Shown here piece after piece: positions 1 through 64,000 of a DNA stretch of 64,000 bases (its first letter is position 1; the number at the start of each line of letters is the position of its first letter). The stretch comes from Nephrocerus scutellatus (Eukaryota > Arthropoda > Insecta > Diptera > Pipunculidae). The notes under the pieces were generated by a model, which saw only the letters and a program-made list of their open reading frames with translations, was not told the DNA's origin and did not search any database. The stretch lies in the NCBI GenBank assembly GCA_947095585.1, contig OX352765.1, positions 78,475,976-78,539,975 of the forward strand, read 5' to 3'. The position numbers and the translations under genes are program-made.

Positions 1-296
1 GAATAAAAGCCTTGTAGATAGTAGCCAGATCAGAGGGAATGAAATATTTCTTGCAGCGGGCTAGAAAACCTAAACATTTAGCAGCATTTTGGGCGACGGT
101 GAATATGTGGTCATTCCAACGAAGCTTGCCGTTAACGCACATACCGAGTAATGCGAGATTTTCAGTTTCCTCGAGGTAAATGCCATTAATGGATAATTGC
201 ATGGAATCTAGGATTCGCTTAGACGACAGGAGACTTGATTGGGTTTTGGAAGCGTTTAATTCTACTCGATTGTTTACTTCCCATTTTATTATGCGT
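1..296 (-). pseudogene. T1 LINE, RT C-terminal fragment (runs off left edge)
   Basis: Read on the minus strand this encodes the end of a non-LTR reverse transcriptase. It includes the NNRVELNASKTQ stretch, LALLGMCVNGKLRWNDHIF, and then a piece close to IPSDLATIYKA. The same protein segments recur in the other T1 copies at about 2.1-2.4 kb (+), 33.0-33.2 kb (+) and 46.6-46.9 kb (-), which is how I assign the family. There is no start or end; the copy continues beyond the window. It meets an oppositely oriented T1 copy at about 297-310. Confidence 0.8.
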
Positions 297-309
297 GTGT
301 CCATTTAGC

Positions 310-2530
310 AGACCACAAACCTGTTATTCTGGCACTAACAAATACGCAGGTTAATGCTGATTCCAACGTTTCGGATTTTAGTTGGCCTGGTTACAACTTG
401 GTGCCAGTATTTTTTCCCCTCCCGCGGTCTCGCCATCTATGTACGTAGTGATGTTGCTTAACAAACTCAAGCACAACACATTGTTCCAATGCGGAATGTA
501 ATTACATTTGGCTCAAAGTCAAAGTGCGTAAGCATGATATCAACTGCTGCTTCATATACAGAAGCCCTAGCTCAGACAGGGTCTCAACTTGTACTGAGTT
601 AGATGTACTGTCTGACTCTATATCTAGAATTTTGACGCTTGATCCATTTTCTGAATTGCGGGTGATTTCAATATACACAATTCTAGTTGGCTTCGCCATT
701 CAGTGTTAACAACACCGCAAGTAAAGGATGTTGAATTATTTGCTGATTTCAACCAGCTCACTCAGTTTGTGAATGAGCCCACTCGGATTCCAGACATAAC
801 ACAAATACCCTTGACTTGTTTCTTTCCTCACATCTTAACAAATACACCGTCAGTGTATCATCACCTCTAGGCTCTTCAGACCATTATGTAATATCAACCA
901 ATAAAAGAAAAGTATGGTTACTCGTGTACTATTTAAGGTGCAAAGAGGCTACTAAGAACCGGGAAGTATGCTTTCGGTTATATAAAACCGAACCAAATTT
1001 AGACGATACAGAAATGATTGCAATACCTTCCTTAGACGAGCCAAATTCGACTACGACCAGAAACTGAGAAAAAAAAATACTTCAATATCCAAAAGGAAGT
1101 AAACATTTTGGTCATTCGGGAAAAAAATTAAAAATACCGCCTCGTCTTCAATTCCAACGCTCATTCAGAATGCCATTCCAACTTTCTATAAATGTTCTAT
1201 AGACAAGGCCAATCTGCTAGCTTCAGATTTCGCAGCTTCACGCTACCAGATAGCGCGTTGTCGCCGCCGGTACTTGCAAGAGTCGAATACTCTATGGGGC
1301 AGATTTACTTTCGTACTCGTCAAGTGGCTAGAGTATTAAATGATCTCAGCATTCATAAATCTGCTGTGCGTGATGGCATTCCCGCTATAGTTTCGCAGAT
1401 GTGTTCTTCAACGTTGGCATTGCCACTGCGCCGGCTTTTCCATTTCTCTTATTATTCTGGAGTCTTCCCAAGGAATTGGAAAAGAGGCTTTATCCAGCCT
1501 GTTCCTTAAAAAGACGAACCGTCATATCTTTCCTCGTACCGACTATTTGCGCTAACATCCATACTTTCCAAGGTTATGGAAACTTTGATCAATCGTTAGC
1601 TTATGCAATACCTTGTATCACATGTAATCCTTAGTGACCAGCAGTACGCTTTTCGTAGGCAACTTTCTACAGGCGACCTGATGGCTTATCTCATTGAAAA
1701 GTGGAATCAGTCTATTCACGAATTTGTTGAAAGTAAAGTTGTTGCACTCGATATTTCCAAAGCATTTGACAGAGTCTGGCATCAATCTCTTTTGTCGAAA
1801 ATGAACACCTATGGACTTGATAAGACGCTGCTTGATTGGACTAGTAACTACCTTTCTGACCATTCAATCCAGGTTGCATTGGACGGTTTCAAATCCAATG
1901 TTCACCGCATAAACGCCGGGGTTCCTCAAGGCTCTGTTTTTTCTCCTACACTCTTTCTCATTTTCATTATTGATTCATTCTTTCGCTGACGACAGCACTC
2001 TTTGCTTTTCATATGAGTTTGCGCTCTCTCCACGCGCCTCTTCATCACAAGTGGAACTTGAACAACAGCGTATGTTAAATTTTGACCTTGACAGCATAAC
2101 AAGATGGGGACTACACAATAGAGTTGAATTTAACATTTCTCAAATCCAATGCCGTCTTCTGTCGACCTACGCTTAGACGTAATTTAAACCCAAAACCTTT
2201 ATCCATGAATGGATCCTGCATCAAGGAAACTGAAACGCTCGCAATACTCGGTATGTGCGTCAACAACAGGCTTCGTTGGAACGACCACATATTTGCCATC
2301 GCCAAAAATGCTGCGTGATGTTTTTAGGTTTCCTAAAACGGTGCAAGATGTACTTCACTGGCTACTATTTATGAGGCGTATGTTCGCCCTAAACTTAAAT
2401 ACAACTGCATTGTCTGGGCAGGTGCTCCACAGGCCAGACATCTCATCTGTTCCTCTCCTTAATTTCCACGCTGTGCTAAGCATTGTAAGGATGCAAATCC
2501 CTTTATCGTGTGTACATTATAAAAAGTACC
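310..2530 (+). pseudogene. T1 LINE, degenerate near-full endonuclease-RT copy
   Basis: A decayed jockey-superfamily non-LTR retrotransposon. The apurinic-type endonuclease lies at about 310-880: a DSNVSDFSWPGYNL stretch, GLAIYVRSDVA in a shifted frame, FIYRSPSSDRVSTCTELD, and the typical domain end NTLDLFLSSH..SSDHYVIS. The RT lies at about 1190-2450: fragments of the pre-RT linker, STGDLMAYL, VVALDISKAFDRVWH, NAGVPQGS and HSFADDSTL (catalytic FADD at 1982-1993). The C-terminal thumb includes LAILGMCVNNRLRWNDHIF. Many frameshifts and stops, and a small deletion just before FADD removes the usual NDLLSVTSNP residues. In life the enzyme would nick target DNA and reverse-transcribe the element RNA in place; this copy cannot be functional. 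Clade assignment beyond jockey superfamily is uncertain. Confidence 0.85.
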
Positions 2531-3060
2531 GTCCAGGTCCGAATTCAACGTACTTAACATACGTAGATGTTTGAGTTCCACATGAGAAGTCGAAAAACAT
2601 TCCTCAAACTTGTCTGAGAAGCTGAGAGTGCTGTTGTCAGCGAAAGAGTGAATTGGTTTAGAAGTAATGGACAAAAGATCCGTAATAAATCTGAGAAAGA
2701 GTATCGGGGACAAAACAGAGCCCTGGGGAACGCCAGCATTTATATGATGTAGGTACTTAAAACTTGAAACCGTCCAATAGAACTTGAATTGAGCGGTCCA
2801 ATGAAGCAGTTTTTCATCGACTCCATAAGCACGCATTTTGGTCAAACTCTGTCAAAAGCTTGGAAATATTGAGTTTTGCTTTCACCAAATTGTTGTAAAT
2901 ATCGGTTCCACTGTTCGTTGAGATATACCATAAAATCACCAGTAGAACGTTGTCCACGAAATTTGTGATTGCATCAGCGGTATCATCCACGTTGCTATCG
3001 CAAAATAATACCAACCAGTTAATACGCTCAAGTAAGTTGTTAAGGCCATCCCTTTTGGCT
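2531..3060 (-). pseudogene. T1 LINE, inverted RT fragment
   Basis: Minus-strand fragment of the same T1 RT: HHINAGVPQGSVLSPILFL, then SITSKPIHSFADNSTLSFS (catalytic second Asp changed to Asn) and LRMLSTLNSDLD. Upstream on the minus strand come frameshifted remnants of the STGDLMAYL and SKAFDRVWHQ region. It abuts the 3' side of the plus-strand copy, so the two share antiparallel similarity across the RT palm. Broken by frameshifts and 5' truncated. Confidence 0.8.
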
Positions 3061-5357
3061 TTCTCGTATTGCCATACTTTTGTTTTATACTTTAAAAGTT
3101 TAAAAATTAATGTTAGCCTTGATCTTAACGATTAAAGTCCCTTATTAGAACAATGTAGGAAATAAAGTTATAAAACATTAACGTGTGAGATGTAATTTTC
3201 GAAAAATCCCTCACCTGTTCCAACAGAAGCCACTCATGTCACACCTGGCATTGGATAATTAATTACAGAACTCATTTTGTCGTGCAGATGTAGTTGGTAT
3301 AGAAGAGGCAAAAAGAAAACAAGTTTGATTTTCAAGCAGATTGCAGATGATCCAAAATACTCTTAATTGTTTTTTAATTTCAAAAATTGTTTATTTGAAT
3401 GGGTCAGTTGGATCAGGTGGATCAGGTGGGTCAAATTATTCAATTCGGCACGCGCATAAGCTTGCCAGTCTCTAGCGTAATATCTATGTTTGCTATCTAT
3501 CATCCATTAGCTATTCCTGTTTATGTTTGTGTTCAGAAAAAAAATAATAAAAAACTTTAATTTGAAATTAGGGAGCTTTTTTTTTTTTTATTATGATTGA
3601 TCTTGTCTGTGTCTCGATGAGAGGTGAACATCATCTCAATCAGAAACGCTCGAGTTAACTAAATGCATTTCTCTGGTTCAACAACAAAAACGTATCAGTA
3701 CGTAAGTGCGGTGTTAAAAGTTATGTTTGGGGAACTTAATTTTATCTGATCTCCAGAGGGAACAAAAGCAAGATACTCATACGTGAGTGTGTAGTGTAGT
3801 TTTATGTATTTTATGGACTTTTTAATTGACCTTTATGATCGAATATGGTTGGTACTCTGCTGTACAGTTTTATGCCTCCTTCTGACCTAATTCAGAAGTT
3901 TGGTAGAATTTCGTTTTTAGTGGCAATTATATTTTTCACAGGCTTGTTTTTCTTTTTAAGTTGAATATTAAACAATTTAAACGAAATTTAAATGAATTTT
4001 TATGTGTGAGGGTGAGGTGACTTTTGGGGCAATAGATAGGTTGACAGGTGATAGATTAAGTGGCAGAAAATGTTGTATTTTTGATTAACAATAAATTTTC
4101 GTAGTGGGTTGTGAGGTGGAGAATGTTATCAGAGAAATGGAAGTGGTTGGTTTATTACTAAACTAAAAAGTTAGTGTTACTATCAGTGATTCAAGGAAAC
4201 AAAACAGTCTTTCAATTCGGAGAAAATTGAATGGAATATCATTGTAATGGCGTCGTCACTTGAAACAATAAAATGCTGATGATATTAAAAAATCTGTAAA
4301 AATTGGATACTAAAACTAAGTCAGACAGACAACGCCCTCGCACTATCAACTCGAATATCTTGCGAGTAATAAAAAAAATTGTTTACAACTTTTTGTTGTT
4401 TTGTCGCCGCATCGATCTATAACGAATGAATAATTAAATTCAATGTTTAACAATTTTACTTCATCCCGATACACAGATACACAGAGAAATTCTTTTTATT
4501 ATTGCCGGTAAGACGAGATTGTCGTTGCAGAATGCAATTATTGCTGCTTTTCTGGAGTTTTGAATTTTATTTGATTTTTATTTCGGTATTTCGTTGTCAA
4601 AGTATATCACTAACATAAATTACCTTCCATACCTCTATTCATTCGTTCAGCTTTTCATTGTCTTTGCCGTGTAGAATTTCGATGTTGTCAACACTGTGCT
4701 GTGTGTGTTTATGGTTTCCCATTGAATTCCTTTAATGATCGTTTCGATTACACTCAGACGGAATACTTAAATATGAAAACAGATAGACACAGATGTTTTT
4801 AGGCAATAAAAAGTAAAATTAAATTTAAATGACAAACAGGCGAACACGACGAATTAAACATTTCCACGAATATGTGTATTGCCTTGGCTGATACAAGCTG
4901 ATGCATTGATTTCGAATCCAAAGATTCATAGCATCGTTTCGTTGCATGATTCACATTTATTTTGCTTTGAACAGATTGAACAAATTTTTAATATCTAAAT
5001 TCTTAGGACAATTATATTCTTACCACCAAGAAAATACATCTAGTATGATGGTTTGAATCCGTTCACGGATCTATTGTTTGGATAGTCTGTCGCTGTCCTC
5101 CATGAACCAGAGGATATCGTGAAAGTATCCAGCTAATGCATATTAGAGCCGCGTACATTTAGTTTTGCCAACCGTCCGCTACCAAACACACTTTACTCCC
5201 TCTTAAAACACAACACTACCCAGTGCTTTAGAAAACCTTCGAGAAAAACGACGTAGAAGAACCAAAATATGTTAAAAACAAATCGGAATTTTCAAAATTA
5301 TATTAATGAAATGAATAAAAAATTATATTCTCTAATAGAAGATACGATTCTAGGCCT
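3061..5357. other. Non-coding, AT-rich stretch
   Basis: No open frame longer than about 60 codons and no similarity I recognise. Contains A/T homopolymers (for example near 3540-3590) and a short GGATCAGGTG repetition near 3410-3430. Nothing supports a gene. Confidence 0.5.
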
Positions 5358-5560
5358 ATTCCACTAGAACAATTCCACACGACACAATTCCACTGGACAC
5401 AATTCCACTTGGCACAATTTAACTTTTTGATAATCAAACGCATTCAGGGTGGTAAATCGCGCGCGCGAATCACTGCACCCTAAATTGTGCCAAGTGGAAT
5501 TGTGTACAGTGGAATTGTGTCCAGTGGAATTGTGTCTAGTGGAATTGTGTCTAGTGGAAT
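5358..5560. repeat. Foldback repeat with 15-bp tandem units in its arms
   Basis: Left arm 5358-5421 and right arm 5481-5560 are inverted complements around a ~59-base spacer containing a GCGCGCGCG run. The inner 25 bases of each arm match perfectly (right arm begins TAAATTGTGCCAAGTGG). Each arm is built of a 15-bp unit, AGTGGAATTGTGTCY, about three times in the left arm and four in the right, so the arms differ by one unit. The transcript would fold into a long hairpin. It directly precedes a TR-A element. Confidence 0.85.
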
Positions 5561-5993
5561 CAGCAGGTTACCGAAGATATATGTAAACAAAGTTTATACC
5601 GGGTTTATTTGGAAAAAATTAATATTAGAGCCCCCTCACTTCAAAATTTTTACAAAAACTGTTGTCATCGGAGATACACATGTGTAAAAAATTTGTATGG
5701 GAGCCCCCAAACTTGGGACCCGATGACTTCCAGCTTTCAATAGTAAGTGTTGTCATCGGAGATACACATGTGTTTAAAATTTGAAGAAAATTGGGTTAAT
5801 TTTTAAAAAAAAAATTATGGGCACACCTCGAGCCTCAAGGCCCGATCACTCCAAAACTGTTAAAAAAAAATGTTGTCCATCGGAGATACACATGTGAATA
5901 AAATTTCTAATTTTTAAAAAATTAAATGGTCCCCCTCAAGCCTTAGTGACCGATCAATTTTTTTTACATTTTACAAAAAGTTTTGTCCTTCTC
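5561..5993 (+). repeat. TR-A element, left part (minisatellite monomers)
   Basis: Roughly three and a half diverged copies of a ~120-bp unit. Each carries ATCGGAGATACACATGTG, then AAAATTTGAAGAAAATCGGG, an A/T-rich stretch ending near TATGGG, a GC-rich block and ATTTTTACAAAAAGT. The first monomer closely resembles the first monomer of the TR-A copy at 27.67 kb, so this is the left side of the element. It breaks off within GTTTTGTCC at the 3' end of an RTE-2 insertion and resumes in the same orientation at about 7485. Confidence 0.85.
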
Positions 5994-7480
5994 CGCGGGG
6001 GAGCATAGGGCTTCTACAAAGGCCTAAACGTTAAACTCATTTATCGCCTGGGGTTTCGAGAAACGCCACTCTGTCACCTGGTATCTTGCTTCCTCTTCTA
6101 TTGTCCTTTTCCATGTCTTGCTGGGACGGCCAACTCGGCGGCTTCCTTGTGGATTCCAGTCGAGCGCTAGTTTCGTTATATCGTCCGCTGGCTTTCTCAA
6201 AGTGTGTCCAATCCAGCTCCATTTTTGTCGTCTGATGGTGATCGCGATTGCTTCCTGCTCTCCACAAGTCTTGATTGGTGATAATGTCCGGCCATCTTAT
6301 TCTCAGTATCTGCCTTAAGCTCTTGTTGATGAAGACTTGGAGGCGCGTCGCAATTGACTCTGTGACTTTCCATGTTTCGCAGCCATACAAGAGTTAGATC
6401 TGAAGATCATTAGCCTTAGATTCCGGGAGATTTGCGAGGAGTTCCAGATATTATTTAGCATACTATAGGAGTGTCGCGCCTTGTTTACACGAGAGCACTC
6501 ATCCGAGTCAGCACCGCCATTTTTTAACATCCAGCTGCCCAAATAACAAAACTTATCGACTTCCTCTATCTGATGTCCGTCAATTGAGAGATCACATATT
6601 CCACTAGCGTTGACGCGAAGTAGCTTTGTTTTTGAGACGTTAATTTTTAATCCCACTTTGTTAGAGTGAAATTCTAGTGAGTTTAATTTTCGCTCCATGT
6701 CATCTAGCGATTGTGATAGGAGACAGATATCATCGGCATATTCCCCGTCTTCTAGGCGGTAAAACATGGCAAACCCGATGGAGTACGTGTTACTATTTTC
6801 ATCACCCAGTCGATGACAATTGTGAAAAGCACAGGTGAGAGGGTGCAACCTTGCTTGACTCCTGAGTAGATGTTGAAAGTGAGCCAAGATGACCGTTATG
6901 AATGACGCGGCATGTTGAGTCGCGGCATGTTGATGATGTTGATGAGTTTTTCCGGGAAAATCTGCCACATCATGTTTCGGCCGACGCTATCAAAAGCGCG
7001 TTTGCAATCTACAAAAACCATATACAGAGGAGAACGATACTCTACTGACTGTTCAATGATTATACCCAGGGTGTTAATTTGATCAGTACAAGAACGGTTT
7101 GGGCGAAATCCTTCCTGTTCATTTCTCAAAAATGTCGTCGTCGCGTAGTTAACTCGACGTCAGCTTGAAGGAGTTCTGCGTAGATGTTGTCATTGCCTGC
7201 TGCTTTACCTGATTGCAGTGAACGAATTGTTGTCCTTATCTCATCCAACGAAGAAGTAGCGACGCTGATGTTAAGTAGCCTATTAGGGTGCATATGTGGG
7301 TTGATTGACGTGCCTAACGAAGTACAATTCAAAGCATTCTTAAAATGTTCTGTCCAGCCGGTTTAATTGTTGTTCCTCCATAAGGATCAAGGAGCCGTCT
7401 ATTTCCTTAACAGGTTAGTGTATGTGGTGTTTCTTGTTGGCGAGATAAGGAGCGAGTTGGTATACTGTGCTGTGTTGTAT
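5994..7480 (-). pseudogene. RTE-2 LINE, RT fragment nested in TR-A
   Basis: Minus-strand RT of an RTE-like lineage. From N- to C-terminus: SLDEIRTTIRSLQSGKAAGNDNIYAELL, then EQEGFRPNRSCTDQINTLGI, then YMVFVDCKRAFDSV (motif A). Next come EYADDICLLSQ (YADD at 6729-6740), LKINVSKTKLLRVN, DKFCYLGSWM, YGCETWKVTESI and a WTRK-like tail region. Several frameshifts separate these blocks and no endonuclease is seen, as expected for a 5'-truncated insertion. It separates two halves of a TR-A element, so it probably inserted after TR-A, with some 45 bp of monomer missing at the junction. Confidence 0.85.
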
Positions 7481-7484
7481 ACTA

Positions 7485-7834
7485 TCTAGTTTTTAAAAAG
7501 TTTATATGAGCACCCCTCGGACCTCAGGGCACATTCGCGCAAAAAATGTCCAAAAAGTTTTGTCAATCGGAGATACACATGTGTACAAAATTTTAAGAAA
7601 GTCGGGTTAATTTTAAAAATATATATATGGGCACTCCATGGCCCTGAGGCCCGAGGGGCCAACATTTTCATAGAAAGTGTTGTCATCGGAAATACACATG
7701 TGGGCAAAGTTTCAATGAAATGGGGCATTGGGAAGTGGGTTACAAATTTATCACACGATTCTACCCACCACGAAGCCAGCCAGCCAGCCAGCCCGCCACA
7801 GGCACGCGAACTTAATATAGAGAATTTAAAAAAG
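7485..7834 (+). repeat. TR-A element, right part with its right end
   Basis: About two ~120-bp monomers, then the characteristic right-end block: a GGGAAGTGGGTTA stretch, a CACGATTC-type segment, a variable (CCAG)n/GCCC stretch and the terminal AACTTAATATAGAGAATTTA followed by A's. The same right end occurs at 28.93, 47.53, 29.65 (inverted), 53.84 (inverted) and 63.56 kb (inverted). Confidence 0.85.
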
Positions 7835-7835
7835 T

Positions 7836-8152
7836 GGCATTACTTGATAGAAGCCATTGCGAACATTGTTTTGCATAAACCTACATTGAAGGACTTACAT
7901 CTCGATTACTTCATACATCAATTCAACCCACATGTGAAGACAGTAGTATACGGAAATTGTATATCACATGCACAGCATAGTATTATGTGTACTTGTAAGC
8001 TAGATGATCAGTACGGTGAGAAAAATTCGTGGGTTTTTTTTCCGGAATTCGGAGTCCTACGAGTGGCGGCCAACGGTTCTAACCACTGCATCACCGACAC
8101 TGACATAAAAAGAACCTTTCGACTTCCACTGAACGCAGCCGGGAGCAGCTGA
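7836..8152 (+). other. Unrecognised open frame downstream of TR-A
   Basis: A frame of about 105 codons stays open after the TR-A right end, to a TGA at 8150-8152. It contains no motif I recognise; visible pieces include KDLHLDYFIHQFNPHVKTV and NHCITDTDIKRTF. The apparent upstream start lies inside TR-A, so any protein would be a chance fusion. It could be an old exon or transposon piece, or simply chance. Confidence 0.2.
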
Positions 8153-9130
8153 TCTTTTACTACTCACTCCCTACTGCGTGGAAAACTGGACCCTAAGAGA
8201 GATCGAGCTTCAAGATGGAGTTCTATAAGGCCCACCAGAGTCCTGAAGTCGAAGGGTATCTTCACCTAACAAGGGAAATCTCCCCCTATAGATGTTTTCC
8301 AGATTTCGAGATGAAAACGTGTAAGACAGAGTCTCGAAATCAGGAAAGGGGATACTAAACTGTCTTGCTCGATAGATGGGACTCACCTGATTGACGCGCC
8401 AAGAATGGAAATCTTCCATTCGACATTTGGCCACCTCCTCCGTACTTAGCGACTTGTGCGCACGCTGCATTGGCTGTGTTGCCATCCTGGATTTTACTTC
8501 TATACAAAAGCTGTTGCTATGCTGGATTTCTATACAAAAGCTGTTGCTATGCTGGATTTTACATTTATGCATGCGCACGATAGGCATTTGCTTTTTTGTT
8601 TTTGTTGTTTGTTTTCTTATTGAGGTGCGCACAGTGGGTGTTCGACGAAATTTGATGCACAAATTTTCATCATTACAGAATCATTCCTTAATCGGTTAGA
8701 CGTGTATAGCTGTATATCTCAAATAGAGTTGAAATAAATTATAAAAACGAATTTGCGACATGTAGAACAAAAAATATCAACGGGCCAAATTGAGAACCCT
8801 TATGTTTGCCAGCCACAAGGATATATGATAAATATCTAAAGGACATCAATTCCACATACATTCTCCATTTAATGACGAGATTTTTGATTTTAATACATTG
8901 ATACATTGATTTCCCATAATTTAATCAAAGAATCACTTAAAACGTCCACGTAAGTGTTAAGTCCCATTGGACGATCAGAGGTAAAAACCTGTCAAAAGTC
9001 AAAGTTTTTTCGGAAAGATTTATCGCAGAAGCGCCGCGGCCAGATAAGAATTTTTTTCTGCACTTACTATCGAAGACGGTCTATCAGATGAGACGATGAC
9101 GTCGAATCATCCAATTTATTTGTGCGGAAC
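8153..9130. other. Non-coding stretch with a 30-bp tandem duplication
   Basis: No convincing gene. A perfect 30-bp tandem duplication sits at 8500-8529 and 8530-8559 (unit beginning CTATACAAAAGCTGTTGC), a recent-looking slippage or duplication event. Confidence 0.6.
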
Positions 9131-9585
9131 ACACAATGCGCGACATGACACTTGCACTCCCACTCGCTCGTCAAGCACACAATCATCATCATCATCATCA
9201 CCAAGATGATTATTATCTATCGCCATCGTCGTCGTCACACTGTACTTGGACTACTCGTGCATCGTGCTCTTGCCTCCTTTCCAGCTGTCATATTACGAAG
9301 TTGATTGATGTTGCGTGTGTTTGCTCTGTCAGTTGGGGCTCGGCTCGTCGCAATGGCCGGCTGCGGATGGGAATTGCGAATTGCGATGTCAGCAAAGCAT
9401 TTTACAACCAACAACGAGTTAATTAGAATCCTTTGTTTGCAATTCATTAGCGAGATGGCGATGGCGTTCTGGTATCTCCTATCCCTCGCTCGCTGCCCAC
9501 CAGACACGCCAGCAAACTTAATTTGGTAAATTGTTTTTGGTGTCCGTCATCCGCGGTGGGATATTGCAAATCTCTGCGGATTTTT

Positions 9586-9647
<62 letters not shown>

Positions 9648-11030
9648 TTGACTTGATTTTTTTCGAGTGGATGATAAAACTAAAATTGTTTTCGTGTCGG
9701 CGGCGCTCCCCACTGTCTTCATTTACCAATTAAATAAGTCGACTTGACTTTGTCTGTCCAGTTCTTTTTTCTGGGCAAACAAAAAACTGCACTCCACTCG
9801 CATACGCATTTAATTATTATCCTTCAAAAGCCATTACCACAATGAGTTGGAGCTGGAGCCATACAGTTGGGTACTTCTTGCACGTGTATCTCTCTCCATC
9901 TCTGTGGAATTATTTCATTTAGAAAAGATCGCCTGCAAATTTACTTACCCCAAAATAACTGCCACGTTACCGTTGCTGCCATATCCCATATTTTATGTCA
10001 ACACGGCGGACAACTGCTGATGAAATTAATGCGAACGACAGGAACACAACATTTCCATATCATATCCAGCATATAAGCACTTCCCCTCACGACCACGCGT
10101 CCGCTAGCACTTCGCATGCAATGAGAAATTGTAGTTCCATGTTTTGCTGTAGAAATGTCGTTAGTTTTTTTCTCATTCTGTGAATTAATGATTCTCAAAA
10201 TGTCAGTTGATGAGGATGTGAGAAGGATCGTATGTATCGCACCGCACCGCACCGCACCGCTCCGTATGCTAAACAGACACGCGAATGAATTTTGAATTTT
10301 TGTGCATGAAATTTTGTACTTCAGACATTCAGAGAGGTGAATGGATGTGGAGTGTATCACTGCCACCCGCCGCCGCCGCCGCCGCCACAGCCGCCTCCTT
10401 CTCGCCAAAAGAGGGAGCAAAGATGTTTTCTTGTATTCAATTGAAATGATGAATTTGCTTTCTATATTCTGCACGAATTCTGCTCTGGAACAGCCAGAGC
10501 GGATCTTGAAATAAATGGCAGAAAGCAAAAAATAAGCAACTCCTTCTTCTTCCCGTACCGTGTTCAATGGAAGACACAAAGGCGAGCAAGTGGTGTATAA
10601 AGTAGTTGTTGTACTAAGAGTTAGACCGAACCGGATGAATCATGTCTCAAAGAGAAGCCGCCACAGCCATCATCAACACCAGCAGATATCGCAGCATTCG
10701 TTTGCTTCTTTCCTTTGGATCGCCGTCCATATTATCACACATCGTATTCATTTCATATCCATGAACTTGACACTCACTCATTGGTTAAAAATAATAATAA
10801 AAAAAATTAATATTTGTTTGTCTCGAGGAGTCCCCGCGATCGAGTTTGGCGGAAGTTTTTGATTAACATGAGAAACCTCTGAGCAATCTCAAGGCTTTTG
10901 AGATTTCCCATATGCTGTGTGAAAGCAGTTGAGCAAAAAAAAAAGAAAATCTAATTCAATGCGATTTTATAAAAACTTCAAAACGGGATTGCCAACATCC
11001 TTATGAGAAGTTTAGAAGGTTTGGCAGACA
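9131..11030. other. Non-coding DNA rich in simple repeats
   Basis: Contains (ATC)n near 9183-9200, a poly-T run of about 58 bases at roughly 9584-9642, four GCACC repeats near 10238-10260 and (GCC)n at about 10368-10386. Apparent long frames here are produced by these repeats. High complexity otherwise; possibly intergenic or intronic host DNA, which I cannot decide. Confidence 0.5.
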
Positions 11031-12360
11031 ACCAGGCAGACGGACTTACATTCCTATGATCATGCAGATGTTGATAACTTACCTCTGCACCATTTTTTGT
11101 GATCGAAAAATCGTATACATATCTATAAGACCGTGGAGAATATGGACGTCAAAGTTAGGGGATGACCCAAGGGTGGAGTCCTTTCGCCCCTTCTTTGGTG
11201 CTTAGTTGTCGATTCTTTGCTTGAGGAAGTTGGTCAATTGGACATACACACGCAAGCATATGCCCAACAGCTGGAATGAAGGCAATCCTTGGACTTCTCC
11301 TACTACACTTAGTGGTAGAGAGCAAATCCATGGAAAGTTACGTTTGAGGTAGGCACGCTGCTTCACGGACAGCAGGGCAAGGGGGATATTAGAACCACTT
11401 ACCAAGCTGATTTCTCTAGCGAGCATGCCGTGCGATAACATGGTGCGGAAGCTTGAGTTAAAAAAGAACTTTGAAATCAAAATGAGCACCGAGAAGGAAT
11501 TCAGGTCAGAAACTGAATGCCAGATACATCCGGGTGCCATAAAGTGGTAAACGGATGGATCAAAGAAGGCAGAAGGCACGGGTGCTGGAGTATATGGGCC
11601 ACGAACCAAACACTCCATACCGATGGGGATGTACCCGAGTATATTCCAGGCAGAAGTACATGCCATTGAAAGATGTGCTCACTTCAATCTGGAAAGGAAC
11701 TACATGAGGCAGGAAATAGCAATCATGACAGACAGCCACGCTGCTTTAAAAGCTCTAAACTGGTGAAGGAATGCAAGGCGAAGCTTAACAGGCTTGGTGA
11801 AACCAACAAAGTATGTTTATACTGTTTGCCGGGACACACCGGCATAGAAGGCAATGAAGTTGCGGACAGGCTTGCGAATAAAGGAGCAGAAAGTCCGCTA
11901 GTAGGGCCAGAACCCTTCTGTGGCACAATGCGGGAAGAGTAACGCAGTATGGTTAAAGCAGCCGCTTCCGAAAGATAGGAGAATCTCCCAGGCCTATACG
12001 GCGAGCAAAGGAAATGTTGGGGAACTATAACCCAAAGAGGTCCCGCCTTATATTGGGACTAAGTAGAAGTAATGTAAGAATCATTACGGGTTTTCTAACA
12101 GGACATTGCAAACTGAAGGGACACCTAAAGAAGTTAAAAATAGAAGAGGATGGCATCTACTCAACGAGTGTGGAGCAACGATCCGTCAAAGATTAGACCA
12201 CTTGGGAACCCACGCAATCTCGGAGTCTGTGCGACACTCACTGAACCCGCTCCATATTATTGGATTCTTAAGAAGCATTGGTATGGCTTTATAGCACTAG
12301 TCAGGGGGGATGCTGATGATGTATGTCTTTTCCAAGACCAATTATCACCTATGCAGTAGT
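11031..12360 (+). pseudogene. IL LINE fragment 1: RT end, RNase H and C-terminal tail
   Basis: A frame-shifted 3' piece of an I/LOA-like LINE. The RT palm appears near 11170-11260 as GGVLSPLLWCLVVDSLLEE, followed by AYAQQ where a catalytic YADD would be expected, so the active site is lost. RNase H follows (about 11550-11900) with TDGSKKAEGTGAGVYGP, FQAEVHAIERCA and MTDSHAALKAL supplying the D, E and D positions, then LPGHTGIEGNEVADRLAN. The tail has SNVRIITGFLTGHCKLKGHL and a closing NPLHIIGFLRSIGM. RNase H would remove element RNA during cDNA synthesis. RNase H argues against jockey and RTE clades; the exact clade is not settled. Confidence 0.8.
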
Positions 12361-12760
12361 TGTTGGCTAAGAGGGCTCTAAATTTACTTCAAAGGAATGT
12401 CTACTTGTAAATAACGGGCGGAATGCGCTCAATCTCGGTAGATGCTCTCGACTCATTGCTAAATCTTCCATCTCTGGACCTAGTTATTCAGATGAAAGGG
12501 GTGAAAGGTATATGTCGACTTTGAAATAATAAGGTATGGTATGCTGGACATGCGAGTGTGTATGGAACCATATTACGCTAAATTTCGAACCAAATTCCCT
12601 CGCTGCCGATGGCTGTGGATAGTGCTGTACATATTCTAAACAAGATTCTTCACCGACGGTTCCCTTCTGTTGAGGAAACTTCCCCGATAGGTTTGATACT
12701 TGGTTAAACTCGGAAGATAAAAGGGACAATGCTGCTAGTACTAAGAATGTTTAGAACGTG
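12361..12760 (+). pseudogene. Possible second IL-type relic
   Basis: Weak. A plus-strand frame carries a segment resembling the linker before RNase H (MEPYYAKFRTKFP) and then TRFFTDGSLLL at about 12640-12670, like the first conserved Asp of RNase H. It stops soon after. Could be chance or a short relic related to the 52.3-53.8 kb copy. Confidence 0.35.
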
Positions 12761-13200
12761 CACTGTCTTCGTATGTAGCAGCCTAACCGTACAACTGCAG
12801 GACCGTACGTGCCTGGGATAGTTTCTATCCTGGGCGGCCTAGTATAGGGTGTCATCCTAGTGGCAAATGATTGGGTTCGAAGTTCCGGACGATGTGCTGC
12901 CAAGGTTGTAGTGTGCCTACGCCAAAGGCACTCATACTGAACAAGCTGAGTCCCTTGATGTCAGATCTCATCAAGGTCGCGTTGGTACTACGGGAGTTGG
13001 TTTCGCCCACAGATAAGGTTGATCTCCTTGTAGGTTAGCTAAGTCTGGGCCAGCTATTGGTTGAGGACCCAGTTTCGTTCTGGGCTTGACCTACGTAGTG
13101 GTTTACGGCTTATTCTCAAAGAGAGGACCGCTTAATGGAAAAAGTTCATGAGCATCCTTAATGGCGAAAGCTAGGCAAGCAGGGTTTGTCCCACTCAAAG
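12761..13200 (+). repeat. Dispersed repeat D (copy 1)
   Basis: This interval is similar over several hundred bases to 60,060-60,380. Shared blocks include a TGCCTGGRATAG segment, a TATCCTAGTG segment, CAAGGTCGCGTTGGTACTAC, GGCTGATCTCCTTG-like sequence and GACCCAGTTTCGTT followed by GGGCTTGACCTACG. No coding sequence is evident. It may be the 5' untranslated part of an undetermined LINE or an independent repeat. Confidence 0.7.
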
Positions 13201-13399
13201 AATGATGTCGAGGAAACTGTTCTTAGATAAAAATTCTAAAGAGGCGAACTTTTTTTCTAACAGAAGTGTTTGCTATTTTGCAAGCTGCTAACTGGGCAAT
13301 ATGAGGTGACGCTCAATATGCTGTACTAGCGTTGGAGTCTCCATGCGTCAACTCGAAGTTTGTTCTCGAATGTAAAAGAAAATTGAACTGAATTTCAAA

Positions 13400-13735
13400 A
13401 TGGAATTCTGTCACTCTTATCTCCTGATGGAGCTACTCGCAACCAGATAGACCACGTGTTGATAGTCGGCCGCCACAACCCGAAACTGATGACGGTACGA
13501 ACGTATCGAGGTGCCAACGTCGAATCGGACCAATATCTCTTTGGTATGGTGCTCCAAACGCGGATTGCATCGTCACGAAAAACTACATTCGCGAATCAGA
13601 TTCGAGTAAGCACGGCTGCCCTTCGCAACGAAGAGACCAGAAACAACTACATACTGTCAAGCGATAGGACTCGCCCTCAATGCAGGGAGATTAAGTCCTG
13701 GGGCTGAGTTTTCGGGCGTAGAATAGAAATGAACA
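13400..13735 (+). pseudogene. RTE-1 LINE, endonuclease-end fragment (copy a)
   Basis: Encodes LLSPDGATRNQIDHVLIVGRH, a dinucleotide-short version of the endonuclease block containing the conserved NQIDHVL, then RTYRGANVESDQYL (the SDH-type motif, here SDQ) and a linker. The same protein occurs at 55.53-55.95 kb. Ends in stops after about 110 residues. A 5' and 3' truncated relic. Confidence 0.75.
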
Positions 13736-14984
13736 CTATACGTTAGACCGTTAACATTTGTACTTTTTACTTTATAAACGATATGAAGTTGATCCACCCT
13801 GTTTCTCCTAGAAAGGTGCAAAAAATAACTCTGTATATTAACTCAGCTTCTAATGTGTTTTATTAAAAAAGAAAAAAAAAAGAAGCAGGAATTGTAGAGA
13901 AAAAAACCTACATACATAATACCACCGACATCATCTCATCTAAACTTAACAAAAGCCCCTGACAGGATAGCGAAAACAAACCGAGATCATTTGTGCGAAT
14001 TCTGAATGATTGAATCGATGCAAATCGTGAAAAGGAAGGATCAAGGCGTTCCTTTTGGCCATCAGATTTTGATTTCGGCGAACAACCTTTGTTCGATGAT
14101 GTTAGCGCCAAATCTGCAAGTAAATTTAAATAAAAGAATCTACAACGGATCAGTTACCATTCCGTGGAATTTTTTCTGCTACTTCAAGAAATTCAATTGA
14201 AAATGTGTAGTACGTGTGTGTCATACTTTGTGTGTTGTCGCTTTCTTGGAAAAAACATCCAACGACCAAAGAGTTGGCGGTAAAAAGCTGCAAACATATA
14301 AACGTATCAAGAAGCCGCAAGGTAGACAGACAGGCAGACGATTTGAATTTGAATTCCAGATTTAAATTAAAAGGAAACCGAAATGGAGATGGATTACACA
14401 CACGTAAGCAGAAAAAAATAGCGAACAATGAAGTACCTATGCAAAAAAAAATTGCAAACTACAAGAAAACAGCAAATAATTGAACAATGAGTGTGTGCTG
14501 CGTGTTGTTCGTGCTCTGATAGATATTCAGCTTGTTGGCGTCTTGTTCTGGACTTAAAATACAAACAACATAAGTAGTGAAGTGCACTTCATGGGTGAGA
14601 TTGCAAAGGGTGTTTTTTGCTTGAATAGAAGCTGCTATAAAAATAATTGTAAAATTGAGCTGTCAGTCTGCACGGTAAATCATTATGCATATTCTCAACA
14701 CTCGATCAGCTTCCAAATTGTTCAAATTTACTTTGAAAATCGATCGTCATCTCAAGCCACTTTTAGTTTATGTGATTTGGCACAGAATACTTGAGAAATT
14801 CATGCGGCCGCAACTATCTCTGACTGGTCAAAGTGCGATCAAACCTCCACGGTAATTTTCCTTCAGTACAGGAAAAACGAAATGATCGGGCTAGTCCCTT
14901 CAAAGTAAGGTTGGCGCTAGGCCAATAACCCAGCCCGTAAAAAATTATTATTACGGAACCCCAAATCAGCCTCGGATACACTGA
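13736..14984. other. Non-coding stretch
   Basis: No protein similarity recognised. Two or three frames of 60-90 codons are present, without motifs and on both strands over the same bases. Nothing supported. Confidence 0.5.
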
Positions 14985-15415
14985 TGAACGACGACGACCA
15001 CGGCAACGAAAGGTTTGATAATGGACGATCGGCGAGTAAAAGTGCGCGAGCTTAAAGAGGCCACAGGCTTATCACATAGCTCAGTGATTTCGATTTTACA
15101 TAAATATTTGGACATGAAAATGCTGTCCGCAAGATGGGTGCCTCGTTTGCTCACAATCGACAACATTCGTTTGACAACTTCAGGGGTGTGTTTGGCGATG
15201 TTCCATAAAAATGCGGCGCCATTTCGTAACCGTGGATGAAACCTGGATTCACCAAAGCACACCAGAAACCAAGGGACAGTCAAACCAATGGAGGTTTGGG
15301 TCGAATAAAGATGGCATCGCTTAAACAAACGCTTATTTTGAGGGGCTCGAGAAATCGTATTATTTGGAGGGCATCAACAAATTGGAGAAATGTTGGATGA
15401 AGAAAAGAGTGTTCC
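14985..15415 (+). mobile_element. Mariner (DD34D-type) relic, internally deleted
   Basis: The frame MDDRRVKVRELKEATGLSHS followed by SVISILHKYLDMKMLSARWV is the helix-turn-helix region of a mariner transposase. After a frameshift near 15220, FVTVDETWIHQSTPETKGQS carries the first catalytic Asp (in VDETW). The next recognisable piece, at about 15355-15410, is YYLEGINKLEKCWMKK, the extreme C-terminus, so the middle with the second and third Asp is deleted. I could not find convincing terminal inverted repeats. Dead element. Confidence 0.8.
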
Positions 15416-17085
15416 TTATTTTATTTTCAGGGACTTATTGACCCAACCTCGTACTAGCTTCGAGTAACAGTTTTCTTGTTTTATACGAAAGAAGCGCAAT
15501 GTTGTATAAGACTCCATTAGGTGGAAATACTGTTCTGGCAAGTACACTTTTAATTTCTTGAGCATTCTTTCATGACATAATTTATCGAAAGCCTGTGCTA
15601 CGTGTAAAAAAGTTCCGAGTCGCACAATATGCTGAGATCACGAAAAGATTCCACGCGGTATATGGGTTTGACCGTGATTGCAGAGCACACTTTTTTTCTT
15701 CTAATGCTCTTTCGATTTTAGTTGTTATTCTGTGTACTTGTTCTATTGCGGAATGCTCGCTTCGAAATCCAAACTGGTGACTTCGGATTAGGTTTCTTGA
15801 TTTTACGATTGATGTGAGACGCTTAAAAATCAACCCTTCCAACAACTTTGAAGTCAAGGGAAGTAGAGATATTGGCCTATATGACGACCTTACCTGGTTT
15901 AGAGATCATGATCACATCAGCTACTTTCCAAATGTTTGGTACATACTCAATGCTAATTGTTTTTAATTCATCAACCGTAGGAGTTTAACTAATCCTTTGT
16001 TTGGTAGTTGCTTCAGGATTTCCGCAGTAATCAAGTCAAAACCTGGAGCTTTTTTGTCTTTTAAGCGCCTTATCTCATACTTTAGCTCACACATTGTGAT
16101 CGGAGGAATCAAAGAATTGTAATTTTCATTGAGACTTAAAAATTCATCACAGACAGCATCATTTGGCTTAAAGGTATAAGCTAGGTAGTCTGCAATAGCA
16201 GTAGCTTTTTCCGTATTGCTTTTAGCCAATTTCTCGTCATTGTATCTAATTGGCGGAATATGATATGTATGTCGCATAAGGTATTTTTTACTTTTCCAAA
16301 TATTGAATATTTAGTGCTAGTATCAGCAGTAAGTTCTGAGAGATATTTTTTCATTGTCCCATTCCGGATTAGCTTTATCTCGATTTAAGAATCTTTTGTG
16401 GCCTTGTTTAGACTCGCTTTTTCGAAGAGAGACCGAATTTGTTGCCACATATGCCGAAGTTTTCTTTTATTTCTTATGAGCGCCTTTAGTTCTTTTGGAT
16501 AATTGCTACCCATCGTTTTTCACTTTGATGGACAGTTCCAAGCCGCATATGGGATTAGTTTGATGAAATCATATGATTCAATTTCTAGCTGGTCTGTTGT
16601 CTCAATAGGGGTACTAATATTGGCTTTATCTCGTAGGATCTGTATAAAACTAAACCAATATGTGGATTTGTTTTAACGATATGGATTGTTCTCTTTAACT
16701 ATAATAGTTTCACTAAGTGCCCAGGTATATTGGAGAGTGGTCCGAATCGAATCAGTGGATAAAGTTCCTTGACAGTTTATTTATCATATCACAAAAAAGT
16801 CAATCAGATCAGGAGTTTTGTTAACTTCCGTCGGCCAGTATGTAGGCTTGCCAGTGGATACAAATGTACACCCTTTTTTTTTGAGCTGCGTCGTAGAGTT
16901 CAAGACCTTTTTTGTAGTGAGTCTTGATCCGCAGTTTGTATGTTAAGCATTGAAGAATCCTCGAATTATAAACTTAGCTTTGTGCATTTCAATGAGCCGC
17001 TTTTTTTTTCCTTAGATGAGATTGAATGCTTGGGGGGACTGTAGATCGCTGTTAATGATAGAGGTTTATTTTTAGTTCTGACAGT
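15416..17085 (-). pseudogene. JK LINE: jockey-clade endonuclease-RT relic
   Basis: Minus-strand order: endonuclease end at about 17,000-16,700 (TTKKGLELYDA, STGKPTYWPTEVNKTPDLID, then SDHSPIYL). Then a linker (NYPKELKALIRNKRKLRHMW) and the pre-RT segment at 16,277-15,963, which includes NTEKATAIADYLAYTFKPND and LKDKKAPGFDLITAEILKQL. The RT palm at 15,857-15,416 has MTSKLLEGLIFKRL, SHQFGFRSEHSAIEQVHRI and VAQAFDKLCHERMLKKLK (motif A, Asp present). The YADD region and the 3' end are missing at the border with the mariner relic. The spacing and the motif series are typical of jockey-clade LINEs. Multiple stops and shifts. Confidence 0.85.
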
Positions 17086-17094
17086 AACAGTTGT

Positions 17095-17450
17095 GGTTTT
17101 AAATTTAAGAGAGATGAGGTGTCGTGCGTAGAAGAGAAATGGACACGCATTAAGGATACTGTCATTAGTACTGCTGACTCCATCTTAGGCAGTAGTCGTA
17201 GAGATCGAAACGACTGGTTCGATGGAGAGAGAAGAATCTAGTCCGTGAACTGGAACAGTACAGAGAGCAAGGACCGCACCAGACGCTGAAGTTCTACCAA
17301 AGAGTCCGCGGTATGACGCAATATACACATACTACAAAGACAAAGAGGGTAATCTGATCGGCGATCTTAAAGACATCTTAGAGTGGGCTTTCATCGCTGA
17401 AAATCTTCATTAGGAAGACGGCTTGATCCGCTAATAACTTGCAACTAGAA
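17095..17450 (+). pseudogene. RTE-1 LINE, linker fragment (copy b)
   Basis: Encodes EEKWTRIKDTVISTADSILG followed by SSRRDRNDWFD, the segment between endonuclease and RT of RTE-1. The identical passage recurs at about 55,850-55,935. After it comes ragged sequence with a recognisable DKEGNLIGDLKDI-like stretch. Truncated at both ends. Confidence 0.7.
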
Positions 17451-17499
17451 TACGGGTACAAACCGGGTTACTATGTGGGTCACCTAAAAATTCCCAATT

Positions 17500-18350
17500 C
17501 CTGAAAGAGACATGTTCTGCACTATCCCCGACATTATGTTTCGGAAGGAAATTTGAGGTAGAAATATTGGAGCGGGCAAACTATTGCAATGGTGTTCCGG
17601 TAATGGACGCTAGAGCTTTGGTCTGGTTCACAGATGGATCGAAGATGGAAACTGGAGTTGGAGCTGATGTCTTTGGACCGAACACTAAAGTCTCGATACC
17701 AATGGGGAAAAGTAAAAGGTAGAACTCCATCCCATTGAGGTCTGCGCCAGACTTAATCTAAATAAAGAATTAATGTTTACCTTTTCAGATAGCCAGGCAG
17801 CACTTAAAGTGCTTTCATCCAACCTAGCTGACTCCTTATCAGCCTCAAAAACTGCTACGATAAAACCGAGTGAAACTCGGTTGGGTCCCTGGTCATCAGG
17901 AAATTGAAGGCAACGAATCTGCAGATGAACTAGGTATGGTTGGCTCGGGTAACTGGGCTGCCGCCACAGCATGGATAAACTTCGCCTGGCCCACTGGAAA
18001 AGCGTCCCGGGGCTTAGGCAATCAAAACAATTAATCGAGACCTTTTCCTAAAAGGAAATCCTTATTTTTTAATAGGGATATCATTAGGAAGCTGGTGAGT
18101 TTTCTAACAGGTCAGTGTGACTTGCGATATCACCTTAACAAAATTGGTGTGAGCTCAGAAACAGAATGCAGGCTTTGCTCGGAAGATGAAGGGTCATCCT
18201 AAAAAACATTCTCTGTCAATGTCCAGCAATACTTTGGTTAAGGAGACGCATAAAAAAAAAAGGTTCGACAGCGGAGTTGAGAAATTCTGCAACTAAGGAT
18301 GTACTATCGTTGATTAGGAAGGTGGTACGTCTCTTAGAATAAACAAACCC
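17500..18350 (+). pseudogene. IL LINE fragment 2: RNase H and tail
   Basis: RNase H remnants: FTDGSKMETGVGADVFGPNT (first Asp), then FHPIEVCARLNLNKELMF and FSDSQAALKVLSSN, with WVPGHQEIEGNESADELG split over frames. The tail, SFLTGQCDLRYHLNKIGVSS followed by a CRLCSEDEG zinc-knuckle-like block, parallels the tail of fragment 1 at 12.1 kb, so both are one lineage. The last recognisable residues are near DVLSLIRKVVRLLE at about 18,300. Frameshifted and dead. Confidence 0.75.
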
Positions 18351-18589
18351 TAAGATACAATAGATCTTTCAGGTCGCAGTGTCTGCCATATGGGCTAGGG
18401 TATTAATTTTAAAAAATGCACCATTACCATTGGGTTATATGGAATTTCGAGAAGTTTTTTGAATCAAATGACATCAAAGCTCCGAAGCGATGTTTTCATG
18501 TATCTTGAAGTTGTAAGGCGGATTGTCAAGTAGCCAAAAAATAGACTGTGTTTCAATGGCATAGTGTGCTAAAGCATTACCTTCATTTA

Positions 18590-20268
18590 AAGATGGAATG
18601 GGATGTTGTCATCAGTATTGCAAATAGAAAACCCAAAGGTCAAAGAAGAACTATTGCATTAAGAAATGGTAGTACTGTGATTACTGAACCATCAAGAGTG
18701 GCAAATGAATTCAACGAATAATTCTTTGCTTCAGTTGGACAATCTTCTAATTCTATAAATTCTTATACTCATTGTAATTGTTGCACTGGCTCTGCTACCT
18801 GTGAAAATAGTACTCCCAGAATAAGCTTCTTTTTTAATCCCATCTCTGGACTGGAGATTTTAAAATTAATTAATGCCCTAAGGAACTCGAACTCTTGTGG
18901 TAAAGACGGTATTTCCAACATCTTATTAAAAAATATTTCGCTCAATAAAGTCGATGTGTTAGATCATATTTTCAATTTAAGTATTATCTATCGGGTATTT
19001 TTCCTTGTGAATTCAAATGAGCAAATGTAATACCTCTTTTTAAGAAGGGTTATAAAACAGACAAAAACAACTATAGACCAATTTCTTTATTACCTTCAAT
19101 TTCAAAATTTTTCGAAAAAGCGGTTAAAAACAGAGTCCTTGCTTACCTTAGCAAGATTAATTACCTTAATTCTGCACAATTTGGTTTTAGAACAGGCCTT
19201 TCTACTGAAGATGCTCTTCTCGACTTTTGCTCAGTTATGCATAAGGATCTTGATTCGAAAAGCTCTTGTGCAGGTCTTTTTGTTGATATAACTAAAGCTT
19301 TCGATATGGGTAAACCATAAATTACTTTTATCTAAACTATATAATGCTGGTTTTCGTGATTTTATTTACGACTGTTTTAAGTCGTATCTTACCAATAGAT
19401 CCCAAAGGGTTATTATCAGTGATATGGTTAGTAATTCAAAATGTATTATACAAGGTGTACCGCAAGGATCTGTTCTTGGCCCCATCTTGTTTTTAATATA
19501 CTTGAATTCGATTTTTGATCTCCCCTTAATGGGTAAAATCACATCTTTTGCGGATGATCTTGATATTGCATATAATTCTGCAAACTTTTTCAATCTGGTT
19601 GCCGATTTAAACCACGACATACATTTGCTAAGAGAATGGTTTGCTAAAAACCAATTAGTTGTCAGCAGCAAAACCAAACTAATATATTTCCGCCTTACTT
19701 CACAGGATTTACCTGCTTGTGATATCGTTTTTCACTCTTCTAATTGTTTGCGTCACTTAATAGTGATTGCATTATACACGGTTCTAATGCCACTTTCGCA
19801 AATGAACAGATATGCGATGCAAAATGTTTCGTAGTAGAAAACGTAAACACTTTTAAATACCTTACGTTTGGCAAAAACCTCAATTGGTCTAAACATATTG
19901 AAATCTTAAAAACATACTTACTTTCAGTTATTCGATACTTTAACCGTATTCGAAATTATTTAAATATTAATACCTTAAAGGCAATTTATTATGGCCTTTT
20001 CCACTCTAAACTGCAATATGGAATAATCTGTTGGGGAGGTGCATATTTCAATAAAATTCAGTTATTGGCTGTGCTGCAAAAGTGTGTTATTAGGAATATT
20101 TGTAATGCAAGTCGTCTAGCCCATTCAATGGAGTTTTTCAGATTCCTAGGAATACTACCGGTAAGGCACTTATATTACTTTAAAGCATTGAAAGTGTTCT
20201 TTAAAAGAAGTGGTTTTTATAGGACTCCAAATGTAGGTTTGAATCTACGCAGCAACTTAGGCTTTATA
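18590..20268 (+). pseudogene. LINE K, RT part upstream of the nested transposons
   Basis: A jockey-superfamily RT, 5' truncated. Visible blocks: SCGKDGISNILLKNISLNKV; NVIPLFKKGYKTDKNNYRPI; SAQFGFRTGLSTEDALLDFC; GLFVDITKAFDM (motif A); IIQGVPQGSVLGPILFLIYL; ITSFADDLDIAYNSAN (catalytic FADD, Asp-Asp intact, about 19,547-19,558). After a frameshift near 19,750 come VNTFKYLTFGKNLNWSKHIE and IYYGLFHSKLQYGIICWGG. The frame runs into the left end of a transposon at 20,269 and resumes at 21,379. Only a few lesions, so younger than the T1 and JK copies. Confidence 0.85.
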
Positions 20269-21376
20269 AAGGGTCCGCCAACTAGTGCTTATTTCGTGAA
20301 TGGTAACACTTAGCTCATGTCTGATTTGACAGATAATTAGTTGTATCCTTCCGCTGAACGAATATGGTTGTGTATACGCTTGAACAACGCTGGGAAATAT
20401 TGCGACATTACTTTGAGAATCATGGTAATGTTGCAGAATGTGTGCGAAAATTGCGTACGGATTTTGGAAGAAGAGAAGCACCGTCAGCTCCGTATGTTCG
20501 TTATCTTGTGAAAAAAGTGAAAGAAACTGGCATCCTCATCGATAAACCAAAGCGTGAAAAGCCAAAAACAGTGCGTACACCCGAGAATATTGATGCTGTG
20601 GCAGAAAGTGTGGGTGAAGCGCCATCAACATCAATTCACCGTCGTTCTCAACAATTGAACATTTCGGAGACATCATTGAGACGAATTTTGCATAAAGACC
20701 TTGGTCGCATTTGGGGCACAGAAAACCCGCACGCATACATTGAAAAGCCGGTACACCCAAAACGAGTCACTGTTTGGTGCGGATTTTTGTCCAGAGGCAT
20801 AATTGGGCCATATTTCTTCGATAATGAGCAAGGAGTGGCCGTTACAGTCAATGGCGATCGTTATCGGGCCATGTTAAACGAATTTTTGTTCACAAAAATT
20901 GAAGAGGAGGATATTGGCAACATTTGGTTTCAACAGGACGGCGCTAATACGTGCCACACAGCCGAAGCTACACTCGATGTTTTGCGCCCTGTTTTTGAAG
21001 ATCGCATTATCAGCCGCAGAGCTGATGTCGTTTGGCCACCTCGGAGCTGCGATTTGACACCGTTGGACTATTATTTGTGGGGTGCCCCAAAAGATAAGTG
21101 TTACGCCGACAAGCCAGAGACAATTGACGCTTTAAAGGACAATATTCGTGAAGCCATTGGTGAAATACAGCTGCAAACAATCGATAATGTGCTTAAAAAT
21201 TGGACCGATCGTGTAGGCTACTGCATGGCCAGCCGATGCAGCCATTTTAATGAAATTATTTTCCATTGTTAACCGGAAGGATTGTACTTTCAAATAAAAA
21301 AAGAAATTTGAGAAAATATTCAGTAGTTTTTTTTTATAGCATTTTCAAAAAAAAAAAAGTTATTTGGCGGACCCTT
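20269..21376 (+). mobile_element. DD41D (rosa-like) mariner element with internal deletion
   Basis: A 1108-bp Tc1/mariner-type element. The termini are perfect 13-bp inverted repeats, AAGGGTCCGCCAA at 20,269 and its complement ending at 21,376, flanked by TA on both sides (20,267-20,268 and 21,377-21,378), the expected target duplication. It lies in the RT frame of LINE K; joining the flanks at one TA keeps the LINE frame open through a C-terminal segment. It is the shorter relative of the element at 21,827. Confidence 0.95.
20364..21272 (+). CDS. Transposase of the deleted rosa-like element (302 aa, catalytically incomplete)
   Basis: One uninterrupted frame with an ATG at 20,364. Residues ~1-60 form an N-terminal helix-turn-helix (YTLEQRWEILRHYFENHG) and ~85-115 a second one (SIHRRSQQLNISETSLRRIL). 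Compared with the 361-residue relative next door it lacks 60 residues after KDLG, which removes the first catalytic Asp (SDEAHF) in frame. The second (FQQDGA, residue 192) and third (TPLDYYLW, residue 235) acidic positions remain. One extra Asn follows GA, so their spacing is 42 rather than 41. 361-60+1 equals 302 exactly. The product could still bind DNA but should not cut it. A polyadenylation signal AATAAA lies at about 21,292. Confidence 0.9.
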   Translation: MVVYTLEQRWEILRHYFENHGNVAECVRKLRTDFGRREAPSAPYVRYLVKKVKETGILIDKPKREKPKTVRTPENIDAVAESVGEAPSTSIHRRSQQLNISETSLRRILHKDLGRIWGTENPHAYIEKPVHPKRVTVWCGFLSRGIIGPYFFDNEQGVAVTVNGDRYRAMLNEFLFTKIEEEDIGNIWFQQDGANTCHTAEATLDVLRPVFEDRIISRRADVVWPPRSCDLTPLDYYLWGAPKDKCYADKPETIDALKDNIREAIGEIQLQTIDNVLKNWTDRVGYCMASRCSHFNEIIFHC

Positions 21377-21378
21377 TA

Positions 21379-21826
21379 GTAGATGTTCCTTCTTTTCATA
21401 CAACACATTTTAGCCGATTTTACACCATCGTTTCTTGTCGATTATTTAACAGGCTGCAAGCATACGAATCGTCAGAAAATTATCTGTTTTCTTAAAAAAA
21501 AAATAAGACTGCGGCTTCTTGATTTGAATCATTCCGAAATCGAAAATTTGTTGCTTTTTGTTACGTAAGGTAGTATTCTAAACTTTTTTGCTCTCACTAC
21601 TAACTCTTTAAGTTGTTTTTCCCTTGAATATTTTAATAAAGATAAACATCAATTTAAATATTGTAAATGTAATTAAGTTCTTACTTTTGAAATTAATTTT
21701 TATGATAACCAACACTTAATTGTAAAAAATTAGCTAAATGCACCCCACTATATTTTCTTTTTACTACTAAGTATGTATTTTGAAGTGACATTTAATCCTA
21801 AATTTAACTTTTTCTCTTTATTTATA
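21379..21826 (+). pseudogene. LINE K, C-terminus and 3' untranslated region after the first transposon
   Basis: Immediately after the TA the LINE frame continues with VDVPSFHTTHFSRFYTIVSC, then LFNRLQAYESSEN and a stop near 21,495. That matches the SRFYTIVSCRLFNRL-type ending of many jockey-superfamily RTs. The rest to 21,826 is an AT-rich 3' UTR with no gene. The second transposon sits in this UTR; the tail probably continues after 23,132 to an A-rich end near 23,220. Confidence 0.75.
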
Positions 21827-23130
21827 AAGGGTGTTTATTTAGGAGGTTTGTTTTTCCGATAGATGTCGTTTTATTTTATGACAGTTGTTTTGACAGCTCA
21901 AAGTGGCATTTCTACTCAGTATTGTTTGGCAAATCATTATGAATAGGTTAACTCCAGAACAACGTTTTCAAATCGTGGAAATTTATTTTCAAAATCAGTG
22001 TTCAATTAAAAATGTTTATAGAGCACTTCGTGAATTTTATGGTGCACATAATCGTCCGTCAGAGACCACCATAAAGAACGTAATTACCAAATTTCGGTCT
22101 ACATTCACTCTTTTGGATGCCAAGCCACCGACAAGAATGAGAAGAGTTCGTACAGAAGAAAATATTGCTGTCGTTGAGGCCAGTGTCGAAGAAAACGACA
22201 ATTTATCGATTCGTCGTCGTGCTCAGCAAATTGGACTTTGTCCATCGACTTTATGGAAAATTTTACGTAAAGATTTGGGTTTGGTGCCATACAAAATTCA
22301 ATTGGTGCAAGAATTAAAGCCACACGACCATCGTTTGCGCCGTGAATTCAGTGATTGGTCGTTAAATCAATTGAACGAAGATCCATTTTTTTACCGTAAA
22401 ATTCTCTTCAGTGATGAGGCGCATTTTTTGTTAAATGGATACGTCAACAAACAAAATTGTCGCATTTGGAGCAAAGATAATCCACACGCCGTTCAAGAAT
22501 TACCAATGCATCCTGATAAATGTACTGTTTGGTGCGGTCTATGGGCTGGTGGGATCATCGGTCCATATTTCTTTAAAAATGAGGAAGGACGACGCGTTAC
22601 CGTGAATGGAAATCGATACAGAACCATGTTAAATGAGTTTTTGTTGTCAAATCTTGAAGATATGGATATGGATGAAATGTGGTTTCAACAAGATGGTGCC
22701 ACTTGCCATACAGCACGTGAAACAATCGACTTATTGAAAGAAACTTTCAACGACAACATTATTTCGAGAAATGGTCCGGTGAATTGGCCTCCGCGTTCGT
22801 GCGATTTGACGCCACTCGATTACTTTTTGTGGGGATACGTGAAGTCATTGGTTTATGTGGATAAACCTCAATCGATTGACGCTTTGGAAACCAATATTCA
22901 ACGTGTCATTGCTGACATACGCCCTCAAATGCTTGAAAAAGTGCTGGAAAATTGGACCTCCAGAATGACATTTGTGAAAAATAGTCGTGGTAGCCATATG
23001 CCAGAAATTGTGTTTAAATGTTAAATGCCAAAAAAGTATCTACCAAATAAAAAAAAATTTTGGTCATTTCATAATTTTATATGTGTTTTATTCAAAAAAA
23101 AAATCGGCAACCTCTTAAAAAAACACCCGT
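21827..23130 (+). mobile_element. Complete DD41D (rosa-like) mariner element
   Basis: A 1304-bp element with imperfect inverted ends: AAGGGTGTTTATTTAGGAGG on the left and, read from the right, ACGGGTGTTTTTTTAAGAGG. TA flanks both ends (21,825-21,826 and 23,131-23,132). It carries one intact transposase frame. Size, TA target and ORF all fit the family. It lies 450 bp downstream of its deleted relative, inside the same LINE K copy. Confidence 0.95.
21939..23024 (+). CDS. DD41D mariner-family transposase (361 aa), apparently intact
   Basis: Cut-and-paste DNA transposase of the Tc1/mariner superfamily, acting in the nucleus on its own terminal repeats. I chose the ATG at 21,939 (MNRLTPEQRFQIVEIYFQ), which aligns with the start of the neighbouring copy; an in-frame ATG at 21,903 would add 12 residues. 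Residues ~5-60 form the first helix-turn-helix and ~85-120 the second (SIRRRAQQIGLCPSTLWKIL). The catalytic triad is complete: D159 (LFSDEAHF), D252 (FQQDGATCHTA) and D294 (DLTPLDYFLW), with 41 residues between the last two. That spacing is diagnostic of the DD41D 'rosa' group first known from fruit flies. No stops or shifts. AATAAA lies about 20 bp after the stop. Confidence 0.93.
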   Translation: MNRLTPEQRFQIVEIYFQNQCSIKNVYRALREFYGAHNRPSETTIKNVITKFRSTFTLLDAKPPTRMRRVRTEENIAVVEASVEENDNLSIRRRAQQIGLCPSTLWKILRKDLGLVPYKIQLVQELKPHDHRLRREFSDWSLNQLNEDPFFYRKILFSDEAHFLLNGYVNKQNCRIWSKDNPHAVQELPMHPDKCTVWCGLWAGGIIGPYFFKNEEGRRVTVNGNRYRTMLNEFLLSNLEDMDMDEMWFQQDGATCHTARETIDLLKETFNDNIISRNGPVNWPPRSCDLTPLDYFLWGYVKSLVYVDKPQSIDALETNIQRVIADIRPQMLEKVLENWTSRMTFVKNSRGSHMPEIVFKC

Positions 23131-24585
23131 TATGTATTCTATTATATAATAGACATTTTAATCACTTCATGTATAAAATCTTTGGTAAAATGAGAAAAAT
23201 GAAATAAATATAAAATAAAATCATCATCGTCTTGGCAATAGGGCATCAACAAACTCCCACCTGAACTCTTATGGGTTACCTCCAAAATTGATTTTCGCGG
23301 TTCTACATCATTGAATGGAAGAATAATATCACTTCCACATGACATTCAATAAATCGTCTACGCCTAATTTAATGCGAAAAAAAAACATATCTGCGGAAAT
23401 CCATGGTAATCAGGCCAATCCCGTCTAAACAACTGCAATACCAAGCGAAGGCTTTTCCTAATGAAATGCCACTAAGAACAAAGCGATTATCGTTTTCAAA
23501 GAAAAATGGAAAAGAAAATTCCGTTCTGTGGCGTGGCACTGCTGACTCTGATGTGTTTGGTTAACAACTATTGTGGTAGTAGCAGCAACAACAACAGCAA
23601 CCAAACTTAAAAGGGATAAACCCAAGCTCAATCCAGCGTGACTAACTACTGACTGGTCTGGACTGTTGACTTTTGAGCGACTATAATTATTGTTTCCTTT
23701 GGAAATAAATCTACGGCACAGCGTTTTTTAATGCGATTTGTTTTTGCAGCGCAAAACATTTTAACATTCTCCGTTCGTAGGGTCGCGGCCGTTGGCTGCC
23801 CAATCCCAAGAAAAGTACCCACATATCCAGGGAAAATCTTTAATTTTTTTTTTCTGTATTTCGAGAACCGATCATTAAGTTTTCACCACTATCCGAGGAT
23901 GTGCGCAAAAAATCTGTGTCTGTTGGTCGCTGGCCGGTTGATCTATCTGTCTGACGAACGAACGATATTCTCGTCCGGTACAAGGACGCACAGTCCCAAT
24001 GATTATAGTGGCTTAGCGAGATTCAAAGTCGAGATGAATTCATCGCGTTGGGACTACACCTCGACCATCAAGCAAGATCTTGAACCTTTTGCGTCAATGT
24101 TAAGTATGGACTGCACTAAGCCTTTGTGCACACGAAGAAAATTTCACACTCGCACTGCTATGATTGTTTTGTTGTTGTTGTTCTTGCTGTACGTTTGCCA
24201 TTCGATCATCTTCATTTTTTATTCATTCGCAATCGTAAGAGGAGATATAGAGCAGAGCGGGCACGAATCGTAATCAGAAAACGGCAAAGTATCAAGCAGC
24301 ATTCCCACAAAGTATTATTTACACACTCATTGCCATCGCAGAATGAAATGCTTTAGACAATGATGGAAGATCCTTTGATTTTCATTGTTCTTCGAGGTTC
24401 ATCAGATAGTCAGTGGTATAAAGTCCATTTACTAGCGCAGCCTTAGCAAACACAGCCGTATATTTTGTCAAATATTTTGACTGTTTATTTGTACTTTTCT
24501 CTCAAATATACACACACTCAAGGATTTGCACCCTTATAATGCTAAGCAAAGGGTGGGAATAAGGAAATTATCAAGGAATTAAGGT
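23131..24585. other. Probable LINE K tail, then non-coding DNA
   Basis: The first ~90 bp end in a short A/T-rich repetition (AAATATAAAATAAA near 23,205), a plausible LINE 3' end. The rest shows CAACAACAGCAAC-type simple sequence and a 180-codon frame at 23,731-24,273. That frame has a hydrophobic C-terminal segment but no recognisable domain; I do not call it a gene. Confidence 0.45.
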
Positions 24586-25395
24586 GCGCATGGTGGTGGC
24601 AAACATGTCATGTAGGTGTCCTGCCCATCGGAGCCTACCGAGCGTAATTCTCTTCACGATTTCGATATCGTGGTAACGTTCGTAGATCTCATCATTATGA
24701 AGTCTCCAGAATCGTCCTTCCTAATATACGGGGCCAACAATTCTCCGTAAGACTTTTCGTTTCGAACGCCGGTAAGAGGTCAGAATCCAGCAGCTTGGAT
24801 GTTATGGTAAAATTCCTGGATTTCAAGAATCTTGACAGACTATAATAGGCTTTGTTGGTTTTAAGCAACCGTGCGCGTATTTCTGGTACCATGCCGTTAT
24901 CGGCTGCAACATCTGCACTATTTCAATTGCAGGCCCAATGTTGGATCTTCTAGTCGCAGACGTGGCCACCATTTGCTCTCATGTATGTGCAGTCTACATG
25001 CCGCCCACTCGATCTGGATGAAAGCTTCATATAGAGCTCTTGGGTTTCTACCAACGATGTCAATATCTTCTGCGTAAGCCAGTATCTGAATGGACTTATA
25101 AAGGATTGTTCCTCTCGCCGTTACGTCAGAGTCTCGGATCACTTTCTCAAAACGCCAGGTTGAAGAGGACGCAGGGCAGCCCAACCCCTATAGATGTTGA
25201 ATGGACTTGATAGTGATCCGGATATTTTTACTTGGCTTATAACATGGGTCATGGTTTACCTTAAAAGTCTTGTCAGTTTATTTGGGATGCCGAATTCTCT
25301 CATGGCTTTATAAAGCTATACTATCATAGGCGGCTTTAAAGTCTATAAAGAGATGGTGTAGTGAGTTTTGAAACTCTAGACATTTTTCTATCACC
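24586..25395 (-). pseudogene. RTE-1 LINE, RT fragment (copy c)
   Basis: Minus-strand order: a frameshifted LFIDFKAAYDSI (motif A) near 25,350, FGIPNKLTRLL, and TILYKSIQILAYAEDIDIVG (the catalytic YADD has become YAED, near 25,070). Then RAVYEAF-type residues, SNIGLQ-type residues, VPEIRARLLKTNKAYYSLSR, and HNDEIYERYHDIEIVKRITL leading into RLRWAGHL. The same C-terminal block is better preserved at 35.9-36.5 kb. 5' truncated just before motif A and frameshifted. Confidence 0.85.
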
Positions 25396-25576
25396 TGCCT
25401 ACTTGTCTAACCATACATTAATTGAACGGGGTATTATTTTAAATGAAATTAAACTTTCCAATACCTTTGTGCGGCATCGTAGATTCGATATTCCAACTGC
25501 GCCAGTGAGAGTTAAACGGCTACTTTTAACAAAGTGCAGTTAAATTCTGTTTATTTAAAAATTTAATTTCCATACA

Positions 25577-26590
25577 GGGTGACTGACACGAAGTGTTACC
25601 AAAACAGAACGCAACAGAATTGTTATTTTTTGATGAATTTTATTGAATCAAAGTACAAAATAAATCAGAAATATTTAAATTTTCAAATTGCATTAGCGAT
25701 TTGGCCAACCGTAGCCGCGATTATGGCCTTCAAACGGCCGACAAAGCTATTGCATGCAGCACGAAAGTGGCTCTGCGGTATTTTGGCCCATTCCCGGCGA
25801 AGCGCTTGCTTGAGATGATCGACACTTTGGTATTTTTTTGTCCCAACCTTGCTCTTCAAAATACCCCAAACCGAGAAATCTAGCGGATTTGCATCCGGTG
25901 AATTTGGTGGCCATTGGGCAGTGGAAATGAGCCGCGGAACGTTCTTTCTCAGCCAATCTTGATTGACGCGCGCTTTATAACTCGGCGCCGAGTCCTGTTG
26001 AAATGTCCAGGCTCTGTGGCCGAAATGTTTTTGTGCCCAAGGCTTCAACGCTCCCTCCAACACATGATCCCGATAAATTTGAGCATTTATCTTGATGCCA
26101 CGGTCCAAAAAAAAACCAGCGGTGAACGGCTTTCGGCGGCGCTTGGTTTCGAGTGGCAATCCGTTGGTCCAAATTTTCAGTAGAACGGCCGGGCAAGTAA
26201 ATTCGGTCGTTTTGCCTGTCACCATTGTCACCATCACTCAATAACGAACGGTGACTCATCGGAGAAAACCACATTCGGTAAATCGCCACTTTCGTGCAAG
26301 CGTAACCACTCCGTTGCTCTTTCCACTCTAACTTTTTTTTGAGCATCGGTGAGACCATGCGTTTTTTGGAATTTCAAGGCTTTTAGTCCAAGATGATCTT
26401 TCATTATGTGCTGCATCCGTTCGAGCGAAACGTTCTCCTCACGAGCCGTTTTTCTGCCGCTACGGCGCGGATTCGGAGCCAACGCTGTTCCAACGAAGCT
26501 GCTACTGCGTCAAAGTTGCTAGCGTTGCATTTGCTTCGCTACACGCGCTGACCAGTAGACATAGCGTTTGTCAGCAGTTTCGTGGTAACG
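25577..26590 (-). mobile_element. DD37D (maT-like) mariner-family transposon, broken
   Basis: Minus-strand transposase in at least three frames. First piece (about 26,530-26,235): SLERMQHIMKDHLGLKALKF, then LPNVVFSDESPF with the first catalytic Asp near 26,259, ending at a nonsense codon. Middle piece: QNDRIYLPGRSTENLDQRIA. Last piece (to 25,683): RDHVLEGALKPWAQKHFGHR, WTFQQDSAPSYKA and WPPNSPDANPLDFSVWGILK. The last two Asp are 37 residues apart, the DD37D signature. Most of the N-terminal DNA-binding domain and a short core segment are deleted. A GGTAAC-containing pair of inverted ends (about 25,600 and 26,585) is suggestive only, so the borders are approximate. Confidence 0.85.
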
Positions 26591-26760
26591 TGTGTGCATA
26601 CTTTGTATAAAACCGGGCTGATTTTTTAAAAAAAATATATGGGAGCACCTCGGCACTTGGGCCCAATCACTTCGAGATTTTTATAGAAAGCGTTGTCATT
26701 GCAGATAGACAGGTTTGCAAAGTTTGAATAAACTTAATTGGACCTTCTAGGAATTAAGGA
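26591..26760 (+). repeat. TR-A fragment
   Basis: One and a half diverged monomers: TAAAACCGGGCTGATTTTTT, a TATGGGAGCACCTCGG block, CGAGATTTTTATAGAAAGCG and GTTGTCATTGCAGATA. No right end. It directly abuts the maT element, which may have inserted into it. Confidence 0.75.
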
Positions 26761-27640
26761 ATTAAATGTTTTCCTGCATTTATTGCAAATAAATATTATG
26801 TAAGTCGCCAACAACAGTACATACATGAACGTGTCTGTCATATGAACTGACTTGGACATTTTGAATATAAAACGTTCATTGTCAATTATTATATTTGGCT
26901 CTTCAGCCATGGTCCGCTTCTATACTTCGAAAAAAACCACTTCAGAAATGTAAACAAATAATTTGTGGTCAACAATGACAAAATTTCATTATTTCCACCC
27001 TGCTACAACTCTGCTCCAGTGATAATTTATTTATTTTTTAACAAAAGCAATGTTTACTGGAAAAACACACACACGCACACATCCAAGTGTTAAACAAATA
27101 TCAAAAAAAAAAGTGAATAGGAGATTTATAGTTTGACACTTTGTTATGGCATTTAATCGCCGATACATGTTTTCCATGTCTCTCTGTCATCCACAGTGCG
27201 ATGAGTAAATGCCCAGCGAGGAGCGTCGTCGGATGGCAACAAATCCACTACGAGTATTATTTGTCCTTTGTGTTGTAATTCGGACAGGTGTTTCGGACAA
27301 TGTACAACATGATTATTGAAGCAATAATTTGTGAACTTGACATATGTGGAGGACACAAGCTGTGCTCCTCATGTGACGCATGCATTCTCGTGTGTGTGTG
27401 TGTGTGGAGTCGGTATGATGTCTGTTGGTTGGTTGGTTGTCTGGTGATAGCCACTGGACAACCGCATGCAAACAACTAATAAAATCGAATTAAATATATT
27501 ACGCGAAGAGTTGTTTATTATTGTGTGTGTGAGTGTGGTGTGGATACTCATGCATACACAAGTAAATAAATACAAATTGATGAGTCGTTTTGTGCATGTG
27601 CTTGTGTGAATGTAGTGGGGGTACTCAGTCATAAAAAGAA
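26761..27640. other. Non-coding stretch with (GT)n
   Basis: No gene recognised. Includes CACACACACGCACAC near 27,067 and (GT)n at about 27,391-27,408. Confidence 0.5.
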
Positions 27641-28947
27641 CAACCCATAAAAATCCAAAATTTTCATGTAAATTGCACATATGTGTGCAAAGTTAGAACC
27701 GAGTTAATTTGGTAAAAACTTAATATAAGAGCCCCTTGACTTCAAAATTTTTACAAAAACTGTTGTCGCCGGAGATACACATGTGTAAAAAATTTGTATG
27801 GCACCTTGGGGCCCGATCACTTCCAACTTTCCATAGTAAGTGTTGTCATTGGAGAAATTTATGTGGGCACCCCGCGAGCCTTCACTCCAAAAATTTTACA
27901 GAAAGTTAAGTCCATCGGACATACACATTAGCTTAAAATAAAAAGAAAATCGTTCTAATTTTTGAATTTTTGTTATGGAAACAACTCGCGCCTCAGGGCC
28001 CGTTCCATCGGAAATACACATCTGCTTAAAATTTGATGAAATCGGACTAATTTTTAATAATTTTCTTATGGGCATACCTCAGGCCTTAGGGCCCAAAAAA
28101 TTTTTTTCTATCGGAGATGTGTTTAAAATTTGAAAAAAATCGGGCTAACTTTTTAAAAATTTATATGGGCACCCTCTGGGCCACAGGGCCCGTTCACTCC
28201 AGAAATTTTACATAAAGTTTTGTCCATCGGAGGTACCCATGTGTTTGAAATTTGAAGAAAATCGGGCTAACTTTTTAAAAATTTATATGGGCACCCCTGG
28301 GCCACAGGGCCCGTTCACTCCAGAAAAAATTTACAAATATTTTTGTCCATCGGAGATACACATGTATATAAAATTTGAAGACAATCGGGTTAATTTTTGT
28401 TAAAAACTTGTATGGGGTCTAATGACCCCAGGGCCCAGGGTCTCGAAAATTTTTACAAAAAGTGTTTTCCATCGGAAATATACATGTATATAAAATTTGA
28501 AGAAAATCGCGTGAATTTTTTTAAAAAATGTGTAAGGGGCCGTGGGTCTCCAAACTTTTTGCAAAAATTTTTGTTTATAGAAAGTGTTACATACACACGT
28601 TTATAAAATTTGAAGAAAATTGAGTTAATTTTTTTAAAAAATTTGTATTAGGCCCCACGACCCTCAGGTCCGGGTCTCTAAAATTTTTACAAAAAGTGTT
28701 TTCCATCGGAGATACACATGTATATAAAATTTGAAGAAAATTGGGTAAATTTTGTAAAATTTTTGTATGGGCGGCCTCCAACCTCCAAATTTTAATAGAA
28801 AGTGTTGTCATCGGAGATATGCATGTGTGCAATGAATGTTTCAATGAAATCGGACTTTGGGAAACGCGTTAAAAATAGATCGCTAGATTTCATGACAAAC
28901 ACACAAACAAACGGACAAACGAAGTTAATATAGAGAATTTAAAAAAA
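27641..28947 (+). repeat. TR-A element, complete copy (~1.3 kb)
   Basis: Left end ACAACCCATAAAAATCC followed by TTTTCATGTAAATTGCAC, then about ten diverged ~120-bp monomers. The right-end block is ATCGGACTTTGGGAAACGCG, an AGATCGCTAGATTTCATGAC-like segment, ACAAACAAACGGAC, and GAAGTTAATATAGAGAATTT plus A's. Monomers repeat ATCGGAGATACACATGTG, AATTTGAAGAAAATCGGG, TATGGGCACCC, GGGCCC and a TTTTTACAAAAAGT segment. Apparent protein frames through it are a by-product of a unit length close to a multiple of three. Confidence 0.9.
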
Positions 28948-29039
28948 TTAAAAATGCCCAGCAAAGCTCAATCGATGGTAGTTTTTACCAATAAAAGTAG
29001 AAATGCTGAAATTAATTCATAAACAAGTAAATGAAAAAA

Positions 29040-29165
29040 AAAAATCCATAATTTTTGGGTACAAACTTATGAATATATCGACACACACCACACTCGTTAT
29101 ACGCGCACAGAATTTCAGATCTATAGGATGTGTGAAAGTGGGTTAAAAAGGACTGTAGCGGTGTG
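29040..29165 (+). repeat. TR-B monomer, isolated
   Basis: Contains CACACCACACTCGTTATACG, ACAGAATTTCAGATCTATAG and GTGGGTTAAAAAGGAC, which match blocks of the TR-B array at 35.1-35.6 kb in the same order. Diverged single copy. Confidence 0.55.
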
Positions 29166-29640
29166 TGTGCCAATCGACTAATGTGCGAATCCAGGGTCGA
29201 TGTGTGCAACATTCTCTCTGTCACGTGAGTTACTTAATTCACCCTACAGAACCTGATGCGACACGCGCAGTACACCGAGGAGTATCAGCTTTATATAAAG
29301 CGGAAGAATTTCGTACTTATAATGTCACGACCCGAAAGCCTTATACGTACGATGAACTAATCAGCAGTATCCAGTAAGACTTGCAGAATAATTAAAATTA
29401 TTACGAAGCCGCTGACGTTATGTATGCGATTTGTGGAGTACAAATCTATTTCTTAGAAGTAGGTAATAAGCAATATAAGGCAAATTATCGACAATAAATA
29501 AAAGTGCCTAAAAGTAATAATTTGCATATTGTAGTAAGCAGATAAAAAGTTTTCGTTCTCTGTTAAAATAAATTCCGCTATTCTCGTAACTGTAACATGT
29601 GTTATTTTTTAATTCGGACGCGCATTGCCGCAGTCGGTAG
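29166..29640. other. Non-coding stretch
   Basis: A 70-codon frame (to 29,377) and an overlapping one in another frame are open here, but neither shows a domain. Nothing else seen. Confidence 0.4.
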
Positions 29641-29644
29641 GATC

Positions 29645-30830
29645 TTTTTTAAAATTCTCCAGATTAACTTCACTTGCCCGTGGCACGGATGTCGGTCGTC
29701 GGTTGTCGGTCGTCGGTCGTCGTGGAACTTTGCGATCAATTTTTAACCCACTTCCCAAGGTCCGATTTTATTGAAATTTTGCACACATGCGTATTTCCGG
29801 AGACAACACATTCTATTAAAATTTGAGGGCCCCGGGTTCGGGGGGCTCCCATACAAATATTTTACAAAATTTTACTCGGTTTTTTTCAAATTTTATACAC
29901 ATGTGTATCTCTGATAGACAACAATTTTTGTAAAAAATTTGGAGACCCCGTGCCCCGGGTTCGTGGGACCCCATACAATTTTTTAAAAAAAATAACCCGA
30001 ATTTCTTCAAATTTTATATACGCATGTATCTTCGATAGACAACACTTTTTGTAAAAATTCTGGATACCCCGGGGCCCGGGTTCGTGGGGCCCCATAACAT
30101 TTCTTTAAAAAATTAACCCGATTTTCTTCAAACTTTATATACGCGTGTATCTCCGATAGGCAACACTTTTTGTAAAAATTTTGGTGACCCCGGGCCCCGG
30201 ATTCATGGGGCCCCAAAATTTAAAAAAAAAATTAACCCGATTTTCTTCAAATTTTATATACGTATGTATCTCCGATGAAAAACACTTTTTGTAAAATTTT
30301 TGGAGACCCCGGGCCCCAGGGTCATTGGGCCCCAAATTTTTTTTAAAAAAAATTAACGCGATTTTTGTTAAATTTTATATACGTGTGTATCTCCGATGGA
30401 CAATATTTTTTGCAAAAGTTTTGGTGGCCGGGGTCGTGGTCCCCATAAAAATTTTTCAAAAAATTAACCCGATTTTCTTCAAATTTTATACATCCTCTGT
30501 ATCACCGATGGACAAAATTTTTTGTAAAGTTTTTGGATTGAGCGGGCCCTGAGGCCCAAGGGGTGCTCATATAAATTTTTTAAAAATTAGCTCGATTTTC
30601 TTCAAATTTTTAACAAATGTGTATCACTGATGGACATAACTTTTTGTAAATTTGTTGGAGTGATAGGGCCATGAGACCCGTGTGGTGTCCATGTAAAATT
30701 TTTAAAAATCAATCAATTTGAAATTCCGGATTTGATTTTCTTCAAATTTTAACACATCGGTACCCATCTCCTATTAGAGAATTTACATGAAAAATTTTAA
30801 TTTTTATGGTTTGTTTTTTTCTTAATAAGG
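29645..30830 (-). repeat. TR-A element, complete inverted copy
   Basis: In opposite orientation to the copy at 27.6 kb. Its right end (plus-strand CTCCAGATTAACTTCACTTG) is at 29,658, followed by GTCGGTCGTCG repeats and about eight monomers. Monomer spacing measured at the AACACTTTTTGTAAAAA block is 119-121 bp (30,041, 30,162, 30,281). The left end (TTAGAGAATTTACATG, then TTTTTATGGTTTG) is at about 30,775-30,815. GC blocks such as GGGGCCCGGGTTCGTGGGGC are nearly palindromic. With the 27.6-28.9 kb copy it forms a large inverted pair separated by about 0.7 kb. Confidence 0.9.
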
Positions 30831-31049
30831 ATCCAGGGATCGAATCGATAAACCGAAATAAGGTTCGAAAGCAAAAAACATTTAATACACGCGACCAATT
30901 CACTATACATACACAAAAATCGACAAAGATTAAAGTGTTAAAATTGTAGTGAAAACTAAATAAAATTACACAAAAGTTATAAGAAACCTATAATCGACAA
31001 AGATCGGGGCAAAGTGATTGGTGAATGAATAGAACAGAAATATTGCTAA

Positions 31050-31790
31050 TTATTATGAGCAGTTTATCCCTTCCAGGACTAAGTGTATCAAGACGAAGGA
31101 AAATGCTTGATAGCACATTATAAGGATTTTATTTTGTTGTACTTGTAGATTTTTAATGTGAGTTTCTACAGAGTTTTTAGTTATTGGCGAGCAATGACTA
31201 ATTACTGGCCTCAAAATTACTTTAAATAACATTAGTTTGTTATTAATGCTAAGCTTGGAATGCCAGTTTATAGTACTGTACAAAAATTTAATGCATTTGT
31301 AAGTTTTTTCAACTGTGCATTGTAAATGCTGATTAAAAGTCAATTTTTTCTCTTATATAATGCCTAAATATTTTAAGTGATTTTTTCATTTAATCGAACT
31401 ATTTCCGATCCTGAGAGGTCTCTTAGGAATTTCACGTTTTCGTCTACGAGTAAAAAAAAATGACCTTAATTTTTGAAATATTAAGTCTTAGTTTCCATTT
31501 AGTAAAGAAATCCGAGTATGCCAACATTGCTTCTCGTAATGTTAAGGTTACTATTGGTGCCCGAAATCTTGAGGAGGTAGAAAATGTCATCTGCAAAGAG
31601 TGCAACGTGACAGTTTTGCAGCACGGACATATCAGACATAAAAATATTGTGAAGAAGTGGACGACTCAGTACTGCCCGTTGAGGAACGCCAAAGAGAGTG
31701 ATGCTAGAACTGGTTTTTTGCCTTCTGCAGATACAAAAAATAATCGCTTAGAACAGAGTTGAAAATTTTAATAAGATATCTCGGAAAATG
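31050..31790 (-). pseudogene. JK LINE, RT palm and thumb fragment
   Basis: Minus strand: GVPQRAVLSRPLLHNIFMSD, then CHVALFADDIFYLL with an intact Asp-Asp near 31,580. After a shift, MTFNQHLQCTVEKTYKCIKF, WHSKLSINNKLMLFKVILRP and ETHIKNLQVQQNKILIM. This order is typical of jockey-clade LINEs. Truncated on both sides. Confidence 0.8.
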
Positions 31791-31954
31791 GTAAACTATC
31801 ATATTCGAAATTAAACCTGAGTGTCAAACATAACCAAAAGCTTTCTCAATATACCATAATACCAATTGATTGGCTTTAACAAAAATTCGATTTAATGTAT
31901 TTTGTAATTTGATGTAACTGATGTATGGTAGACTTGCATTTTAAAAATCAGTAT

Positions 31955-33700
31955 TGTTATATGATTTAAGCTGCAAAGAGGCTTCTAGGAACCGGGAGGT
32001 ATGCTTTCGGTTATATAAAATAACCCCACTGAGGAAAACCGAACCAAAATCAGACGAGTCAGGAACGATTGCAATGCCTACGTTAGACGAGTCAAATTTG
32101 ATATATGACCAGAAACTGAGACAAAAAATACTTCAATGTCCCAAAGGAAGGAAGACTTTTTGTTGTCCTTCGTGAAACCAAAAATCAAACATACTGCCTC
32201 GTCTTCAATTCACAATGACATTCCAACCGTCAACTATATAGACAAGGCCAATCTGTTTGCTTCACATTTCGCAACAAGCTCAACGCTACCAGATTAAGCA
32301 TTGCCTCCGCCTGTACTTTCAAGAGTCGAAACCTCTATGGAATAAATCTACTTTTGTTATCTTCAAAAAGCAAGAGTATTGAATGATCTCAACATTCATA
32401 AATCTGATGGAAATCTAATGGTATTCCCGCTATAGTTTTGAAGAGGTGTTCTTAAACGTTGGCATTGCCACTGCGCAGGCTTTTCCATTCCTCTTATTCT
32501 TTTTTAATTTTTTTAAGTGTTTCCAAAGAATTGAAAAATAGCCTATAACCATAAAGCCATAAAGGCGAACCGTTATCTCCTTCCACGTACCGACCCATTT
32601 CACTAACACCAATACTTTCTACGGTGATGGAAACGCTGATCAATCGTAAGCCTATGCAATATCTTAAATCTCGTGAAATTCCTAGCGACCAGCAGTATGG
32701 TTTTCGAATACAACGTTCTACAGGTGAAATGATGGCTTATCTCACTGAAAAATTGAACCAGTCTATTCCCAAATTTGTTGAAAGCAAAGTTTTTGCACTC
32801 GATATTTCCAAGGCATTTGACAGAGTGTGGCATCAAGCTGTTTTGTCGAAAACGATTGCCTATGGAATTGATAAGGCACTGCTTGACTGTATTAGTAACT
32901 ACCTTTCTGACCGTCCAATGTTCACCGCATAAACGCCGGTGTTCCTCAGGGCTCTGTTTTGTCTCCGACACTCTTTCTCATTTTCATTAATGATCTGCGA
33001 TTGGAACGACCACATATTTGCCATCGCCCAAAATGCTGCAAAATGTTTAGGTTTGCTAAAACGGTGCAAGATGTACTCCATTCCCTCAGATCTAGCTACT
33101 ATTTACAAGGCATGTATTCGTCCTAAACTTGAATTCAACTGCATTGTCTGGGCAGGTGCCCCCAAGACCACATTACATCTACTTGACAGAATTCAAAAGC
33201 GCGCGATATAAATATAGCGTGACGTAAATATAGCGAAAGCAATCGAATCGCTTGAACATCTTAGGAATGTTTCCAGCTTGTCACTGTTTTATCGCTTTTT
33301 CCACAAGTGTTTCCGCATTTGTATGATCTGCCGTCATTTAGGACACATGTGCATAGACATCTCGTCGTTTCTTCTCTCTAATTTCATAACCCCCACGCTG
33401 TGTTAAGCATTATAATGCAAAATTTACCTTTGAGGCGTGCGAGCCTATAGTAAAATTGAAGTTGTGGTTAGCCAGACGAGATTGACAGTAAACGAATGTT
33501 ACAGTTATTTTATAGTAAGATGGGAGATGTTATCTATAGCATTATGGTAACTTATTTCGTCTGGCTAACCACAATTGCTATTTAATAGCCGTCCTGCTCA
33601 TTTTTTCTCGCACGCCACAAATGTAAATCAAGCGTAAGGGTGCAAATCTCTTATACACACATTTATATATATGTGCCCGCCCTATCTATAAAAAAAACCT
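31955..33700 (+). pseudogene. T1 LINE copy with an RT-core deletion
   Basis: Begins with CKEASRNREVCFRLYK, corresponding to about 940-980 in the first T1 copy, so it is 5' truncated. RT blocks: ISDQQYGFRIQRSTGEMMAYL-like sequence at 32,680, KVFALDISKAFDRVWHQAVL, NAGVPQGSVLSPTLFLIFIN, then a jump directly to RLERPHIC/WNDHIFAIAQNAAKCLG at about 33,000. Roughly 300 bp including the catalytic FADD is therefore deleted cleanly after GATCTG. The C-terminus reads IPSDLATIYKACIRPKLEFN and IVWAGAPKTT. The 3' region (33,380-33,700) holds a short palindromic element. Confidence 0.85.
33429..33621. mobile_element. Short palindromic (MITE-like) element in T1
   Basis: About 190 bp with matching ends: TTTGAGGCGTGCGAG on the left and, read from the right, TTTGTGGCGTGCGAG. 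A second inner inverted pair follows, TTGTGGTTAGCCAGACGA at 33,462 and its complement ending at 33,574. No coding capacity. It lies in the T1 3' region near the GCATT..GTAAGGGTGCAAATC sequence seen uninterrupted at about 2,480. The target duplication is not clear, so I do not assign a superfamily. Confidence 0.7.
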
Positions 33701-33719
33701 CATCCTCTAGATGTTTAAA

Positions 33720-33860
33720 AAAAAAAACAGTTTTCTATGCATCACACGCGAGACTTGCGGAATACGCGGGATCTTGAAAATGGTCTCTGATACTGAGCTG
33801 CTCACAAAAATTCAGCTTTTTAGGTCGTGCTCAGAAATGTCGAAAAAACCGAAAGACAGA
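33720..33860 (+). repeat. TR-B monomer, isolated
   Basis: ATGCATCACACGCGAGACTT, ATACGCGGGATCTTG, GAGCTGCTCACAAAAATTCA and GTCGTGCTCAG follow the order of a TR-B monomer. Single diverged copy. Confidence 0.6.
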
Positions 33861-34066
33861 CAAAGTCAAGTTAAATAAAAGTTTAAAAAAAAACAACAAT
33901 TGCTTTAAAAAAAGACGCTATAAGGTGGAGGGGTTGATTATGATCGTTTGCTTCTAGCGACCAAAGACGCTGTCGGTAATTTGCGCATTCAAACATACCC
34001 GTGAACATGCTCAGTCGATGGAACATTCGAAAAAGTGGACACCAACAGCGGCCATATGAACCTGCT

Positions 34067-34110
<44 letters not shown>

Positions 34111-35129
34111 AACCCACATACAAAGACTCACTCACTACCCATTGTAAAAATGTTTTGTTTTCTCCCAGTTTTTTGTTTGTTGTGTGTTGTTTTATTGTTG
34201 GTGGTGCTGTCCAATTCAATTCGTTAACATGAAAAATCAATTTTCGATCTTGTAAAATGCAAATTCCGACGTTTGTTTGGTGTTTTTCGTCCAGATTGTG
34301 TCTGTCGTTTCGCCGGTTGCGCTTCAAATAGTCGTCGAATTCGTATAGAGACAGCACTGTCTGTCTTTGGGTCTTTCGGACATTCTCGGACATTTTATTG
34401 TTACTCCGATGGTGCTGAATTTTTATTCAATCTATTGGTTAGAAGAATGCAACGTAACACTTGCACAGTGGATAAAGGAAGAAGCATTCAGGGGGCAGAA
34501 ACCCAAGCATTGTTATTTCTCATCTTTTGACACTGGCTCGATTTTGGATTTTGCTGTGGCTGGTGTCGTCGTCGTCGTCGTCGTCTGTTTGTCTGATTGT
34601 TGTTTTTTGGCTTTTCACCGCCTATTTCACGGACTGTTATTCTCCAAATTTTATACCAAAAGCAAAGCCAAACATTCCTGCATAGAATTGCAATAAAAAT
34701 CGGTCGCACACTCAAAGTTAACAAAAGCGATGACTTAAGTGAATTATTCCCATTGATGTTGTCTTCATATGTATGTTGCTAACTGAGACTGAATGGACTT
34801 TAGTTACCGTAATATAGCGCTACATTGAATATGTTACTTTACACTGTAAATTTTTTTGAAATATAGTTCTCAATAAATTTACTAACTTATTGAATCGGGT
34901 GTTGTCCAAACAAATGTTTAGATTCTCGATTAGTTTTATTTAAAAACGTTTTTATTATCTGGCTTTCTTGTATGGCTGTTTCGTAATTAATTTTAAACTA
35001 ATTTTTCGCTGATCTAGAGACTTAAAACTTTAAAAATTAAATAAAAAAATTAAACATGCCACACAGACCTTTATTATTTGACAATAATCACCAAAATATC
35101 TGTTTTTGAGGTCGGACCATTTCAAAGTA
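33861..35129. other. Non-coding DNA with (CA)n
   Basis: (CA)n at about 34,070-34,108 and (GTC)n near 34,566-34,585. Otherwise complex sequence with no recognised gene; overlapping frames of 80-130 codons arise from the microsatellites. Confidence 0.5.
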
Positions 35130-35574
35130 TTTTTTTTACATGCATCACACGCGCCACACGTGACATGCGGAATTGGCCCCTGACATTAAGCGGCTCACAA
35201 AATTTCAGCCCTCTACGTCGTGCGAAAGGTGGTTAAAAAAGGACCTCAAAAAACAAGAAAATGGCGCCATTTCCACCCATAACACGCGCCAAATGCTAAA
35301 CGCGACACAAGTTATATAAGCGGAATATAAAAAAAATGTTATTTGGGACTTAGACACTCACAAAATTCCATATCTCTAGGGGAAGGTGAAAGGTGGTTAA
35401 AAGGGACCTCAAAGAAGTCGAAAAAAAAAACAAATTCGATCCATCACATTCGCCACATGCGGAACGCCACACACGTCACAAGCGGAATATAAAAAATGCT
35501 ATTTATGACGACACTCACAAAATTTCAGCTCTTTAGGTTGTGGAGAAGTCGGTTAACAAAGGACCTCAAAGCTC
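35130..35574 (+). repeat. TR-B tandem array (three units)
   Basis: Three units start at about 35,143, 35,278 and 35,442, so lengths are about 135-165 bp. Each holds a CATMACACGCGCCA-type block, a second GCGACAC-type block, AAGCGGAATATAAAAAATGC, CACTCACAAAATTTCAG and GGTGGTTAAAAGGGACCTC. Single copies of the same unit occur at about 29.05, 33.73 and 59.5-59.7 kb. No coding capacity. Confidence 0.8.
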
Positions 35575-35825
35575 GATGAGAAAACAGCCTGTTCAACAAT
35601 ATTTATGGATATAGCCCAGGCTTTTGGCAGACTCTGGCATGAGGCTTGAATACCAAGCTCAAAGTACTCTTTCCAGTTCAGTTCTCAGAACTACTACAAT
35701 CTTATATATCAGAAAGATTTTTAAAATCAAACAAGGAAAAGCCTGTTCAACGAGGCAGTATACTAAGGCCAGTCTTCTACCTACTACGAGTATAACCCAG
35801 AGTAGTGGACGGTCTTGCATTAGGC
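35575..35825 (+). pseudogene. JK LINE, RT motif A fragment
   Basis: Encodes CSTIFMDIAQAFGRLWHEA (motif A; the usual second Asp of AFD is Gly here), then LLQSYISERFLKSNKEKPVQ and RGSILRPVFYLL, where a GVPQGSVLGPVLYLL motif is expected. Resembles the jockey-clade copy at 15.4-17 kb. Frameshifted and short. Confidence 0.75.
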
Positions 35826-35884
35826 GATGCGCACAAGTGTTGGATAGATGCGCGCAGTTAGAGGCAGTTAGCAGCTTGCGCGAA

Positions 35885-36485
35885 TTTGAGAGGCGTGTTA
35901 GTTGAGGGAAGATCCAACATTGGTACCTCAATTCAGATAGTGGAGCGCGAATTTGAAGTAGTGCAATCCTTTAACTATCTCGGGTCAACTATAGCAGCCG
36001 ATAACAGCATGGAACCAGAAATACGCGCACGGTTGCTTAAAGCCAACAAAGCCTACTATAGCCTGTCAAGACTCTTTAAATCCAGGAACTTATCCATAAC
36101 ATCCAATCTGCTGATATATAAGACAATGGTCATACCAGTACTTACATATGGATCCGAGACTTGGGTGCTTAGCAAAAAGCATTCTGACCTCTTAGCCGCG
36201 TTCGGGAGAAAAGTCTTACGGAGAATTGTTGGCCCCGTATGTGAGGAAGGACGATTCCGGAGACTCTATAATGATGAGATCTACGAGCGTTACCGCGATG
36301 TCCACATCGTGAAGAAAATTAAGCTCGGTAGGCTCCGTTGGGCAGGACACCTAGCTCGCATGAGCGAAGAGGATCCTGCTCGGAAAGTCCTTTGCGGAAG
36401 GATTTATGGAACACGACAGCGATGCCGGCCAAGCCTACGCTGGAAGGATGGCGTAGACCAGGTTGGATGGTTTTTCAGATACAAC
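35885..36485 (+). pseudogene. RTE-1 LINE, RT C-terminal piece (copy d)
   Basis: An open frame of about 195 codons, the longest surviving LINE frame in the window. Blocks: SNIGTSIQIVEREFEVVQSF, NYLGSTIAADNSMEPEIRAR, TYGSETWVLSKKHSDLLAAF, then YNDEIYERYRDVHIVKKIKL, GRLRWAGHLARMSEEDPARK and RCRPSLRWKDGVDQ. This is the thumb and C-terminal domain after the catalytic palm; the palm itself is absent, so it cannot polymerise. The first Met is not a genuine start. It is good reference material for the other RTE-1 relics. Confidence 0.85.
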
Positions 36486-36504
36486 TAAAGTTGACATAAA
36501 CTAA

Positions 36505-36620
36505 GGGAATTCATCAAAACATGTTATGTGCCACAGGGCGAAGTAACACCACCAGTCCTATTCAAAATGGTCCCCCCATTTCTCTGAGTCAACATTTGCG
36601 TAATGTTTCCCTGCTAACAA
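36505..36620 (+). pseudogene. Possible tiny RT motif relic
   Basis: Frame EFIKTCYVPQGEVTPPVLFK resembles the VPQGxVxSPxLF motif of non-LTR RTs. Only about 20-25 residues are convincing. Confidence 0.35.
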
Positions 36621-37585
36621 GGCAAAGAAATGCAATCAGTACTGAGAATAATAAGGCTGACTCGGCGAGTGTAAGAGAGGGCCAAAATTTGTCAATTTCG
36701 TGTCGATATCAGAAATTGGTAATCTTTGTGACCAGTTTGTCGCGGATTTGGGTCAGCTTACCTGTAAAATTGGTTTGAAACCAAAGAACCATCAACTGCG
36801 ACATAACTTTATTCGCAGCAATGAAGCCAATTTCTGCCGCAACGGCTTTGTTAATCCGCAATAATGTTAACTATTTTTACGGTACGTCATTTTCAACTTA
36901 ACGTGTTAGTGTTTGCTATCCATGTTCCTCTTGTTATTTTCTTTTTGTTCGTGGTCATCTAGAACTCGATGGCATCGATTAAGAACCATTGTCATAGTCG
37001 TTCCTTAATTCATGGACTATGTATTTTTCTTTTTTGCTTTTATTTGCAAACAAAGATCCTTTGGATTAAGTGCTGTCAACAATCGGACCTACATGTAGTT
37101 CCCGAGTGCATGTTATTGCGATTCAAATCGAATTGTGTGTTGTTGGTCCACTCGTTTGTCTTTGCTCGCTAGCTAGTGTGTTCATAAATCGTTTTAGTTT
37201 TGTCACACAACTTGTCTGCGAAGAAACGAATTTTATAAAACATACATAGATGTGTCCATCCTGGCACAGTGCGCTTGCTCCTTTTGCCAATTGTTGGTCT
37301 TGTAAATGCTCTGCTGCTATGTTAAGGGACATATGGAGATCGTGTACTCTATTGACAGGTAACCATAATGAATGATCGCTCACATGAGGTAAGCAGTGTA
37401 ACAAGAATTTTAATAACTTTAACATGGATGTTATTGAGGGTTATGTTTATATCAAGACCCACGCGATTGTTACCTATCTTGGACGGTAAGTTTAAGGTCG
37501 AAGAATACACGTACATAGTTCTTGGTTTAGGTTATTCTTCTTCTATACGTTTAGGCATTTTTTTAATAAGTGTAAGTCTTATATA
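36621..37585. other. Non-coding stretch
   Basis: No recognised gene or repeat. Moderately AT-rich, high complexity. Confidence 0.45.
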
Positions 37586-38310
37586 AAAAATAAATAAATA
37601 AATAAATAAACAAATAGGTAGATATAAAAAAAATAACTGGACATAAAACCAAATAAATAAATTAAATAAATTAAATAAATTAAATATATTAAATAAATTA
37701 AATAAACCAAATAAATTAAATAATTAAGTAAATCGATTAAATAAATTTAATAGGTAGATATAAAAAAATAACTGGACAAAAAACCAAATAAATAATCAAT
37801 AAATATATTAAATAAATTAAATAAATTAAATTAAATAAATAAATTAAATTAATTAAATAAATTAAATAAATTATATTAATTAAATAAATTAAATTAATTA
37901 AATTAATCAAATTAACTAAATTAATTAAATTAATAAAATTAAATTAAAAAACAAAAATTAAATAAATTAAATAAATTAAATTAATTAAATTAATTAAATA
38001 AATTAAAAAAATTAAATAAATTAAATAAAAAAAATAAATTAAATAATATAAAATAAATAAAATAAATAAAATAAATAAAATAAATAAAATAAATAAAATA
38101 AATAAAATAAATAAAATAAATAAAATAAATAAAATAAATAAAATAAATAAAATAAATAAAATAAATAAAATAAATAAAATAAATAAAATAAATAAAATAA
38201 ATAAAATAAATAAAATAAATAAAATAAATAAAATAAATAAAATAAATAAAATAAATAAAATAAATAAAATAAATAAAATAAAAAAAAATAAAATAAATAA
38301 ATTAAATCTC
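37586..38310. repeat. AT-only low-complexity block with a 9-bp satellite
   Basis: About 720 bp made almost entirely of A and T. The first part is degenerate TTAAATAAA-type sequence with near-duplicated segments (for example GATATAAAAAAAATAACTGGACA at ~37,621 and ~37,757). From about 38,048 to 38,285 it becomes a regular repeat of the 9-mer TAAATAAAA, some 26 copies. The apparent frame of repeated Phe-Ile-Leu on the minus strand is a consequence of the 9-bp period. Confidence 0.95.
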
Positions 38311-41105
38311 CACATAACTATATAATGACCTTAAAATACAAATCTTGTCAATTTTTGTTTTACAAATTATCAACTCTTCAGCTGTTTCCTATACACAATA
38401 ATTGGGTGATATTAAAATAATTCGGTGGATTCAATTGAATACGAAATCTCATTTCGAAAATAATATAATGATATCTACAAAAAAAAAACAATAAACAATT
38501 AATCCGCCCTTCCCCAACCGGACCACTTCTCTGACTGACTAACGAAAACCATCACTTCAAGACCTTTGAACCAGAAACTGAAATTTCTTTGAACGACTTT
38601 TTAATACGAATTGTGATTACTCCAGAGGAAAAGTAAACATTTCAAAATTGCCGCCGATTATCCGCCGAGGTTGTGAAATATCCAATTACGAGTACGTTTG
38701 GCCAATTGCCGTATGATGAGCGGTATTATCGTAACAAATAAAAAAAAGTGCCAAAATCATGTCATATTCAATCGATAACCAAACTGATTGGCCAGGAACA
38801 GGTACTGCACTCTGCACAGCGAACAGAGCGTGACACCAATTCAGGTGGACGACTTCTGATTAAACAGCCAGCCGACAGACAATATGATAAAGTGCTTCTT
38901 GGTAAGCAGGCAGTTGAACTCTGTGGAAAGTCATGAAAGGAGGTAAAAAGATCACTCATACGCGCTCTGCAGCAAGGTAGAAATTATGACAGCAATCTTG
39001 AAGATGTTGAGGAGAGCCTCTTGGAACCTGCTTTGCTTTCCTCAGCCAGTACGCAATGTTCGCTTCTTTATCCAATTGCGCGCACATCCAATCAGAGCTA
39101 ATTGATCTGGTTGGTGGTAGTGTGCTGTGCGTCAAAAGTTGGTGGATGGACAGCGGACGAAATTTTTGGCCGACAATATAATAAACGATTTTGTATGACC
39201 CATGGATGAACTATCACTCGCTCGCCCATCTAAAAATGTAGTTTATGCTGCAGTTTGACAGTAATCTTTGGCATTGCATCAACATCAACAAGTGAAGTCG
39301 TCGCGTCGAGTCGCGACCAGCGGTAAACAGCAAATTCCAAGACCAAGTTGGACCAAAAAAGAGATTGCAATCGTATTGTATCTCGGACAAAAGCTAAAAC
39401 TTAATTGCAACAAATCATCAGCAGGAAGGACGTAACTCACTGACTGGCTGGCGGACTGTCTATCTGGCAGGCAGGCAGGCAGTTACACTGGCTTTGACGG
39501 ATTCGAATCATGATAACGACCAACGGACAACGACTCCATCATCAATGCATTCAACCATCCGTCCATACATCCATCCATCCATCCAGACTCGCAAATACGC
39601 TAATAATCACTTTTTGATTGAAATCATTTTGATGCTAAATGGAAGTATGTCCGTCCGTTTTTCATACCTGCACTACGCCACGTTGGCGTGTACGCATTAC
39701 GCCGGTCGCTGTGAGGATCTTATCCTTGTGCAGCAATCTAAAAATCAATTAACATCGACAAGGCTGACGATACGAAAAAAAAAATAACTCACTGGGGCAT
39801 CTTGTGTGCGTAAGTTGCTTCCAATAATAACTAATTAAAAGTTTAATTTTAATTTTATTTTGTCGATTAGAGCGATCGGTGATAAGCGCCTGCGAATATT
39901 AATATGCGTACACGCATACAACAAAGTTCTAAAGCGGACGACGCGCAATGTTGTTTTAATTTTGCCGCGCAAATGAGGTCATAAAGGATTGCTCCTGCCT
40001 GCCTGATCGGTTAGTTGAGATTGTCGACCGGCATCAACTTGAAGTTGATTATTTTATAAATTGTCCTGATGATCGATTACAGATTTTTTTTTTTTGCTTC
40101 AATTGCCTCTTATCCTTAATAAGCGGTCACAGATGAAATTAATTCTATGATTAGAAACCAATTGTGTTTGCAGGTTTTTGCTTTCCTTTGTAGTGATTTT
40201 GTAGACAGACAATGACTTTCAGACAAAGTAAACACACAGTCTAAGAATGCTGTGTAATTTTGCTAATTAATCCGTCTATCAAGGGGGTACTTAAACGTTG
40301 GCAATCGTCCCAACGGAACAGAAACAAACACAGCAACACAATAAAATGTCATGAGAAATTAATATTCCCACTGTTAATTGTCAAATTAAAAGCGCCACAC
40401 GAACATTTATCACAACCGATGACAGTGAACAACAACAACTGAATGAATGTGTGTGTGTGTGTGCTCATACGAGCGTAAAGTTTTTCCAAACACAACGTCG
40501 CACCATGTAAATTTTGTTATGTGTCATGTGTTGACACATACAATGAGTAAAATACAAGAAGTGACAGTTGCACATGTAGGTATTATTTGTGGTTTGTAAT
40601 TTGAAATGCGAAAAGTTGGTATCAACGTTGTTTGATAGTTACGAATGCTCGAAATATTCTAACAGTGCACAATGGAAAGCTTAATGTTTAACTCGTTGCG
40701 GTAGAATTTTGACAGCTGTCATTCTGAATACCATCATCATTTTAATCTGTTCTGCCTCTGGATTTGGGCTTTTGTGACATTTCGTAATATACGTTATCAA
40801 TATTTTACATTTTTAAGTTTTTTGCTGCTAAAATAAACCAGACAATAATATAATTTGACAGCTGTCAATTTTCTGACAATTCGCACTTTTTTTACTAAAA
40901 TTAATAAACTCTTCATAAATGAAAAACATTAATCTGTTCTTAGGCAAAGACAAAATAGTTTATGTGTAATGTCATGAAAAATCTAAACCTTGACAGCTGT
41001 CATGTTGAAATATTGTAGTTATTTATAGTTTTAAAAAACTTATATTTGAAAGGTTTGTAGTAAAAATGTTAGTAAGTTCTTTAACTACATAAGTAAGATA
41101 CCTAT
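38311..41105. other. Non-coding DNA with three TGACAGCTGTCA palindromes
   Basis: No gene recognised. (GGCA)n at ~39,467-39,482 and (CCAT)n at ~39,560-39,585. The 12-bp palindrome TGACAGCTGTCA occurs three times, at 40,710, 40,856 and 40,991. Confidence 0.5.
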
Positions 41106-41109
41106 ATTA

Positions 41110-41342
41110 CTTCTACCGGTGAGGGTGAGAGGGCTACTCGAGCCTTAGGGCCCGATCACTCCAACATTTTTACAAAAAGTTTTGTCCATCGAAGATACAC
41201 ATGTGTTTAAACTTTATATGGGCACCCCTCGGGCCTCAGGCCAATTCACTCAAAAAATGTTCAAAAGTTTTGCTTAGTCAATCGGATATGATTAAAATTT
41301 AATGTAAATCGGGCTAATTTTTATAAAATTATATGGGCACGG
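41110..41342 (+). repeat. TR-A fragment
   Basis: Two monomers: GGGCCCGATCACTCCAACAT, TTTTTACAAAAAGTTTTGTC, a GATACACATGTG block, then TATGGGCACCCCTCGGGCCT and AATCGGGCTAATTTTT. It stops abruptly at TATGGGCAC against a LINE relic. Neither element end is present. Confidence 0.8.
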
Positions 41343-41900
41343 TGCGTATTTGGCTTTCTTCATTGTTCGATCGATGTGAGAGTTTAACTTGAGCCACTCG
41401 GTAAAGTTTATTCCCAGGTACTTAGTCTCTGACTTGGTGTTTATTATCGTGTTGTTCGGAAAGGTGATTTTTTAGCCGCTTCTAAAATTTCTTATTCCTG
41501 TTTTCGTTGCTGGTATTCGGAAGCAGATGAGTTCCGTTTTGATGGCGTTGATCTTCAGTTTTTACTTTAGGTAGTAATCACAAAGATTTCACTCTCAGGA
41601 GGGAGAGCGGGAAACTGCATACGTGATGGAGTCATCCGCGAAAAGCATCGTCCTTGTTCCGGCTGTATTAGTGGGTCGATTCGCCGTTAAAATGCTAAAC
41701 AGGACTGGTCGAAAACTGAAACCTTGAGGAACTTCGGCTTTAATCCTTTTCTTTGTCGATGGGCTGCCCCTGTACAAAAAAGACCATATTGAAAAGAAAA
41801 TTTTTACTTTAACAATATAATTGCGGAAACCAAAACTAATAAGTTTGTACATTACCCCGTTTGTCCAAACGATCGAAAGCTTTTTCAATGTCTAGTAAAC
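41343..41900 (-). pseudogene. Jockey-superfamily LINE, RT palm relic
   Basis: Minus strand: a DRVWTNGVMYKLISFGFRNY-like stretch (from ~41,880), GSPSTKKRIKAEVPQG, FRPVLFSILTANRP and TRTMLFADDSITYAVSRS (Asp-Asp intact, near 41,640). Then shifted pieces of LKINAIKTELICFRIPATKT and SETKYLGINFTEWLKLNSHI. Different in sequence from T1 and the other JK copies. Confidence 0.75.
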
Positions 41901-42175
41901 AGGCTACTGTACTACCTTTGACGTTCAGTCATTTTGTGACGTCACTGTGCAGCGTAGAGTGCTTCTCTCAAAAACTGAAAGGAAAAGGCTGTTCCTGGAT
42001 TTTCTTCACTGAACGGCACTATAGAGTTTCCTGGAGAAGTGGTGTCTTCCACAAGACTTTCAACCTCTTCCACAAAATCTGGAAGATGCGTTGGTGGTCG
42101 GTCCGTAAAGCTCCTTTCAAAATGGCAAATGCTTCCGCTTTTTCTGCATGATGCTTCGGTCTTCAGTGGCGATAA
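41901..42175 (-). pseudogene. Unassigned relic frame between two LINE pieces
   Basis: A 79-codon minus-strand frame (RSFTDRPPTHLPDFVEEVES and following) resembles sequence that precedes the RT in some LINEs, but I cannot place it in a family. Part may belong to the RTE-2 or the jockey piece on either side. Confidence 0.3.
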
Positions 42176-42412
42176 TCTCAATAGTAAATCCTTAGTTCTA
42201 CCAAGCTTACCTCTGCCAATAAACCAGTGGTATTTTTGTGTAAGTAAATGTTTCCGCTACTTCTTGACGGCAGAGCGCTGTGCAAAATATCACTAAACTC
42301 CACCAAAAAGAATAGTGGTGAAAGTACGCAGCCTTGCGGAACACCACGTTGGCTCTGAAATTCTTTGAACAACCTACCCCTGTGCTGCACGTGACACTTT
42401 TCACCTTCATAA
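42176..42412 (-). pseudogene. RTE-2 LINE, RT motif fragment
   Basis: Minus strand: QHRGRLFKEFQSQRGVPQGC followed by VLSPLFFLVEFSDILHSALP. This parallels LHRGKLSEEFEILSGVRQGC and ILSPILFLLVISDVLRAAL in the 48.7-49.9 kb copy. Short relic. Confidence 0.75.
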
Positions 42413-42439
42413 TCATTTTCACCTTCGAAATCATAGTAA

Positions 42440-42850
42440 AGTTAATGATCAAGTGTATAAGGCTAGAATTTGATCGCAGGAATGTAGCAATAAGACTGGT
42501 GTTCCTCAAGGCAGCATTCTTGTACCAATGCTATTTTTTTTACTTTTTACTTCAGATCTTCCTGCCACAAAATGGTTACAAAATACTACTAAATAAGTAA
42601 TCATAATCAAGTATAAAGTTTAAGTATAAGGCTAGAACTTGATCACAGGAATGTACCAATAAGACTGGTGTTCCTCAAGGCAGCATTCTTGTACCAATGC
42701 TTTTTTTTTCTTTTTACTTCAGATCTTCCCGCCACAAAATGGTTACAAAATACTACTAAATAAGTAATCATAGTCAAGTATAAAGTTTAAGTATAAGGCT
42801 AGAACTTGATCACAGGAATGTAGCAATAAGACTGGTGTTCCTCAAGGCAG
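42440..42850 (+). repeat. Tandem repeat built from an RT motif (units 1-3)
   Basis: Two and a half tandem units with a period of 167-169 bp, measured at GTTCCTCAAGGCAG (42,501, 42,670, 42,837). Each full unit encodes TGVPQGSILVPML and, frame permitting, LLFTSDLPAT, the finger-palm motif of a jockey-superfamily RT, followed by GGTTACAAAATACTACTAAA and AAGTATAAGGCTAGAACTTG. Units 1 and 2 are over 90% identical by eye, so amplification is fairly recent. The array is split by a retro-insert and resumes at 43,487. Confidence 0.85.
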
Positions 42851-43486
42851 AAGTAGTAGTAGTCGTTTTTCGGAATTGAATTTTTTCATTAGTTTTTTAA
42901 ATCTTAAAAATTTAAAACAAAGAACCAAATTTACAAATCTTCATCAAAGGCCTGAATTGGATGTTTCTACGGTAAATTTGGTTAAACTACGAGGAACCGC
43001 AGAGAATATTCAAGAGGTCTTTTCGCTCGTCCTTGGTGCAATGTTTGGCATTGGAGCTTATCGGCTCGATAGTTGTGCGTGCCTTTTTCGTTTGTTAGGC
43101 CTGGTACTACAAACGAATCCGGTACCATTCACTGTCGACTTGTCGGCATTCAAGAAAGAAGTCAGCTAGTTCCTGCTGAAAGACCGAATTTTTCAATGGA
43201 GGTTCCAAGAATTTTGAAGGCTCACGTATGTCATTTTTTTTGTAATATTTTCTTGGTCAAGGTTTTTTGTAGTTTTCCTTGACCATGATCCATTCATTAA
43301 AGCATTTGTTTTTGCTTTTTTCAATGAATCAGGGAGAATTCCGAGAAAATAATTTGGAACCGGCTACAAACGTGAGGAATGTGATATATTGCAAATCACA
43401 TTTCTCCGATTTAATTCTTATCTTTAATAAAGGGCTTAGCCCACCTTATTAAACACCACAATAAGTTTAAATACAAAAAAAAAAAA
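42851..43486 (+). mobile_element. Polyadenylated retro-insert of unknown origin inside the RT-motif array
   Basis: A 636-bp insert placed exactly between CAAGGCAG and CATT of the repeat unit. It ends in AATAAA (43,437) and a run of 12 A's (43,475-43,486), hallmarks of target-primed insertion of an RNA copy in plus orientation. The first half has a 97-codon frame (VSTVNLVKLRGTAENIQEVF and PFTVDLSAFKKEVS) that I do not recognise; it could be the C-terminus of a LINE or a processed transcript. At most one base of target duplication is visible. Confidence 0.75.
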
Positions 43487-43672
43487 GCATTTTTGTACCG
43501 ATGCGGTTTTTTTTTATTTCAGATCTTCCTGCCACAAAATGGCTACAAAATACTACTTCATAAGTAATCATAGCCAAGTATTAAGCTCGAAGTGTATAAG
43601 GCTGGTGTTCCTCAAGGCAGCATTCTTGTATCAATGCTAATTTTTTTTACTTTTTACTTCAGATCTTCCAAT
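43487..43672 (+). repeat. RT-motif tandem repeat, continued
   Basis: Resumes with GCATTTTTGTACCGATG and one further unit with GGTGTTCCTCAAGGCAGCAT at ~43,614. That unit lacks about 30 bp of the usual AGAACTTGATCACAGGAATG region, giving a spacing of about 144 bp once the insert is removed. Confidence 0.8.
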
Positions 43673-45470
43673 AGACCATAAATTGAACAACTCTGTGTTT
43701 AGTAATTTTCTTTAATTAAATCAATAATTGAAAGCTTTTACAGTTTTTTTTTACAATGCTATGCTGTAAATGAAATTACTCCAAGAAAAACAAAAAACTG
43801 ATGAAAAAATTTGCACTTCCTCTAAGAAAATTCCAAATTAAAACCACAATCGGTTGTCACTTTCCATCGTACTTGTAATAACTGTCAAATTAAATGATTA
43901 AGATAAACGACAATATTGCGACACAAAGGTCAAAATTTTGAGGAATTTTCCTCGGAACAGTCTTCCGCCTCCGCCGCCTACTTGCTGCTTCTCGACGATT
44001 CAAGATTCGATTACGTGTTAGGACCACAACAACAAAGCATTTTTTTTCTCTGCTAGCCACGATCTGCGTCATATTCAACATGTTGGCCATGTTTCTCGCA
44101 GCTTCTTCGTCACAACAATGTTTTCATCGAGATCCCATCATCTTTGTCAGTTCAGAGTCCCCGTCTAAACACATTGCGAGTGCCATGCTCACGAAGGGAA
44201 ACCCTCATGATCATCATCTCATAAACATCAGAGAGCCATCATTGTCCAGAAGAAACTATGGAATTTATAGTGTTGTCGAGACGGATGAGTTTGTTCGTTT
44301 GGCGCGGCCTTCTTCGTCGCCGTCGCCGTCGTCTGCTCACTGAAATGCATTGCAGTGCATTTATTTCATCATTTTCACTGATCTTTGATCAACTCCTCAT
44401 CGTTATGGCGTGGAGAGTGTAACGCTTGAGTTGCGCTGCGTCCATCGTTGTACCTTCCGTTCCAATCATGTTCAACGTGATGTTGTTTCAGAGTTTTTGC
44501 TTTCATCTACTGAGCGCATGTACAGCTGAAAGGGTGATGCTGGGATGCATGTTTGGTTGGCTGGTTGCTTGGTTGCTTGGTGGGTTGAATTTTTTGAGCC
44601 ACAACCGCAGATGACTTAAAGCGATTAATCTCGAGCTGCTTAGCGTTGGCTCGTACTGCACGCGCTTTCTTCCACCATTCGTTTTGCTGTTCAAGTACTA
44701 GACCAAGTGTACATAGCTCTCCGCTACATGTACATACTCGTACATAAATAAATGTAAGGTAATAGGAAAAAAATATTAAATCACAAAACACTAAACAGGA
44801 CTCACCAAACAGAAACAACAACAACAACTGTCGAAGACACGAGAGCGCAAAAAACGAACACCAAAAATAACTCTTCACGACCTCAAGTGGATGGTGCTGG
44901 CGATGACGATGATGATGATGGTGACGATGATGTGCATCACACACCGCCACGATGACGATGATGGAACACGGAGGACTGCTGCATGCCTGCTTACATTTTT
45001 TTTGGCCAACTAACTGGCCCTTAAGACCATCAGACTTCCAAGATCATCATGCAGCAGCACCTACACAGATATATATGTGTACAGCTTTGTAACTAAATCA
45101 AAGCCTTATATCGCTGCCCACTAACTAGCAGACTCAGCCTCAGCTGAAAAGCTGGAAAAAAATTATAACAAGGGCCAATATGTACAATGTCTGCTGGCCT
45201 CTAAGACATGATGCGCATTCAATGTTGACTAACATGCCCGCATCGATTGTAGTTTCGCTGGAATGTGAAGGTACCAATGTTTCTGTTTAGATTTTTAGAT
45301 TAAGTCGTCTGCTCTTAAGGTGAAAAAATCTTAACTAAAAATTACAATGCTACGAATGCTGAAGCATACTCCAGAGGGTCTCATATGGTATCGAAGTGTT
45401 AGCGAACAAAATGCTGTAGTTCCGATAATTATGAAGCTATTTATTTAATGTTATAAGACAATGTTACATA
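43673..45470. other. Non-coding DNA with simple repeats
   Basis: (GAT)n/(ATC)n near 44,895-44,925 and GGTTGCTTGGTTGCTTGG near 44,563. Frames of 60-147 codons overlap on both strands and lack motifs. Nothing supported as a gene. Confidence 0.5.
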
Positions 45471-45474
45471 CATT

Positions 45475-45600
45475 TCATATAAAAATTAATTCGTTATCTC
45501 TGGTGCGGATTATCGCATTAAGTGTTTCGATGAAGGAATTGCACACTGCATGAATGTAAGCCCGTAAAGTTTGTTGCCAATCCCCTAACACAGGGTTGAC
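45475..45600 (-). pseudogene. Possible C-terminal relic of a DD37D-type transposase
   Basis: Minus-strand residues HAVCNSFIETLNAIIRTR resemble the C-terminus of the maT-like transposase at 25.7 kb (AACNSFVGRLKAIIAA). About 20 residues only; no catalytic motif nearby. Confidence 0.35.
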
Positions 45601-46018
45601 TTCAATTCCTCCACACATTAATACTTTTTGCTGACACATTATTATAGCTGTAGTGGGTAGATGTGATAATCCAAAGAACTCAACCCGTAGGATCTTTGCA
45701 TTCGTTCCCACCATTCAAATCTCCCAAGCCATCCCAAAGCGTTCATCCTTAGCCTGGAAAAAGCAGGACAGCTACAAAGGAATTATAAAGTTGTTTCTAT
45801 TCCTCGAGGTATGACTTACATATTTGATCCAATAATCCAATATAATTCCCAACTTAAACATATGACTTCCAGTCGCGTCATGCCGTGTAACTTAGCTGAC
45901 CAAAAGTTCATTTAATTTTTTTTCACACGTCCATAGACGAAAGTGACTGTTTCGTACGCTATAAACTAGCCTCGAAAGTAGCCCATAACAACACTAGTTA
46001 TGTTATGATATAAACGTC

Positions 46019-46250
46019 TTTTGTTATTTACTACAATCTCAGCGAACACATTGCGCATGAGCAAGAATTCTCTTTTGTTTGTCGTTTGTGATTTCTGCTT
46101 CTCTCTCGATTTAGCAGAAAAACCGGTTTGGACGCGTGAAAAATTCATTTCTTTGTTATTTACTGCAGTCACAGCGACCCATATTCTCACATTTCTGCTT
46201 CTCTCTCGATTTAGCAGAAAAACCGGTTTGGACGCGTGAAAAATAGCGTA
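46019..46250 (+). repeat. Tandem duplication
   Basis: TTTGTTATTTACTRCARTC with CAGCGAMC occurs at 46,019 and 46,150. ATTTCTGCTTCTCTCTCGAT and the following ~34 bases are identical at 46,091 and 46,191. The offsets of 131 and 100 bp show a duplicated unit with about 30 bp lost from the second copy. Confidence 0.85.
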
Positions 46251-46589
46251 CATGACTTGCAGAAAAGTGACCATCGTGCTCGTCAAGCTTCGACCTCGCA
46301 CAATAAACTCCACTTTCCTTGCTCGTTATGTAATATACTATTTTATAATTTGCGCACCCTTATAATGGCCGGCTATATGATTGGCACAGCGTGGGCGTTA
46401 AAGAAAATGAGGAGAAAAGAGGAGATGTCTATGCGCTTGTGTTTTGAATGTCTGTGGATCATAGTAATGTGGAAAGAGAGAGCATAACGAAGCATTCCAC
46501 ATACGTGTTGTACGACTGAAGAACGAATACCTTTAGAGCGCCACGAGTATTTCGGTTGAATTCAAGGAGAGGTGGCATACATCTGGCGT

Positions 46590-46921
46590 ACATACCAAGA
46601 ATTGTGAGATTTTACAGTTTCTTCGAGGTAAATGCCATTAATGGATAAGTGCATGGAATCTAGGATTCGCTTCGACGACAGGAGACATCATTTGGTTTTG
46701 GAATCGTTAAATTCTACTCGATTGTTTTCTCCCCATTTTATTATGCTGTCTAGGTCAGAATTTAATGTGCTTAACATACGTAGTTGTTTGAGCTCCACGT
46801 GAGAAGTGGAGGGACGTTCCTCAAACATATATGAGACTCTGAGAGTGCTGTCATCAGCGAAAGAGTGAATTGGATTAGAAGTCACAGATAAGAGATCATT
46901 AATAATAAAACAGAAACCCAT
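46590..46921 (-). pseudogene. T1 LINE, 3' half of an interrupted copy
   Basis: Minus strand: INDLLSVTSNPIHSFADDST (FADD intact), EERPSTSHVELKQLRMLSTL, SDLDSIIKWGENNRVEFNDS, then SKRILDSMHLSINGI. Its upstream part is at 47,556-48,390, on the other side of a TR-A element. The 3' end is truncated at about 46,590. Confidence 0.85.
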
Positions 46922-47555
46922 AAAAATTTTAATTTTTCATGTAAATTCTCTAATAGGAGATGGGTATGTGCTAAAATTTGAAGGAAATCGGGTTAATTTT
47001 TTTAAAAAAACCCGGCGCCCGGGGTCTACAAAATTTTTACAAAAAGTGTTGTCTATCGGAGATACACGCTTTATAAAATTTGAAGAAAATCGGGTTAATT
47101 TTTTTAAAAAAAATTTATGGGGTCCCACGAACCCGGCGCCCGGGGTCTCCAATATTTTTACAAAAAGTGTTGTCTATCGGAGATACACGCGTTTATAAAA
47201 TTTGAAGAAAATCGGGTTAATTTTTTTAAAAAGAATTTATGGGGTCCCACGAACCCGGCGCCCGGGGTCTCCAATATTTTTTACAAAAAGTGTTGTCCAT
47301 TAGACATACACATGTGTATAAAATTTGAAGAAAATCGAGTTATATTTTGTAAAATATTTGTATGGGAGCACCCCAACCCCGTGGCCCGTTGGGCCTCAAA
47401 TTAATAGAAAGTGTTGTCTTCCGAAATACAGATGTGTGCAAAATTTCAATAAAATCGGGCCTTGGGAAGTAGGTTAAAAATTGATCGCAAGATTCCACGA
47501 CAGACGACCGACGACCGACCCACGGGCAAGTGAAGTTAATATAGAGAATTTAAAA
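46922..47555 (+). repeat. TR-A element inserted in a T1 RT frame
   Basis: The copy with the best-defined borders. Left end AAACCCATAAAAATTTT, then CATGTAAATTCTCTAATAGG, then about four monomers that are over 90% identical to each other (GAAGAAAATCGGGTTAATTT, GGGGTCCCACGAACCCGG and CGCCCGGGGTCTCC repeated). The right end is TAGGTTAAAAATTGATCGCA, GACGACCGACGACCGACC, CACGGGCAAGTGAAG and TTAATATAGAGAATTTAAA. The left TAAATTCTCTA and right TAGAGAATTTA are perfect 11-bp inverted complements. The T1 RT reads LFLIF on one side and INDLLSVTSNP on the other, contiguous in intact copies. Confidence 0.92.
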
Positions 47556-48390
47556 ATGAGAAAGAGTGTCGGAGACAAAACAGAGCCCTGAGGAACGCCC
47601 AGCATTTAAATGATGTACTTTAGACTTGAAACCGTCCAATACAACTTGAATTGAACGGCTCCTAATCCAGTGAAGCAGTTTTTTATCGCACGCATTTTGG
47701 TGCCAAACTCTGTCAAATGCCTTGGAAATATCAAGTGTAACAGTTTTGCTTTTACGAAATTGATGCAAAGACTGGTTCCACTTATCAGTGAGATATGCCA
47801 TCAAATCACCAGTAGAACGTTGCCCACAAAATCCGTACTGCCGGTCAATGAGGATTTCCTTGGTCTTCAAGATATTTCTTAAGCTGCTAATTGATCAGCG
47901 TTTCCATGACCTTGAAAAGAATGGATGTAAGTGCTATTGGTCGGTACGAAGAAGGAGTAGACGGTTCGCCTTTTTTGGGTATGGGCTGGACAAAGGCTGT
48001 TTTTCAATTTCCCAGGAAGAGCCCAGAAGAATAGTAAAGATGGAAAAGCTTACGCAATGCTAATGGCTTGGAAGAACATCTCTTCAGAACTAATGGGGAC
48101 CTGACATACTCTGAGATCGTTTAAAACTCTGGCAACTGCACGAGTACGAACATTGAGTTTTCAATACCCGGAGGTACAGGCGGTAGCAATGAACAATCTC
48201 CAATACAGCAAACAAGATTGGCTTTGTCTTTAGAGCTGATAACTGGAATGCCATTATAAATGAGCATTTGAATCGACGACGAGGCGGTATTTTTGATTCT
48301 TTTCACGAATGACTAATGTCGTAGGCGAATTTGACTCGTAGAAGATGGCTAATTTGGAATTTATTTCGTTTTCCTCAGTAGGGTTTAGTT
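47556..48390 (-). pseudogene. T1 LINE, 5' half of the interrupted copy
   Basis: Minus strand: IKNTASSSIQMLIYNGIPVI (pre-RT), a frame-shifted QPIPKKGEPSTPSSYRPIAL, LTSILFKVMETLI, QYGFCGQRSTGDLMAYLTDK, TVTLDISKAFDRVWHQNA and RSIQVVLDGFKSKVHHLNAG. It ends at LSPTLFLIF next to TR-A. No endonuclease; 5' truncated near 48,390. Confidence 0.85.
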
Positions 48391-48680
48391 TTTAAGTTCA
48401 CGTGTCGTATTACAAACCAACAGACATTCATTTTTATATATATAGATAATAGTACGTACAAAGCAGCGCAGCACATACCACACAGTCAATAATATGACGC
48501 TATATGGTGTGATGTTCGTACAAAACACAGCAGAGAAATCAACGTAGCGAACAGTGCAGCACACAGCACACAAGCATTATGATGCCGCTTTAATCTTAAA
48601 TATATTTTTTGGTCAATTGTTATATATAGCCTTAATATATAAAGATATGTCTTCTTTATACTTTTTTATAGACCTTTTTG
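48391..48680. other. Short non-coding stretch
   Basis: AT-rich with a TATATATA run near 48,437. Nothing recognised. Confidence 0.4.
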
Positions 48681-49862
48681 AGTTCTACCACTTTTCTTCT
48701 AACTCTTCCCCAATTGCTGTGGTTCCTCGTCAACTGTTCTGCACCATGTATTTCTCGGACGACCCGTTCTTCTACCATCCTGAGATAACGAATTCCATTG
48801 CATTGCGTAGATAACTATGGAACTGTCGCTTTTTCGGAGTGTATGACCAATCTACTAACACTTCCGTCGTTGGATGGTTGGTTCCTGACCCGTTCTCTGG
48901 TAAAGATGTTCGTTGGAGGTACGGTTAGGCCAGAAAACCCTTTAGATCTCTCGTAGGCACCTATTTACGAACGTTTGTAATCTTTTTGTGATAATAGCGG
49001 TCAGCTTCCAAGTGCTGCACCCATACAACAGCACAGATTCAACATTTGAACGGAACAGTCGCAACTTGGTGTTTAATCTGATCGCATTGCTTCGCCATAT
49101 GATGGACATCATTCCAAACACTGATTTGGGTTTGCCGATTCAGTTGACAATGTCCTGTTTGGTTCCACCTTCGGTCGAGACAATACTCCCAAGATATTGG
49201 AAACTCTCTACTCTCTCTATCGGTTGTCCAGCAATGTTAACTTGAGTTACTGAGTTAGTGCCGAGGTTGATGATTTTGGTTTTGGCAGTTTGAAGATTAA
49301 TAAACCCGCAACATTTGCCTCCCTTTCCACATTTGTTGTCATTTGGTGCAGCTCCATAATCCTGTGAGAGAGTAAACAAACATCGTCAGCGTAGTGCAGA
49401 TCTGCGTAGTGCAGATGTTTGAGTTGAGATGTGTTTCCAATACATAATGCTGCGCGAAGCACATCGCTTATCACCAACAAAAAGAGTATCGGCGATAGAA
49501 TGCAACCTTGTCGTACCCCACTTAAGATCTCGAATTCCTCTGACAGCTTTCCTCTATGCAGCACATGACATTTAGAGCCATCATAGGTTGCTCTAATAAT
49601 AGCTATTAGTTTATCGGGTATACTTCTCCTGCGCAAGGCGAGCTAGATAAACTGTCTGTTGACACTGTCAAACAACGCCTTCTCAAAATCGATGAACAGC
49701 AGGTGCAGTGGTGACCGGAATTCAACGCACTGTTCAATAATGACCCGCAGGGTGTTTATGTGGTCTACACAGGAGGATCCAGTGCGGAAACCTGCTTGTT
49801 CGGCATCGAGTTTATCTTCCAGATGTTCCTTAATGTTCCCCTAGGAGGGGAAAGGATACTAA
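48681..49862 (-). pseudogene. RTE-2 LINE, RT with C-terminal domain
   Basis: Minus-strand order: EHLEDKLDAEQAGFRTGSSC, INTLRVIIEQCVEFRSPLHL and LFIDFEKAL(F)DSVNRQ (motif A, frameshifted) at ~49,850-49,640. Then IPDKLIAIIRATYDGSKCHV, SEEFEILSGVRQGCILSPIL and HYADDVCLLSHRIMELHQMT (YADD intact, ~49,375-49,390). Then AKTKIINLGTNSVTQVNIAG, VESFQYLGSIVSTEGGTKQD, a shifted YGCSTWKLTAIITKRLQTFV and RTGRPRNTWCRTVDEE. Same lineage as the 6.0-7.5 kb copy. A few shifts and one short duplication (HYADLHYADD). Confidence 0.85.
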
Positions 49863-51300
49863 CAGGTAGCCAATAACCTTTCTCTACCTGGCAATAGTAT
49901 ACATTAAAAATTTCATTCAAATCGTTTGGCAAATGTGGCTGATGCGTTTTACATTTTCTATCCCCGGAGAGGGGGAAGTGGGGGTGTACTATAACCGTTC
50001 TTCAACAATTCCACTGATGTTTCGCTAAATTTCAGTTTCTGTTTCCAACGATGGCACTCTAGTTTCTATAGTTCACTTTTCTTCAGGAGCTCGATAATTA
50101 AACCTCCTGTCAGTGTCGAGTAAATTCATTCGGTATTCAAACTTCATTGAATTTGTAAATCGGCATCCGCTTGAAGAGTTTTGGAGTTGATGTAGACGAT
50201 GTTTTGTTGTAGCAGTGGTTTCCGGATTAAAGACAACTTCAGCAATGCTAAAAATATTGCTGTTCAATTCAGTTCAAAATTGTTAAAGCAAAAATTTAAT
50301 ATATGCAGAAATGCAACACTTTGGCACCTTTTTAATTTTCCTCTAAAAAAATGAATTTCTTATTGCCATAATTTGATAGCTCTGCCTTTTTGTGCAAAAA
50401 TGCAGCTACCGAATTAACGACGACGATGTGTACTGAGCCGATTATCAACAAAGACCAATATTGATTAAAGCCCAAACTACAGAGAGAGGAGACACAGGGA
50501 AAATGTTTGCAAACCTTCAATTATCAAGCAATTTTCAAGTCACAGCACAGCACCACGACACACCACAAGTGAAGAGACCTACGGCGGCGGCAAATTATTC
50601 ACAGCTGTTAGTCGAAATTATAGGTTTAAGGTTCGCGGCGATGCCTTTATACTTTTTGGCCAAATACCAATTTTTTTTGAAAATAAGCCGCCGAACATGT
50701 AATTTCCATTTAAGTAGAAGTTGCATTACTGCGAATTGTTTGGCGAGTAGAGGAGTTTCACCGAAGCCGACTTGAGGCTTCTTCTTGTTGTCGTCGTCTT
50801 CCCATTTCATTCTTCTTCTTCTTCTTCTTCTTCTTCTTCTCACCTTATTAAGGTCTTACTGCAATGTTTGCATTTAAATTTTTTTAATACTATGTTGCGT
50901 CTTTGGTTGGTCGCGGAACACCGCAAATATCAAATTATTAGTAAGAAAAGTATAGGTCTTTGGTTAAAAAGGTAAATAAATATTCAAAAACTGACTGACG
51001 TTTAGCTTAAAATCTCGCAGTTCTTCTTGTTAATTATGGGCTTAGCTTACATAACTTTTAGTAATGACCACTGACTAATTTATCAAAATTGCAGTTCAAA
51101 CAAAAGTGCAGGTCTCTTGTGGAATCGTTGTGTGTTTTCAGTTATGGTCTTTAAGTGATTAATAACAATTACAACTGTTGTCCTTGAATTGATTTTTTCC
51201 AGTCACAAAAACACAAAGGTACAAGATGCAATACAAAGAAAATAAAAAGAAATGGTATAGGCTTTGCCTTCTACACCGCCGCAGGTGCTTTCAGCGTGCC
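49863..51300. other. Non-coding DNA with (CTT)n
   Basis: (CTT)n at about 50,807-50,840. No gene recognised. Confidence 0.5.
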
Positions 51301-51304
51301 AACG

Positions 51305-51838
51305 TCTGCTCAAAAGATTCCAAAAAGACCCACAAAAGACCCTTAAAAGGCTTTTAAAAGACCAACAAAAAATTCCGAAAAGACATCCCAAAAGACCGTC
51401 AAAACATTTTCAAAAGAACCCCAAAGGGGGAAAGAAAAGAAAGAATCCCAAAAGTCCTCTTAAAATACCCTCAAAAATACCTCATAAAACCCCGTTAAAG
51501 ACTCCAAATATTCCCCCAAAACACCATCTAAAGACCCCCTAAAATACTCACAAAACCCCCCAAAACATTTACAAAAGACCCTTAAAAGACTCTCAAAAGA
51601 CCGCCAAACTACCCCCAATAAAACCCCAAAAAGGCCCACAAAACCCAAAAAAGACCAACAAAGGACTCTCAAAAGACCATAAAAGGACCCCAAAACCCTT
51701 TCAAAAGATCCTCTAATGACCCCAAAGTTCCACCAAAATACCCTCAAAAGACTCCAAAATTACCTTCCAAAAAACTCCCACCCAAACCACCTAAATACCC
51801 CCAAGAGACCCTCAAAAGGCTCGAAAGTACAACCAAGA
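51305..51838 (+). repeat. 11-bp minisatellite with phased A-tracts
   Basis: About 530 bp of diverged units close to AAAAGACCCTC, almost always 11 bp and sometimes 10 or 12. Roughly 47 units. The plus strand is nearly all A and C with few G and T. A run of three to six A's starts each unit, so A-tracts recur at one helical turn. The open frame across its first part (Lys/Pro-rich) reflects the period and not a protein. Confidence 0.92.
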
Positions 51839-51879
51839 TGTTAAAAAGCTTTTAGTGGTGTGTGTACTAGATATTTGGT

Positions 51880-52310
51880 TGATCAACACTGCGTAGCGGA
51901 CAGTGAAAAAATTAAATCATCGTGTCGCACTTTCGTAACGCTTTCAATTTCACCCTCTCAAACGGTTGACGTGATAAGTTGTGAAGCTTCATCTGCATTA
52001 TTGTTGGAAGAGCAGGTTGAACTATCATATGAGCTAAAAAATTGGTTCAGGAGCTCACAGTTAGCGTTTTTGAAGTGCCATAGTAGCCTCTTACGAATAG
52101 GCTCTTAATGGGATGGACTAATTGAAAATTTGGCTATTACCAGAGCCTTGTTGGAAAGTCCAAATGGATCAGATACATCAGTTGAATAATTATCTGGCAT
52201 AGAAGTAAGAAATAAATCTAATTGGTGAGGTGATTGACCTGTTGTATCGGGATATCTAGTTTGCTTATCGATGAGTTGGGTGAGAAGATTGATATTTGAA
52301 GAGATCCATG
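51880..52310 (-). pseudogene. LINE endonuclease-end relic
   Basis: Minus strand: LTQLIDKQTRYPDTTGQSPH followed by QLDLFLTSMPDNYST (the LDLFLTS end of LINE endonucleases), then linker-like residues over several frames to ~51,880. Not T1 in sequence. Orientation is opposite to the IL copy that follows. Confidence 0.7.
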
Positions 52311-52329
52311 TGGATTGCGCTGCACGCTT

Positions 52330-53765
52330 GTCTTCTCCTTCGCTTCTCGGAGTAATCTTTGACTGGAAGCTTAGTTGGAAGGCTAACATAGAGAACAGGG
52401 CTAAGAAAACGTGCGTGGCCTTCTATGCCAGCAGTAAAACCATCGACAGGAAATGGGGTCTTCAAACAAGGATGGCTCTCTGGCTGTACGGCCAATTCTT
52501 ACCTAGGGATCGCTAGTCTGGTGGCCAGCGATGAAAAAAAAGTATAATGCCACCAAACTCAGCAGATTACAACGACCAGCAGCGATCGGTACCACTGGAG
52601 CAGCTCTACGGTCATATCCGACCGAGGCTCTTAACACCCCACATCTATTACCTCCTGACATACTTATCAAGTATGTTGCAACATGCAGTGCAGCACGACT
52701 CAGACAATCTGGGTGGTTTGCTTATACACCATACGGGCACTGTAATATATTGCAGACAGTATCTGAAGGTATGATACCATCATCTACTGACTACTGCATC
52801 TATAAACTTAGCTTCAACTCCTCATTCGGCGGGGAGTTTCCTACCAGAAGAAAAATAGAAGGATGGGGCAGTAACGAGGCAATTTGACGCAACAATATTC
52901 ACTGAGGTATCCAGGATAAAGGATGGAGTCGGTGCAGGTATCTTCTCGGATGATCTAAACCTTTCAAGGTCATAGTCATATAAGCTGCCCAATTCAGCTA
53001 GTGTCTTTCAGGCAGAGATCCTGGCAATTAGAGAGACCTGCAGGGCACTAGGGCTCAGTATCGCTCTAATTGGAAGGGTTGGCTTATGTGTTGATAGAAA
53101 ATCTGGCATTACTTTTGAGGTTATGATGGTCACATAAATCGACCACCATAAACTCGAAACTAGTACAACAGTTCCAAGAAGAATTGGCCTCCATCAGCCA
53201 ATTCCGGGACATCACCATAGTATGGGTGCCGGGGCAAAGTAATATACATAGAGAGAAATTGGAGGGCGGACGGATTGGCTAAGATGTGCGTCGCTATGGA
53301 GAGGGTTAGCTGTCCAATGAGCTCAATGTGCCCAAGTAACAAATTCTCACCTTTTGCAATACTTAGTCACAGCTCAGGTGGAGCATTCTTTTGAACTTTG
53401 CCATATTAAGATTGGTGTGGCCATCCTACATCAAAAGGAAAACCACCGAGTTGTTATCTAGAACCCGGAAAGATGTTGCCAGAATTGTGGCTATCAGCAT
53501 GGGACACTGGCCAGTAGTTAGGTATACCGCAGAACAACTTCTGCAGAATTTTCAAAGATAAAAATGAGAAAGAATATTTCATAGACATCCTCTGCAGTTG
53601 TCCGGCCTTAGCAGCGTCAAAAGACCACACTTTAGTTAGACCATTTTTTGCTGACCTGAAAGACCTCTCAGATTATCGAGTTGATCTCGTATCCAAACAA
53701 TACAGTCTGAATTTGAACCGCGTCAATATCCATGCTAGGTCCTTCGCAGTATAGCGAGGTTCATC
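52330..53765 (+). pseudogene. IL LINE fragment 3: RT thumb, RNase H and C-terminus
   Basis: Starts with LGVIFDWKLSWKANIENRAK and KWGLQTRMALWLYGQ (RT thumb). Then KKYNATKLSRLQRPAAIGTT, LNTPHLLPPDILIKYVATCS and GHCNILQTVSEGMIPSSTDY (linker). RNase H relics follow: FTEVSRIKDGVGAGIFSDDL (FTDGS changed), SVFQAEILAIRETCRALGLS, then shifted VWVPGQ-type residues. The C-terminal block LAISMGHWPVGRYTAE and CSCPALAA-type residues run to a stop at ~53,752. It differs in sequence from IL fragments 1 and 2. Frameshifted. Confidence 0.8.
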
Positions 53766-53834
53766 ACTCTACCTACCCTGTAGAGTGAGACGTTGTCACA
53801 TCAAAATGTCATTCCAATTAGCTCGCCTCTTTTC

Positions 53835-54228
53835 TTCTCTTCATTAACTTCGCGTGCCCGTGTGTGTGTCTGTTTGTCGCGGAATCTTGCGATCAATTTT
53901 TAACCCACTTCCCAAAGCCAGGTTTTAGTGAAACTTTACACACATGTGTATTTCCGGTGACAACACTTTCTATTAATTTTGGTAGTGATTGGGCCGCGGG
54001 GTCTGGGTGCTTCCATACCGTTTTTTTCTTCTAATAATCATGTCATATAGCGGCATCAGATCACGCCATACTATAATAACTGTGTTCAGTGTGGGTTACG
54101 ATTGTGGTTGTTTTGTGGTTGATTTGCAGTGCTTTGCATGTGTTCTTATTTTTCAGCATTTATAGAGGAATTCAGTATTCAGGTTATTAGAGAATTTACA
54201 TAAAAATTTTTATGGGTTGTTTTATTAC
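53835..54228 (-). repeat. TR-A element, minimal copy with an unrelated core
   Basis: Right end at the left (ATTAACTTCGCGTGCCCGTG, then TGCGATCAATTTTTAACCCA), one monomer (CACATGTGTATTTCCGGTGA, then AACACTTTCTATTAATTTTG). About 150 bp without monomer similarity follow, then the left end, TTAGAGAATTTACATAAAAA and TATGGGTTGTTTTATT. The inverted 11-mer is intact on the left side (TAGAGAATTTA in plus reading). Confidence 0.8.
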
Positions 54229-55520
54229 AGCTGTGGTAATACGTAACGCGAAATGTTTCAAGTTTTTCACTTCAACTCTTTCAATCTTTCAGTCGTTCTT
54301 ATTTCTTATTTCATCGATTATCACTCTATATTTCATGATGGAGTAAAGTAAAAGTAAATCCCTAAATAAATACAAAAGCCGATATGACGGACCCCTTTTA
54401 GCATTGAGCATTTGGTAAAGCGAAGTTGGCCGATCCTCCACACGCGCACAAACAATCATCATCGCTAAATCACCTGGTTGATAGATTCCAATTTCCTCAC
54501 TCCAATTATCGCCCATGATGATGATGATGATGATGATGGAAAGAAGATGGTCGAATCATACGAAGCGTACGTACCTACTACGTTCCAACAAACACGATGG
54601 CAAACGTTGGTTGGTTGGGAAAAGGTGCACCACACCTAAGACACAACACACAATACACCAGTTCACCAGTTACTCCAAACCGGATGACTCACATCATTAT
54701 CTTGTCAACACACAATTTTGAAATTTCGCTCCCAGGACGAACGGGCAGGCAAAACACAACCGAGTACTGTAAGACCTTCGCTTGTCGAAGACAACAGCAA
54801 CAACAACAATAAAAAATGGTATACACAACATCAGCATTTTGTTGCTAGGAACGAAGATCCAACGAATTGTATTAAACGTGATGAAGGTGATGATTGCAGG
54901 AGTCGTTCGTTCATCCGCTTATTCTCCTGTTGTTCTTGTTGTTGCTGCTGCTTCGCTTCGCACATGGGAATCTCTCTGACTGCTGATGCCACATGATCAT
55001 CATAGCAGCGCATGCACAGCACCTCACTTAACAACCTGATAATGAATTATTTGGCATAATAAAGCAAAAAAAAAATGTTCCATGCTTGTTGTAAAGGTGG
55101 ATTACCAATTGCAAGCTGGCTGTGTACTGTGGGGCAAAGTTACTGAAAATTTTTTTGTTTTTTGTTTTTTTTTATTTGAGGAAAAGTACCTACGTCCAAA
55201 ATAACTCTTTCGTTCAATCAACCCTTGTTGGACAATATGTTAGGAAAGTTCACGGTTTTTAATGCCTTGAAGAGTAAAACTTAACAGCACTTAATCCAAG
55301 CTGCGACTGTTATGCTCAAACGTTAAATTAGTACTTCTTTATTGCTGTAGCACCTAAAAGAACACTAAAATTGTTGCAATCGTTCGTTAATGCATGTTCT
55401 CTTGATTCTAGGTACTAGGGTAGATGCTCTTCAAAAACCCGTTCTCTAATCCCAGGTCCTTTTGTCAGCAAGTCAAACGCTTGTTTCAGTTCGAAACGTA
55501 ACTTTTATAAATGCGCATAA
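54229..55520. other. Non-coding DNA with (ATG)n
   Basis: (ATG)n at about 54,516-54,540, CAACAACAACAA near 54,797, GTTGTTCTTGTTGTTGCTGC near 54,930. No gene recognised. Confidence 0.5.
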
Positions 55521-55524
55521 AATA

Positions 55525-56695
55525 TCCACAAAGCCACCTGGGTATCTCCTGATGGAGCCAATCACAACCAGATAGACCACGTGTTGATAGACCGCCGCCA
55601 CAACCCGAACCTGATGACAGTACGAACGTAGCGAGGTGCCAACGTCAACTCGGACCACTATCTTGTTGGCTTTGTGCTCTGAGCGCGGATTGCATCGTCA
55701 CGAAAGACTACATCCGCGAATCAGATTCGAGTCAAGACGACTGCCCATCGGAACGAAGAGACCATAAACAAATACGGCCAAGCGATAGGGCTCGCCCTAA
55801 ATGCAGGAAGAGTAAGTCTTGAGGCTTAGATATCGGGCGTAGAAGAGAAATGGACACGCCTTAAGAATACTGTCATTAGTACTGCTGACTCCATCTTAGA
55901 CAGTAGTCGTAGGAATCAGAAAGACTGGTTAAATGACGAATGTAAGAATGTTGCGTACCGAGCAATGCAACGATTTCATAGAACGCGCGATTAAATCAGG
56001 AAGCCCCAAAATACACCAAGCAATCCATGAACTAATAGTGCAAGTATGAGAGGAAGAAGCGATGCCAGAAGACTGGCGAATAGGACTCCTGTGCCCCATA
56101 CATAAGAAAGGAGATCTCACAACATGAAGCAATTATCGTGGTATAACGATGTTGAATACCGCGTATACGATTTTCTCATCTATCCTTCAAGACAGGATAC
56201 GCTAAAGTCATCATTGGTCCATACCAGTGTGGGTTCATGCCAGGCAAATCAACAACTGATCAGATTTACACCCTTAGGCAGGTGACGGAAAAATGTCTAG
56301 AGTTTCAAAACTCATCAAAACCATCTTTTTATAGACTTTAAAGCCACCTATGATAGCATAGCCAGAGTAGAACCTTTACAAAGCCATGAGAGAATTCGGC
56401 ATTCGGATATAAACTGACACTGGCGTTGGAGAAAATGATCCCCGTATTTGAGGAAACACGATACTGGATACTCTATTGTGATTAGATCTACGACCGTTAT
56501 CGCTATGTTAATTAAGCACGGTAGGCTCCGGTGGGTGGATACCTAGCTGGCATGAGTGAAGAAGATCCTGCTCGGAAAGTCATTTGCGGTAGGATAAAGA
56601 GAATAAAGTTTGGTAGGCTCCGGTGGGCAGGACACCTAACACGGATAAGGGAAGAGGATCCTGCTTGGAAAGTCCTTTGTGGTATGATTTATGCA
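55525..56695 (+). pseudogene. RTE-1 LINE, endonuclease end to RT, deleted (copy e)
   Basis: Order on the plus strand: ISPDGANHNQIDHVLIDRR-like endonuclease end, RTYRGANVNSDHYLVGF in pieces, GVEEKWTRLKNTVISTADSI (linker). Then WEEEAMPEDWRIGLLCPIHK-type residues, YQCGFMPGKSTTDQIYTLRQ, TEKCLEFQNSSK and FIDFKATYDS-type residues (motif A). The palm with YADD is missing: the sequence passes to pieces of YDRYRYVN, AGMSEEDPARKVICG and then a second, tandem GRLRWAGHLTRIREEDPAWK. The end therefore carries a small duplication of the C-terminal block. Dead. Confidence 0.8.
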
Positions 56696-59084
56696 GGGTT
56701 TCATTGATTTCAGCTTTTGGAATCGCGTCCATTTAGTTTCGTGATCGTTTTGCGGGAGACCAGGACTGTAACCCGGTTGTAGAGCCAAATATGATGATGA
56801 TGATGATGATGATCGTTTTTCCGTATTGCTTGTAGCCGGCTATTTTGAGATTCCATGACAGTTATTACTTTCGGGCGTTTGTGAGACATTCGCGAGACGT
56901 GCGACCATGAATAAGCCTTTTCGTGTTTTTCTGAGATTCGAACTTCGCACAAACCGTTCAGTAGTCCATCGCACTAACAACTAGAGCCACGCCACCCGAT
57001 TGAAAAATTGCCTCGCAGTTCATCCTTCTGTTCTTTGTACCTTTTTTTTTATTTCCTCCAAACTTTCCATTTCGCTGCCATCCTCGATCGACCGCTGTTA
57101 GACAGAGGTCGTTATTTATAAACCCCGTGATTACTATAATAGCTGGTAGTTTTAAGAACATTCCTTCTCTAAACAGACGTCTCATTAGATCAAATTTTTC
57201 AATCCATCAATGCTAAGTACATTTTGAAAAATTCATTTTCATCATATATTTTTGCAACTGTTCCCACTGTTAAGTGGTACATTCGGTGCGTACTTCAAAC
57301 ATGATTTGCTGTGTTCGTTCAACAAGTTGATGGGGCGGGGTAAGTGTACTTCTTCAAGTGCACCTACTACTTACCGGCGAGTATATCTGTGGATCAGGAA
57401 GATGGCTCGGTGCAACAAATTAGGGTCGAGTTGATGAGTGCAGAGCAGCAGTGTCCAAGATATGCCCTTAGTCTTACTCTGTCTATCGCTATGTCGTCGT
57501 CTGTTTGTGTGTCTTGCACAAATGTCCAGTCGATGTCCAGTTAAGCTCAACTCAGATGAAGTACGCTACAAATAGCCTTATACATATACTGTTAATTGCC
57601 ACTAAATTATGCAGCGCTACCTGTGATATCGGTGCCAGAGAGAGAGAGAGAGAGCGTTGTGGAGATTTTTGCAAGTAGTAAAAATGTAAATGGAAACCGA
57701 AGAAAGAAGGCCAAGCGCGGTGGTGGATCTCGTATCGATTGTGTGTATGGGGGAAAGTTTGCGAAGGCCGCCCGCTCCGTTCTTCTGTGTGGTGTGGTGT
57801 GGTGTGTTGCCGTGGCATTCGGACAATCTTGATGTTGATGGAAATTTCGGCCATTCGAGTGAGTCTTAGTGTAGTGCATTCGAAAATGGCATGAACATTG
57901 CCATTTTCTGAGATAATCAGGTCGAAAGTTTCTTGTAGGTACATTGAAGGAAGAAAAAAAAGTACAGAGGACCTTGTTGCTGACGAACCGGACGAACATT
58001 GTTCACGACTGTGGACTGTGGACAAAGAAAACAAAAAAAGAACAACAACAACACAAAATACAAATCCAAATCAGAACCCTGACAAGCTGTATAGGTCGTG
58101 AAAAGATCGTTTCGCTGAAGAGGATGCATATCAGTGATCCACCTCGAGCTGGTTTTATTTCAGGAACGCAGACAGACAGACAGACAGACAAAAGTTGTGC
58201 TCTACTCTCGTTTGGCATCAGCAGCCAGCGCCTCACAAGTCACAACTCCGATACCACATAAACGCGAACTCAAATTGGCCACGAGCATTAATCGTTCCTC
58301 ATCTTGTTTTCGAAAACGACAAGTTAATAACAGGGCACACGGTAATCTATTTGCCGAGTATATAGGTACGTTGGTGTTGTCGATGATAGTTACTTGAAGA
58401 ATTGTCCGCTGGCTGGGTCGATGGACAAACGGACAAACGGACGAACAGACGGATGGATGGATCGCGGCCTATATGACATTGTGTTTTGTTTCTCTTGTGC
58501 AGTGCTGCCTGCTGCTTATTTCGCCCATCGTCTGGATACATGAGAATGTGTGCAGTGGCGATATACTCGTACTTCTGGTCATTATGATGATGGGGTGAAT
58601 TCTGGGGAACGCGCGCGCTTGCGCATTCCATTCTCATTTACCCAGTTAGGAGGTTCATTGAATTTTTCTTTCTTCACTCGCGAATTTTTTTTTTTGGGTC
58701 TTCTGGTCAACCTAAGCGAGACATACTCGTACAATTGGTGGCCGACTGGAGCGACCGGCTAGTTGGATTGATTGGCCTGTTCTTTGCATGATTTGTTTTT
58801 TCGATTACCCAATTTTTTTTTGTTGGTTTTTTATCATCAGCATGTTTTCGAAGAGCAATGAGCTCATTACCATCATGCGCTGTAGTGTGGTATGTTGTGC
58901 CCTCCTGACTTCCGCCGAAAGGGGTTTGCTCGTTGATGCTTCTATGTCTATAGTTCGGTTCGGCGTAATGGAACCCTCGCTGAATATCAAATTTGACTTT
59001 GTCTGATTCTTACTTTGCTAATATTTCAAAAAAAGACGGGAACACGTCGCACGTTATATCGAAAGGAGCAAACTATAGGTGACA
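56696..59084. other. Non-coding DNA with simple repeats
   Basis: (ATG)n at about 56,790-56,812, (AG)n near 57,638-57,652, (ACAG)n near 58,170-58,190. Frames of 130-160 codons overlap each other on the minus strand at 57.55-58.0 kb without recognisable domains. Possibly host intergenic or intronic DNA. Confidence 0.5.
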
Positions 59085-59340
59085 GGTGAGTGCCTCAGCA
59101 AGAAAAAGGTTTTCGCGATTATTATGCTCCTCCCAACATTTTTCGAAGACCATCCACATGGTAAAAGACTGGTAAGAGTGGTTTGTTTGATGCGGAAAAC
59201 CATACTGATAATTTACGATGATTTCTTGAGTTAAATGGATAATTCCTTGGTGGTAGTTCTCGACAGATTTGTATTTTCCCAATAGTTTTTAGAAGGTGTT
59301 CTGGCAAAACCATTGCGTAGGCTTTTCTATATCTATCCCT
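59085..59340 (-). pseudogene. RTE-3 LINE, small RT fragment
   Basis: Minus strand pieces: MVLPEHLLKTIGK, IIVNYQYGFPHQTN and QSFTMWMVFEKCWEEHN. They parallel VVLARLIPFAENIIGDYQCG and TTDQCFTMRMILEKCWEYN in the copy at 63.2-63.4 kb. Short and frameshifted. Confidence 0.75.
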
Positions 59341-59399
59341 CAGTCCAGGCTTCTCTGCGATTAGTTGAAAACTGCGTTTGTCCAGCTTACACTCGAAAA

Positions 59400-59724
59400 A
59401 GATAGGGCGTACATCTCAAAATATACAAAAAAGTTGCGTGTCCGCTCAGACGCGTGACTGTAGTTTACTCCTAAAGAATCGATTTTCATATATAACACGC
59501 GCCACACGCCACGTGTTACAAATTACATCATCGCAAGCCGAGCGCTAACATCAATTTCTGACTAGTAGAAGCCGATTTATACCAGTTCCACTATTCCATG
59601 CATTACACACGACGCGCGACACGCATCACACGCGGAATATCAAAAATGCTGTGTGAGATATAGCTGCTCACAAAATTTCAGCGAGAAAGGTCAAAAACTA
59701 ACGACTTCACTTTTTGCTAACGCG
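59400..59724 (+). repeat. TR-B, two diverged monomers
   Basis: ATAACACGCGCCACACGCCA at ~59,493 and CATTACACACGACGCGCGAC at ~59,602, the second followed by CATCACACGCGGAATATCAA, AAATGC and GCTCACAAAATTTCAGCGAG. Same block order as at 35.1-35.6 kb. It directly precedes the PIF-like element. Confidence 0.65.
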
Positions 59725-59879
59725 TTAAGCAACTGACAGACTATCGAATTTGACTGTAAGTTTTGATCGAACTCCCAAAACAAAACTTATAATAGTGTGA
59801 ACGTCTGACCGACTGCCTGACACTCGTAACTGATCGCTAATTCCACTGTAGCCGGTCACAAGCCCGGTTGAAAAATGAG

Positions 59880-60640
59880 GAGTGGTTAACCCGTAGTGGG
59901 GTCCAACTGCATCGTAGATTTATTTACTGGATATGGTGTGGGGCATTACCACGGGAGAGTAATAAGGGTCGCGGGTACTTAGAGTATGCTCTTTATGGGC
60001 ACATGTCTTCGTACTTAGCCACCTTGAAAGGGCTGCTAATACTTAGAGGTTTTTATTCGGTGGAGCTCTTCGTATTTAGCGGCCTTGTCGTAACAAACTG
60101 TTGAACTGATGTGCCTGGAATAGAGTCTATTCCTGGCGGCTTAGGATAGTTTGCTATCCTAGTGACAAATGATGGGGTTCAAGGGGTTTTCGGTGACAGT
60201 TTTTTCCTTCGCAAAAAGTCATTCACTCTGAACGAACTAAGTCTTTTGATATTAGATCTTACCAAGGTCGCGTTGGTACTACGGGGGTTGGCCCTACCGC
60301 AGATGAGGCTGATCTCCTTGGATGTTAGCTGAATCTGAGCCAACTTTTGGTTGGGGACCCAGTTTCGTTTTGGGCTTGACCTACGCTGGTGGTTTACCAC
60401 CCAAATGCGGGTATAGCGCTAGCATGGTAACATCAGAGGCAGACTAATGTTACCAAGTCTCTGGAGCATCCGTTTACGTCCCCGATGTAACCGGTGCTAT
60501 GATGTGCTCATTGTGGAGTTGCACATCTCAAGCGGTTGTTGTGAACCAAAGATTGGCAAGGATTTAGATAGATCCTGCTCTTACTTACCATTGAGTTAAT
60601 ACTGATACATCTTTCATGATGGAGGTTGATTGTCGTTTAA
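59880..60640 (+). repeat. Dispersed repeat D (copy 2), nested in the PIF-like element
   Basis: Matches 12,761-13,100 in collinear blocks: TGCCTGGAATAGAGTCTATT, CCAAGGTCGCGTTGGTACTA, GGCTGATCTCCTTGG, GGACCCAGTTTCGTTTTGGG. It extends further on both sides than the first copy; those parts have no partner in this window. An ATG at 60,616 opens a 61-codon frame (VDCRLTNPRPKRTVELCPQL), which could be the start of a LINE ORF1. Confidence 0.65.
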
Positions 60641-60802
60641 CTAATCCGCGTCCGAAGAGGACCGTGGAGTTGTGCCCTCAGTTGGCGGTGTTAACATCTA
60701 TCAAAAATCAAAAATTTTTGTGGTTAACTGTCAGTCAGCGGCCATGTTTGTTTATGATCGATAATGTGTACACAAATTCGTCTGTCAGCTGTAATTTTTA
60801 AC

Positions 60803-61042
60803 ATGAAAGGACGTTATGGACATGAATGCAGCAGATTTTTAGAAGAATTTGTGTGCGCCTACGAATATAACCGCTGTTTGTGGGAAAAACTGAGACCCGA
60901 ATATGCCATACGTGGAAAAAATTATGGATATCGCAAATCGGTGGAAATTATGAAAAAAGCAACGGCGGCGGATCGCAAGAATGGACAACAAACAAGCTTT
61001 TTGTCGGTTGTCCATCTTTCCTCTTTGAAAATTAGAGCTTGA
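60803..61042 (+). CDS. MADF/Myb-SANT-like domain protein fragment (79 aa)
   Basis: From the ATG at 60,803: MKGRYGHECSRFLEEFVCAY, then NRCLWEKLRPEYAIRGKNYG and KSVEIMKKATAADRKNGQQT. The FLEEFV..Y...RCLW.K..PEY..R.K pattern is the first half of a MADF domain (DNA-binding, three-helix, Myb/SANT related), with the Trp and PxY positions kept. The usual second half (a V/I-K-K-I..L...RE segment) is only partly recognisable and the frame ends soon after. An in-frame ATG at 60,764 is possible. Lying between PIF-type ends, it is best read as the accessory DNA-binding ORF of a Harbinger element, shortened. A first exon of a host MADF gene is the alternative. Confidence 0.55.
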   Translation: MKGRYGHECSRFLEEFVCAYEYNRCLWEKLRPEYAIRGKNYGYRKSVEIMKKATAADRKNGQQTSFLSVVHLSSLKIRA

Positions 61043-61315
61043 CTGTTGGTTTGACTGTCAAAGCATCCTACTAATCTGACCGCAAGGCATATTAGTCAAA
61101 ACTGACATCAGTTATGTTACACAGTCAGGTTCGATAGTCTGTCAGCCGCTTTAAGTTAAAGCTCGACTTGTTAACACTCGATTTTACGCCCCATAAAATG
61201 TTTTGTGTAATTTTTATCTATATATAGAAATAGATTCTTAAGAAGTAAACTCCAACGAACAACTCGAAACTATACACTTAACACTCTCTCTCTCTCTCTT
61301 TTTCTCTCTTTTTAT

Positions 61316-62108
61316 TATGTCTATGTTTCGTGCGTTACATGTTTTTATGTGTTACATGTGCTACATCGTTAAATGTTATTCATCTTGCATGTGTTTCATA
61401 GTTGCATGTATGCATATGATACATTGTTGAATGCGTTACACATGTAGCATGTAACAACATGTGTTACGTAGTTAAGTGTGTTACATCGTTAAATTTGTTT
61501 CATCGTTGAATGCGTTGCATCGTTAAATGCGTTACCTCATTGAATGTGTTACATCACGATATGTTGGTCATCTTACATGTGTTTCATTGTTGCATGTATT
61601 TTGTCGTTGCATGTGTTACTCCTTTGCATCTGTTACATAGTTGCATGTATTACTCGTTTGCATGTGTTTTATCCTTAACTTGGTTACATCGTTAAATGCG
61701 TTGCATCGGTGCATGTCTTACATCGTTGCATGTGTTACTCCTTTGCTATGTGTTGTATGTGTTAATCCTTTGCTTATGTTGCATCGTTAAATGCGTTAGA
61801 TCTTTGATTGCGCTACATTGTTTCAGGTGTTACATTGTTAAGTGCGTTTCATCTTCCCATGTTTTGCATTGTTACACCTTACACATGTCATGTAACGACA
61901 TGTTTTATATCGTTGCATTTGTTACATCGTTTAATGCGTTGCATCGTTACATGTGCTATATTGTTACATGTCCTACATCGTTATATGTTTTACATCATTG
62001 CATGTGTTACTCTATTGCATGTGTAACACATCATGCATGCGTTACATTGTTACATCTTTTACATTGTTACAGGTATATCATCGTTACATGTATTTCATTG
62101 TTCTCCCT
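61316..62108 (+). repeat. 17-bp satellite array
   Basis: About 790 bp of diverged units near GCGTTACATCGTTGAAT. Unit starts are 17 bp apart where the array is regular (for example 61,511-61,562). Some higher-order variants use ATGTGTTACTCCTTTGC. Because 17 is not a multiple of three, all frames cycle every 51 bp, giving long Cys/His/Leu-rich open frames that are not genes. Confidence 0.9.
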
Positions 62109-62109
62109 C

Positions 62110-63554
62110 TCTCTGGCTTTCACATCCCATGAAGGGATTTGGCCGCCCGCACTAAGGTCCTCCATCCGTCCCGGTTCATCGCTCTCGTCCTCCAGTTTCG
62201 ACATCCTAATGCATGTAGATCTTGTTCGAGGTCGTCACGCCAATGCAGTCGGGGTCTTCCTCTACGACGCACACCGGCTGGTTGTTGATGGAACACTTTA
62301 TTGGTCATTCGTTGTTGTGGAGACCGTGTAACGTGACCGAGCCATCTAACTCGATTGGATTTGATGAATCCTATAATATCGCAGCCTCCAAGAAGCTGCC
62401 TTATCTCATGGTTCATACGAATCCGTATTCGTTGTCCGCGACTTTAATTGGACCAAAGATTGAGCGAATGATTTTTCTTTCGAAGGTAGATAACAACTCT
62501 ACAATCGCTAGAGATCATGGTCCAGCTCTCGCTTCCGAAAGCCAGCACAGGTCTTATGAGTGCTTTATAAAGTGCGAGCTTGCACGACTGCGACAGATGT
62601 TAAGATCGCAATAATTTTCATTGGGCATAGAAACTCGTTGTCCGGCAGCGATTCGGGCTTTTATATCTGCCTGCATATCATTCGACGATGTTATAAGTGA
62701 CCCTGAGGTATTTAAAGTTTTTGACGCTATCAAAGTTATGGTCGCCAGTTCCGAGATTTACCATGGAGATGTTCCTGGGTGTTGATAGAAATTTTGTTTT
62801 GTTGCTGTTCACCTCCAAACCAAGTCTTCTTGCGCACCGATCGAGCTGTATGAAACTGTCTTTGATATCGCTAGGTCTTAGGCCAAGCAGCACGATATCA
62901 TCTGCATATCCAAGAATTTGACACAGCGCGAAGTTTCATTGTTGCTTTTTCTGACTACGTACTCAAGCGCCAAATTGAACAGCACAGGCGCGATTGCATC
63001 TCCCTGACGAACACCAGATGTTATTTCAAAGGAGTCTGACACAGCTCCCTCAATTACGACCCAGAGGCTGTTAATTTACACAGAGAGACGAGTTTCTCTG
63101 GAATTCCTAGACATATGAGTGCGGTTCGCGGTTTATGCTGTCATATGCCTGTCTCAGGTCTATATACAGTTGATGTATGGTTATGTTGTACTCCCAACAT
63201 TTTTCCAAGATCATCCTCATGGTAAAACATTGGTCAGTGGTCGATCGGTTGGGACGAAAACCACATTGATAGTCGCCAATGATGTTTTCGGCGAAAGGAA
63301 TGAGTCTGGCAAGTACAACATTAGCCAACACTTTGTAAGCAGTGTTCAATAGAGCGATACCACGATAGTTTCCACATTTAAGTCGGTCTACTTTTATGTG
63401 CATTGGACATATGAGTGCGGTCTTCCAATTCTCCGGTAGCTCTTCTTGGTCCCAAATAGAGACGCAGAGATCGTATATATTTGTAGCAAGAGTAGCGCCT
63501 CCGAGCTTGATCAATTCTGCGGGGATTTCGTCGAGGCCGGGCCTTTCCATTTTT
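62110..63554 (-). pseudogene. RTE-3 LINE, RT with nearly complete C-terminus
   Basis: Minus-strand order: PGLDEIPAELIKLGGATLAT, LPENWKTALICPMH, CGNYRGIALLNTAYKVLANV, DYQCGFRPNRSTTDQCFTMR and QLYIDLRQAYDSINRE (motif A, Asp present) in one frame. After shifts, QILGYADDIVLLGLRPSDIK (YADD at 62,897-62,908), RRLGLEVNSNKTKFLST and VKNFKYLRV. Then KALIRPVLAFGSESWTMISS (shifted). The last frame is GFIKSNRVRWLGHVTRSPQQ, RRRGRPRLHWRDDLEQDLHA and a stop at ~62,120. The 5' end is cut by a TR-A right end exactly before NGKAxPGLDEIP, so TR-A interrupts or truncates it. Catalytic residues are present but shifts kill the ORF. Confidence 0.88.
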
Positions 63555-64000
63555 AAATTCTCTATATTAACTTCACTTGCCCGTGTGTTTGTGGGTTTGT
63601 GGGCTTGTGGGTTTGTGGATTTGTGTGTCATGGAATCTTGCGATCAATTTTTGACCCACTTCCCAAAGTCATAATTTATTGAAATTTCGCACACATGCAT
63701 ATCTCCGATGACAACACTTTCTATTAAAATTTGAGGACTCTCGGGCCACGGGGTCGGTGGGCTCCCCTACAAATATTTTACAAAATTTTACTCGATTTTC
63801 TTCAAATTTTATACACATGTGTAGCTCTGATATACAACACTTTTTGTAAAAATTTTGGAGACCCCGGGCCCGGGTTCGTAGGGCCCCATAACTTTTTTTT
63901 AAAAAATTATCCCGATTTTCTTCAAATTTAATACACATGTGTAACTCCGATAGAGAACACTTTTTGTAAAAAATTTGGAGATCCCGGGCCCGGGTTCGTG
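63555..64000 (-). repeat. TR-A element, inverted, running off the right edge
   Basis: Right end at ~63,555 (TTTAAATTCTCTATATTAAC, then TTCACTTGCCCGTGTG), a TTTGTGGG repetition, TTGCGATCAATTTTTGACCC. Then at least three ~120-bp monomers with ATACACATGTGTA, AACACTTTTTGTAAAAA and GGGCCCGGGTTCGT. The left end lies outside the window. The monomers are close to those at 29.8-30.3 kb. Confidence 0.88.

Follow-up and report, generated by a model that had tools for sequence, protein, structure and literature searches.

TR-A, a minisatellite-carrying repeat family of Nephrocerus scutellatus that very probably consists of non-autonomous Helentrons

Results and discussion

The window analysed here, a 64-kb stretch of contig C5 of the 613-Mb, 9-contig assembly of Nephrocerus scutellatus, contains a complete copy (copy C6) of the dispersed repeat TR-A at positions 46906-47556. 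The copy lies on the minus strand, which is the element's own strand, with its 5' end at 47556 and its 3' end near 46906. Along this strand it runs from a T-run through the subterminal repeat TAAATTCTCTA, a GTCG-type microsatellite, 122-bp units, the second subterminal repeat TAGAGAATTTA and a AAAAATTTTAATTTTT-type palindrome to a GGGTT motif and a closing T-run. Specifically, the 5' module (47461-47556, minus strand) holds the inverted repeat TAAATTCTCTA at 47542-47552, 4 nt from the 5' terminus, and the microsatellite (ACGACAGACGACCGACGACCGACC on the plus strand) at 47499-47522. TRF places 2.8 copies of a 122-bp unit at 47009-47354, in line with the internal minisatellite of about 120 bp described in an initial annotation of this DNA, and degenerate units extend beyond 47354 to about 47460. 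The 3' part comprises the 11-bp inverted repeat TAGAGAATTTA at 46942-46952, which sits inside TCTCTATTAGAGA in common copies, the AT palindrome AAAAATTTTAATTTTT at 46922-46937, which in its common form is 8 nt plus the T-run away from the 3' terminus, and, at 46906-46919, the terminal A/T run with the GGGTT motif on its T-run side, a border uncertain by a few bases; complete copies usually have (A)nCAACCC at this left end. The view of TR-A as an element with defined ends holds, with the left border nearer 46906, in the A/T run, than the 46922 first proposed. As DNA, the 3' module folds mildly better than shuffled sequences (z -1.5 and -1.7), which lends the palindrome weak support.

All seven occurrences of the 11-mer TAAATTCTCTA in the window fall at TR-A ends; in 100 dinucleotide shuffles it averaged 0.05 occurrences and never exceeded 1. 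The inverted 11-mers reported earlier do form an exact pair in the flagged copy C6, but only there, the other copies lacking one or both in exact form. TR-A sequence was likewise recovered by BLAST with the parts of copy C6 at all eight window loci named in the initial annotation, but these loci do not all share the same parts. Both ends are recognisable at four of the eight, namely 27639-28945, 30815-29647, ~46906-47556 and ~54222-53835, which in the left-to-right sense of that annotation lie on the plus, minus, plus and minus strands, respectively. On the element strand, copy C3 (27639-28945, minus) is diverged and complete, and copy C4 (29647-30815, plus, opposite to copy C6) is complete and includes the longest TR-A array of the window (6.9 units of period 121 at 29827-30650, TRF) as well as a GTCGGTC array at 29691-29722 (TRF). 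Copy C7 (53835-54222, plus) has nearly lost its array and has an eroded 5' terminus, and copy C8 (63550-64000, plus) shows a 5' end and array before running off the window end. Copy C1 (5639-7832, minus) is interrupted by other sequence that includes an RT fragment; its right end is present, and its 3' (left) end is represented only by a possible, decayed candidate near 5324. Opposed 15-bp tandem arrays, ATTCCACTTGACACA and AATTGTGTCCAGTGG, adjoin this copy at 5358-5560 (TRF) and, facing each other, possibly form a fold-back structure. The two remaining loci, 26622-26732 and 41150-41321 (both minus, BLAST), are monomer fragments with no ends.

A DNA search of the genome with the flagged copy, in which 40 of 7,912 first-look candidates were scored, gave 77 matches in eight loci; with 40 further, partly overlapping stretches cut out, 48 genome loci were studied in addition to the window. 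The copies so obtained are the best matches of the flagged copy, and the sample leans to its subfamily. Together, these loci and the window yielded 50 left ends, 67 right ends and 43 complete copies, which reduce to 32 non-redundant entries and, once a 13-bp artefact at L021 is dropped, to 31. Complete copies measure 619-1598 bp (median 922, n=31) and contain about 2 to 10 recognisable units. Mean pairwise identity among the 31 is 0.91 over the outer left 75 nt and 0.94 over the outer right 95 nt, the latter being the last 95 nt of the 5' module. In 29 of the 31 copies the right end is GAATTT followed by 5-8 A, left ends mostly read (A)nCAACCCATAA, with an A-run of 6-9 in 23, and the ends of copy C6 agree with both. 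Flanking sequence is common in register from the junction in a single pair of copies, the remaining flank matches being scattered repeat pieces, and head-to-tail copies with one A-run in common occur at L016, L021 and L030. Scans of phage, viral contig and prokaryote genomes gave no match. A TR-A cluster at contig C4:63722000-63737000, a 3.5-kb tandem duplication of at least four near-identical units with one TR-A each, was set aside as ordinary tandem duplication; similarity there stops 229 bp past the last element.

The flagged copy splits a reverse transcriptase gene, as the initial annotation had stated: by reading, GSVLSPTLFL lies in the right flank and INDLL in the left flank on the minus strand. 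A paralogous, LINE-like empty site without the insert is present in the window at 2531-2962 (plus strand; 79% over 458 columns), where ATTAATAA[insert]TGAGAAAG corresponds to the uninterrupted GTAATAAATCTGAGAAAG, the junction being ambiguous by no more than a few A/T bases. The flanks are thus contiguous at this empty site, which carries no target duplication. In a second, poorer paralog (2164-1527, 69%), the right side agrees and the left side is gapped. The copy at L032 is inserted in the A-run of another TR-A sequence and provides the only other clear empty site, and a rougher one is provided by the copy at L011, which lies in another TR-A array. Flank words of at least 5 nt are repeated in 4 of the 31 copies, above the mean of 0.8 on shuffling, though all four are A/T-only and differ in length. 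There is accordingly no target duplication common to the 31 copies, and the initial annotation had likewise reported none that was clear. A T precedes the left A-run in 22 of 31 copies and follows the right A-run in 18 of 31. TR-A inserts at T-rich sites without duplicating its target.

These data bear on what kind of sequence TR-A is. Were it a mere dispersed satellite, its ends would be chance stops of the array, and the monomer fragments without ends in the window fit this picture; against it stand the same two ends in 31 copies that differ in unit number and in flanks, and the contiguous empty site, which refute it for complete copies and leave it next to no probability. Ends that do not vary continuously across the 31 copies likewise uphold the earlier claim that TR-A moves as a unit. 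The closing run of 5-8 A could instead be taken for the poly(A) tail of a retroposon reverse transcribed by a LINE, a reading made extremely unlikely by a left end that is constant, not truncated, and in most copies comes after an A-run too, by the lack of long target duplications of variable length, and by the head-to-tail copies that have one A-run in common. Finally, a short, gene-less element with inverted repeats near both ends could be a MITE of the cut-and-paste type, mobilised by a DDE transposase, with subterminal repeats and a microsatellite carried along; the window even contains DUF4817 frames at 20364-21272 and 21903-23024 (plus strand), which we take to be mariner-type transposases. 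TR-A, however, has neither terminal inverted repeats nor a duplication of fixed length, its two ends are built differently (a microsatellite module versus a palindrome module), and its target is a T-run, which makes a MITE very unlikely. On the alignment of ends, the empty sites and the scan for target duplications, all three readings were rejected.

Canonical Helitrons (Helitron1) begin with TC and end with CTRR. On its own strand TR-A has T-runs at its ends and does not conform to this pattern, in agreement with the earlier remark that a CTRR 3' end is missing. The features of HINEs are present instead: 11-bp subterminal inverted repeats, the 5' one within the 2-4 nt range, together with a 5'-module microsatellite and central tandem repeats. 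Mite HINEs carry their 5' repeat at 2-4 nt from the terminus; towards the 3' terminus lie a palindrome (8-35 nt away) and a second repeat (38-60 nt away), and their T-rich targets remain unchanged (PMC4067079, Thomas 2014). TR-A resembles DINE-1/HINE-Mo and Helentrons as described there in a 5' repeat 4 nt inside the end, T-runs at both ends, a 3' palindrome 8 nt plus the T-run from the end, and a T-rich target left unchanged, whereas its 3' repeat lies slightly nearer the end than in mite HINEs (34-37 nt versus 38-60 nt, the distance being 28 nt and a T-run that measures 6-9 in 23 of 31 copies). Partners of >95% identity are reported there for some families (PMC4067079), and TR-A differs from these DINE-1/HINE families in that no >95% partner was found in its own genome.

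Cg_HINE of Crassostrea gigas combines repeats of 11-12 bp with GTCY/GTCK microsatellites in the left flank, satellite-like arrays in the centre, a 3' palindrome and a T-rich target without duplication, its autonomous partner not being identified (PMC7492417, Vojvoda Zeljko 2020). Compared by description, TR-A matches it in its subterminal repeats, a microsatellite of this type in the corresponding 5' flank, a central array, a 3' subterminal repeat followed by a palindrome, and a T-rich target without duplication. Unlike what is described there, TR-A shows by eye no complementary inverted repeat beside its 5' subterminal repeat, and its 3' subterminal repeat comes close to a palindrome in its own right (TCTCTATTAGAGA), a feature of the mite HINEs too. 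DINE-TR1 (Dias 2015), described in PMC9957191, is a Helentron derivative with central tandem repeats from Drosophila and Bactrocera tryoni; by description, both it and TR-A are of Helentron type with such repeats, with units of ~150 bp versus ~122 bp in TR-A.

A candidate source of the enzyme was sought in the same genome. Helitron_like_N gave 151 genome matches (150 of 622 candidates scored), and of 20 such loci extracted, 15 or more carry, by reading, a motif such as EWQKRGLPHAH, which is presumably of Helitron1 type. These 20 loci with 1.5-kb flanks contain no convincing TR-A 5' module, and a TR-A 3' end in three of them (L062, L067, L068) is read as a neighbouring TR-A copy. Locus L069 harbours a Helentron-type Rep/PIF1 gene (H1; PF14214 and PF05970, with DUF6570 in the preceding frame) that has at least 81 homologues, those with named organisms mostly from arthropods; together with the transposons of the window, these fit a probable arthropod source. 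With 86 of 381 candidates scored, the genome yields 97 pieces that match the gene. A TR-A copy lies directly past the H1 frame in L069, and a TR-A-like 3' end about 1 kb past it in rc(L071). Upstream of H1 (L069, L070, L071) only weak matches in opposite orientation were seen, and H1 was set aside as a partner. On contig C2, clustered Helentron-type Rep fragments with stops occupy 38.50-38.58 Mb, several of them ~6.3 kb apart; the cluster, sampled at L074, yielded two left-end matches too weak (E 0.055) to pass for a convincing TR-A end, along with what reads as a gag-like frame between Rep fragments.

A second Helentron-type gene, H2, is a 1172-aa Rep frame at contig C6:22.42 Mb, running from 1653 to 5168 in rc(C6:22419000-22428000), with DUF6570 and Helitron_like_N; it is 33% alike to the L069 gene over the Rep part, and no PIF1 helicase was found in the 822 aa scanned. 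On the same strand, 778 bp upstream, a TR-A-type 5' module starts at 875, in which TTTTTAAATTCTCTA is identical and ~130 bp are 65-71% alike to 12 distinct TR-A copies; the alignments of these 12 begin at 869-876 and those of four more at 846-864. At a locus on contig C1, the module remains joined to the ~160 bp of H2 leader that follow it (98%), the rest of the leader and the gene start are nearby (91-95%), and the match extends over the 100 nt preceding the module. Besides the query locus and the contig C1 copy, 33 of the 50 matches listed cross the module start and run at 73-89% into an upstream repeat, X. Because matches cross the module start and the contig C1 copy extends 100 nt upstream, 875 may not be the outer border of H2. 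Repeat X is a stretch of ~225 bp with a TR-A 3' end on one side and a TTTTTAAATTCTCTA box on the other, an order seen at two loci (rc(G000:C6:22419000-22428000) 650-1003, G000 being the fly's own genome, and L034:1112-1349). Downstream of the module, the 9 kb around H2 contain only weak matches to the TR-A 3' end (E 0.02 or worse), and an RT-like frame lies at 6553, beyond the H2 frame (by reading).

The initial annotation had suggested looking for an autonomous Rep/helicase element with the same ends. A related 5' module precedes H2, but the loci analysed include no Helentron that carries both ends of TR-A, and H2 is a relative and not a proven partner. Because the related 5' module and the Helentron-type Rep frame of H2 share a strand, TR-A can be oriented. 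The polarity so supported reverses the original one: the GTCG-type microsatellite marks the 5' end (the former "right"), and the AT palindrome marks the 3' end (the former "left").

Taken together, anatomy, empty sites, the lack of a common target duplication and the related 5' module before a Rep frame support the HINE/DINE-1 reading already put forward from the flagged copy, and TR-A is very probably a non-autonomous Helentron family, comparable to DINE-1 and Cg_HINE, with a ~122-bp minisatellite at its centre. The other option offered at that time, a new class of satellite-carrying transposon, is not needed, as the known HINE anatomy fits; by comparison with published descriptions, TR-A appears to be a new family within a known kind of element. 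Its ends (the 5' T-run and subterminal repeat, and the 3' subterminal repeat with the palindrome) would be recognised by a Helentron Rep/helicase supplied from another place in the genome, which would strip off or copy a single strand and insert it within a T-run, leaving the target unduplicated. Both this rolling-circle movement and the choice of the Helentron that would supply the enzyme are inferred. The array probably rides passively, its length changing by slippage or unequal exchange. N. scutellatus would then be a further genome in which a Helentron-type element disperses a satellite-like array, and such elements have been proposed as seeds of satellite DNA (PMC9957191, PMC12628747).

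Two copies also share DNA beyond the element. One on contig C4 (L018/L029) and one on contig C3 (L026/L030) have TR-A and 1,994 bp past its 5' end in common at 99.4% (L029:66-2940; L030 rc 1-2805), and their opposite flanks diverge at the 3' A-run, a T-run on the element strand. The far border of the block in L030 abuts another TR-A 3' end, and the block may be a duplication with coincident borders. If the 2-kb upstream extension moved as one unit, it would be a case of 5'-side capture. That Helentrons of N. scutellatus pick up DNA upstream of their 5' end, opposite to classical 3' read-through, is a tentative and somewhat doubtful suggestion; an earlier instance may be seen in repeat X, which precedes the 5' module of H2.

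Elsewhere in the window, TRF lists a 9-bp TAAATAAAT array of 72.6 copies at 37654-38307 and a 167-bp tandem repeat of 2.4 copies (96% matches) at 42455-42850, which by reading resembles RT coding sequence.
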